Source: Bacilli bacterium (GTDB lineage Bacteria; Bacillota_I; Bacilli_A; RF39; UBA660). Taken from it: 37,040 bases of DNA. Numbering within the stretch: the stretch's first letter is position 1; the number at the start of each line of letters is the position of its first letter. The translations under genes were made by a program, and so were the position numbers. This document shows positions 1 through 37,040 of the stretch, in pieces. A model generated the notes under the pieces. That model saw only the letters and a list, made by a program, of their open reading frames with translations, was not told the origin of the DNA and did no database searches. Location of the stretch: positions 1-37,040 of the forward strand of contig JAFRIS010000020.1 of the NCBI GenBank assembly GCA_017432665.1, in the 5' to 3' direction.

Positions 1-41
1 AAAAAAAAGAATCTTTTAAAAAGAATCTTTTTATTCTAAAC
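1..41 (-). terminator. Possible terminator after tRNA-His
   Basis: Downstream of tRNA-His, read on the minus strand, lies a short AGAAT/ATTCT inverted repeat (22-26 with 33-37) followed by T-rich sequence. The stretch also holds an imperfect direct repeat of AAGAATCTTTT. The hairpin is weak and the window edge cuts the context, so this is tentative. Confidence 0.35.
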
Positions 42-118
42 TGGGGCGCCATGTGAGAATCGAACTCACGCATACTAGTGCCACAAACTAGCGTGTTAAC
101 CACTTCACCAATGACGCC
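42..118 (-). tRNA. tRNA-His (GTG)
   Basis: The reverse complement folds as a complete cloverleaf. The acceptor stem has eight pairs, including the extra G-1 opposite C73 that marks bacterial tRNA-His. The anticodon stem CTAGT/ACTAG encloses loop TTGTGGC, giving anticodon GTG. The T arm is GTGAG-TTCGATT-CTCAC. The 3' CCA is encoded (42-44). Confidence 0.97.
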
Positions 119-135
119 ATCTGAATAACAAGTAT

Positions 136-164
136 ATTTTAGCATTTTTCTCTTGTTTTTTCAA
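136..164 (-). promoter_or_regulatory. Promoter for tRNA-His
   Basis: On the minus strand TTGAAA (159-164) and TAAAAT (136-141) are separated by 17 bp, with TGC just before the -10 (extended -10). It lies immediately upstream of tRNA-His. Confidence 0.7.
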
Positions 165-183
165 CCCCTAAATTTACATTTTA

Positions 184-212
184 TTGACATTTTAAGGGTT
201 TTATGATATAAT
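184..212 (+). promoter_or_regulatory. Sigma-A promoter of the gene at 244
   Basis: Consensus TTGACA (184-189), a 17-bp spacer and TATAAT (207-212) preceded by TGA (extended -10). The -10 box overlaps the in-frame ATG at 211, which therefore cannot be the translation start. Confidence 0.9.
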
Positions 213-243
213 GTATACGCATTTGAAAAAGGGGGGTTGCAGC

Positions 244-999
244 ATGGAAAATGTTGAAACTATTAAAAATGCTGGAGAAACAGAAGAAAAGAAATACATA
301 CTTATTAAAAAAGAAGGAAGAGTTGTTTTAAAACATATTGAACCTTCAATAATAAAAGCAAGCGAAGACGAAAAATTACATTTATGTGCAAAAAATTGTG
401 AGAAATTTGGTGTATTTACTTGCCCAAAAATTGGAGATAGACATAAAAAGACTATTGATAAGTATGATTTTATAACAGATGGTTACCAAATATATGATGA
501 TAAGAAACAGTTAGAAGAATTCAAAATAACAGGATGTACTAGTTATAAAAAGTCAAAACCTACTGAATTAACTCCTGAAGAAAAAGATCGTATTAAAGCA
601 ACTAGAAAAATTATTATGAGTACTTATTTTGGTACAGGAACAGTAGAAGAAGCTAGAGTTCAACAATACTTAGGAATGATTCGTGGAAATTTAATTAATG
701 CTGAAGAAAAAGTAGCATCTGATAATGTACTTTTAAATTCAATTTTAGCACAACCAGATGCTGAAATATTATTAGAAGAGGTAGTAGAATACAAGAGAAA
801 AGAAATTTCTAAAGACTTTTTAAAGGAAAAGAAAACTAATAGAGAAAAGAAACAATTTACAAAAGAGACAGCAGCTTTACAAAAATTTGAAAAGGCATTA
901 TCTGGGTTAAGAACAGCAAGAGAAGCCAAGGAACACTCACATGAATTAGTACTTAAGAATTTGACTGAAAAAGGTATTAGAGAAAATAAAATTAAATAA
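244..999 (+). CDS. Hypothetical protein with a conserved-looking Cys cluster
   Basis: A 251-residue cytoplasmic protein of unknown function. The start at 244 is chosen because the upstream ATG at 211 sits in the promoter -10, while AAAGGGGGG precedes 244 at good spacing. The N-terminal third contains four cysteines (C48, C52, C60, C98; pattern Cx3C, x7, C, then GC), which could bind a metal, but no known zinc-finger family is recognised. The remainder is charged, Lys/Glu-rich and predicted helical, ending in a probable coiled region. No signal peptide or membrane segment is visible. It has its own strong promoter and terminator, so it is monocistronic. Confidence 0.75.
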   Translation: MENVETIKNAGETEEKKYILIKKEGRVVLKHIEPSIIKASEDEKLHLCAKNCEKFGVFTCPKIGDRHKKTIDKYDFITDGYQIYDDKKQLEEFKITGCTSYKKSKPTELTPEEKDRIKATRKIIMSTYFGTGTVEEARVQQYLGMIRGNLINAEEKVASDNVLLNSILAQPDAEILLEEVVEYKRKEISKDFLKEKKTNREKKQFTKETAALQKFEKALSGLRTAREAKEHSHELVLKNLTEKGIRENKIK

Positions 1000-1004
1000 T
1001 AGAA

Positions 1005-1034
1005 AGAGAATAGTAAACTTACTATTCTCTTTTT
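1005..1034 (+). terminator. Intrinsic terminator
   Basis: AGAGAATAGT (1005-1014) pairs with ACTATTCTCT (1021-1030), followed by a T run. It ends the gene at 244-999. Confidence 0.85.
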
Positions 1035-1035
1035 A

Positions 1036-1044
1036 TGGTATAAT
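1036..1044 (+). promoter_or_regulatory. Extended -10 promoter of the Nudix gene
   Basis: TGG-TATAAT (-10 at 1039-1044) follows directly on the preceding terminator T-tract. No good -35 box is visible; the extended -10 TG probably compensates. Confidence 0.6.
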
Positions 1045-1065
1045 TAACTTGAAAGGAATGATAAC

Positions 1066-1458
1066 ATGAAACAAGAAAAATCGTGTGGAGCCGTAGTTGT
1101 TGACAATAATAAAGTGCTTGTTGTTAAACATAATGTTGGGCACGTCTCTTTTCCTAAAGGTCATGTTGAAGAAGGGGAGACAGAGCGAGAAACAGCTATT
1201 AGAGAAGTAAAAGAGGAAACTGGTATTGATATTGAAGTAGATACTAATTATCGCTATACGACAAGTTATAGCCCTATGGAAGGGGTAATGAAAGAAGTTG
1301 TTTTCTTTTTAGGAAAAGTCCTAGGAGGAGAACTAAAGCCTCAAGAAAAAGAAGTATCAAAGGTAGATTTTATTTCATTTACTGAAGCAGAAAATAGTTT
1401 AACTCATGAAGATACAAAGGAAATACTTAGACAAGTATTAAGAGATATAAAAAAATAA
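1066..1458 (+). CDS. Nudix hydrolase
   Basis: This 130-aa protein carries a complete Nudix box (GX5EX7REUXEEXGU) beginning at GHVEEGE, with the REVKEETG metal-binding core. Nudix enzymes hydrolyse nucleoside diphosphates linked to another moiety, using Mg2+. The opening (CGAVVVDNNKVLVVKH) and the small size resemble the asymmetrical Ap4A-hydrolase/MutT-like group, but the substrate cannot be read from the sequence. It is cytoplasmic and monocistronic, with GAAAGGA before the start and a bidirectional terminator at its end shared with rpoD. Confidence 0.9.
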   Translation: MKQEKSCGAVVVDNNKVLVVKHNVGHVSFPKGHVEEGETERETAIREVKEETGIDIEVDTNYRYTTSYSPMEGVMKEVVFFLGKVLGGELKPQEKEVSKVDFISFTEAENSLTHEDTKEILRQVLRDIKK

Positions 1459-1487
1459 GAGATTATTCACAATAATCTCTTAATTTT
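1456..1487. terminator. Bidirectional terminator between the Nudix gene and rpoD
   Basis: A 12-bp stem (1456-1467 with 1471-1482) has T runs on both strands. It contains the stop codons of both convergent genes. Confidence 0.85.
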
Positions 1488-2749
1488 TTGGAACGCGAAG
1501 GATGTCTAAGTTTTCTTAGTGACTTTGCTTCTATTTGTCTAATTCTTTCTCTAGTAACACCAAATTTCTTTCCTACTTTACTAAGTGTTCGTATACCTTT
1601 TCCATCTAAACCGAAACGTTCGATTAATACTGTTTTAGCTCTAGGATCATCCGCAAAAGTCTCATCTAATACATTCATAAGAATGTCATGTAGAGCCATA
1701 TAATCTATGTCTTTATCTGTATTACTTTGTTCATCAATTACAAAATCACTTAGGAATGTATCCTCATCTTCACCGACAGGAACATCCAATGAAACAGCAT
1801 CAACTAAATAAGCTTGATCTCTAAGTTTTTTTAGTTTTTTAGTATCTTCCTTTAATTGTTCATAGTAAGGTGCATTAATAGCTGCAATTCTTAATAGCAT
1901 TCTTATAAGAGTTAATCTTGCTACATCTTTTTTAAAGTAATTCTTTCCTTCAGCTAACTTTTCACCCATTTTTGGTTTAAATCTTTCAATCTTAGGTAAA
2001 TTACGGTTATTAGTATATATAATAGCAGCTAATTCTTCATCAGGCATTGATTCACCACGGTTTTCAAGTTCATACTTTCTATTAAGAAGATTAACTTTAT
2101 TTAATATTTCAGTTGAATGAACAGGAATTCTAATTGTTTTCGATTGATCAGCGATAGCCCTAGTAATAGCCTGTCTTATCCACCAAGTTGCATAAGTAGA
2201 AAATTTATAGCCTTTTGATAAATCAAACTTTTCTACAGCTTTTATTAATCCCATATTACCTTCTTGAATTAAATCTAAGAAGTCTATCTTACGATTAATA
2301 TAGCGTCTTGCGATTGATATAACTAATCTTAAATTAGAATCCACTAATTTATCGAAAGCTTCTTTATCTCCAGCAGCAACTTTACTAGCAACCTCTTTTT
2401 CTTCCTCTGCGCTTAATAAAGGTATTTTACTAACCGCATTAAAATATAGGCTAAGTGCGCTAGTATTAGAGCTAAAAACAGCTCCAACATCAATTTTATC
2501 GATATTTTTCAGTTCTTCTTCGGATACTTCCTCAACATTTTCAAGATCAGCTGCTGTAGCATCAATATCTTTATCCTTAGAAATATCTTCTTTTTTCTTG
2601 AATATTATGTTATTTTCAAAAACAAAGTCAGAAATTTCCTCCATTGCTTCAGCATTTAATTTATATCGAATTAATAAATTATTGAATTCATCTTGAGAAA
2701 TAGGACCGCTCTTTAAAATTTTCTTTAATTCTATTAAGGCTTCTTTCAT
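1463..2749 (-). CDS. rpoD: Primary sigma factor RpoD/SigA with an enlarged region 3
   Basis: A 428-residue housekeeping sigma factor that directs RNA polymerase to promoters. Visible regions: 1.1-like N-terminus (1-50); acidic linker; region 1.2 (about 97-127); region 2 (about 136-209) with [18 protein letters not shown] and [14 protein letters not shown]; region 3.0 His211/Glu214, which contact extended -10 elements; region 4 with [20 protein letters not shown] (398-417). Between the conserved IRIPVH and [12 protein letters not shown] segments there are about 110 residues, where Bacillus SigA has about 53. A basic, helical insertion of nearly 60 residues therefore lies in or next to region 3.1. 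RBS AAGGAGGGG precedes the start. Confidence 0.97.
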
Positions 2750-2776
2750 TTCAAACCCCTCCTTAATTGAGTGTAT

Positions 2777-2805
2777 ATTATATCAAAAATGTCCTAAAAA
2801 GTCAA
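2777..2805 (-). promoter_or_regulatory. rpoD promoter
   Basis: On the minus strand: TTGACT (2800-2805), a 17-bp spacer, and TATAAT (2777-2782) preceded by TGA. This is a near-consensus sigma-A promoter about 28 bp upstream of the rpoD start. Confidence 0.85.
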
Positions 2806-2834
2806 TGAAAATGCAGTGTGTAAACATAAAAATG

Positions 2835-2863
2835 TTGACAAATGTAAACAAATGTAGTACTAT
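2835..2863 (+). promoter_or_regulatory. Promoter of the tandem leader RNA and ABC exporter operon
   Basis: TTGACA (2835-2840), a 17-bp spacer and TACTAT (2858-2863). Transcription would begin near 2870, at the base of the first structured element, giving a leader of about 305 nt before the start codon at 3175. Confidence 0.75.
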
Positions 2864-2871
2864 GTACTCAA

Positions 2872-2980
2872 GTCGAGTGAGTATGCATAAGTGTAAACGA
2901 GCTGCATAGGGATAAAACCTACACGTATTACGGAGTCACTACTTTAATCAGTAGTGTGCTCCGTTTTTTTATTACTCGAC
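2872..2980 (+). ncRNA. Structured leader RNA, copy 1 of 2 (riboswitch-like)
   Basis: First of two tandem elements. Four blocks are identical in both copies: GTGAGTATGCATAAG (2877-2891), a 20-nt block from AACGAG to GGGATAA (2896-2915), TACACGT (2920-2926) and ACGGAGTCAC (2930-2939). The variable linkers between them differ in length. TATGCA/TGCATA can form a hairpin linking the first two blocks. A 9-bp stem, GTCGAGTGA (2872-2880) with TTACTCGAC (2972-2980), encloses the element. A strong terminator hairpin lies inside. I do not recognise it as a known riboswitch class. Confidence 0.75.
2930..2970 (+). terminator. Intrinsic terminator of leader copy 1
   Basis: ACGGAG-t-CACTAC pairs with GTAGTG-tg-CTCCGT and is followed by seven T. 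The 5' arm contains the conserved block ACGGAGTCAC, so terminator and conserved element overlap, as expected for a transcription attenuator. Confidence 0.8.
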
Positions 2981-2992
2981 CAGTTTCTTTAG

Positions 2993-3107
2993 ATTTTTGT
3001 GAGTATGCATAAGGCAACGAGCTGCATAGGGATAATAGTCTTACACGTCAAGTACGGAGTCACATTTACACATATGTGTGATTCCGTGCTTTTTATTTAG
3101 TAAAAAT
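2993..3107 (+). ncRNA. Structured leader RNA, copy 2 of 2 (riboswitch-like)
   Basis: This second element repeats the four invariant blocks: GTGAGTATGCATAAG (2999-3013), the AACGAG...GGGATAA block (3016-3035), TACACGT (3042-3048) and ACGGAGTCAC (3054-3063). Linkers and stem sequences differ from copy 1. The enclosing stem here is ATTTTTGT (2993-3000) with GTAAAAAT (3100-3107), different bases but the same position, which is compensatory evidence for pairing. The element ends about 68 nt before the exporter start codon. Confidence 0.75.
3054..3098 (+). terminator. Intrinsic terminator of leader copy 2
   Basis: ACGGA...CACAT pairs with ATGTG...TCCGT, followed by GCTTTTTATTT. It has the same architecture as the first attenuator but different loop and stem bases. 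Confidence 0.7.
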
Positions 3108-3174
3108 TATATTACAATGGTTTTGATGATAAAAATCTAAAGAAATGAAAATATCTAGAAAGGAGTTGATTAGA

Positions 3175-4155
3175 ATGGCAGTTATTACAGTAAAAAATCT
3201 ATCAAAGAGTTTTAAAGTAAAAACAAAGGAAAAAGGATTGAAAGGAAGCCTTAAATCAATCATCAAAACAAAATATAAAATCATCAAAGCCGTAAAGAAT
3301 ATTTCTTTTTCAGTAGAAAAAGGAGAAATGATTGCCTTCATTGGACCAAATGGAGCAGGAAAGAGTACTTCAATTAAAATGATGACCGGAATACTATATC
3401 CAGATAAAGGAAGTATTGATATCTTAGGTTTAAATCCAGTCAAAGAACGTAAAAAACTAGCTTATGAAATAGGTTGTGTATTTGGTCAAAAAGAACAATT
3501 ATGGACACATTTAACTCCATATGATAACTTTAGGTTTTTTGGAGCCATCTATGATATTCCAAACTCTCGCGTTGAGAAAAAGATTAATGAATTAAAAGAA
3601 TTATTTGAATTAGATGATTTTATTAATACTCCAGTTAGAAACTTAAGTTTAGGACAAAGAATTCGTTGTGAAATAGTTGCTTCTTTAATCCATGAACCTA
3701 AAATATTATTCTTGGATGAACCAACTATTGGATTAGATCCAGTTGTTAAAGAAAATATCAGAGTTTTAATTAAACGAATGAACAAAGAATATAAAACTAC
3801 AGTAGTTTTAACTTCTCATGATGTATCTGATATTGAAAAGCTATGTAAAAGAGTAATTATTGTCAATAATGGTAGTATTGTTTTAGATGATACTATGGAG
3901 AACTTAAAGTATCATTATTTAAATAAGAAAATAGTAGATGCTAAAATGAAAGAACAAGTTAATTTAGATGATGAAGACGGTATAACCATATTAAAAGATA
4001 AAGGTTATAATTTAAAAATTGAAGTAGATACTAAAAAGAAAAGTGTCAGTGATGCTTTAAAACTATTAAATCCTGATAATATTATTGATATAAATATTTC
4101 CAATGTACCTCTAGAACAAATAATTAGTGATATCTACAAAGAGGGTGACAAATAA
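3175..4155 (+). CDS. ABC-2 exporter ATP-binding protein (COG4586-like)
   Basis: A 326-aa ATPase that would power export by the two membrane proteins encoded next. Walker A is GPNGAGKST (about 57-65), the signature is LSLGQ, Walker B is ILFLDEPTIGLD, and the switch His is in LTSHD. The long loop between the first strand and Walker A (about residues 14-40, Lys-rich) and the C-terminal extension fit the COG4586 family that works with paired PF06182-type permeases. The start at 3175 is chosen because AAGGAG lies just upstream; the in-frame ATG at 3145 has no ribosome site. The stop overlaps the next ATG (TAATG), indicating translational coupling. Expression is probably controlled by the tandem leader RNA. 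Substrate unknown. Confidence 0.92.
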   Translation: MAVITVKNLSKSFKVKTKEKGLKGSLKSIIKTKYKIIKAVKNISFSVEKGEMIAFIGPNGAGKSTSIKMMTGILYPDKGSIDILGLNPVKERKKLAYEIGCVFGQKEQLWTHLTPYDNFRFFGAIYDIPNSRVEKKINELKELFELDDFINTPVRNLSLGQRIRCEIVASLIHEPKILFLDEPTIGLDPVVKENIRVLIKRMNKEYKTTVVLTSHDVSDIEKLCKRVIIVNNGSIVLDDTMENLKYHYLNKKIVDAKMKEQVNLDDEDGITILKDKGYNLKIEVDTKKKSVSDALKLLNPDNIIDINISNVPLEQIISDIYKEGDK

Positions 4156-4946
4156 TGCGTAAATATTTATACATTTATAAATCAGAAGTAATGACTAATC
4201 TTCAATATATAGTAGATATCTTAGTAGGATTTATTAGTTACTGTATTATAATCTTTATATTTTTAAATCTATGGAATTATATATATAGTGATCCAAGTGA
4301 ATTGATTAATGGTTATAATATGAATCAAATGATTTGGTATGTAACTATTACTGAAATATTATGGATGAGTATTAGTGGTAGAAAACTATGTAGAAAGATT
4401 TGTAATGATGTTCGTAGTGGTAATATTGCTTATAACATTAATAAGCCATATAACTATGTAGAATACTCTTTATTTAATCATTTAGGAGTAGTAACAATTA
4501 GATTTGTTTGTGTATTTGTTTTAGGTATAGCTATGGGAATAATATTTTTACGTAGTATTCCAAGTCTTAATGTTTTACAAATTGCTGGTTTTTTATTAAC
4601 TTGTCTTTTAGCAACAGTAATTAATATTTTATTAATTGTTGCGATTGGTTTAATATCATTCTTTATTGAAGATGCTAATCCATTTTACTGGTTATATTCA
4701 AAACTAATCTTAGTTGTTGGAACAATATTCCCAGTAGAGTTTTTCCCTGGTGTTATTCAACCAATTATTAAAGCAAGTCCAATTTATGTAGTTAGTTATG
4801 GACCAGCTAGATTATTTGTAAATTTTGAAACAAGTCAATTTATTAATGTAATAGTTGCTCAAATTATTTACTTAATTATAAGTTTTTCAATATGTCATTT
4901 TATATACAGTAAGGGGGTGAAAAGACTAAATGTTAACGGCGGTTAA
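4155..4946 (+). CDS. ABC-2 family permease, subunit 1 (PF06182-like)
   Basis: This 263-aa integral membrane protein has about six hydrophobic segments and no soluble domain. The N-terminal MRKYLYIYKSEVMTNLQY opening, then a membrane helix, matches ABC-2 permeases of the PF06182 (former DUF990, COG4587/COG3694) type, which occur as two different subunits beside a COG4586 ATPase. That is exactly the arrangement here. It overlaps the ATPase stop by one base and the next permease by 17 bases. Transported substrate cannot be inferred. Confidence 0.85.
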   Translation: MRKYLYIYKSEVMTNLQYIVDILVGFISYCIIIFIFLNLWNYIYSDPSELINGYNMNQMIWYVTITEILWMSISGRKLCRKICNDVRSGNIAYNINKPYNYVEYSLFNHLGVVTIRFVCVFVLGIAMGIIFLRSIPSLNVLQIAGFLLTCLLATVINILLIVAIGLISFFIEDANPFYWLYSKLILVVGTIFPVEFFPGVIQPIIKASPIYVVSYGPARLFVNFETSQFINVIVAQIIYLIISFSICHFIYSKGVKRLNVNGG

Positions 4947-5724
4947 AAATCAAATAAAAGTATCATTTTTATCAACTAGGTATGCATTAGAAAGAGAAAT
5001 GCTAAATAAAGTCACTTTTATTACAAATATTATTTTCATGATTTTAAATAATTCTTGTTTCATTGTTCAATGGATTATCCTTTATTCAATTAAAGATAAC
5101 ATTGGAGGTTTAGGATTTAAAGAACTATTACTTTTATGGGGATTAGCTGCAGGGACATTTGGTTTTGCACGTTTCTTCTGTGAATCAGCATTTAATATAT
5201 CAGATGCAATTAATAAAGGTACATTAGATAATTACTTAGTTCAACCTAAAAATGTATTATTATCATATATTACTAGTACTGTACAAGTATCTTGTTTAGG
5301 AGATATGCTTTATGCATATATTATGTTGTTTATATATGGTATAACAGTAAAATCATTTATATTATTTACCTTTTTTTGTATAAATGGAGCTTTAATAGTA
5401 GTAGCTTTAGCAATTATCTTTGGTTCATTAAGTTTTTGGTTTGGAAGAGTAGAATTAGTGGCTGATACAATGAACAGTTTAATGGTTAATTTTGCAACTT
5501 ATCCAGATGGTATTTTTAAAGGAATAGTTAAAATATTATTCTATACAATTATTCCTTTGGAATTTGTCAATTATATACCAATAAGACTAATTATAGATTT
5601 TAATTTAAATAGTTTTATAATAGTTATTGCAGTTACTATATTTTTTATATCTTTGGCATTTATAATCTTTTATCAAGGATTAAAACGATATAGTAGTAGT
5701 AACTTAATGAATGTTAGAATTTAG
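4930..5724 (+). CDS. ABC-2 family permease, subunit 2 (PF06182-like)
   Basis: The second 264-aa membrane subunit of the exporter has about six hydrophobic segments. It contains the loop FCESAFNISDAINKGTLDNY followed by LVQP, a pattern typical of this permease family (x-G-x-[IL]-[DE]-x-x-L-x-x-P). The ATG lies inside the end of subunit 1 behind AGGGGGTG, so translation is probably coupled. Together with 3175-4946 it completes a heterodimeric permease plus ATPase exporter. Confidence 0.85.
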   Translation: MLTAVKNQIKVSFLSTRYALEREMLNKVTFITNIIFMILNNSCFIVQWIILYSIKDNIGGLGFKELLLLWGLAAGTFGFARFFCESAFNISDAINKGTLDNYLVQPKNVLLSYITSTVQVSCLGDMLYAYIMLFIYGITVKSFILFTFFCINGALIVVALAIIFGSLSFWFGRVELVADTMNSLMVNFATYPDGIFKGIVKILFYTIIPLEFVNYIPIRLIIDFNLNSFIIVIAVTIFFISLAFIIFYQGLKRYSSSNLMNVRI

Positions 5725-5733
5725 GAGGATTAT

Positions 5734-6315
5734 ATGGAAGAATTTTTCTATGAAGAACCTAGTCTAAGAAGAAAAGATGAGGCTATCGAATTTATCAATG
5801 AATTTATTAAAAATAACTCTAATATTAATGGGACAGGTGGATTAGATAGATATCTAGATGATTATGAGGGTTGGCTAGTTAAATTAGAACAAGATTATCG
5901 GGCTAATCAACCAGAAGGAAGAGTTCCGGCTTTAACATATTTTTTAGTTAGAGAAAGTGATAATAAAATTATCGGAATGATAAATATTAGACTTGTATTA
6001 AATGACTATCTAAGAAGACATGGAGGACATATTGGTTATTGTATAAGGCCTAGTGAAAGAGAAAAAGGTTATAATAAAATAAATCTATATTTAGGTTTAA
6101 AAGTTTGTCAACAACATGAAGTTGAAGAGGCTTTATTAGATGCTGATTTAGATAATCCTGCTTCATGGAAAACCATGGAGTCATTAGGTGGTATAAGAGT
6201 AGAAGAATATATTGATGAAGTGGATCAAACTAAAAGTGTAAGATATATTATCCCTGTAGACGATTCTATAAATAGGTATAAAGATATTTATGAATCTAAA
6301 ATAAAGCACTATTAA
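5734..6315 (+). CDS. GNAT family N-acetyltransferase
   Basis: This 193-aa protein resembles COG3981-type predicted acetyltransferases. The core strand TYFLVRESDNKIIGMINIR is followed by GGHIGYCIRPSEREKGY, where RxxGY is the acetyl-CoA pyrophosphate-binding turn. LDADLDNPASWKTMESLGG is the typical end of the GNAT fold (neighbouring-residue Asn and the 'x-x-LGF'-like helix). The acceptor substrate is unknown. It lies 9 bp after the exporter permease with its own GGAGGA site, so it is the last gene of that operon, ending at a terminator. Confidence 0.9.
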   Translation: MEEFFYEEPSLRRKDEAIEFINEFIKNNSNINGTGGLDRYLDDYEGWLVKLEQDYRANQPEGRVPALTYFLVRESDNKIIGMINIRLVLNDYLRRHGGHIGYCIRPSEREKGYNKINLYLGLKVCQQHEVEEALLDADLDNPASWKTMESLGGIRVEEYIDEVDQTKSVRYIIPVDDSINRYKDIYESKIKHY

Positions 6316-6349
6316 AGGAAATAGGATAAATAGTTCTATTTCCTTTTTT
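6314..6349 (+). terminator. Intrinsic terminator
   Basis: AAAGGAAATAG (6314-6324) pairs with CTATTTCCTTT (6336-6346), followed by T. It ends the exporter/GNAT operon. Confidence 0.88.
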
Positions 6350-6350
6350 A

Positions 6351-6359
6351 TGGTATAAT
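6351..6359 (+). promoter_or_regulatory. Extended -10 promoter of the 6380 operon
   Basis: TGG-TATAAT (-10 at 6354-6359) comes straight after the terminator T-tract, the same layout as at 1036. No clear -35 box. Confidence 0.6.
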
Positions 6360-6379
6360 TATGAGTAGGAGTGAACTAT

Positions 6380-7243
6380 ATGAAATGGATTAAAAAGATA
6401 TTAATAGGTTTATTAGTTTTTATCTTAATTGATGTTATTTTTGCTTTAGCTATTTCTTTTAACTTGAAGAAAATTTTAATTGATGGAGTTATTAAAGAAA
6501 TTGTTGTTCAAAATATATTTCCTAGAAAGCAAAGTGAAGGAAATCGTATTATTTCAGAAGAGCAAATTAAAGAAATAACTGATGATCCTAGGGTTCAGGA
6601 AATATTAAATAGTCCTGAAGTTCAAGATTTACTTGAAAAATATTTAGATACAACGGTAGATGGGCTAATTGATGTGAATAGTATTGATGATGTTGAATTA
6701 GAAAAAGACATGGTAGAATTTGTCAAAGCTAATCGTGAAGTTCTAGAAGAAAAAGTAGGTAAAGAAATAACCGATGAAATGATTGAGAAAGCTGCGGAGC
6801 AAGTAGAAACTAAAGATTTGTCTAGGGCTTATAAACAGTCGTTAGAAAATGCTAGTAGAAATATGACTACAACTGAAAAGCAAGTTTTAAAAGGCTATAA
6901 ATTTATTATTTCTAAAAAATTAAGAATTATTTTATTCATAGCATTAATAATTGATTTATTATTAATTGCTTTACTTCAAATGTCGGTTTATAAATGGATT
7001 CAAACATTAGGCAAATCAATGATTGCTAGTGGAGTAGGTATTATAATTTCTAGTTTTGTAGTTGATAAAATAGTGGAAACAAAAGCACATATAAGTCAAT
7101 TTAATACTAGTTGTTTAACTAATACAGGAGTCATTATTGCTGCTAGCGGTGTAGTAATTGTAATTGCTTATAATATTATTATGAAATTATTAAAGAAAAA
7201 GGATGATTTAGATGAAATACCCGAGTTTTCTGAAAAAGAATGA
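6380..7243 (+). CDS. Membrane protein of unknown function
   Basis: A 287-aa protein with one N-terminal membrane helix (about 7-27), a long charged, helical middle (about 30-175) that repeats EEQIKEI/DDPRVQEIL-like helices, and three hydrophobic segments near the C-terminus. The middle probably lies outside the cell. The start at 6380 follows TAGGAGTGA at 8 bp; an in-frame GTG at 6371 overlaps that site. No family is recognised. It is the first gene of a five-gene unit; its 3' end overlaps the next gene by 32 bases, which suggests coupled expression. Confidence 0.7.
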   Translation: MKWIKKILIGLLVFILIDVIFALAISFNLKKILIDGVIKEIVVQNIFPRKQSEGNRIISEEQIKEITDDPRVQEILNSPEVQDLLEKYLDTTVDGLIDVNSIDDVELEKDMVEFVKANREVLEEKVGKEITDEMIEKAAEQVETKDLSRAYKQSLENASRNMTTTEKQVLKGYKFIISKKLRIILFIALIIDLLLIALLQMSVYKWIQTLGKSMIASGVGIIISSFVVDKIVETKAHISQFNTSCLTNTGVIIAASGVVIVIAYNIIMKLLKKKDDLDEIPEFSEKE

Positions 7244-8225
7244 TTTAATTGGAGTTCCAGCACCTTCCGCAGGAGCAGGAGATGAATTAAAAGTAAACAA
7301 ATATAAACATGCAAATAAATATTTTAAAGATAATGGGTATAAAACACTTTTATCAAAAAATATTTATAAGTGTAATAAAGGACGTAGTGCTGATAAAAAG
7401 ATTAGAGCTGATGAAATTAATGAGATGTTTAAAAATAAAGATATTGATTTAATTTTATGTGCTGGTGGAGGAGAATTTTTAGTTGAAATACTACCATATA
7501 TTGATTTTGATTTAATTAAGAAAAATCCTAAGTACATTTGTGGCTTTTCTGATCCAACAGGTCTTCTATATTCAATAACTACATTATGCGATATAGCGAC
7601 AGTTTATGGAAATAATTTTTCTTCATTTGGTGAAGAAAAATTTTATCAATGTCATTATGACTTTTTAGATATAATTACTGGTAAAAAGCTAACCGAGGAA
7701 AGTTATAAATTATATGAAAATGAATCATTAAAAAAAGTAACTGGTCTAGAGGGTTTAAATTTAACAGAAAAGGTTTATTGGAATACACTTAATAATAAAA
7801 AAGTAAAATTTACAGGTCGTATCATTGGAGGATGTTTTGATATAATCGCTGAACTTGCTGGTACTAAATATGATGGTATAGATAAATTTAATGAAAAATA
7901 TAAAGATGATGGTATTATTTGGTACTTTGATAATTGTGAATTATCAAAGGAAGAAACAATTAGAACTCTTTGGAAATTTAATGAACTAGGTTATTTTAAA
8001 TATGCCAAAGGAGTTATCTTTGGAAGGTTTGGCGTAGAAACAAGTTATTTTGAATATGATACTAAGAATTGTTTAAAAGATAGTGTTTTAGGAGATTTAA
8101 ATATACCGGTTATTTATGATGCGGATATTTCACATAAAGGACCAACTTTAACAATAATAAACGGAAGTATTGCACATGTTGAATGTGATAAGGGAAAAGG
8201 AAAAATAAATTTTGAATTGGAGTGA
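7212..8225 (+). CDS. S66 family LD-carboxypeptidase/MccF-like peptidase
   Basis: This 337-aa protein belongs to the serine peptidase S66 family, which includes LdcA (removes the terminal D-Ala from L,D-linked tetrapeptide of peptidoglycan) and MccF (cleaves microcin C7-type acyl-sulfamoyl adenylates). The Ser-Glu-His triad is visible: Ser113 in GFSDPTGLLY, Glu243 in FDNCELS, His308 in DISHKGP. The N-terminal LIGVPAPSA and LILCAGGGE segments match the family. No signal peptide, so it is probably cytoplasmic and would act in murein recycling or in self-protection. LdcA-like and MccF-like roles cannot be separated from sequence alone. Confidence 0.9.
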   Translation: MKYPSFLKKNDLIGVPAPSAGAGDELKVNKYKHANKYFKDNGYKTLLSKNIYKCNKGRSADKKIRADEINEMFKNKDIDLILCAGGGEFLVEILPYIDFDLIKKNPKYICGFSDPTGLLYSITTLCDIATVYGNNFSSFGEEKFYQCHYDFLDIITGKKLTEESYKLYENESLKKVTGLEGLNLTEKVYWNTLNNKKVKFTGRIIGGCFDIIAELAGTKYDGIDKFNEKYKDDGIIWYFDNCELSKEETIRTLWKFNELGYFKYAKGVIFGRFGVETSYFEYDTKNCLKDSVLGDLNIPVIYDADISHKGPTLTIINGSIAHVECDKGKGKINFELE

Positions 8226-8230
8226 TATTA

Positions 8231-8485
8231 ATGGATAAATTAGAAAATGAAATTAAACAAATAAAAGAAAGAAATAAAAGAGTAGAAAAAGATAAAGCTT
8301 GGGAGACATCAATGACAAGAAAAATAGCTATTGCAATTCTAACTTATGTAATAGTTTTACTATATTCATATTTGATAAATAAATATTCAAATGTCTTTTT
8401 AACATCATTAGTCCCAGTAATTGGTTTTACTTTATCTACTTTGTCATTAAATTTAATTAGAAATATATGGGAAAAAAATAATTAG
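8231..8485 (+). CDS. Small conserved two-helix membrane protein
   Basis: This 84-aa protein has a charged N-terminus with the motif KDKAWETSMTRK, then two membrane helices ending in TLSTLSLNLIRNIW. I recall the same short architecture (KAWETS-x-x-RK, then an FxLSTLSL helix) as a widespread uncharacterised family in bacteria; its role is unknown. The ATG at 8231 is chosen over the GTG at 8222 because GGAG lies at 8219-8222. It follows the peptidase almost directly. Confidence 0.72.
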   Translation: MDKLENEIKQIKERNKRVEKDKAWETSMTRKIAIAILTYVIVLLYSYLINKYSNVFLTSLVPVIGFTLSTLSLNLIRNIWEKNN

Positions 8486-8498
8486 TGGAAGTGATTAA

Positions 8499-9194
8499 AT
8501 GAAACTGGAAATAACTAACTTAACTAAAAATTATGGAGAAAAAGAAGTATTAGAAAAAGTAAATTTTACTTTTGAATCAGGTAAAATATATGGTCTTCTA
8601 GGAAGAAATGGTGCAGGAAAAACAACTTTCTTTAATGCTTTGAATGAAGATATTGAGATAGATAGTGGTAAGTTTTTATTAGATGGAAAAAAACTAACTC
8701 CAAATGAAATAGGGTATGCCACATCAACACCAGTAGTACCAGAATTTCTAACAGGAAAGGAATTTTTACAATTCTTCTTGGATATTAATGAAGATAAATT
8801 GGATGAAAGAAAAGAAATTGACTATTACTTTGATTTAGTAAAATTAACTAAAGAAGATCAAGATACTTTATTAAAAGAGTATTCTCATGGAATGAAAAAT
8901 AAAATGCAAATTTTAATAAATGTAGTAGCTAATCCTAAAGTAATCTTGCTAGATGAACCATTAACTGCTTTAGATATTGTTGTTCAAGATGATATGAAAA
9001 AACTTTTAAAATCATTAAAGAAAGATCATATTATAATCTTTTCAACGCATATCTTAGAACTAGCTATGGACTTATGCGATGAAATAGTAGCTATAAGTAA
9101 TAAGAAATTAGAATTAATTGAAAAAGAAAATCTAAATACTAAAAAGTATAAAGATAAAATAATTAGTTTACTAAAGGAAGAAGACAATGATTAA
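8499..9194 (+). CDS. ABC transporter ATP-binding protein
   Basis: A 231-aa ATPase with Walker A GRNGAGKTT, signature YSHGM (degenerate form common in ABC-2 exporters), Walker B VILLDEPLTALD and switch His in FSTHILE. It overlaps the following large membrane gene by 8 bases and clearly forms an exporter with it. The closest general type is the CcmA/YxlF-like ABC-2 exporters. Substrate unknown. Confidence 0.9.
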   Translation: MKLEITNLTKNYGEKEVLEKVNFTFESGKIYGLLGRNGAGKTTFFNALNEDIEIDSGKFLLDGKKLTPNEIGYATSTPVVPEFLTGKEFLQFFLDINEDKLDERKEIDYYFDLVKLTKEDQDTLLKEYSHGMKNKMQILINVVANPKVILLDEPLTALDIVVQDDMKKLLKSLKKDHIIIFSTHILELAMDLCDEIVAISNKKLELIEKENLNTKKYKDKIISLLKEEDND

Positions 9195-10755
9195 ATATTT
9201 ATCTAAATCGTTTGAGTTTGATTTAGTATATACAGTTAATTCATTTCTTTATATTTTAAAAGACTTACCGATTTTAAGAGATTTATTAACAGATGATATT
9301 TACAAAGATAGTATCTTAAAAAAAATAGTTAAGACTTTTATGATTATCTTTTTCATTGCTAGGGCACTATTTTTAAAATTCTTTTATTTCTTTATAATTT
9401 TTGTTGGATGTTATGAACTATTTCCGAATACATTTGTTAGGGCTTATTTTCATGTATATTTTGTTTTTACTATTATTGGAATGTTTATTAATAATAAATT
9501 GCTAAATAGTAGTAAAAAGAAATACTTCTCAATTGCTTTGTTTAAAATGGATTCTAATAAGATGGCAAAAGCTAACTTACTTTGGAATCAAATAACTAAT
9601 TTAATATTAAATAGTGTTTGTATTTTAATATTTGGTTATTTACTTCAAAGTCCAGTTATTTATAGTATAAGTTTAATTATGTTTACCTTTTTTATTAGAT
9701 TAATAGGTGAAGCATTAAATATTATTTTTTATAAAAAATATAAGTATATTTGGTACAGTAATACTAGACTTTATGGTAGTGTTTTGACTGTTTTAATTAT
9801 TACTCTTTTATTACCATATATAAATATATTTATTCCTTTAAAAGCTATTGTTATTCTTACAGTAATTACAATTATTTTAGGAACAATTGCAGCTAATTAT
9901 TTATTTACCTTAAAGGATTATAAATTAATTTATCAAAAACTATTCTCTATGGTTAACGTTATGAATTCTAAAAATGATAAAGACTATTTAAAACAAGCCA
10001 TGGTTGAAGTAAGAGATAAAGATAAAGCAATAGATAATAGAAAAATAAAAGGAAAGAAAGGTTATGAATTATTTAATACTATTTTCTTTGAAAGACATAA
10101 ACAAATATTAATTAGAAGTGCTAAAAAATATAGTTTAATTCTACTAGGAATATATATAGTAATTAGTTATTTAATAACATATGATCAAAATTTCTCCTTG
10201 GCAGTTAGCAAAGTATTACACAATAATCTAGGTTGGTTTGTGATTATTATGTATTTTGTTAATAGGGGAGCAATCATTACTCAAGCAATGTTCTTTAATT
10301 GTGATCATGCAATGTTAAATTATAACTTTTACCGTGAACCTAAGAATTTATTGGGTTTGTTTAAGAAAAGGTTATTAACCATTAGTAAAGTTAATTTATT
10401 ACCAGCTTTAGTAGTAGGAATTGGTAATACGGTATTATTAATATTATGTAAAGACTACAATTTATTAGTAATTATTAGTACTTTTCTATTTATTATCTTC
10501 TTAAGTGTTTTCTTTTCAGTTCATTACTTAGTAATTTATTATTTATTACAGCCTTTCAATAAAGATTTAGAAGTCAAAAAAATAAGTTATTCTTTTATAA
10601 CTTTATTAACATATATGGCAAGTTATATGGCGATAGACGTTGTGATGAATTCAGTTAAGTTTTCAATGTTTGGATTATTATTTACAATTATTTATATACT
10701 TCTAGCGTTATATTTAATAGTTAAATTGGCGCCAAAAACATTCAAATTAAGTTGA
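9187..10755 (+). CDS. Large ABC exporter membrane subunit
   Basis: This 522-aa protein has roughly ten to twelve hydrophobic segments, a Lys-rich cytoplasmic loop around residues 255-285 and no soluble enzyme domain. It starts within the ATPase gene, so the two are translationally coupled and very probably form one exporter. The length and two-half layout resemble fused ABC-2 permeases of antimicrobial-peptide or unknown exporters in Bacillota, but no named family is recognised. It ends with TGA, showing that TGA is a stop in this organism. Confidence 0.8.
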   Translation: MIKYLSKSFEFDLVYTVNSFLYILKDLPILRDLLTDDIYKDSILKKIVKTFMIIFFIARALFLKFFYFFIIFVGCYELFPNTFVRAYFHVYFVFTIIGMFINNKLLNSSKKKYFSIALFKMDSNKMAKANLLWNQITNLILNSVCILIFGYLLQSPVIYSISLIMFTFFIRLIGEALNIIFYKKYKYIWYSNTRLYGSVLTVLIITLLLPYINIFIPLKAIVILTVITIILGTIAANYLFTLKDYKLIYQKLFSMVNVMNSKNDKDYLKQAMVEVRDKDKAIDNRKIKGKKGYELFNTIFFERHKQILIRSAKKYSLILLGIYIVISYLITYDQNFSLAVSKVLHNNLGWFVIIMYFVNRGAIITQAMFFNCDHAMLNYNFYREPKNLLGLFKKRLLTISKVNLLPALVVGIGNTVLLILCKDYNLLVIISTFLFIIFLSVFFSVHYLVIYYLLQPFNKDLEVKKISYSFITLLTYMASYMAIDVVMNSVKFSMFGLLFTIIYILLALYLIVKLAPKTFKLS

Positions 10756-10776
10756 CGTTTGATTTACACAAAGTAA

Positions 10777-10804
10777 TTGACAACAGTGAATAACTCTCTA
10801 TACT
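10777..10804 (+). promoter_or_regulatory. Promoter of the 10825 gene
   Basis: TTGACA (10777-10782) and TATACT (10799-10804) with a 16-bp spacer, about 20 bp before the start codon. There is no terminator after the exporter gene, so read-through is also possible. Confidence 0.65.
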
Positions 10805-10824
10805 AAGAAAAAAGGAGGAGTATT

Positions 10825-12549
10825 ATGAAAAATGTTTTTTTATATACTTTGTTATTAGTGATTTTAAATTCTATTTTAATTGTAAGCCAAAAGTTGGGTA
10901 TTAATGTAATACTATTTACATTGCCATTATTAGTATTTTTATACTATTATTTAAAACTAAATAAATTGATAAAGAATAAGAAAGGTTTATTATTCTTTAT
11001 TCCAATAATTATTTTGTCTTGCACATATTTTATTTATGATAATATCTTTCGTGAATTCAACATTATAATAATTCCTGTTCTTTATGCTTTAATGTTTATC
11101 TATGTGATTGATAAGCCTAAAGAAGTATTAGGATTACTTGAAAATATCATAAAAGTATTTTTAAAACCTATTGAATATATCGGGATTACGGTTAAAAATT
11201 CTTTGAGTTATTTTGATTCTAAAACCAAGTTTACTGCAGAAACTAAGAAAAAAATAAAAGCAGTTTTAATAGTAATTCCAGTAGTTATATTTATTGTTTG
11301 GTTATTATGTATTGCGGATGAAATATTTGCTAATTTATTTGCTGGACTTGCGGATTTACTTAAAGATATTTCTTTAGGTAATATAATTTACAGATTAATA
11401 GTTATGGTAATTTTATTTATTTATTTGAATGGTGTTTTAATGTTTACTTTAAATGAATTGGGCAAGAAAGAAAAGAAAATTAATAAGAGTAATATAGATA
11501 TTTTTACTATGAAAATTCTATTAACGGCATTAAATGTTATATATATAGTATTTGATATAGTTCAAATAAAATCATTGTTTATGCATAGCGTAGCTTCTAA
11601 TATTAATTATGCCCAGTATGCTAGAAGTGGTTTCTTTGAATTGATGCTTATTTCGCTAATTAATTTTATTATTATTTTATTAGCTAAGCGTAGTAAAAAA
11701 GACAAATATAATCAAGCAATGAGTATTGCGATGATATTTTTAACACTAATTATAATTTTTTCATCTTTCTATCGTATGAGTTTATATGAACAAGCGTATG
11801 GTTATACATTATTAAGATTGGGTGTTTATGTATCTTTAATCACAGAAGTATTATTATTAATACCTACAATATTCTATGTTTTAAGAGATAAAATGAATGT
11901 CTTAAATTACTATGTTGTTATAATTACTACTGTTTATACATTTATTAATTTATTCTCAGTAGATTGCATAATTGCTGAAAGAAATATTAAACGATATAAA
12001 GAGAAAAATGATATTGATATTGAATATTTAAGTAATTATTATGGAGATAATATTCCGATACTAGTAGATTTTAAAGATCAACTTAAGGAAGAAGAATTAA
12101 GAGATGATTTAGAATTTTACTTAAACAATTATACTGATGAGAATGAAAAAGATAATTTCTTAGAATATAATATTTCAAGAAATAAGGCTTTAGAAGCTCT
12201 AGATGATAAAAATATTGATATAAAAAGTTACAGCAATACAAATAGTACTAGATTAGAAATTAAATTGCCTGATAATAGTTCAACTGGTTATAGATGGAAA
12301 ACTAAATTTAGTAATAAGGGAATAGTAGAAATAAATTCTAAATCAGATTATTCTAATTGTCCACAAGATGCAGTTGGCTGTGGAGGAACAAAAATTTTCA
12401 CTGTTATTTCTTTAAAACCAGGACAAACTAAACTAGTATTAGAGTATATTGGACCTAATGGTGTAATAGTAGATAAAAAGGTTGTTTATGACATAATTGT
12501 TGATGAGTATTACATAATTCATGAAAAACATCAAGAATCAGAAATTTAA
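10825..12549 (+). CDS. DUF4173-like membrane protein fused to a chagasin-like (I42) domain
   Basis: This 574-aa protein has about ten to twelve membrane helices in residues 1-390. EQAYGYTLLRL in a late helix resembles the AYGLTxxR motif of DUF4173/DUF4153 membrane proteins. A linker (about 390-465) leads to a C-terminal beta domain (about 469-562) with the hallmarks of chagasin-type cysteine-protease inhibitors: DNSSTGYRW (loop L2, NxTTGY-like, about 482-491) and VGCGGTKIF (loop L4, about 517-525). The third loop (usually RPW) is replaced by YIGPNG. The domain is probably extracellular. It has its own promoter and the RBS AAAGGAGGAG. A fusion of these two parts is unfamiliar to me. Confidence 0.75.
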   Translation: MKNVFLYTLLLVILNSILIVSQKLGINVILFTLPLLVFLYYYLKLNKLIKNKKGLLFFIPIIILSCTYFIYDNIFREFNIIIIPVLYALMFIYVIDKPKEVLGLLENIIKVFLKPIEYIGITVKNSLSYFDSKTKFTAETKKKIKAVLIVIPVVIFIVWLLCIADEIFANLFAGLADLLKDISLGNIIYRLIVMVILFIYLNGVLMFTLNELGKKEKKINKSNIDIFTMKILLTALNVIYIVFDIVQIKSLFMHSVASNINYAQYARSGFFELMLISLINFIIILLAKRSKKDKYNQAMSIAMIFLTLIIIFSSFYRMSLYEQAYGYTLLRLGVYVSLITEVLLLIPTIFYVLRDKMNVLNYYVVIITTVYTFINLFSVDCIIAERNIKRYKEKNDIDIEYLSNYYGDNIPILVDFKDQLKEEELRDDLEFYLNNYTDENEKDNFLEYNISRNKALEALDDKNIDIKSYSNTNSTRLEIKLPDNSSTGYRWKTKFSNKGIVEINSKSDYSNCPQDAVGCGGTKIFTVISLKPGQTKLVLEYIGPNGVIVDKKVVYDIIVDEYYIIHEKHQESEI

Positions 12550-12550
12550 T

Positions 12551-12583
12551 AAAAAAAGAAATTAATCAATAATTTCTTTTTTT
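12551..12583. terminator. Bidirectional terminator
   Basis: A-rich arm with GAAATTA (12551-12564) pairs with TAATTTC plus T-rich arm (12570-12583). T runs occur on both strands, serving the convergent genes at 10825 and 13293. Confidence 0.85.
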
Positions 12584-13293
12584 ATTTCTGAAAATATTGT
12601 TCCTAAATTATCATTAATAACTAAATCACAGCGATTATCATATGGTGTTTTATCTCTGTTAATTAAAACCAAGTGTTTTCCTTGAAAGAAGCCTAAATAT
12701 GAAGCTGCTGGGTAAACATTTAAACTCGTTCCTCCAACAATCAGCATATCAGCCATAGCTATTTCTTTAATTGCTTCATTGACAACGTTAGTATCAAGGC
12801 CTTCCTGGTATAAAACGACATCAGGTTTAATTAAACCACCACAACTACATCTAGGAATTCCTTTACTTGAGAATACATATTTATCATCATAAAACTTTCC
12901 ACAATCCATACAATAATTTCGTTTTATTGATCCATGTAACTCTAATACTTTTTTACTACCAGCATCTTGATGAAATCCATCAATATTTTGTGTAATAACA
13001 CTACTTAGAATACCTTTATCTTCTAATTTGCTTAAAACTTCATGCGTAATGTTAGGTTTAAACTTTCTAGTATCAAGTTTATCTTTATAGAATTTATAAA
13101 ATTCTTCAGTTTTATCCATAAAGAAATAATGTGATAATATTTCTTCAGGAGGATAATCATACTTTTCATTATATAGGCCATCAACACTTCTAAAGTCCTT
13201 TAAACCAGATTCTGTAGAAACTCCAGCTCCACCGAAGAAAACAATTCTTTTACTTTCTTTAATCCATTTAATTAATGTTTCAATTTTATCCAT
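12562..13293 (-). CDS. Sirtuin, NAD-dependent protein deacylase (SIR2 family)
   Basis: A 243-aa sirtuin that removes acyl groups from protein lysines using NAD+. Seen: NAD-binding GAGVSTESG (22-30), DFRS, QNIDGFHQ (102-109), catalytic His120 in LELHGS, Zn site C128xxC131 and C149-S-C151, then GGLIKPDVVLYQE and VGGTSLNVYPAA. The second Zn pair is CxC, as in several bacterial class sirtuins. The ATG at 13293 is preferred to the GTG at 13305 because the GGTGAT ribosome site overlaps the latter. No genetic partner (such as an acetyl-CoA synthetase) lies nearby. It is convergent with the preceding gene and divergent from the following one. Confidence 0.93.
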   Translation of the reverse strand: MDKIETLIKWIKESKRIVFFGGAGVSTESGLKDFRSVDGLYNEKYDYPPEEILSHYFFMDKTEEFYKFYKDKLDTRKFKPNITHEVLSKLEDKGILSSVITQNIDGFHQDAGSKKVLELHGSIKRNYCMDCGKFYDDKYVFSSKGIPRCSCGGLIKPDVVLYQEGLDTNVVNEAIKEIAMADMLIVGGTSLNVYPAASYLGFFQGKHLVLINRDKTPYDNRCDLVINDNLGTIFSEIKKEIID

Positions 13294-13331
13294 ATTTATC
13301 ACCACTTTTATTATAGAGCATTTCTAAGAAT

Positions 13332-13360
13332 TTGACAAAGATAGTTAATTAAGGTAAAAT
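13332..13360 (+). promoter_or_regulatory. Promoter of the cell-wall hydrolase gene
   Basis: TTGACA (13332-13337), a 17-bp spacer and TAAAAT (13355-13360), about 35 bp before the GTG start at 13396. Confidence 0.75.
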
Positions 13361-13395
13361 TATTTCGTCAATTGAATAAATTGAGGTGAAGAAAT

Positions 13396-14046
13396 GTGAA
13401 GAAAATTAAGCTGATTAGTAGTACGGCTATGTTGGTAGGAATCTTAATGATATCACTTGGTTTTTATGTTCAAAGTACTGAACAAACTACTAATTTAAAT
13501 AGTTTAAAAATTGAAGAATTTGATGTTAAGAATATGGCTACTAGCGTTAATAAAGTTGTTAAAGATAATAATAAAGAAGATAATGATAATTTTTCTTTAA
13601 CTGAAATTGATATGGAAACTGCTCCTGCTTCTGTTCTTAGAGTAGAAGTATTCCAAGGAATGACAATGGAAGAATTAAGTAAGAAATTAGACAAAAGTTT
13701 AGGTGGAATTTTAGCTGGGCATGGTAAGACTATTGCAGAACACAGTTTGAAAGTTGGAGTGGACCCTTATATTGTTACAGCTATCATGATGCATGAAACC
13801 GGTAATGGAACAAGTAGAATAGCCAATAGTTGTTATAATTTCGGTGGACAAAAAGGTTCCGGCTGTGGAGCATATAAACGATATGGTAGTGTTGATGAAG
13901 GATTAAGGGGAATGATTGATAATTTATATAACAATTATTATGCTCATGGTTTAAAAACAGTTGAAGCTATTGGTCCAAGATATGCTGAAAGCAGTTCTTG
14001 GGTAGGTATGATTAATTGGTATATAGGGAAAATAAAAACTAAATAA
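13396..14046 (+). CDS. Secreted glucosaminidase-like cell-wall hydrolase
   Basis: This 216-aa protein has a hydrophobic N-terminal anchor or signal segment (about 7-25), an acidic, Asn/Asp-rich linker (to about 75), and a lysozyme-like domain. The domain has AEHSLKVGVDPYIVTAIMMHETGNGTS with probable catalytic Glu134, then CYNFGGQKGSGC and a YxSxDEGLRGMI segment, as in N-acetylglucosaminidase/lytic transglycosylase families (GH73-like). It would cut the glycan strand of peptidoglycan outside the membrane. Start is GTG at 13396 behind GAGGTGA; the ATG two bases upstream is out of frame and immediately followed by TGA. Confidence 0.8.
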   Translation: MKKIKLISSTAMLVGILMISLGFYVQSTEQTTNLNSLKIEEFDVKNMATSVNKVVKDNNKEDNDNFSLTEIDMETAPASVLRVEVFQGMTMEELSKKLDKSLGGILAGHGKTIAEHSLKVGVDPYIVTAIMMHETGNGTSRIANSCYNFGGQKGSGCGAYKRYGSVDEGLRGMIDNLYNNYYAHGLKTVEAIGPRYAESSSWVGMINWYIGKIKTK

Positions 14047-14071
14047 ACCCAAAAAGGGTTTATTTTTTTTT
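14041..14071 (+). terminator. Intrinsic terminator
   Basis: AAATAAACCC (14041-14050) pairs with GGGTTTATTT (14056-14065) and continues into a long T run. Confidence 0.88.
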
Positions 14072-14078
14072 GACTTTG

Positions 14079-14087
14079 TGTTATAAT
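14079..14087 (+). promoter_or_regulatory. Extended -10 promoter of the 14113 gene
   Basis: TGT-TATAAT (-10 at 14082-14087) just after the terminator T-tract. No -35 at 17 bp; TTGACT at 14070 is too close to serve. Confidence 0.6.
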
Positions 14088-14112
14088 ATGCAACACTGAG
14101 AGGGGATTCTAT

Positions 14113-15201
14113 ATGAAAGGAACTGGTGGAGATAATCTAAAATTAATTAGCAAAATTGTGATTGCATCAGCTTTAATATCATATTTAATGAGTAAGGGAA
14201 CAGTAAAGTTTACTTTGGAGAAATATAATGTTGATAACATTTATAATAATAAAAACTTAAAAATATCTGAAGAAAGAGCCGATGAATTATTTCAATTACT
14301 TGAAGAAGAAAGTGGTAATTATAATCTTGATAATGAGAGAGATTTGATTTTAACTGCCGCTATTGAAAATCCTAATCTAAGTAATGTAGAAAAAAAGGTT
14401 ATTTATAACTTAGTAGATTTAATTGAAGAAGTACCATATATTGATAAAAGAGTAGCTTATGCAAACTTAAAAGAGCTTGATATTTTATATGACTATGAAA
14501 ATTATAATGGTACGCATTTAGGTGATTATGTTTATAATACTAATGAAATAAAAATTTATTATGATACTCCAAATCATGATGTCTTAATTCATGAGTTAAT
14601 ACACAGCTTATTCTTAAATATTTATACTAATAAATTACCTTATTATTTTAAAGAAGGAGTAACAGAATTACTACAAGATGAGTATTTTTCAGATAATCCA
14701 TATTTTGAAGAATCTAGTTATCCCTATGAAATAGCCATGGTAAAAATATTATGTGATATGGTAGGATTTGATGTAGTTTTAAAGACTTATACAACAGGTG
14801 ATATGAGTGAAATAGAAAAGGAGCTAAATAAATATATGGTTCCAGAAGAAACAAAAAAATACTTGGAAAACATTGAAATGATGTTTGATCAATTTGAAGA
14901 AAAAGATATTACAGATTTTGATTATATGAGTAATTTTTTAGATTATACTAAGGCTTTCTTTGAAAAGAAGTATTTGAAATCAAATAAGATTTATGAATCA
15001 TATGAATATAATAAAGAATTAATAATAAAAATGGTATATGGTAATTCCGGCAATAACTATGTGGAATACTTAGAAGAAAATGGTTATTATGTTAAACCGT
15101 ATTTTTCAAAAAAGCTAAAAGAAAAAGATAAAGAATATCATTTTGAACATTTTGAAGACAATGAAATTGATAAAGCTTTAAAAAAGTATAAATTGATATA
15201 A
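14113..15201 (+). CDS. Membrane-anchored HExxH protein, probable metallopeptidase
   Basis: A 362-aa protein with an N-terminal hydrophobic segment (about 10-26) and an extracellular-type, acidic remainder. HDVLIHELIHSLF contains HExxH (His160, Glu161, His164), and YYFKEGVTELLQDEY supplies a candidate third zinc ligand or gluzincin-type glutamate (Glu181 or Glu185) about 17-21 residues later. This pattern (HExxH, then EGxxE) is common in zinc peptidases of the gluzincin clan. The assignment is by motif only; the family and substrate are not recognised. RBS GAGAGGGGA precedes the start. It is the gene immediately before the OLE RNA. Confidence 0.72.
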   Translation: MKGTGGDNLKLISKIVIASALISYLMSKGTVKFTLEKYNVDNIYNNKNLKISEERADELFQLLEEESGNYNLDNERDLILTAAIENPNLSNVEKKVIYNLVDLIEEVPYIDKRVAYANLKELDILYDYENYNGTHLGDYVYNTNEIKIYYDTPNHDVLIHELIHSLFLNIYTNKLPYYFKEGVTELLQDEYFSDNPYFEESSYPYEIAMVKILCDMVGFDVVLKTYTTGDMSEIEKELNKYMVPEETKKYLENIEMMFDQFEEKDITDFDYMSNFLDYTKAFFEKKYLKSNKIYESYEYNKELIIKMVYGNSGNNYVEYLEENGYYVKPYFSKKLKEKDKEYHFEHFEDNEIDKALKKYKLI

Positions 15202-15220
15202 ATTGTAACAAGTGTCAAAT

Positions 15221-15249
15221 TTGACATTTTTGTAAATTTATGCTATAAT
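15221..15249 (+). promoter_or_regulatory. Strong promoter of the OLE RNA
   Basis: Perfect TTGACA (15221-15226), a 17-bp spacer and TATAAT (15244-15249) preceded by TGC. Predicted transcription start near 15256, immediately before the 5' strand of the closing stem of the RNA. Confidence 0.92.
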
Positions 15250-15255
15250 TAACAC

Positions 15256-15878
15256 AGAATTGATGGCACATTATTCTAGTCAAATGCTTTATTAGGAAGA
15301 CGAGCTTAAAAATTCGTTAAAAGGCATATCTATGAAACCTTTGGTGTCTGCTTCTTACGCCCAGTTTGGGGTGGATGCTGGAGATGAAGGAAGTTGGGCG
15401 ACTCGTAATGGCATACGAATCTCGACCCAGTTTCTGTGGAGACCAGTTATTGTAGCGAAGCTATACGTACCATGCTGATGCAGTGTTACGAAACTGGATA
15501 AAACCTGTATTGTGGCGAAAGCTATGTGCAGCGTAGCCTGTCTTGAGTGGGAATCTTGGGATAGATGATCTTTCTTAGTATAAGCGGCCACTTATATTAA
15601 GTATTGCGTCTTGAAATCATTCTTGCAAAAAAGAACTAATAATAAAGAGTTGGTGAGGAAATCTCCTAGAGTGTAGTTCACAATAGGATTGTGGTGGGCA
15701 CTAAGTGGTAATCAAGTCGTATGTTTGGTAACGGCATATTGTTTTCTTTAAAGGGGAACCGCATATCTGGTAACGGATTTGTAGAAATCAGGGAAATCCT
15801 ACTTGACCTAAGGCTCAAAGTTAACTATTGTGATAGCCACACAATTACTAATTAAAGTAGTTTTACTACTTTTTTTTA
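15256..15878 (+). ncRNA. ole: OLE (ornate large extremophilic) RNA
   Basis: A stretch of about 620 nt without a credible protein gene, with higher GC than its neighbours and many inverted repeats, bounded by a perfect promoter and an intrinsic terminator. The ends pair: AATTG..GGC (15258-15267) with GCC..CAATT (15836-15846). The size matches OLE RNA (about 610 nt). The decisive context is the next gene, which encodes an OapA-like membrane protein; OapA is the known OLE partner and is usually encoded directly downstream. OLE forms a membrane-located ribonucleoprotein linked to stress and Mg2+ homeostasis in Bacillota. ROOL and GOLLD are similar in size but do not sit beside oapA. Confidence 0.85.
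15854..15878 (+). terminator. Terminator of the OLE RNA
   Basis: AAAGTAGT (15854-15861) pairs with ACTACTTT (15865-15872) and continues as a T run to 15877. Confidence 0.85.
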
Positions 15879-15887
15879 TGTTATAAT
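15879..15887 (+). promoter_or_regulatory. Extended -10 promoter of oapA
   Basis: TGT-TATAAT (-10 at 15882-15887) starts right after the OLE terminator T-tract. It leaves no room for a leader before the ATG at 15894 and supports the start at 15906. Confidence 0.6.
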
Positions 15888-15905
15888 ATCGACATGGAGA
15901 AGAAT

Positions 15906-16496
15906 ATGAAAAAGAAAGAAAATGAATTTAAAAGTTTAGTTGAAGAAACTAGAAAAAAAGAAAAGATAAAAAAAGAAAAAGTTAATGTTAAATGGATAAT
16001 TACAATAATAGTAGTATCATTTGTAATTTCTTTTTGTTTATCATTTATTGCGAATAGTACTATTCCACATCTATCTTTGATATTTGGAATAATTATTACA
16101 TTAATATTTATTTTAATAGGTATTTTATTTGATATCATTGGAGTAGCGGTAACTACTGCTGATGAAGCTGTATTTCATTCGATGAATTCCAGAAAAGTAA
16201 AAGGAGCTAATGTTGCGGTTAAGTTTAAAAAGAATGCTGATAAAGTATCAAGCTTTTGTTGTGATGTTATTGGAGATATTTGCGGAGTAATATCAGGTGC
16301 TGCTGGTACTACAATTGCTGCTATTTTAATAACTAAGTATCATTTTAATGTTTTATTAGTTGGACTTTTGGTAACAGCAGTTATTTCATCTTTAACAATA
16401 GGGGGAAAAGCTATAGGTAAAAGTTTTGCTATTAATAAGAGTGATATTATTCTCTATGAATTTGCTAAGTTCATATCTAATTTTTATAAAGGCTAA
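15906..16496 (+). CDS. oapA: OLE-associated membrane protein OapA
   Basis: This 196-aa membrane protein has a Lys-rich cytoplasmic N-terminus (1-29), then about four hydrophobic segments. Residues about 78-140 (GVAVTTADEAVFHSMNSR, then KG and a CCDVIGDICG helix) resemble the DUF21 domain of CNNM/CorC-type Mg2+ proteins, the family OapA has been compared with. Asp120 and Asp124 form a DxxxD motif; as I recall, the equivalent DxxxD is functionally essential in Bacillus halodurans OapA. OapA binds OLE RNA and places it at the membrane. The start at 15906 has GGAG 6-7 bp upstream; the ATG at 15894 precedes that site and has none. Confidence 0.85.
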   Translation: MKKKENEFKSLVEETRKKEKIKKEKVNVKWIITIIVVSFVISFCLSFIANSTIPHLSLIFGIIITLIFILIGILFDIIGVAVTTADEAVFHSMNSRKVKGANVAVKFKKNADKVSSFCCDVIGDICGVISGAAGTTIAAILITKYHFNVLLVGLLVTAVISSLTIGGKAIGKSFAINKSDIILYEFAKFISNFYKG

Positions 16497-16525
16497 TTTA
16501 CAAAAGGAAAACATTGTGCTATTAT
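16497..16525 (+). promoter_or_regulatory. Promoter of the kinase-like gene
   Basis: TTTACA (16497-16502), a 17-bp spacer and TATTAT (16520-16525) preceded by TGC; a perfect TATAAT also lies at 16523-16528. There is no terminator after oapA. Confidence 0.6.
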
Positions 16526-16553
16526 AATAAGTCACAAATGGAGGAGATTCCTA

Positions 16554-17225
16554 ATGGGTTATAGGTTGGATAATAAAGATGTAGATATTTCAGGAAAAAG
16601 GTTGACTAAAATTGGTAATGGTGGAACAGGAGACGTTTATAAATATCGCAATAATGCTTTAAAAATTTTTAAAGCAGAAAAGGAAACTCCAATTGATATT
16701 GAAACAGCTGAATATCTAACAACAATTTCTACTAATAGAGTCTTATTACCAATGAATTTATTGTTTTATAATAATACCTTTAGAGGATATACTTATAAAT
16801 TAGTTTCTAAAAGAGGATCAGGTAAAAAGATAACTACTATTCCTAAGGATGAATTAGTGGGTAATATATCTATTATTGAGAGAGATATTGAAACATTAAG
16901 TAGTAAACAAGTATTACTTAATGGTATAGAACCATCTAATACTATCTTTAATGGTAATTTATATTTAACAGATCCTTGTCAATATACTAAGTTAGATAGT
17001 TTATCAACAAAAGAATTGGAAAGATTAAATAAATATCAATTTCATTTATTATTAGTTACAATGATAAGTTCTGAATTAAAGAAAAGTAATATTTCATCTA
17101 AGTTAGAACGACAAGTTAAAGAACTATTATGCTTGAGAGATGATAATGATAATACTAGTGATTTCTTAATAGATGTTATTGATAAAAATGATTCAATTAA
17201 ACAATTTGTAAAGAAATTACAATAG
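16554..17225 (+). CDS. Protein kinase-like fold protein, probable pseudokinase
   Basis: A 223-aa protein with an N-terminal kinase signature: Gly-rich loop IGNGGTGDVYKY (20-31) and ALKIF with Lys37 at the VAIK position. LNGIEPSNTIFNGNLYLTDP (122-141) aligns with the catalytic loop and DFG segment: Asn129 and Asp140 (metal binding) are kept, but the HRD-type catalytic Asp is Gly124 and the following Lys is Glu126. The C-lobe is short. This suggests an ATP-binding pseudokinase or a divergent kinase. No membrane segment. It is preceded by GGAGGAG and ends in a terminator. Role unknown. Confidence 0.72.
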   Translation: MGYRLDNKDVDISGKRLTKIGNGGTGDVYKYRNNALKIFKAEKETPIDIETAEYLTTISTNRVLLPMNLLFYNNTFRGYTYKLVSKRGSGKKITTIPKDELVGNISIIERDIETLSSKQVLLNGIEPSNTIFNGNLYLTDPCQYTKLDSLSTKELERLNKYQFHLLLVTMISSELKKSNISSKLERQVKELLCLRDDNDNTSDFLIDVIDKNDSIKQFVKKLQ

Positions 17226-17250
17226 ACAAGTACATAACTTGTCTTTTTAT
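17224..17250 (+). terminator. Intrinsic terminator
   Basis: AGACAAGT (17224-17231) pairs with ACTTGTCT (17237-17244), followed by T. It overlaps the stop codon. Confidence 0.85.
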
Positions 17251-17289
17251 TTTTGATATAGTAAAATAGTAGTGTTTTGAGGTGATAAC

Positions 17290-18885
17290 ATGATACAGGT
17301 TAGTAATGTAAGTTTAAAGTTTGGTAAAAGAACATTATTTGAAGATGTTAATTTAAAATTTACTAATGGAAATTGTTATGGATTAATAGGAGCTAATGGT
17401 AGTGGTAAATCTACTTTTTTGCAATTATTAAGTGGAGAATTAGAAACAACTGCAGGTGAAATAACTATTGGCAAAAATGAAAGAATTTCTATTTTAAAAC
17501 AAGATCACTTTGAATATGACGAATATCGAGTAATTGATGTAGTTATGATGGGTAATCAAAAATTATATTCAATTATGGAAGAAAAAAACAAAATGTATGA
17601 ACAAACAGAGTTTACCGAAGAAGATGGTATGAGATTAGCTAATTTAGAAGCTGAATTTATGGAATTAGATGGTTGGAATGCTGAACCAGATGCTTCTTTG
17701 TTACTTCATAATTTAGGTATAGCAGAAGAAGATCATTATAAGATGATGAAAGAAATATCAGTAAAACTACGTGTAAAAGTATTATTGGCTCAAGCTTTAT
17801 TTGGAAATCCTGACATTTTACTTTTAGATGAACCAACTAACTCATTAGATATCGATGCAATTAAATGGCTAGAAGAATTCTTAATTAATTTTAATAATAC
17901 AGTTATTATTGTTTCCCATGATCGTCACTTTCTAAATAAAGTATGCACGCATATTGTTGATATTGATTATGGAAAAATGAAATTGTATATTGGTAATTAT
18001 GATTTCTGGTATGAATCTAGTGAATTGTTGCAAAGACAAATGCGTGAATCTAATAAGAAGAAAGAAGAAAAAATCAAAGAACTTCAAGCATTTATTGCTA
18101 GGTTCTCTGCAAATGCTTCTAAGTCTAAACAAGCTACTTCAAGAAAGAAAATGTTAGATAAAATACAGTTGGATGAAATAATTCCATCTAGTAGAAAATA
18201 TCCATATATTGATTTTAAAATTGAAAAACCTGCGGGCAAAGAAATTTTAAAAGTAGAAAATCTAACTAAAATAGTTGACGGTAAAAAAGTACTTGATAAA
18301 GTATCTTTCACAGTTTTAAAAGGAGATAAAATCTGTTTCTTAGGTAGTGATGATATGGCTAAAACTACTTTATTTAATATATTAATGGGAAAAGAAAAAT
18401 ACGATAAAGGTAAAATAGAGTGGGGAAAAACAATAGTACCTGGTTATTTACCACAAGATAACACTGATTATTTTGAAAGTACTAAAAATATTATGGAATG
18501 GATTGGTCAATTCTATGACATAAAAGATGAAACTGTACTTAGAGGTTTTTTAGGAAGAATGTTATTTTCTGGAGAAGATGTTTTTAAAAAAGTTAATATT
18601 TTATCAGGAGGAGAAAAAGCTCGTTGTATGTTATCAAAGATGATGTTAGAACAACCTAATTTTTTGATTTTAGATGAACCAACTAATCATTTGGATCTAG
18701 AAGCAATTACTTCTCTTAACAAAGGATTATGCAGTTTTCAAGGTGAAATATTATTTACTTCTCGTGATTATGAATTAAATTCTACTGTTGCAAATAGAGT
18801 AATTGAAATAAATGATAATGGAACAATTACTGATAGAACTATTCCATATGAAGAGTATTTAGACAAAAAGAAAATGAATAAATAA
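17290..18885 (+). CDS. ABC-F ATPase (YkpA/YbiT-like) with one degenerate ATP site
   Basis: A 531-aa soluble protein with two ABC domains and no membrane segments, typical of ABC-F ribosome-associated translation factors. NBD1 has Walker A GANGSGKST (34-42), LLLDEPTNSLD and SHDRH (His210), but the signature is ISVK (156-159) instead of LSGG. The linker (about 240-305) is charged and helical, as in the P-site tRNA-interaction motif. NBD2 has Walker A GSDDMAKT (352-359), an intact LSGGEK (438-443) and LILDEPTNHLD, but Arg492 replaces the switch His (TSRDYE). One composite ATP site is thus intact and the other degenerate. RBS GAGGTGATAAC. It is most like YkpA/YbiT; a resistance role is not implied. 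Confidence 0.9.
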   Translation: MIQVSNVSLKFGKRTLFEDVNLKFTNGNCYGLIGANGSGKSTFLQLLSGELETTAGEITIGKNERISILKQDHFEYDEYRVIDVVMMGNQKLYSIMEEKNKMYEQTEFTEEDGMRLANLEAEFMELDGWNAEPDASLLLHNLGIAEEDHYKMMKEISVKLRVKVLLAQALFGNPDILLLDEPTNSLDIDAIKWLEEFLINFNNTVIIVSHDRHFLNKVCTHIVDIDYGKMKLYIGNYDFWYESSELLQRQMRESNKKKEEKIKELQAFIARFSANASKSKQATSRKKMLDKIQLDEIIPSSRKYPYIDFKIEKPAGKEILKVENLTKIVDGKKVLDKVSFTVLKGDKICFLGSDDMAKTTLFNILMGKEKYDKGKIEWGKTIVPGYLPQDNTDYFESTKNIMEWIGQFYDIKDETVLRGFLGRMLFSGEDVFKKVNILSGGEKARCMLSKMMLEQPNFLILDEPTNHLDLEAITSLNKGLCSFQGEILFTSRDYELNSTVANRVIEINDNGTITDRTIPYEEYLDKKKMNK

Positions 18886-18900
18886 CATTTTCTTTTTTTT
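18865..18900 (+). terminator. Intrinsic terminator
   Basis: AAAAAGAAAATG (18865-18876) pairs with CATTTTCTTTTT (18886-18897) and continues into T. The stop codon lies in the loop. Confidence 0.75.
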
Positions 18901-18913
18901 ATTTTAATTATCA

Positions 18914-18921
18914 TGTATAAT
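18914..18921 (+). promoter_or_regulatory. -10 element of the thioredoxin-like operon
   Basis: TATAAT (18916-18921) stands 20 bp before the start codon, shortly after a terminator. No -35 box is convincing. Confidence 0.5.
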
Positions 18922-18940
18922 AAATATAGGGAGTGAAAGT

Positions 18941-19459
18941 ATGAGTAAAAGTGAAAAATATGGTTTGATCGGAATTTTAACTTTATTAGTTGTAGTTATA
19001 GTAATTAGTTGTTTCGTTAAAGTAAAACCACAAACTGGTGAATTATCTAACGATGGTGATGTTATATTTGAAAATGCTCAAAAAGAAAGCTCTGCAGTTG
19101 CAGATGCTGAAAAAGGAGATTTTGTTCAAATTGATATCAATCAATATATGGAAATGTATAATGGTACTGAGAAACAACTTGTTTTAATTGCTAGACCTAC
19201 ATGTACATATTGTCAGATTGCAGAACCAATTATTCAAAATATTATTTATAAATATAATGTAACTGTTAATTATTTAAATACTGATGATTTAGATGAAAAT
19301 GGTGAAGAAACATTAACTAGTTCAAATGAAGCATTAAAAGATGTAGGAACACCAACATTATTAGTAGTAAGTGAAGGAACAATTCATAATACTGTAGATG
19401 GTTTAACTGATACAGCTCATTATGAACAATTCATGAAAGATAATGGATTTATTGAATAA
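18941..19459 (+). CDS. Membrane-anchored thioredoxin-fold protein
   Basis: A 172-aa protein with one N-terminal membrane helix (about 8-25) and an extracytoplasmic thioredoxin-like domain. ARPTCTYCQIAEP holds a CxxC (Cys88, Cys91), and DVGTPTLLVV supplies the cis-Pro138 opposite it. It probably acts as a thiol-disulfide oxidoreductase or in disulfide-dependent handling of exported proteins; this organism encodes a very Cys-rich secreted protein at 28492. It is not a clear DsbA. It lies 11 bp upstream of the PH-domain gene, so the two form an operon. RBS GGGAGTGA. Confidence 0.82.
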   Translation: MSKSEKYGLIGILTLLVVVIVISCFVKVKPQTGELSNDGDVIFENAQKESSAVADAEKGDFVQIDINQYMEMYNGTEKQLVLIARPTCTYCQIAEPIIQNIIYKYNVTVNYLNTDDLDENGEETLTSSNEALKDVGTPTLLVVSEGTIHNTVDGLTDTAHYEQFMKDNGFIE

Positions 19460-19470
19460 GGAGGGAAACT

Positions 19471-19917
19471 ATGTCTGATGTATATAAAAGAGTAAGAGCA
19501 TTTAAAAGGAAATATCCATTAACTGTCGGATGGAGACTTAGACAAAATTCTAGTGTAATTGATAAGCATTTAAATCCCGGAGAAAAAGTATTATATGCTT
19601 TTATCGCTCAAAAAAATGATAATCCAGTACAGTTTTTTGAGAGTGGTGTAGTTGCTTTAACAAACAAGAGAATTTTGATAGGTAGAAAAAGAGTAATCTT
19701 TGGATATTTCTTAGATTCTATTACTCCAGATATGTTTAATGACTTAAAAGTAAAAGGTGGAATCATTTGGGGAAAAGTTCATATCGATACTGTAAAAGAA
19801 TTAATAACACTATCTAATATTGATATAACAGCTTTACCAGAATTAGAAACTGCTGTATCATCATATATGATTCAAATTAAGAAAAAATACGGAAATAGTA
19901 TGAAAGATAAAGACTAG
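19471..19917 (+). CDS. Bacterial PH-domain (YokE-like) protein
   Basis: This 148-aa cytoplasmic protein carries a single bacterial pleckstrin-homology-like domain. HLNPGEKVLYAFIAQ (strand start), VVALTNKRILIGRKR (the typical 'T-N-x-R-I' core) and IDTVKELITLSNID followed by the C-terminal helix ELETAVSSYM match the YokE/bPH pattern. The function of these domains is generally unknown; they often act as protein-protein modules. Translation probably follows from the thioredoxin-like gene just upstream (AGGAGGG). Confidence 0.75.
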   Translation: MSDVYKRVRAFKRKYPLTVGWRLRQNSSVIDKHLNPGEKVLYAFIAQKNDNPVQFFESGVVALTNKRILIGRKRVIFGYFLDSITPDMFNDLKVKGGIIWGKVHIDTVKELITLSNIDITALPELETAVSSYMIQIKKKYGNSMKDKD

Positions 19918-19930
19918 TTTTTAGTCTTTT
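19909..19930 (+). terminator. Intrinsic terminator
   Basis: AAAGACTA (19909-19916) pairs with TAGTCTTT (19922-19929), followed by T. It overlaps the stop codon of the PH-domain gene. Confidence 0.8.
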
Positions 19931-19934
19931 ATTT

Positions 19935-19943
19935 TGTTATAAT
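19935..19943 (+). promoter_or_regulatory. Extended -10 promoter of the 19961 gene
   Basis: TGT-TATAAT (-10 at 19938-19943) follows the terminator directly. The start codon is only 17 bp downstream. Confidence 0.6.
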
Positions 19944-19960
19944 TTTAGTATGGTGATGTT

Positions 19961-21181
19961 ATGAAAACATTTAAAAAAGTATTTTTTATAGCTTTAATAG
20001 TATTTATCACAATAAATGTGTTTAAGTTGTTAAAAGATAATCATTCAATTGAGTACAAAATAAATGATTATAATATTAAAGAACATTTTTATATAAACAA
20101 TGACTATTATTATGATTTAGTTATTAAGAATAAAAACAATACATATATTTATACACTCAATGAAAAATTAAACAAGGATAAAAAGATTATTAAAGATATA
20201 AAAGAGTATAAGAGTAATAATTTAGTATGTATAATTCCTATATATAACAAAGATGTTAAATATAATATGTATTGTAGTTTGGATAATGAACAAGTATCAA
20301 CAAATTATCTCCAACAAAGTGGTAATAGTGATTTTAATAGTATTTATAAAAAAGCTAAAAAGTATAAGATTAAGCTTAACGAAGATAGTGATGTTAAAAC
20401 TACATATAAGAAATTAACAGTTTATAAAAAGAATATTCCTAATAACCATATTTATTTCATATGGAATTATCGAGGAATATATATAATTAGTAATAAGGAT
20501 ATTAAATATAAGAAATTTATTGATCATGATTTATATGATAATGTAATGGATTGCATTGTAGATGATTACTATGTATTGTTTGAAAATAGTTCAGTAAATG
20601 GTATTGAAAAGATTTATTACTATGATATAAAAAAGGATAAAGTAGATAGTTTTAAATTAGAACCTAAGTTTAAATTAACTAAGAATTCTTATATTAATGG
20701 TGTAGTAGATAATCTAATTTATGTCACTGATAAGAAACAGAAAAAAGAATATACTATTGATATAAAAAAGAAAACTATAACCGAAGTAGATAATGAACAG
20801 ACTAAGTACATTGTTTATGATAATTATCAAAAGCAAGAATTGTCTAAAAGTGATTATTTTATGACTGATAAATTGTTTAATAATAATTTAATTAGCGATA
20901 AAAAAGTTACTAAATCACAGGAGTTGAAGAAAGAATATAATTATTATTATTTTATTGAAAACAATAAATTGTATAAAGCATTAGAAAGTAACAAAAAAGA
21001 TAAAATACTATTATCAGAAGTGCCTGATATTACGGATTGGATTATAAAGAATAGGGAAGTAATAATATTAAATGAAGATACTATTTATTCTTATACTGAT
21101 CAGTATGGTTTTAGAAAGATTCTTTCTACTAATGAATTAAAATACAATTATAAAAATATTTATGATTTATGGAAGAAATAA
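19961..21181 (+). CDS. Membrane-anchored protein of unknown function, Lys/Tyr/Asn-rich
   Basis: A 406-aa protein with an N-terminal hydrophobic segment (about 6-23), probably an uncleaved anchor. The rest is extracellular and extremely rich in Lys, Tyr, Asn and Ile, with repeated short YxYD-type strands (for example IYYYDIKKDK and IYVTDKKQKK), suggestive of a beta-propeller or all-beta surface protein. No enzyme motif or known family is recognised. There is no lipobox or sorting signal. It is monocistronic, between an extended -10 promoter and a terminator overlapping its stop. Confidence 0.65.
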   Translation: MKTFKKVFFIALIVFITINVFKLLKDNHSIEYKINDYNIKEHFYINNDYYYDLVIKNKNNTYIYTLNEKLNKDKKIIKDIKEYKSNNLVCIIPIYNKDVKYNMYCSLDNEQVSTNYLQQSGNSDFNSIYKKAKKYKIKLNEDSDVKTTYKKLTVYKKNIPNNHIYFIWNYRGIYIISNKDIKYKKFIDHDLYDNVMDCIVDDYYVLFENSSVNGIEKIYYYDIKKDKVDSFKLEPKFKLTKNSYINGVVDNLIYVTDKKQKKEYTIDIKKKTITEVDNEQTKYIVYDNYQKQELSKSDYFMTDKLFNNNLISDKKVTKSQELKKEYNYYYFIENNKLYKALESNKKDKILLSEVPDITDWIIKNREVIILNEDTIYSYTDQYGFRKILSTNELKYNYKNIYDLWKK

Positions 21182-21198
21182 TATTTCTTCTTTTTTTT
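21172..21198 (+). terminator. Intrinsic terminator
   Basis: GAAGAAAT (21172-21179) pairs with ATTTCTTC (21183-21190), followed by eight T. Confidence 0.85.
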
Positions 21199-21207
21199 GA
21201 TAAATTG

Positions 21208-21236
21208 TTGAAAAAAAAGGATAGATTTGTTATAAT
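21208..21236 (+). promoter_or_regulatory. Promoter of the tRNA-Cys/tRNA-Gly unit
   Basis: TTGAAA (21208-21213), a 17-bp spacer and TATAAT (21231-21236) with a TGT extended -10, 11 bp before tRNA-Cys. Confidence 0.85.
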
Positions 21237-21247
21237 TTTATTGCGGC

Positions 21248-21322
21248 GGGGCTTTAGCCAAGTGGCTAAGGCGTGGGTCTGCAACACCCTGATCACCGGT
21301 TCGAATCCGGTAGGCCCCTCCA
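21248..21322 (+). tRNA. tRNA-Cys (GCA)
   Basis: Acceptor GGGGCTT pairs with AGGCCCC. The anticodon loop CTGCAAC gives anticodon GCA. The T arm is ACCGG-TTCGAAT-CCGGT. CCA is encoded, and the discriminator is T as usual for tRNA-Cys. Confidence 0.97.
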
Positions 21323-21326
21323 ATTT

Positions 21327-21401
21327 GCGAACGTGGTTCAATGGTTAGAATACGGCCTTGCCAAGGCTGTGATGGGGGTTCGATTCCCCTCGTTCGCTCC
21401 A
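21327..21401 (+). tRNA. tRNA-Gly (GCC)
   Basis: Acceptor GCGAACG pairs with CGTTCGC. The anticodon loop TTGCCAA gives anticodon GCC. The T arm is GGGG-TTCGATT-CCCC. CCA is encoded. It is cotranscribed with tRNA-Cys, 4 nt apart. Confidence 0.97.
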
Positions 21402-21440
21402 TTGAGGAATCTGCTCGGAACAATACTGAGTTTGATATAT

Positions 21441-21467
21441 AAATCTATCGAAAGATAGATTTTTTTG
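21441..21467 (+). terminator. Terminator of the tRNA unit
   Basis: AAATCTATC, loop GAAA, GATAGATTT and a T run. Confidence 0.9.
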
Positions 21468-21500
21468 TATAAATAAAGTCTGATTGTATTTACTTTAAAC

Positions 21501-21529
21501 TTGAAAGGTAAAAGCATAAAGTTTATAAT
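21501..21529 (+). promoter_or_regulatory. Promoter of the 21549 gene
   Basis: TTGAAA (21501-21506), a 17-bp spacer and TATAAT (21524-21529), 20 bp before the ATG at 21549. In-frame codons upstream of 21549 lie within this promoter. Confidence 0.8.
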
Positions 21530-21548
21530 AACAATAAGGAGTGATTTT

Positions 21549-22226
21549 ATGGAAGCAATAATTAAAGAAATGGAAGATTTTATTTCTAGTTATGATTCAA
21601 GAGCAAGAGAATTGCCAACCAGGATTAAGGATGTTATAGCCTGGTACGGTGTTTATGACTATTATACTTTAAAAGATAGATCAGTTAACAAACCAGAAAT
21701 TGATGAATTTGTTAGCGATCCTAATTTATATGAATACTTTGAAATAGTTGGTGATGCTAAAAGATATTTATATGAAAACAAAGCATCTGCAGAAGATATT
21801 GAGAATGTAAGAAATGGAGTTAATACATTAAGTTCAATAATTAAAGGACTAGTAGTTGATCATGAGTTAGCTAAAGAAGGAGATGCATTATTTAATTTGG
21901 TTGATAAAGTATCTGATATGAGTTTTTATGGAACAACAGAAGAAATGGTTGATTTGTTTGTTGATAAAAAGATAGCTGGTGTAGGTGAATTTTTAGCAAA
22001 ACTTCAAAGAAGATATAGAGGTACAGGTCCTTGTTCGCCATTTGAATATGGAAATCATAAAGAATTTTCTGATTTAGAAACTTTGATGAAATCGGTATCA
22101 TCAGAAGATGAAAATAGGAATAAAATATTTGCATCTATTCAAAAGTGGCATGAACAACCAATCTATTTAGACAATGTAGATGATTATAGTTATTCATTTG
22201 AAGGTAGCAATAATAAAACAATGTAA
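21549..22226 (+). CDS. Hypothetical cytoplasmic helical protein
   Basis: A 225-aa protein with no signal peptide, membrane helix or recognisable catalytic motif. It is acidic and predicted mostly helical (SSYDSRARELPTRIKDVIAW near the N-terminus; SSEDENRNKIFASIQKW near the C-terminus). Start at 21549 behind AAGGAGTG; the reading frame extends upstream only through the promoter. It is monocistronic, convergent with the following ABC exporter, sharing a bidirectional terminator. No family is recognised. Confidence 0.72.
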   Translation: MEAIIKEMEDFISSYDSRARELPTRIKDVIAWYGVYDYYTLKDRSVNKPEIDEFVSDPNLYEYFEIVGDAKRYLYENKASAEDIENVRNGVNTLSSIIKGLVVDHELAKEGDALFNLVDKVSDMSFYGTTEEMVDLFVDKKIAGVGEFLAKLQRRYRGTGPCSPFEYGNHKEFSDLETLMKSVSSEDENRNKIFASIQKWHEQPIYLDNVDDYSYSFEGSNNKTM

Positions 22227-22246
22227 TATTACTTTTATATAAAAAT

Positions 22247-22280
22247 AAAAAGACAAGTCTATTTCGTAGTTTGTCTTTTT
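22247..22280. terminator. Bidirectional terminator
   Basis: AAAAAGACAA (22247-22256) pairs with TTGTCTTTTT (22271-22280). T tracts occur on both strands, serving the convergent genes. Confidence 0.85.
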
Positions 22281-22283
22281 GTT

Positions 22284-23969
22284 TTATTTTGCTGATTTGT
22301 AAAGTTTTTTGAAATATCCATTTTTAGCAAGTAACGCATCATATTTTCCTTGTTCTTTTATTTGACCATCTGATAATACATAAATTGTGTCAACACTTTT
22401 GATTGTTTCTAAACGATGAGCAATTACAATTAATGTTTTGTTGGCAAGTTTTTCAACAACATTTTCTAATACTTCTTTTTCTGTTATGTTGTCCATTGCA
22501 CTTGTCGCTTCATCTAAAATTACTATTTTTGAATCATCAAAGAAAAGGCGGGCTAAAGCAACTCTTTGTCTTTCTCCACCAGACATTCTTATTCCTTTTT
22601 CACCAAGTTCCGTGTCTAAGCCATTTTCCAGTTTTTCATAAAATTTGTCTAAGCATACTAGTTTTAAAACATTTAGTATTTTTTCATCAGATATTTTTTT
22701 GTCAAAAACTAGATTTTCTCTTAAAGTTCCATCAAAGATTGGTGCCTCTTGAGATACATAAGTTACATTGTCATAAAATGAATTTAAGTTTAAATCTTTT
22801 AACTCTTTGTCATCAATTAGAATTTGACCAGAATTGTATTTTACAAGTCCCATAATTAATTTTATTATTGTTGATTTTCCGGATCCACTTTCACCGACTA
22901 AAGCAATTGAAGAATTTGCTTTTATTATGAAAGATAGATTTTCAATTATGCTTTTGTTTTCATGATAAGAGTAAGAAACATTTTTGAATTCTACATTTCC
23001 AATTAAATCTTTTATTATTAGTCCAGATTTTAAGGAATCATCATCTTTTGCATCTAATAAATCAATGTACTGTTTTAAAGTTATTTTGTTTAATTTGTAA
23101 TCAACATATTCGACATTGAAAATAGCAATTGGTTCATAAGCTTTTCCAAGTAGGGCAATTACTGTAACAACAGCACCTACAGATAAGTTGGATTTTAATA
23201 CTGCGTATCCTAAGACAATTACTTGTAAAACATTTACAATTAAAGCAAATACTGAAAAGAATATTTCGTGTACTAGTTTTATTTTAGTTTTTGCATCAAC
23301 AATATTTTTTATTCCATCTTTTGTTATTTCTATTTCAGTGTCATATTTTTTGTTAGTTCTGAAAACGACTAATTCCATGAATCCACGCACTAGATGTTTG
23401 TTTAAGAATTCTTGGTTTAATAAAATGTTTTTCTTTAACTTGTAAAGTCTTTTTAAAATTAGATTTGATACTACAATTACAATTATGTAACCTAGTAAGA
23501 CAAATAATACATATTCTTTTTTTACTCTGAAAATGAAGAACAAACTGAAAAGAGCAGTTGGTAATAAGTATCTGAATAGTTTTAACCAAAAGTTAATTAG
23601 AATGTCTCTTGCGGCAGTAGCTCCATCCTCAACTTTTTGAGTTAGTCGTCCAGTTCCAATTTTTTGATACTCTAAGTAGTCTATTGTTTTCATTTTCTTT
23701 AATGATTGTAGTTTGAAATCAAAATATAATTTGTTTTTTACTTGTTGTTCTGGATAGTTTTCTATGTATCCTAAGACTGTTGAAATTACTAATAAAACTC
23801 CATAGATTATTAACGGTGTAAGTGTTAAAGTTTGATACTGAAAAGCATCTAGTATTTTTTGATAATAAGTAACACTGTATAATGCCAAAAAGTTAGTTGC
23901 AATACCAATTAGTACATAGAATACAATCATCTTTAAATTGCTTATTAGTACTTCTTTAAATAATTTCAT
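22284..23969 (-). CDS. ABC exporter, fused membrane and ATPase domains (half-transporter)
   Basis: A 561-aa type I ABC exporter half-transporter expected to work as a homodimer. Residues about 1-310 hold six membrane helices; the ATPase follows with Walker A GESGSGKST, Q-loop VSQEAPIFDGTLREN, signature MSGGERQRVALAR, Walker B IVILDEATSAMD and switch His in IAHRLE. This is the MsbA/LmrA/BmrA-like multidrug or lipid exporter architecture. The start at 23969 follows CGGAGGG; the frame stays open for 33 further codons upstream but without a ribosome site. A structured 189-nt leader precedes it. Substrate unknown. Confidence 0.9.
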   Translation of the reverse strand: MKLFKEVLISNLKMIVFYVLIGIATNFLALYSVTYYQKILDAFQYQTLTLTPLIIYGVLLVISTVLGYIENYPEQQVKNKLYFDFKLQSLKKMKTIDYLEYQKIGTGRLTQKVEDGATAARDILINFWLKLFRYLLPTALFSLFFIFRVKKEYVLFVLLGYIIVIVVSNLILKRLYKLKKNILLNQEFLNKHLVRGFMELVVFRTNKKYDTEIEITKDGIKNIVDAKTKIKLVHEIFFSVFALIVNVLQVIVLGYAVLKSNLSVGAVVTVIALLGKAYEPIAIFNVEYVDYKLNKITLKQYIDLLDAKDDDSLKSGLIIKDLIGNVEFKNVSYSYHENKSIIENLSFIIKANSSIALVGESGSGKSTIIKLIMGLVKYNSGQILIDDKELKDLNLNSFYDNVTYVSQEAPIFDGTLRENLVFDKKISDEKILNVLKLVCLDKFYEKLENGLDTELGEKGIRMSGGERQRVALARLFFDDSKIVILDEATSAMDNITEKEVLENVVEKLANKTLIVIAHRLETIKSVDTIYVLSDGQIKEQGKYDALLAKNGYFKKLYKSAK

Positions 23970-24158
23970 AATTTTCCCTCCGTTTTTTACACTCTGATTG
24001 TATTTTTTAAATAAAAAACCTCCTTTCACAAACAGCAAAATATCACAATCATAGTGTGATTTTGCCATTCATGAGGAGATTCTTAAGGCTCTTCATTATT
24101 CCTTTAAACAATTAAGTTTATAGGTAGTAAAACGCGAATGGTCGAATTGATTTACTAC
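23970..24158 (-). promoter_or_regulatory. Structured 5' leader of the ABC exporter, possible attenuator
   Basis: The predicted 189-nt leader contains no full gene. A hairpin GTAGTAAA/TTTACTAC (24151-24158 with 24124-24131) begins at the predicted 5' end. A second, stronger hairpin lies at 24035-24065 (GCAAAAT..CACA with TGTG..ATTTTGC). A 15-codon reading frame (24049-24096, MKSLKNLLMNGKITL) ends inside that second hairpin, and a spare AAAGGAGG sits downstream at about 24017-24026. This resembles leader-peptide control of drug exporters, but the peptide start has a poorly spaced ribosome site, so the role is inference. Confidence 0.45.
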
Positions 24159-24164
24159 GCTAAA

Positions 24165-24193
24165 ATTATAGCATATTTTTTATAAAAAATCAA
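24165..24193 (-). promoter_or_regulatory. Promoter of the ABC exporter leader
   Basis: On the minus strand TTGATT (24188-24193), a 17-bp spacer and TATAAT (24165-24170) with a TGC extended -10. Predicted start near 24158. Confidence 0.78.
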
Positions 24194-24274
24194 ATTTTGA
24201 GGTGCTATGGATTATAAAGCTAATAGAAATATAAAAAATAAAATAAAATCTTACTAATTTTTCATTAAAAAGCC

Positions 24275-24303
24275 TTTAAAAAAATATGAAAATATTATAT
24301 ACT
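24275..24303 (+). promoter_or_regulatory. Possible promoter of the envelope operon
   Basis: TTTAAA (24275-24280), a 17-bp spacer and TATACT (24298-24303), 33 bp before the start codon. Only a partial match in very AT-rich sequence. I see nothing else in 24194-24336. Confidence 0.35.
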
Positions 24304-24336
24304 TAAATAGAATGGAATAATAAGGAGAGTTAAAGT

Positions 24337-25884
24337 ATGATTATTAGAAAGCCTTATGCGTTTTTAATTAGAAATTTCAAAAAAATTCATATACTTTTAT
24401 TGCTGCTAAGTTTATTTGTAGCATATAAAATATTTGACGTTAGTAACTTTGTAAATGATTTTATGCAATTTGGCATTTATGATGTTTATACTAATCCAAT
24501 TACTAAACATATTAGCTTAGGTTTAGAAATTTCTATTATTTTATTATTGATTGGTAGTGCGGCTATTTTGTTCTTATTAAGATATAAACAAAAGCAATGG
24601 AAACTGTACTTAATTCCAATTGCTGAATATGCTGTACTAATATTTGTATTAAATATGATTAAGGGTATCTTTAATATGTATAATACTACTATTAAAACTA
24701 CTGATGTTCGTTTATCAAGAGATTTATTAATTATGCTAGCTATAGCTCAAATACCCGCTATCGCAACATTTGTAATTAGGACTTTTGGTTTAGATAAAAA
24801 TAAATTTAATTTTAAACAGGATGAGGAATTCTTGAGTTTAAGCGAAAAAGATAGAGAAGAAGTAGAAATTAGTTTTGATATTGATAAGAACTCTTTTAAA
24901 AGAGCATTTAAAAAATTTAAAAGAAATATTAAATACTTTTATATTGAACATAAAAAGATTTGCATTGGTTTGGTAGTTATTTTAGTCGCAGGTATTGGTT
25001 TTAGTATTTATAAGACTGTATTTGTTACTAATAGGACATATTCTGAAGGAGAATTATATTCAGCCAATGGTTATACAATTAAAGTGAATGGGGCATATTA
25101 TACAGATAAAAATGCAGCTGGAAGAGTTATTACAAAGAAAAGTGATTTTGTAATAGTTAATGTAGAAGTTCAAAATAATTCTGAACCTAGAACTATTGAA
25201 ATGGAAAATTTCCATCTTAAGAATAGTACTAAAGATTATGTTTCTACTAGAAAGACATACACTAAAGATTTTTATGATTTTGGTGATACTTATGATATTG
25301 TTAAGGAATTAAAAAGAGATGAACAAACATCGTTTATTATAGTATTTAAAGTTGATAAAAACTTAGACAAGAATAAATTTGTTATGTTTTATCAAGAAGA
25401 CAGTGGTTACTTAAGAAAGATAAAAATCAATGTTAAAGATGTTAGTAAAATAGCAAAAATTAAGGAACTAAAACTTGGAGATACAATGGATGTTGATATA
25501 GTAAGTAATCCTGATACTGTTAGTCTTGATTTTGTTGAAATTGTAGATTCAGCAGATTGTATAGTTAAGATTTGTCGTATTGATGGCTGTACTAAAGAAG
25601 AAAAAATACTTAATGCTCCTAAAGGTAGTAGCATACTTAGAATTAAATTTGGTTCAGAAATATATGGACCGGCTAAAATGTTGAATTTTGTTAAGAGACA
25701 TGGAAAAATTAGTTATGTTGATGAAGATAAAGTAGAAAGAGAAGTAGATATTGTAAGTGTTGCTGATTCAAAGTACTACGGAAAGGTATTATATTTAAAA
25801 GTACCAGAAGAAGTTGATGAAAATACTAAAATAGTAATGGACTTTGTAATTAGAGATAAAGCTTATAAATATAAATTAAATTAG
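24337..25884 (+). CDS. Membrane protein with an extracellular DUF4352-like beta domain
   Basis: The first gene of the envelope operon, 515 aa. Residues 1-150 hold about four membrane helices; a charged cytoplasmic loop follows (KFKRNIKYFYIEHKK), then another helix (about 207-228) and a large extracellular part. YTIKVNGAYYTDKNAAG followed by FVIVNVEVQNNSEPRTIEM resembles the Ig-like DUF4352 fold (an extracellular, often ligand-related domain). The C-terminal 120 residues form a second beta domain without a recognised family. RBS AAGGAGAG. Genes to 32851 follow with gaps of 10-23 bp or overlaps and no terminator, so it belongs to a single transcription unit. Confidence 0.72.
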   Translation: MIIRKPYAFLIRNFKKIHILLLLLSLFVAYKIFDVSNFVNDFMQFGIYDVYTNPITKHISLGLEISIILLLIGSAAILFLLRYKQKQWKLYLIPIAEYAVLIFVLNMIKGIFNMYNTTIKTTDVRLSRDLLIMLAIAQIPAIATFVIRTFGLDKNKFNFKQDEEFLSLSEKDREEVEISFDIDKNSFKRAFKKFKRNIKYFYIEHKKICIGLVVILVAGIGFSIYKTVFVTNRTYSEGELYSANGYTIKVNGAYYTDKNAAGRVITKKSDFVIVNVEVQNNSEPRTIEMENFHLKNSTKDYVSTRKTYTKDFYDFGDTYDIVKELKRDEQTSFIIVFKVDKNLDKNKFVMFYQEDSGYLRKIKINVKDVSKIAKIKELKLGDTMDVDIVSNPDTVSLDFVEIVDSADCIVKICRIDGCTKEEKILNAPKGSSILRIKFGSEIYGPAKMLNFVKRHGKISYVDEDKVEREVDIVSVADSKYYGKVLYLKVPEEVDENTKIVMDFVIRDKAYKYKLN

Positions 25885-25894
25885 GAGGTTTTTT

Positions 25895-27676
25895 ATGCTA
25901 AAGAAAATAAAAGGTTTAATATTTTTAGCTGTACTAGCAGCAGCTGCTTGGTTTTTAGTAGTAGAACCTCTAATTACCTTCCACAATAATGAAAAGAAAA
26001 TGGAAGCCGCAGCTAGAAGATATTTTGATTTGAATAATTCTCAATTACCGTCTGGAGAGAGAGTTAGAACACTAGAATTACAAAAACTCTATGATGCAGG
26101 CTTATTAGATAGAGATTTCTATATCCCACTTACTAAAAAAACATGTTCTAATTCTAATAGTTGGGTTAAAGTAAGAAGAGAAAATGGTGAATATAAATAT
26201 TATGTTTATTTAGAGTGTGGATATTATAAATCAAGTGTTGATCATGAAGGACCAGTAATTAAGTTATATGGAGATGAAGAAACAACTCTAGGTAGAGGAG
26301 AAAAATACAAAGAACTAGGTGTTAAAAGCGTAGTTGATAATAAAGATGGAAAATTAAAAATAGAAGATGTTATTATTAAAGGAAATGTTAATTCTAAAAA
26401 AGCAGGTACTTATAAAGTTAGATATATTGCTTATGACAATCTAAGTAATAAAACTGAAGTTGTCAGAACTATAAAAGTTGTTAGAAAAATATCTTCTGAA
26501 ATGAAAGATCTTCTTGAAAATGATAAAAACTTTAAAGGTGATCCAAATAATTTTATAATGCTATCTAATATGATGTTTAGAGTTTATGGATTAGATGAGA
26601 AAGATGATGTTATTGTTGTATCTGATATTGATATTTCTAATGTAAATTATAGTAAATTAGATAAATGGTTAGATTACTTCTATGATCATCTAAATGAAAA
26701 AACAAAACAAATAATTGTTGAGAAAAAGTATTGTAATATGAAATTTGCTGATAATCATAGTATTAAACTATCAACATGTAATTCTTATACAGAAAAGAGA
26801 AAAATATATATTCCATCAGCAAATGAAGTTTTAAGTGGGGTAGATGAAGAAGAATATAATTTCATGAGACCTTCTACAATATCATGGATAGCTAATTCTA
26901 AAGACAACAAAGAAGCGTATGTTACAAGAGATACTTTTTATCCACCATTAGATGAAGAAACTTTTGTTCCTTACAGCGTTAATGATAATTATGGGGTAAG
27001 ACCAATGTTTACAATCAAAGGAAATACTTTGATTAAATCTGGAGATGGAACTTATGCTAATCCATATAGCATAGGTGATAATAAGAAAGCTAAAGGTGGA
27101 ACTCCATTAAATGAACGAGAAACCGGAGAATATGTTAACATCGATGATGTATTATTCAGAATTATTGAAGTAGATGAAGATGGAACTACGAAAGTTATTA
27201 GCGATGGTTCAATCGAAGGTTTAGATAGTGAAGCTAATTCTAATAGCGATAAAATTGTTTATAATCCAAAGGATAAATATAGTGTTGCTTATCGTATTAT
27301 TAACACAGTTCCAGAGTATTTAGATACTTCATTATTTATAAAACATAATGTTGAAGTTCCAGTTTATAAAAAAGAATTTATATATGGTGAAGAAACAAAA
27401 GTAAAAAAATATAATCTTTTATTAGCAGCACCAGATACATATGAGATGTTTAGTGCTCAAACAAACAATGCCTTTACCGCAGGATCTTATTGGCTTCGTA
27501 ATGAATCTCAAAAAGATAGAACTGCTATGGCTGTTGGAGAAGTTGGTGTTCCTACTAATATGTATGAAATTAGCCACTATGATAGATTTGGTTTTAGAGT
27601 GGTTGGTCATCTAAAAAAAGGAACAGTAATAGTTAGTGGAAAAGGAACAGATGATGAACCATATATAGTAAAATAG
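25895..27676 (+). CDS. Surface protein with Ig-like and duplicated DUF6273-like domains
   Basis: A 593-aa membrane-anchored protein. Residues 1-28 are a hydrophobic anchor, followed by EKKMEAAARRYFDLNNSQLPSG and LQKLYDAGLLD, a layout seen in pseudopilin-like N-termini. Next comes an Ig-like DUF5011-type domain (about 120-200, GPVIKLYGDEETTLGRGEKY to the TIKVV strand). The remainder is two related repeats (about 215-395 and 400-593). Each has a DxLFR/NMMFR-V-type opening, a WIAN/WLRN segment, a G-VRP/FGFRV segment and the closing SGxGTxxxPYxI motif (SGDGTYANPYSI and SGKGTDDEPYIV), as in DUF6273-containing surface proteins. It probably has an adhesive or structural role. Confidence 0.75.
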   Translation: MLKKIKGLIFLAVLAAAAWFLVVEPLITFHNNEKKMEAAARRYFDLNNSQLPSGERVRTLELQKLYDAGLLDRDFYIPLTKKTCSNSNSWVKVRRENGEYKYYVYLECGYYKSSVDHEGPVIKLYGDEETTLGRGEKYKELGVKSVVDNKDGKLKIEDVIIKGNVNSKKAGTYKVRYIAYDNLSNKTEVVRTIKVVRKISSEMKDLLENDKNFKGDPNNFIMLSNMMFRVYGLDEKDDVIVVSDIDISNVNYSKLDKWLDYFYDHLNEKTKQIIVEKKYCNMKFADNHSIKLSTCNSYTEKRKIYIPSANEVLSGVDEEEYNFMRPSTISWIANSKDNKEAYVTRDTFYPPLDEETFVPYSVNDNYGVRPMFTIKGNTLIKSGDGTYANPYSIGDNKKAKGGTPLNERETGEYVNIDDVLFRIIEVDEDGTTKVISDGSIEGLDSEANSNSDKIVYNPKDKYSVAYRIINTVPEYLDTSLFIKHNVEVPVYKKEFIYGEETKVKKYNLLLAAPDTYEMFSAQTNNAFTAGSYWLRNESQKDRTAMAVGEVGVPTNMYEISHYDRFGFRVVGHLKKGTVIVSGKGTDDEPYIVK

Positions 27677-27689
27677 TCAGGGGTATATT

Positions 27690-28511
27690 ATGAAAAAAAG
27701 AAAACAGAAAAAAAACAAATGCAAAAATAGATTTATTATAGTCGGAATAATAGTTGTAATTGCTATCCTAAGTTTGATATTATATATTAATAAAAAAGAA
27801 TGTTATAAAGTGTCAAGTAGAGTAAACAAATTAAAGGAAACTATAAAAAAAGAAGATAGTGATTTAATATATAAAACAGTAGGATGGCTTAGAATTCAAG
27901 GGACAAATATTGATTATCAGATTATTCATAATAAAGAAGATGGTCATGAATATCCTGCAGAAAAAGAATATTATCTTTGGACTAATAATGATTTTACTAA
28001 ATCAAGTAATAATTATATTATAAATGGTCACAATATATTTAATTTATCAGCTGTTCCAAAAAGAGAGTCAAAACTCTTTACTAGGACTGAAGAATTAATG
28101 AAATTTATATATTATGATTTTGTTAAGAAAAACAAATACATGCAATTGACAATAGATAATAAAGACTATTTATATAAAGTGTTTTCAGTAGCTTTTATAA
28201 GTGGATCAGATTCAACATTTATTCCTATTTCAGATAGTTTGGATTCAAAAGAGATGAAACATTATATAAATATTTTAAAAAGAAACAGTATTTATGATTA
28301 TGATGTTGATGTTAATGAAAAAGATAAAATCATAACAGTTACCACTTGTACTAGAATGTTTTTAGATCCAGATATGGAAGTAATGTATGTAAGTGGTAGA
28401 TTACTAAGAAGTGATGAAAAGAATAAAAATTATGGTGTTGAAAAAAATAGAAACTATAATATGATAGAGAAGGCATGGGAGGATGTTGAAGATGAAGATG
28501 AGGAAGTTTAA
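27690..28511 (+). CDS. Class B sortase
   Basis: A 273-aa sortase with a Lys-rich cytoplasmic start, one membrane helix (about 14-33) and an extracellular catalytic domain. GWLRIQGTNIDYQIIH and EYYLWTNNDF are typical class B strands. The catalytic triad is His114 in INGHNIFN, Cys220 in TVTTCTRMF and Arg237 in VSGRLLRS. Sortases join surface proteins to the cell wall or to each other by transpeptidation at a C-terminal sorting signal. No neighbour has a clear sorting signal plus hydrophobic tail, so its substrate is unresolved. The acidic C-terminal tail (EKAWEDVEDEDEEV) is unusual. RBS CAGGGGTA. Its 3' end overlaps the next gene. Confidence 0.93.
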   Translation: MKKRKQKKNKCKNRFIIVGIIVVIAILSLILYINKKECYKVSSRVNKLKETIKKEDSDLIYKTVGWLRIQGTNIDYQIIHNKEDGHEYPAEKEYYLWTNNDFTKSSNNYIINGHNIFNLSAVPKRESKLFTRTEELMKFIYYDFVKKNKYMQLTIDNKDYLYKVFSVAFISGSDSTFIPISDSLDSKEMKHYINILKRNSIYDYDVDVNEKDKIITVTTCTRMFLDPDMEVMYVSGRLLRSDEKNKNYGVEKNRNYNMIEKAWEDVEDEDEEV

Positions 28512-31482
28512 TAAAACAATTTGCTTTTTATGTTTGTCAATCGCTTTGACTATGATTATTGGTATGAAGGTTGTTTCTGCCAAGGTTGTATATGATAGTA
28601 GAATATTAAGCACTCAATTAGGAGCTGAACAACTTAAAAAATGTAATGATGCTATTAAAAAACTGCAGGGTAAAGAAGCTACTAGATATGGACTTAGTAT
28701 GCGATTAAATAATGACGGAAATAGTTATACTATATCAATAACTAATATCAGTAGTGAATTAGAAGCTGTTAAAAACAATATCAAATTTAAAGTTGTTAAG
28801 ATAACATATGAAGATTCGACGACAGGTAATACAGATACCGAAAGTGTTAGTTCCATGGTTAGTAATAATGAACTTACTATAAATAAGAATCTTATTGTAA
28901 AAAGACCTAAGACAAGTCAAGGAAATATAGTCGGTTTTGGAACTACCACTGTTACACTAGAAAGCGTTGGTTTTATAGATCCAGAGCTTAAAGAAGGTTG
29001 TCAATATGAAGGTGTTGAACCAGATGGAAAAACAAAAGTACATTTTGCTGTTACAAAGTTTCAAGTTAGTTTAGCATCAAGTGATGCTGGACATAGTTCA
29101 AAACCAAGTAGAGAAAAACCAAAGGGTGCAGATGATGTTAAACTTAATGAAACTCCACTAGATGATAAACAAATTGATTGTACTAAAACTTTCCCTGCTA
29201 ATAGTTTCGAAAAAAAGTTTTGTGATGCTTATAACAAAGCTACACCAGTTAGCCATCCTTCCTCAGCACAAAATTTATATTGTTCAACGACAAAATTAAA
29301 TTCGGGTAGTGATAATTACTATCAAAATGTTAATAATTATTCTCACACATCTACAGAGACACGTACTACTACTTATACATATCATTATGGATGCTCAACA
29401 GTTCAAAAGACTGCTTCTTGTAAGGTTAAATGTATAGAAGTTGTTACAGTTGAATATGGACCACCAGTTGCCGCTAGAGCAGGTCTTTGTTTTGAGTATA
29501 AAGTTAAAGTAACAAGTCGTGTAAATTGTGCTGCTGATAGTAATGAAATAACCTCTAATGATACTGATGCAACAGCTACTATGGGTAGACCACGTCCTTA
29601 CACAGGATACTGTACACCAACACCAGCCTGTGATGAAGATAGCGAAGTTGATGTAGAGGCTGTTGGTGATTACTTCACTCAGGGTGGACCAAATGATGAA
29701 TATGATGATTGTATTAATGATTGTGATGGTGGAAAATACACAACAAAATGTAGTAAAAAATGTTATAAAGCAATATATGATCCAACTTATCCAATCACAA
29801 CAGGTACCGAAATATCATATCAACATGTTTTAGATGCACAAGAAGAAAAAGCCGAACAAATGGCATATAGTAATCGTAATGGTAGATCATATGGTTATTA
29901 TTGTAATAATCATACTCAAATATTCTGGATTAATGGAAATGACACATACCATTATACCAACCATAAAATTACAAACTTTACTGTAAAAGGAAGTAAACGT
30001 ACTAGCCAATCAGAATCCCATTCACGTGAAGACCCAAGGTGGTATTGGACCGCTAATTGGGGATACAAACCTTCTAAATGTAAGAATGGTAATAGTTATT
30101 GTAGAAATAAAAGATATAAATGTTATAAACATACCGGTATTCCATGTGTATGTTCATGTAGTCATTACTGTCAATGGGTTGGTTGTACTGATGAAGTTTA
30201 TATAAATCCATCTTACCTTGATAGTAACGAAACAGCATTAGATAGATCAAAAATTAGATATATTGCAGGATTAGGGGCATCTGATTGGAGAAACAACGCT
30301 ACTAATTATAATAATTTAAAGAATTGGTGTTTATCAAAATCTATTTGTAGTACAAAAGTTAGTGAATATACGATGAAAGTTGATTATAAACTACAAGGTG
30401 ATGACTCTCTTTTGTCAACAACTGGTAATGCAACTTTAACTGGTAAGAGAGCTAATTCTGTTGCATCAACAATTCTTATAGATCATGGTGGATGCTACAA
30501 ATATAGTAATAATAATGATGCGGATAAAGATCGTTGGTATATGGCTGAATGGCATTTACCAGATACTTGGATTGATTCTAAATATGGAACAATAGTTTAT
30601 AAAGATCCAAAAACATCAGGCTATAAAAAGATGAATGGTAAGTTCTGTGTACCTTTAACTGTAGAACCAGTTAATAGTAAGTGGTGGAATTACTACTATT
30701 CATCAAAATATGCAAATACTAATAAAACGGTAAATGCTGTAGATAATCCTCGAGGAGGAACAATTTCTAGTGTATATTATGATGAATTTAAGAGAAAATG
30801 TACGCATATAGAAAATTGGAAAGTAACAAAACATGCAATAGAGGATTCTCGTTATACTCCTACATATAATATAACCGGAACAACAAAGAACTTTGGATTG
30901 TTTAATTGGGCATTTAATATTAAGTGTTTCTATGCCATTAATAATAAGTATAGTATTCCTACTTCAGATCCACAAGATATGTGTGTTCCAGGTCCTGATG
31001 ATAATATAAGAATTAGAACAATAGACTTAAATCAAGTGTTCCCAGCAACTGATGGTACATATTCTTCAGATGCTTCTCATCCAGGTAGAGAACCAGGATT
31101 TAACTGGACTCAGTTTGCGGTTAATGAGAAAAAAGATCCAAATTATAAAAGTAATCCGCCAAAATACTTGAAATATGTTCAAGAAAATGGATATAAAGTC
31201 TATAACAAACAAACGATGGATTATGAAATTGAATTAACAAAAGAAAAAATTGCTGCCTTGAAGAAGAAAGTTTCAGAAAATCAATTTAATTACAGTTCTT
31301 ATGGATCAATAGATACTAGTGGAAATATTTCTACTTATAAGAGTCCAATACTAAGAACAGATTTAGGTTTACAATCAGGAAGACAAGTTCCGACTGAGAG
31401 AGCATTAAAGTGTAATAACATGAAAAATGTAACTAGTAGTGAATGTGAAACGGATTTTAATCCAATCGCAGCAACCAACTAA
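28492..31482 (+). CDS. Large secreted Cys-rich surface protein
   Basis: A 996-aa protein with a classical signal peptide (KFNKTICFLCLSIALTMIIG, likely cut after VVSA). About 34 cysteines follow, many in clusters such as YKCYKHTGIPCVCSCSHYC (around residue 545), implying extensive disulfides. EYGPPVAARAGLCFEYKVKV is a notable ordered segment. No enzyme motif, LPxTG signal or C-terminal membrane helix; the end reads NPIAATN. The start at 28492 lies 9 bp after GGGAGG (28477-28482); the ATG at 28483 touches that site and the one at 28498 is too far. It overlaps the sortase gene by 20 bp. It is a candidate surface filament or adhesin; family not recognised. Confidence 0.75.
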   Translation: MKMRKFNKTICFLCLSIALTMIIGMKVVSAKVVYDSRILSTQLGAEQLKKCNDAIKKLQGKEATRYGLSMRLNNDGNSYTISITNISSELEAVKNNIKFKVVKITYEDSTTGNTDTESVSSMVSNNELTINKNLIVKRPKTSQGNIVGFGTTTVTLESVGFIDPELKEGCQYEGVEPDGKTKVHFAVTKFQVSLASSDAGHSSKPSREKPKGADDVKLNETPLDDKQIDCTKTFPANSFEKKFCDAYNKATPVSHPSSAQNLYCSTTKLNSGSDNYYQNVNNYSHTSTETRTTTYTYHYGCSTVQKTASCKVKCIEVVTVEYGPPVAARAGLCFEYKVKVTSRVNCAADSNEITSNDTDATATMGRPRPYTGYCTPTPACDEDSEVDVEAVGDYFTQGGPNDEYDDCINDCDGGKYTTKCSKKCYKAIYDPTYPITTGTEISYQHVLDAQEEKAEQMAYSNRNGRSYGYYCNNHTQIFWINGNDTYHYTNHKITNFTVKGSKRTSQSESHSREDPRWYWTANWGYKPSKCKNGNSYCRNKRYKCYKHTGIPCVCSCSHYCQWVGCTDEVYINPSYLDSNETALDRSKIRYIAGLGASDWRNNATNYNNLKNWCLSKSICSTKVSEYTMKVDYKLQGDDSLLSTTGNATLTGKRANSVASTILIDHGGCYKYSNNNDADKDRWYMAEWHLPDTWIDSKYGTIVYKDPKTSGYKKMNGKFCVPLTVEPVNSKWWNYYYSSKYANTNKTVNAVDNPRGGTISSVYYDEFKRKCTHIENWKVTKHAIEDSRYTPTYNITGTTKNFGLFNWAFNIKCFYAINNKYSIPTSDPQDMCVPGPDDNIRIRTIDLNQVFPATDGTYSSDASHPGREPGFNWTQFAVNEKKDPNYKSNPPKYLKYVQENGYKVYNKQTMDYEIELTKEKIAALKKKVSENQFNYSSYGSIDTSGNISTYKSPILRTDLGLQSGRQVPTERALKCNNMKNVTSSECETDFNPIAATN

Positions 31483-31496
31483 GGGAGGTAAAAATA

Positions 31497-32021
31497 ATGA
31501 GTAAAGGAATGTTAACAGTAGGTATAATCTTATTAAGTTTAATTAGTTTACTATTAATAAACATCTTAAATAACTATTCGACAGGTAGTGAATTAGATTA
31601 CTATTTAGTTAAAGAAGTAACAGACGCTGCTATGGAAGATGCAATTGATTATACTTATTTAAGAACATGTGGACTATATAGAATTGACAAAGAAAGATTT
31701 GCTGAAAGCTTAGTCTTAAGATTTGCCAATAGTGTTGATGGTACACGTGATTATACAATTAGACTATATGATATAAATGAAGTGCCTCCAAAGGTTAGTG
31801 TTCAAATAAATTCAGATACAGTTTTATCTGTTCGTGCTAAAAAGACAGATGCAAATGAAAACTATGTAGGAGAAGAAACTGTTGCTGGAGATATTAGTAC
31901 AAGTTATGATGCTATAATGGAAACTAAATATTTATCAGACTTAGGCGTTGAGGCAGGAACCAAGTCTACAAATCCTGGAGATCCAAATTACACTCAATGC
32001 CTACCTCTAAATCAACAATAA
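31497..32021 (+). CDS. Membrane-anchored protein, possibly TadE/pseudopilin-like
   Basis: A 174-aa protein with an N-terminal membrane helix (about 5-24, preceded by MSKGM) and an extracellular domain. VKEVTDAAMEDAIDYTYLRTCG directly after the helix, with early Glu/Asp residues, resembles pilin-like or TadE-like minor subunits, and I recall a similar family (DUF5411) in gut Firmicutes; this is not certain. Two Cys (near residues 56 and 168) could pair. RBS AAGGGAGG. It sits 14 bp after the large Cys-rich gene, so it is probably part of the same surface assembly. Confidence 0.68.
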   Translation: MSKGMLTVGIILLSLISLLLINILNNYSTGSELDYYLVKEVTDAAMEDAIDYTYLRTCGLYRIDKERFAESLVLRFANSVDGTRDYTIRLYDINEVPPKVSVQINSDTVLSVRAKKTDANENYVGEETVAGDISTSYDAIMETKYLSDLGVEAGTKSTNPGDPNYTQCLPLNQQ

Positions 32022-32044
32022 TTTAAAACAAAAGGGGTGAAAAC

Positions 32045-32851
32045 ATGGAAGGAAGAAAAGGGCCAATAATTATAATAGTAATATTATTAATAATAATAGT
32101 AGGACTAGCTGGTTACATTGCTGTAGATAAATTAATTCTTAGTAAAAAAGAAGATAATACTACCAGTGTTGTTAATATTGATGATGCTAATATTGATTTA
32201 AATGCTTTATATCAAATTAGTGATACATTAACTAAATTTGATAATGCCTTTAATGTTGAAGATTCTGATTACTTTGGATATCCATATAGAATTGAAAAAA
32301 GATTAATGGCTAAAGACTTTAATAACGGTGCTGCATTATATGTATCTATTCATGATGATTTAATTGGTACAAGTACTGCCCAATACTTAATAGGTGGTAA
32401 TGTTAAAAAGAATTTTGAAAAGATTTTTGGTAAAAATTTAGCCTATAAGCCAGTTGATATTGAAGCTGGAGAGTCTTATATTATTAAGTATAATGAGTCA
32501 AACGGTAATTTTACTTATACAGCGCCATCTCAAAGTAGTGTTTATTCTAATGAGTATATTACTAAAAATATAAAAACTAAAATAGAAGAAGAATCAGTAT
32601 TGGTAACTAGAAGAATCTTCTATGTTGAATATCAAGGAGAAAAGGGAAGTACTGATATTACTCAAGCTAAAATTTATCAAGATGAAAATAAAAATAAGTT
32701 AATTGGAACAGTAAGTTTGAGAAATAATTCTCTAAGTGAAGATGAAGTATTAGCTAAATATGGATCAAAATTAAATGAATATATCTTCACTTTTAAGCAA
32801 AATAATAGTACTGATGATTACTGCTTATTCTCCATTGAAAAGACAAGATAA
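32045..32851 (+). CDS. Membrane-anchored hypothetical protein, last gene of the envelope operon
   Basis: A 268-aa protein with a very hydrophobic N-terminal helix (residues about 7-31, nearly all Ile/Leu/Val) and an extracellular region with alternating beta-strand-like segments (RRIFYVEYQGEKGSTDIT and similar). No catalytic motif or known family is recognised. RBS AAAGGGGTG. The operon terminator follows directly, marking this as its final gene. Confidence 0.7.
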   Translation: MEGRKGPIIIIVILLIIIVGLAGYIAVDKLILSKKEDNTTSVVNIDDANIDLNALYQISDTLTKFDNAFNVEDSDYFGYPYRIEKRLMAKDFNNGAALYVSIHDDLIGTSTAQYLIGGNVKKNFEKIFGKNLAYKPVDIEAGESYIIKYNESNGNFTYTAPSQSSVYSNEYITKNIKTKIEEESVLVTRRIFYVEYQGEKGSTDITQAKIYQDENKNKLIGTVSLRNNSLSEDEVLAKYGSKLNEYIFTFKQNNSTDDYCLFSIEKTR

Positions 32852-32859
32852 TATAATCG

Positions 32860-32900
32860 AAGGAAAGTGTAAAATATGTAAATACTTTCCTTTTGTTTTT
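32860..32900 (+). terminator. Terminator of the envelope operon
   Basis: AAGGAAAGT (32860-32868) pairs with ACTTTCCTT (32884-32892), followed by TTGTTTTT. Confidence 0.8.
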
Positions 32901-32917
32901 CTAATAAAACTAGATTA

Positions 32918-32926
32918 TGTTATAAT
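32918..32926 (+). promoter_or_regulatory. Extended -10 promoter of the hydrolase-murF-ddl operon
   Basis: TGT-TATAAT (-10 at 32921-32926), 18 bp before the start codon. The -35 position is poor. Confidence 0.6.
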
Positions 32927-32943
32927 ATAATTGGAGTGATTTT

Positions 32944-33669
32944 ATGGAAATCAAAATTCAAAATGTCAACATAAATTACATGCAATATGGCAAAGATAAA
33001 GGAAAAGACATTATCTTACTTCATGGATGGGGTCAAAATATAGAGATGATGAAGCCGTTAGGTGATAGTTTTTCAAATAAATATAGAATTACTATTTTAG
33101 ATTTTCCAGGTTTTGGTCAAAGTGAAGAGCCAAAAGAACCTTGGAATATTGAAAAATACAATTCCATGTTAGAAGAATTTATAAACAAAGTTGGTATTAA
33201 AAAACCAATCGTAATAGGGCATTCCTTTGGAGGTAGAGTAGCTATTAGATATTCTGCTAGAAATCCAATTGAAAAGTTAGTTTTATTTGGAAGTCCATGT
33301 ATTAGAATAGAAGAAAATTTATCTCTAACAGTTAAATTTTTAAAAAAATTAAAAACTCTTCCAGGAATGAACAATTTTGGGGAATATATGAAACAATATA
33401 TTGGATCTAGAGATTATAAAGCAGCTAGTCCAATTATGAGACAAACTCTTGTTGATGTTGTTAATGAAGACTTATCTAAATATGCTAGAGAAATAGAAGA
33501 GCCAACGTTACTAATTTGGGGAGAGCATGATACAGAAGCTCCTGTTAATGATGCTAGAGAATTAGAGAAAATTATGATTGATGCAGCATTAATTGTTTTA
33601 CCAGGGACACATTATGCTTACTTAGAAAACTTACCAAGAATTGTGAGTATTTTAGATAACTTTTTCTAG
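32944..33669 (+). CDS. Alpha/beta hydrolase
   Basis: A 241-aa cytoplasmic alpha/beta-hydrolase fold enzyme. LLHGWGQN holds the oxyanion-hole region, Ser94 lies in GHSFGG (nucleophile elbow), Asp196 in GEHDTEAP and His223 in GTHYAYLE, giving a complete Ser-Asp-His triad. The substrate is unknown. It heads a three-gene operon with murF (11 bp gap) and ddl, suggesting a link with cell-wall precursor synthesis, but no wall role is established from sequence. RBS TTGGAGTG. Confidence 0.9.
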   Translation: MEIKIQNVNINYMQYGKDKGKDIILLHGWGQNIEMMKPLGDSFSNKYRITILDFPGFGQSEEPKEPWNIEKYNSMLEEFINKVGIKKPIVIGHSFGGRVAIRYSARNPIEKLVLFGSPCIRIEENLSLTVKFLKKLKTLPGMNNFGEYMKQYIGSRDYKAASPIMRQTLVDVVNEDLSKYAREIEEPTLLIWGEHDTEAPVNDARELEKIMIDAALIVLPGTHYAYLENLPRIVSILDNFF

Positions 33670-33680
33670 GAGGTACTGTT

Positions 33681-35294
33681 ATGATAATTATTTATTTGTT
33701 ATTAATTGTATCTTTTGTTGTAGTTAATTTTTATAAAACAAAAAGATCACTTCATATGCTTCAACAAAATTTATACAATGAAAATAATCGTTATTTAAAA
33801 TGGATAATGAAAAACAAAAATCAATTTTTAGATTTAGATTTAGTACTAATTGCTTTCGCAGTATTACTACTATTTACTAATGATAATACATTTATCAGTA
33901 ATATATGTATGCTTATTATGATTTTAATAAATGTATTACTTACTAATAGATGGAAAAAAAGATTGTTAAATGATCAAAATAAAAAGAAATTAGTTGTAAC
34001 TGCTAGAATTAAAAGACTAATTGTTACTATTTTAGTATTATTTATAATTCCATGTATATTGTTAGGAATGAATATTAATGATCTTGGAAGAGTACTATTA
34101 CTTCCACTAGTATTATCAGTTATGACATATCTAAATTGTTTTGTAGTATTTATTGCTAAAATAATTAATACTCCAGTAGAAAAATGTGTTTATTTACACT
34201 TTAAAACTATGGCTCAAAACAAATTGAAGAGTATGAATAATTTAAAAATAATTGGTGTTACAGGCAGCTATGGTAAAACTAGTAGTAAGAGAATACTTGC
34301 TGATGTACTAAATATCAAATATAATGCATTACCTACACCTAAGAGTTTAAATACTTATAATGGATTAATTATGACAGTTAATAATCATATGGATAAATTT
34401 ACTGAAATATTTATTGCTGAAATGGGTGCTTATGTTAAAGGTGAAATTGCTGGACTATGTCGTTTAGTAAAACCAAAATATGGTATTTTAACTACAATAG
34501 GTACAGCTCATTTAGAAACATTTGGTAGCCAAGAAAATATTCAGAAAGGTAAATTTGAACTTATTGAGTCATTACCTAGTGATGGATTTGGTATTTTAAA
34601 TGGAGATGATCCACTACAAGTATCTTATAAATTGAAGAACAAAGTTAAAACTATTTGGGTTGGTATTGATAATAAAGATGTTGATGTTCATGCATCTAAT
34701 ATAAAGTGTTCTAATAAAGGTACTTCATTTGATGTTACTTTTAAGGGAGATTCTAAGAAATATCATTTTGAAACTAGATTATTAGGAAAACACAATGTCT
34801 ATAATATTCTAGAAGCTATTGCTTGTGGAAAAGAATTTGATATAGAAATTGAAGACTTAATTAAGGCAGTTGCTGGAGTTAGACCAATAGAACACAGATT
34901 AGAATTAAAGAAACTTGGAAATTACTATATGATTGATGATGCTTATAACTCTAATCCAGTTGGTTCTAAAAGAGCTTTGGAAGTACTTGATATGATGCCA
35001 GGTACTAAAGTAGTTGTAACTCCAGGAATGATTGAATTAGGAGAAAAAGAAGATGAATATAATAAAATTTTTGGAGAACAAATAAGTGAAGTTGCTGATT
35101 ATGTGTTGTTAATTGGTGAAAAGAAAACTATTCCAATAAAAGAGGGGTTATTAGAAAAGAAATTTGACAAAGATAAAATAATTGTTTTTAATGATGTTAG
35201 AGATGCTTATCCATTTATTGGAGAATTAGCACTTAATAAAGAAGTGTATGCATTATTTGAAAATGATTTACCAGATATGTATAATGAAAAATAG
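33681..35294 (+). CDS. murF: UDP-MurNAc-tripeptide:D-Ala-D-Ala ligase (MurF) with a membrane N-terminus
   Basis: MurF adds D-Ala-D-Ala to the UDP-MurNAc tripeptide, the last cytoplasmic step of the wall precursor. Residues about 185-537 form the Mur ligase: P-loop GVTGSYGKTSSK (192-203), NTYNG loop, EMGAYVKGEI, TIGTAHLETFGS, the second-domain RPIEHRLEL and DDAYNSNPVGSKRAL of the C-terminal domain. Typical MurF is about 450 aa; here about 170 extra N-terminal residues contain four or five membrane helices. The enzyme is therefore probably held at the membrane, near MraY and MurJ. RBS TAGGAGGT. It is co-transcribed with ddl. Confidence 0.95.
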   Translation: MIIIYLLLIVSFVVVNFYKTKRSLHMLQQNLYNENNRYLKWIMKNKNQFLDLDLVLIAFAVLLLFTNDNTFISNICMLIMILINVLLTNRWKKRLLNDQNKKKLVVTARIKRLIVTILVLFIIPCILLGMNINDLGRVLLLPLVLSVMTYLNCFVVFIAKIINTPVEKCVYLHFKTMAQNKLKSMNNLKIIGVTGSYGKTSSKRILADVLNIKYNALPTPKSLNTYNGLIMTVNNHMDKFTEIFIAEMGAYVKGEIAGLCRLVKPKYGILTTIGTAHLETFGSQENIQKGKFELIESLPSDGFGILNGDDPLQVSYKLKNKVKTIWVGIDNKDVDVHASNIKCSNKGTSFDVTFKGDSKKYHFETRLLGKHNVYNILEAIACGKEFDIEIEDLIKAVAGVRPIEHRLELKKLGNYYMIDDAYNSNPVGSKRALEVLDMMPGTKVVVTPGMIELGEKEDEYNKIFGEQISEVADYVLLIGEKKTIPIKEGLLEKKFDKDKIIVFNDVRDAYPFIGELALNKEVYALFENDLPDMYNEK

Positions 35295-35306
35295 GAGAGT
35301 GGATTT

Positions 35307-36536
35307 ATGAAAATAAAAGTAGGAGTTATTTTTGGTGGAGAAACAGTTGAGCATGAAGTAAGTGTTATCTCAGCTATTCAAGCTATGAATAAAATGGATG
35401 AAGAAAAGTATGAAATTATTCCAATTTATATTACTAAAGATAGAGAATGGTATACTGGAGAAATGTTAAAAGATATTGACTCATATCAAGATCTTAATCT
35501 AATAAAAAAATATAGTACTAATGTAGTTCTATATTACAAAGATGGTAGTTATGTCTTACAAAAGAAAAATGGATTATTGAGAAAAGTAGTAAAAGAAATA
35601 GATATTGCTTTCCCAATTGTTCATGGAACAAATGTTGAGGATGGTGTTCTACAAGGATATCTTCAATCAATTGGTATACCGTTTGTAGGACCGGATGTTT
35701 ATGCTGCTGTTGCTGGACAAGATAAAACTATTATGAAAGATATTTGGAATAGTATTGGTCTTCCAATGACAAAATACGTATGGTTCTATGATGTTGATTA
35801 CCGTAGAGATGCTGATGAAGTATTGAAAAAGATTAATAAATTGAAGTATCCAGTTATTGTTAAACCAGCTACTACAGGGTCAAGTGTAGGTATAAGTATT
35901 TGTGATAACGCTGATGAATTAAAAGAAGGGATTGATACAGCTATTCAATATGATACTAAAGTATTAGTAGAAGAGGTAGTTGAACATTTAAAAGAAGTAA
36001 ATATTGCTGTATTAGGTAATCACGAACATCAAAAAGTTAGTGAAATAGAAGAAGTTTTATCTGCTAATAAATTCTTAACTTATACTGATAAATATATTGG
36101 TGATGGAAAAGGTGGAAAACTAAAAGGATTTAAGAAACCAGTTAAAGGTTCTAGTAAAGGTATGGCTTCTGCTAATCGTAAATTACCAGCTGATTTAGAC
36201 AAGAAGTTAAGAGAAGAAATAGAAGAAATTGCTGTTAAAGCATTTAAAGCATTAGGTACTTCAGGAAACTCTAGAATAGATTTCTTAATCGATGAAAAAG
36301 AGAAAAAAGTATATATTAATGAAATAAATTCAATTCCTGGAAGTTTGGCTTATTATCTATGGGATGCCAAAGGAATTAATTTTACTTCAGTACTTGATGA
36401 TATGATTAATATTGGAATTAAAGATTATAAAAAACGTATTAGTAAAGTACATTCATTTGAAACTAATATTCTTCAAGGATTTGCTGCAAGAGGTGGAGTA
36501 AAAGGAATGAAAGGAACAAAAGGAAAGTTAAGATAA
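35307..36536 (+). CDS. ddl: D-alanine--D-alanine ligase
   Basis: A 409-aa ATP-grasp enzyme that makes D-Ala-D-Ala, the substrate of the MurF encoded just upstream. GVIFGGETVEHEVS holds Glu15, which binds the first D-Ala; VKPATTGSSVGI is the ATP-grasp loop; FLTYTDKYIGDG places a Tyr where DdlB has Tyr216, favouring D-Ala over D-lactate; NEINSIPGSL is the metal-binding strand. It is longer than most Ddl (about 350): a Lys/Gly-rich insertion follows KYIGDGKGG and the C-terminus carries a basic tail (GGVKGMKGTKGKLR). RBS TAGGAGAG; it is followed by a terminator overlapping its stop. Confidence 0.95.
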   Translation: MKIKVGVIFGGETVEHEVSVISAIQAMNKMDEEKYEIIPIYITKDREWYTGEMLKDIDSYQDLNLIKKYSTNVVLYYKDGSYVLQKKNGLLRKVVKEIDIAFPIVHGTNVEDGVLQGYLQSIGIPFVGPDVYAAVAGQDKTIMKDIWNSIGLPMTKYVWFYDVDYRRDADEVLKKINKLKYPVIVKPATTGSSVGISICDNADELKEGIDTAIQYDTKVLVEEVVEHLKEVNIAVLGNHEHQKVSEIEEVLSANKFLTYTDKYIGDGKGGKLKGFKKPVKGSSKGMASANRKLPADLDKKLREEIEEIAVKAFKALGTSGNSRIDFLIDEKEKKVYINEINSIPGSLAYYLWDAKGINFTSVLDDMINIGIKDYKKRISKVHSFETNILQGFAARGGVKGMKGTKGKLR

Positions 36537-36552
36537 TTAACTTTCTTTTTTT
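36523..36552 (+). terminator. Terminator of the murF-ddl operon
   Basis: GAAAGTTAA (36523-36531) pairs with TTAACTTTC (36537-36545), followed by seven T. Confidence 0.88.
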
Positions 36553-36554
36553 AC

Positions 36555-36599
36555 AAAAAAAAGAGATATTTGCTGGGTCTGATTCCCAGAGAACATCTC
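36555..36599 (-). terminator. Terminator of tRNA-Lys
   Basis: On the minus strand GAGAT...CTGGG, loop, CCCAG...ATCTC (36563-36599), followed by a T run (A run at 36555-36562 on the plus strand). Confidence 0.85.
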
Positions 36600-36612
36600 A
36601 CTTATGCAAAAA

Positions 36613-36688
36613 TGGTGGGCTGTTAGGGACTCGAACCCTAGACCCACTGATTAAGAGTCAGTTGCTCTACCAACTGAGCTAACAGCCC
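36613..36688 (-). tRNA. tRNA-Lys (CTT)
   Basis: The reverse complement folds as a cloverleaf with acceptor GGGCTGT/ACAGCCC, anticodon loop CTCTTAA (anticodon CTT) and T arm TAGGG-TTCGAGT-CCCTA; CCA is encoded (36613-36615). Confidence 0.96.
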
Positions 36689-36707
36689 ATCTCCAAGTTG
36701 CATATAT

Positions 36708-36736
36708 ATTTTATCGCAAAAATACATTATTTACAA
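36708..36736 (-). promoter_or_regulatory. Promoter of tRNA-Lys
   Basis: On the minus strand TTGTAA (36731-36736), a 17-bp spacer and TAAAAT (36708-36713), about 20 bp upstream of the tRNA. Confidence 0.7.
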
Positions 36737-36853
36737 GTGTTTTTTCAAAAATTAAATGTAAATAATATGTTTAAAACACTTGACTTTAAATCTTTTTTTA
36801 TAGTATTCTATTATTGCAACTGAAATAGAAACCTTAAAAAACTGATTTTTTGG

Positions 36854-36882
36854 TTGCAAAAATCCATAAAACATAGTATAAT
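36854..36882 (+). promoter_or_regulatory. Promoter of the tRNA-Ile/tRNA-Asn cluster
   Basis: TTGCAA (36854-36859), a 17-bp spacer and TATAAT (36877-36882), 18 bp before tRNA-Ile. Confidence 0.8.
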
Positions 36883-36900
36883 TATGGAGTACGAATAAGT

Positions 36901-36977
<77 letters not shown>

Positions 36978-36982
36978 TTTAT

Positions 36983-37040
36983 GCCTCAATAGCTCAGTTG
37001 GTTAGAGCACTTGACTGTTAATCAAGGGGTCCTAGGTTCA
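36983..37040 (+). tRNA. tRNA-Asn (GTT), cut by the window end
   Basis: The acceptor start GCCTCAA, D arm and anticodon loop CTGTTAA in stem CTTGA/TCAAG (anticodon GTT) are present. The window ends inside the T arm. It is cotranscribed with tRNA-Ile, so a tRNA cluster begins here. Confidence 0.92.

Follow-up and report, generated by a model that had tools for sequence, protein, structure and literature searches.

An ABC-2 exporter operon in a Bacilli bacterium (GTDB lineage RF39; UBA660) is preceded by two adjacent, similar RNA elements, raising the question of what kind of regulator this leader is and to what it might respond. The window, i.e. the whole stretch of DNA that we analysed, comprises positions 1 to 37,040 of contig JAFRIS010000020.1 (37,040 nucleotides), and the tandem leader occupies positions 2866-3174, where the two elements lie in series downstream of a promoter and upstream of the exporter operon. 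An initial annotation had read it as an unidentified, riboswitch-like tandem in which each copy has its own attenuator, and this proposal is supported by the absence of an Rfam match, by strong covariation, by the overlap with a terminator in nearly all copies and by the linkage to the exporter in the genus. We consider it probable that the leader consists of two serial copies of an undescribed cis-regulatory RNA class, most likely a transcriptional riboswitch of the ON type; computation establishes that the RNAs form a family, how they fold, that a terminator competes with this fold and which genes are linked, and from these results we infer that a ligand is bound, what type it is and that it acts in the ON direction.

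Layout of the tandem leader

The promoter that the initial annotation had noted ahead of the leader is TTGACA-17-TACTAT (2835-2863, + strand) and has similar counterparts at the same place in the genus loci; from its position, transcription should start just before the first copy. The domain of copy 1 (E1; 2872-2980, +) is closed by an outer stem (2872-2880/2972-2980) and holds an aptamer-like four-way junction (2874-2942, +) that is supported by the covariance model R1, by independent folding and by covariation, with the helices P1 (2877-2880/2936-2939), P2 (2882-2887/2903-2908), P3 (2909-2911/2918-2920) and P4 (2924-2926/2930-2932). An intrinsic terminator with its U-tract (2930-2970, +; folding energy of -17.7 kcal/mol, z -6.59) completes the unit and is conserved across copies. 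Copy 2 (E2) is built likewise, with a junction at 2996-3066 (+; same three lines of support), P1 at 2999-3002/3060-3063, P2 at 3004-3009/3023-3028, P3 at 3029-3032/3039-3042, P4 at 3046-3048/3054-3056, and a terminator with U-tract at 3052-3095 (+; -21.6 kcal/mol, z -6.87). E1 and E2 scored 76.1 bits (E 6.9e-22) and 87.5 bits (E 9.5e-26), respectively, against R1, a model trained on genus sequences that include both window copies and thus built partly from E1 and E2 themselves. The regions of both copies fold far below dinucleotide shuffles (z -4.24 and -4.62).

E1 and E2 have four identical blocks, arranged alike in both (GTGAGTATGCATAAG, 15 nt; AACGAGCTGCATAGGGATAA, 20 nt; TACACGT, 7 nt; TACGGAGTCAC, 11 nt), as the initial annotation had noted, except that it had given the last block as 10 nt. 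It had also drawn a stem enclosing each copy, whereas the closing helix that has support in both elements is the short P1 (GUGA/UCAC). That of copy 1 (GTCGAGTGA/TTACTCGAC) exists, and its GTCGAG/CTCGAC pairing, which lies beyond the terminator, recurs in first copies across the genus. For copy 2, the stem ATTTTTGT/GTAAAAAT can be written but is without support; the outer stem that covaries between genomes is 2983-2998/3131-3146 (2983-3146, +), which encloses both E2 and its terminator (13.2 bp when the arms come from the same locus, versus 10.3 bp with swapped arms and 7.1 bp with shuffled ones). The outer stems, forming only in read-through RNA, may have an insulating or stabilising role. Between the E2 terminator and the 3' arm of this stem lies a genus-conserved block, ATTACAATGGTTTTGATGATA (3110-3131, +), that is nearly invariant, partly -10-like and without an assigned role; every genus locus listed contains GTTTTGATGATA. 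By sequence, the Shine-Dalgarno element of the ABC ATPase gene is AAGGAG (3160-3165, +). On the far side of the promoter, a divergent gene for an RpoD-like sigma-70 factor (1463-2749, -) is transcribed away from the element and has a promoter-like site of its own (TTGACT-17-TATAAT, 2805-2777).

Distribution of the element

A mismatch-tolerant pattern revealed the tandem arrangement in at least 10 genomes of the genus, with copies ~120 nt apart. The model R1, based on an alignment of 26 genus sequences (A3), then retrieved copies from other genera in the bacterial family to which this genus belongs and a third copy from the source genome (G000:C17:4935-5013, L149), for which the target is uncertain, a sortase-domain gene lying ~376 nt downstream. 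A degenerate pattern, composed of the 5' strand of P1, the consensus of P2/P2b and the block UACAC, was run over 85,000 GTDB genomes and yielded at least 111 stretches. Among the matches listed, every pattern locus that was checked fits the model, and does so also in P4 and in the 3' strand of P1, which the search pattern did not contain; one (L108) is cut off by the end of its contig. Three pattern matches on viral contigs did not fit the model and thus serve as a control for the specificity of the search. Two further pattern matches (L003 and L004), which are not surrounded by the other parts of the element, look like chance, as do the weak R1 matches outside the family (G115, G236 and G234), which the broader model R2 did not recover.

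In all, 169 distinct copies were collected among the matches listed. The hosts are metagenome-assembled genomes (MAGs) of gut Bacilli (Ca. Onthousia, Ca. Pelethosoma and relatives) and Clostridia (Caloramator and other MAGs), and the element is concentrated in one bacterial family, with scattered occurrences in Clostridia. A search of a phylum sample with R2 gave 0 matches outside that family, and a blastn search of the plasmid database PLSDB with one Caloramator copy and one consensus-like sequence gave no match.

A covarying four-way junction

De novo folding of the 26 genus sequences with RNAalifold produced P1 (nGUGA/UCACn), P2 (UAUGCA/UGCAUA), P3 (GGGA/UCYU) and P4 (CGU/ACG), matching the helices drawn by eye beforehand: a four-way junction closed by the short P1 (GUGA/UCAC). 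The same four helices emerged de novo from an alignment of 141 diverse copies (A4, among the matches listed), in which 96.3% of cells are paired and 15 of the 19 pairs show changes on both sides. Its covariation score (0.483) exceeds those of shuffles (0.206 ± 0.006) and of slid registers, none of which scored above 0.105; since the alignment had been fitted to the model, the pair count leans towards the drawn structure.

The helices vary in sequence on both strands: P1 is GUGA/UCAC, with rare copies carrying GCGA/UCGC or ACGA/UCGU; P2 is swapped wholesale between UAUGCA, GAGAUA and AGAGCA types, each with a matching partner; and P4 ranges from CGU/ACG to CAAUU/AAUUG. Near-invariant unpaired residues line the junction, namely the G after P1, the ACA between P3 and P4 and the GAG between P4 and P1, and others form an internal UAA/GAG loop in P2, which we take to resemble the UAA/GAN motif. 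Folded alone, each window copy adopts the junction (-12.2 kcal/mol for E1 and -11.4 kcal/mol for E2). The element thereby has what a riboswitch requires of its aptamer, a conserved and covarying structure with invariant unpaired residues.

A terminator that shares strands with the junction

A second requirement, an expression platform mutually exclusive with the aptamer, is met through the strand ACGGAGUCAC, which contains the 3' sides of P4 and P1 (ACGG and UCAC) and doubles as the 5' arm of an intrinsic terminator. The initial annotation had assigned each copy a terminator whose 5' arm includes a conserved block, and folding indeed places a hairpin followed by a U-tract in both copies, with the conserved strand reused. 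A simple terminator scan of the window found neither, probably because of its limits on loops and bulges. Among the matches listed, a U-tract lies within reach downstream of 163 of the 169 copies, and local folding pairs UCAC in the terminator in 144 of these 163, most others using the ACGGA strand.

Since the window terminators (-17.7 and -21.6 kcal/mol) are more stable than the aptamers (-12.2 and -11.4 kcal/mol), the default state should be OFF, and formation of the aptamer, with P1 and P4 stabilised during transcription, should antiterminate and switch the operon ON. This direction, which would fit exporter and detoxification targets, is inferred from the anatomy of the element, as there are no termination data.

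Genes linked to the element

The exporter that the initial annotation had placed after the leader comprises an ABC ATPase, the first regulated gene (3175-4155, +; PF00005, 1.2e-30), and two ABC-2 permeases (4155-4946 and 4930-5724, both + and PF06182 by Pfam). The ribosome-binding site and homologues place the start of the ATPase gene at 3175 rather than 3145. A GNAT acetyltransferase gene (5734-6315, +; PF00583, 2.5e-08) belongs to the same operon, which probably also includes a peptidase S66 gene (LD-carboxypeptidase/MccF superfamily; 7212-8225, +; PF02016/PF17676). Elsewhere, GNAT genes are direct targets of the element, and so is an S66 gene in one locus (L054). Farther along, the window of this small-genome gut Bacilli MAG carries a full-length OLE RNA (15247-15856, +; RF01071, 415 bits).

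Within the genus, a PF06182 permease occurs in 17 of 39 genomes, and all 17 possess the element; 16 of the permeases are close to the 263-aa query (4155-4946), and the more distant one (G029) lies ~1.7 kb downstream of the element on its contig. In just two genus genomes does the element occur without such a permease. The proposed linkage to COG4586/PF06182 exporters is thus perfect in the genus, but the targets of the element as a whole reach well beyond them. Among the matches listed, the 117 distinct first downstream genes include, by Pfam, 40 for ABC ATPases, at least 22 for GNAT acetyltransferases, three for nucleotidyltransferases, two for S51 peptidases and two for type I phosphodiesterases; the streptomycin adenylyltransferase family is matched by two members. 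A single S66 target and a single methyltransferase target were identified separately from the Pfam tally. About a quarter of the targets among the matches listed are small proteins that have not been characterised and are not obviously concerned with detoxification; some of them have a Spo0A-effector fold. In Clostridia, the readable targets are mostly GNATs, and Caloramator (L103) displays a compact leader in which promoter, aptamer, terminator, ribosome-binding site and GNAT gene follow one another.

A third feature expected of a riboswitch, a consistent same-strand 5' leader position before functionally related genes, is therefore present, and as far as sequence can tell the gene linkage is what one would see for a switch acting in cis to cope with toxic compounds. 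More than 160 relatives of the leader in other Bacillota precede exporter, acetyltransferase and other resistance-like genes, so the element probably represents a hitherto unknown sensor RNA that turns on the defence against some toxic compound. The chemistry covered by the GNAT, nucleotidyltransferase and ABC families is broad, and the class of ligand cannot be narrowed from the targets.

Tandem copies and Spo0A-like proteins

Two or more copies occur in 50 of 118 loci among the matches listed, usually 106-310 nt apart. With two terminators in series, two antitermination events are needed for read-through. In nine tandems (L076, L098, L100, L105, L112, L119, L130, L131 and L138) one copy lacks the UAA/GAG loop of P2, and in all nine it is the second copy, with the junction core kept. 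Such loop-less copies could have an altered ligand or logic, and it is a matter of speculation whether differing tandem copies sense two inputs.

A small gene sits between copy 1 and copy 2 in ~11 loci among the matches listed. The commonest family of these genes (cluster 3) has no convincing Pfam match, and its protein sequence found no match in the PDB; only by fold comparison does its predicted structure (pLDDT 83) resemble the effector domain of Spo0A, with a Z of 12.3 across 112 residues, against 3.5 for the next unrelated entry. Orphan proteins without a convincing Pfam match also lie directly downstream of GRGAUA-type elements, as in L121 (3927-4478, -) and ~13 relatives (L046, L048, L050, L061, L067, L068, L082, L107, L111, L115, L132, L141 and L147). 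They are predicted to adopt the Spo0A effector-domain fold without a receiver domain and are possibly a new family of regulators. In L102, a 318-aa protein (4574-5530, +) appears to join the Spo0A-like cluster-3 domain to the unrelated cluster-9 domain; elsewhere, the two domains are separate first genes after the element.

Proposed mechanism and alternatives

We propose that each copy alternates between the four-way junction (P1-P4) and an intrinsic terminator that competes for the UCAC and ACGG strands. In the absence of ligand, the more stable terminator would form and RNA polymerase would stop; a ligand bound at the conserved junction (G after P1, ACA and GAG) would hold P1 and P4 together, thereby blocking the terminator and allowing transcription to reach the exporter operon, and the serial arrangement would make the OFF state tighter and the response steeper. 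The targets suggest as ligand a toxic small molecule, e.g. an antibiotic or an amine-bearing metabolite, that would be exported or chemically modified.

The same comparative signature would be left by a protein effector, and against the ligand reading it must be said that there are no binding or termination data and that no ligand can be named. An RNA-binding protein stabilising the junction of a stress or detoxification regulon would be expected to act through the same overlap of terminator and conserved structure, and several regulator-like targets with the Spo0A-effector fold make a protein-based network conceivable. Known antiterminator proteins, however, target short hairpins, which are exceeded by a multi-helix junction of ~65-90 nt where most of the conserved unpaired residues reside, and no candidate protein is constantly linked to an element that precedes very different genes. 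We regard a protein-responsive antiterminator as unlikely.

Rather doubtful, too, is that specialists already know the class by a name that neither Rfam 15 nor the open-access literature contains. Lists with dozens of candidate motifs are regularly published (PMC11109978; PMC8632094), but scanning the leader (2866-3174) with cmscan, a check the initial annotation had suggested, gave no match to any Rfam 15 family, nor was any element matched at gathering thresholds in the window or 18 other loci. Permissive scans (E up to 10 for the window and 5 for L103) returned only chance matches far below gathering, mostly to eukaryotic families on the terminator hairpin. No such motif came up in a search of open-access papers; because supplementary motif collections, preprints and subscription journals were outside its scope, 'undescribed' is provisional. 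The hosts, moreover, are mainly uncultured MAGs, which genome-by-genome screens would have missed.

It is improbable that the element is an OFF switch in which the ligand favours termination and the targets are repressed: some terminator-bearing riboswitches do work in this way, but here P1 and P4 themselves use the terminator 5' arm, so that a stabilised aptamer should antiterminate, and no conserved separate antiterminator was seen. Ribosome-mediated attenuation through a leader peptide, of the kind that makes resistance genes inducible by drugs, is barely credible: the targets resemble those of drug-induced attenuators and P2 of both window copies contains an ATG, but P2 of the GAGAUA type has none, aptamer lengths are about evenly distributed modulo 3 and an open frame runs through only 19 of 169 copies among the matches listed, so the conserved ORF through the leader that such an attenuator demands is lacking.

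The ON-type riboswitch thus remains our preferred reading, in the provisional sense that the element works like a riboswitch and is a member of no known class, with the defining ligand binding inferred. A more far-reaching version, tentative and with the odds somewhat against it, is a new riboswitch class in gut Bacillota with an antibiotic or a toxin-like compound as its direct ligand, through which a whole resistance regulon (ABC exporter, acetyl- and nucleotidyltransferases, methyltransferase and peptidases) would be switched in common, along with orphan Spo0A-effector-like regulators, the tandems, including those with loop-less second copies, taking an AND-like decision in series, perhaps on two ligands. 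The structure of this orphan class is well supported, its independent representatives are many, its expression platform is clear and its targets resemble a resistance regulon, all of which makes the question of 'which compound?' testable; the promoter-aptamer-terminator-GNAT leaders of the Caloramator type are compact test constructs, and the element could reveal small molecules against which uncultured gut bacteria must defend themselves.

Relation to known systems

In the SAM-I riboswitch, too, the aptamer is a four-way junction and its P1 is in competition with pairing in the expression platform, but the likeness is one of architecture only: SAM-I follows OFF logic and controls sulphur metabolism, whereas our element has other conserved sequence, other targets and no Rfam match. 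T-box leaders are, like the element, transcription antitermination leaders of Bacillota and sometimes tandem; their defining match (RF00230) was absent at the element in the window and the 18 loci scanned, and two T-boxes found elsewhere in scanned loci (L059 and L155) show that the scan is able to detect them.

To our knowledge, few natural RNAs sense foreign or toxic compounds directly. The claim of an aminoglycoside riboswitch in integrons has been disputed (PMC9410878). The azaaromatic-binding yjdF motif seems to respond not to a single metabolite but to a set of compounds that are foreign or toxic (PMC4793209), and in this apparent role it resembles our element; it differs in being tied almost only to the yjdF gene, and the element has no Rfam match to the yjdF family. 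Closest in several respects is Gd4v, an orphan variant of guanidine-IV that is enriched in gut bacteria and has PRK07324 transaminases as its main target, with GNAT acetyltransferases and transporters besides (PMC9788692). Gd4v is likewise a proposed terminator-based ON switch with an unidentified ligand and with GNAT and transporter targets in gut bacteria, but it consists of two hairpins joined by a pseudoknot, the second hairpin being the terminator (PMC9788692). This defining arrangement is absent here, given the four-helix de novo folds and the lack of an Rfam guanidine-IV match; unlike Gd4v, our element is a four-way junction with other conserved sequence that is linked mainly to ABC exporter and GNAT genes.

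Follow-up and report, generated by a model that had tools for sequence, protein, structure and literature searches.

Does a gut-associated lineage of Bacillota keep the OLE ribonucleoprotein, and if so, which of its parts? The question is raised by a structured non-coding stretch, followed by a membrane-protein gene, in the 37,040-nucleotide piece of DNA analysed here in full (the window). OLE is a large membrane-bound bacterial RNA; to our knowledge, it belongs to the largest well-conserved RNAs for which the chemistry is not known. Our reading, to which we assign a probability of about 0.9, is that the window carries a genuine OLE gene of full length together with that of OapA, its obligate partner, that the RNA forms a strong transcription unit of its own, and that the core of the particle consists of the RNA and OapA.

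The RNA matches the Rfam OLE family across the entire model. The cmscan match to RF01071 lies at 15247-15856 on the forward strand, scores 415.1 bits (E 9.8e-119) and spans model positions 1-616 of 616, the gathering threshold of the family being 50 bits. This bears out both the identity and the coordinates proposed in the first-pass annotation. At gathering thresholds, the full window contains seven Rfam matches, namely this OLE and six tRNAs. The window copy is the sole OLE in the source genome (1.19 Mb, 71% complete).

The gene downstream of the RNA is, judged by its sequence, oapA. It occupies 15906-16496 on the forward strand (frame open from 15894), and its assignment to the OLE-associated membrane protein draws on phmmer, alignment and an AlphaFold2 model; 15906 is a likelier start than 15894, with GGAG upstream both here and in a homologue (L003). 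In one phmmer search, the window protein matched 150 frames among the sampled loci. The OLE-adjacent OapA of Halalkalibacter wakoensis is matched at 113 bits (E 1.1e-33; 36% identity) and that of Clostridium acetireducens at E 1.8e-41, and this direct similarity to OLE-adjacent proteins of Halalkalibacter, Clostridium and others upholds the earlier naming of the 15906 protein as OapA. The description of a DUF21-like membrane protein with a DxxxD motif is also sound: nine residues are invariant in 20 aligned OapA proteins, including both aspartates of CxDxxxD, and the match to the CNNM/DUF21 family itself is weak, under the cut-off (17.5 bits). In the AlphaFold2 model (pLDDT 84.8), the nearest solved fold is the CNNM protein MtCorB (7m1t; E 2.8e-3, probability 1.00); a PDB sequence search with an OapA profile returned nothing up to E 1.

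In a set of 59 genomes, OLE is present in 29, all among the 36 of the window's genus (its own genome included) and none among the 23 of the class's other families. Across the phylum, it is present in 14 of 392 genomes, all 14 from the window's family; within this family, 98 of 145 genomes carry it and 47 give no match. OapA is present in five of the six OLE-bearing congeneric genomes tested (in the sixth, G013, the OLE is cut by the contig end) and in 0 of 7 congeneric genomes without OLE. In two of the 26 intact congeneric OLE loci, oapA does not directly follow the RNA: at one (L023) it lies about 2.5 kb further along the same contig, and the genome of the other (L016) carries it on another contig. 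In the wider family, genome G503 has an OapA-like CNNM match with no OLE match listed. The window's clade is well supported in the OapA tree (64 rows, 100/90). The label 'gut-type' given to the genome at first inspection fits its relatives, as the congeneric genomes include 'Sheep_Duodenum' RGIG5711 and members of the RUG and hRUG series, and also UBA3789; RUG stands for rumen genomes.

For comparisons beyond the genus, the locus sample consists of the matches listed by one pattern scan, and 'other Bacillota' is no census. Gut and other loci were first split by nhmmer score (gut above 400 bits). Six low-scoring loci (L074, L081, L102, L145, L148, L156) were moved to the gut group according to the OapA tree; they entered the promoter, terminator and P13 counts, and the count of the P6 mimic (see below) kept the original grouping. 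Seven loci (L107, L112, L139, L143, L146, L150, L154) were listed by hand as gut, each scoring above 400 bits anyway. Loci without an anchor were dropped, numbering (gut and other, respectively) 19 and 19 for P13, 14 and 19 for the promoter, and 8 and 2 for the terminator. Four contigs filed as Actinomycetota (L054, L113, L118, L155) carry OLE with OapA, and their OapA proteins form one clade (100/99); for OLE matches outside Bacillota, transfer or assembly error has been suggested in the available text of the 2024 survey (PMC11332333). Genome G449 has two OLE copies, one in a full-length locus and the other degenerate at its 5' end and truncated by the end of its contig (L185:2946-3414, L186); contamination, at 4%, could account for this.

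The window RNA takes the known OLE fold. Covariation was assessed in 26 congeneric OLE RNAs, aligned with MAFFT and not fitted to the structure; the Rfam structure was carried over to this alignment via the window RNA. Changes on both sides of a pair occur in 70 of 155 pairs, against 37.4 in shuffles, and 0 of 500 shuffles are as high; 89.7% of cells are paired, against 40-48% when the partners are slid. Compensatory changes are seen alike in P7, P8, P9 and P13, labels that were given by matching the helix order of the model to the literature numbering. In the cmscan alignment, all on the forward strand, P7 lies at 15443-15497 (helix 5, where 8 of 17 pairs show a double change), P8 at 15505-15531 (helix 6 of the covariation analysis), the long P9 at 15540-15636 (helices 7-9, with a GGCC loop in 26 of 26 RNAs) and the P13 hairpin at 15761-15782 (helix 16, 96.6% paired), whose GNRA loop is GUAA (15770-15773). 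The L5 motif GCCCA is kept in all 26 RNAs and the L6 motif AAUGGCAU in 24 of them; counts of these 5' loops are given for the congeneric RNAs, several of the other OLE sequences being trimmed at the 5' end. The L5, L6 and P9 loops are described as dimer contacts in cryo-EM work (PMC12265935, PMC12286853, as available in part). Family match and covariation together place the window OLE in the full-length type, and it is apparently functional. A separate locus (L034:1501-2043) has an OLE without most of P9, including the GGCC kissing loop, in which P7 and P8 are retained.

The transcription signals suggest that the RNA forms its own unit. A promoter of the form TTGACA-17-TATAAT, with TG before the -10 element, lies at 15221-15249 (+) and agrees with the consensus at 12 of 12 positions, as the first-pass annotation had read it; the OLE transcript probably starts a few bases past the -10 element. 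The 37-kb window contains two such perfect sites, where shuffled sequences would give 0.06. The other one lies at 184-212, right ahead of the first long frame (211-999). The 12/12 promoter stands at a fixed distance ahead of OLE in 19 of 23 congeneric loci; among the loci listed, 44 of the 67 distinct ones from gut clades have it at that distance, vs 0 of 45 from other Bacillota. An intrinsic terminator, likewise recognised at the outset, lies at 15854-15877 (+) as a 7-bp stem followed by 8 T; the stem is weak, with two G-C pairs, and fails the 3-GC rule of the terminator scan. A hairpin with 5 bp or more and a T-run stands upstream of oapA in 20 of 24 congeneric loci, and among the loci listed a hairpin with a T-run separates OLE from oapA in 38 of 64 gut loci vs 6 of 55 others. 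The further claim, that oapA has its own promoter, holds in part: an extended -10 element, TGtTATAAT, lies directly past the T-run (15879-15887, +), with TGnTATAAT in 15 of 24 congeneric loci, but the promoter scan of the window found no -35 element for it. In H. halodurans, ole sits within the polycistronic transcript of its cluster (PMC12265935, available text); set against that single transcript, the consensus promoter and the terminator suggest that the gut clade has made OLE a strong unit of its own. An autonomous promoter of perfect consensus predicts a very abundant RNA, which is expected to be visible already in gut metatranscriptomes.

The set of partner proteins appears smaller than that known from H. 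halodurans. OapC (PF01248, L7Ae family), reported to bind the k-turn of OLE (PMC9723947, available text), is present in 0 of the 145 family genomes, the window's own included, and the positive control was found in B. subtilis. The query for OapB was a two-sequence profile of aligned Halalkalibacter and Lederbergia proteins, the former recognised via the PDB entry 7k9b, 'OLE-associated protein B' (E 3.3e-40). This two-sequence profile has no convincing match in the 145 family genomes: the best one (E 0.003, 17.5 bits) sits inside a 356-residue frame, and the matches up to E 0.1, in 12 of the 145 genomes, nearly all fall within long unrelated frames. At 71% completeness, absences in the source genome alone mean little, so the family count carries the point. 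The proposal that the lineage keeps the OLE ribonucleoprotein thus stands for the RNA and OapA and falls for OapC and, so far as the search of 145 genomes reaches, for OapB. With no OapC and probably no OapB in the lineage, the core of the particle would be the RNA and OapA.

Two RNA elements touch on these partners. P13 is described as the OapB site in H. halodurans OLE (PMC12265935, available text). Among the listed loci in which the anchor was located, 55 of 57 gut loci have the loop GGUAAC; none of the 45 others does, and each of these has GGCGAC, GGCAAC or GGUGAC. The retention of a GNRA loop where no OapB is detected suggests that it serves some other purpose. The sequence change itself was rejected as proof of OapB loss, since both GUAA and GCGA belong to the GNRA class and the difference tracks one lineage boundary. 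In P6 of H. halodurans OLE, one strand is reported to mimic the anti-Shine-Dalgarno sequence (PMC12054373, available text); the 3' strand of P6 in the window is GACCCAGUUUC, without CUCC, and among the loci listed the mimic is found in 0 of 69 gut vs 10 of 59 other loci. The gene for bS21 is present in 131 of 145 family genomes, including that of the window.

Within the family, OLE sizes are about 540-615 nt and about 470-541 nt, plus two RNAs of 378 and 381 nt (L183:2001-2378 and L184:2001-2381, from genomes G521 and G457). Both short forms lack model positions of about 74-282 (P4a, P5, P6, P7, P8) and the P9 tip, and retain the 5' end, P4 and the 3' half. They are identical in 346 of 384 columns (90%), their host genomes belong to different genera, and their flanks are unrelated, with identity at 184 of 343 positions upstream and 182 of 332 downstream. 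An intact oapA begins 4 nt downstream of each; OapA is thus retained although its site at P4a has gone with that helix. In the OapA tree, the reduced-OLE forms stand apart from the window's clade, and their branch to Clostridia is weaker (90/82). The two RNAs score 139 and 134 bits with the Rfam model; the 2024 survey applied a floor of 235 bits, so both may have dropped out of it, and they are not found in its available text (PMC11332333). That the OLE particle of the gut family is pared down to RNA and OapA, with two members whose RNA is even without P4a-P8 (378-381 nt), is a tentative proposal, and the odds lean against it. If these RNAs work, the conserved core would be domain 2 with P4 plus OapA, and the P4a site, the L5-L6 kissing contacts, the k-turn and the bS21 site would be dispensable. 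As natural deletion forms, they indicate which half of OLE to test first.

If that proposal is true, the protein encoded next after oapA could be a new lineage-specific partner. This protein of 223 residues (16554-17225, +) has a kinase fold in its AlphaFold2 model (pLDDT 91.7), which Foldseek matches to protein kinases (E 7.5e-8) and which VIA-align superposes on a kinase with Z 12.1 (194 aligned residues, rmsd 4.1). It has no Pfam or NCBIfam match, and a PDB search with a kinase-like profile gave weak matches (best E 0.014), three of four being Bud32-type or linked proteins. Read by eye for the catalytic motifs of kinases, such as DFG, it keeps the Gly-loop and the Lys, has LNGIEPSN without D and has DPC for DFG; it is possibly a pseudokinase. 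No kinase appears in the main texts of PMC11332333 and PMC12265935, and a literature search on OLE RNA with kinase and operon returned no OLE paper on such a link. Upstream of OLE lie a glucosaminidase-domain protein (PF01832; 13396-14046), kept in many relatives, and a protein that matches no family (14113-15201), possibly a metalloprotease, which has HExxH and a later E (HELIHSLF...KEGVTELL) and is found upstream of OLE in several relatives, not in all.

The position of the kinase-fold gene is the main argument for a remodelled particle, in which lineage-specific proteins, chiefly this neighbour, would join RNA and OapA in place of OapB and OapC. Of the 25 congeneric loci in which oapA adjoins OLE, 23 have the gene right after oapA; elsewhere in the gut clade this holds for 9 of the 38 loci whose following frame was readable, and some loci have it in tandem copies (L072, L152, L153, L157). 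Beside the 378-nt OLE, a different kinase-like protein follows oapA (L183:2951-3679; Pkinase, 24.6 bits, under the cut-off). We nevertheless hold such a replacement to be unlikely: the kinase-fold family has matches in 52 of 145 family genomes and is unlinked to OLE in many, the window gene is preceded by a promoter-like site (16497-16525) and followed by a terminator (17224-17244) of its own, the catalytic residues of the window copy seem incomplete, and two loci (L015, L020) have ole and oapA followed by an ABC-F gene in place of the kinase-fold gene.

Much less probable is a decaying relic, that is, an RNA inherited recently in a shrinking symbiont genome, its function gone with the loss of OapB and OapC. 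The absence of OapC and the failure to find OapB in 145 family genomes would fit decay, as would the 47 of 145 family genomes without an OLE match, which mark the system as losable; compensatory changes throughout the RNA, near-invariant dimer loops, perfect promoters and loss jointly with OapA point instead to active selection. The probability that another large bacterial RNA (ROOL, GOLLD or similar) has been mistaken for OLE is practically nil. The size and the structured non-coding stretch would suit such an RNA, but the whole-window Rfam scan contains no large RNA other than OLE above threshold: ROOL and GOLLD, raised as competitors at first inspection, give no match, and OLE alone scores at the locus, 365 bits above its gathering threshold. 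The full-length OLE gene with OapA is the reading we retain.

Under this full-length reading, a consensus sigma-70 promoter would drive strong transcription of OLE as a separate unit, up to the intrinsic terminator, and oapA would be expressed by read-through or from a promoter of its own, the extended -10 element. From homology to H. halodurans and from the cryo-EM studies, the RNA is expected to form dimers, to associate with dimeric OapA and to be located at the membrane; it may act in stress responses, for example to cold, alcohol, excess Mg2+ or poor carbon sources. The particle would run without OapC and probably without OapB. A lineage with the full RNA and OapA, without OapC and apparently without OapB, separates the essential core from the accessories.

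Compared with known systems, the window locus resembles full-length OLE (RF01071) of H. halodurans and C. acetobutylicum in covering the whole model and in having P7-P9, the dimer loops, the P13 hairpin and OapA downstream; its P13 loop is GUAA, whereas theirs is mostly GCGA. It differs from H. halodurans in that its OLE has a consensus promoter and a terminator of its own, in that its family is without OapC and has no OapB found, and in that its P6 is without the mimic although the bS21 gene is present. A 2024 survey already describes OLE from gut clades that lack OapB and OapC, variant 1 being that of TANB77 and variant 2 that of RF39 (PMC11332333, available text). With both variants, as that text describes them, the window shares an uncultured gut organism, a small genome, OapA kept, OapC absent and, as far as the search of 145 genomes reaches, OapB absent too. 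Variant 2 was rejected as the class of the window RNA, because that variant is without P7 and P8 and the window OLE has both; RNAs resembling variant 2 (about 470-541 nt) do occur in the window's family, and those examined are accompanied by a different OapA lineage. The family is probably RF39 of GTDB, an assignment that its gut habitat, its small genomes and these variant-2-like RNAs would fit. The full-length class of that survey uses a cut-off of 390 bits on another model, and the window OLE was classed by P7, P8 and the long P9. On the protein side, the comparison is with the MpfA/CNNM magnesium transporters: CNNM proteins are the sole clear solved structural neighbours of the OapA model, but OapA (about 196-200 residues) is too short for the CBS and CorC domains that MpfA carries (PMC11332333, available text). 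MpfA as a substitute for OLE in the family did not hold up as a strong claim: full CNNM proteins (>130 bits) occur in 7 of 145 family genomes, not in the window's, and these are six OLE-bearing genomes and one (G441) of the 47 without OLE. As far as the available text of the 2024 survey extends, the window lineage is already covered there in outline, and the details of transcription, the neighbouring gene and the deletion forms are new.
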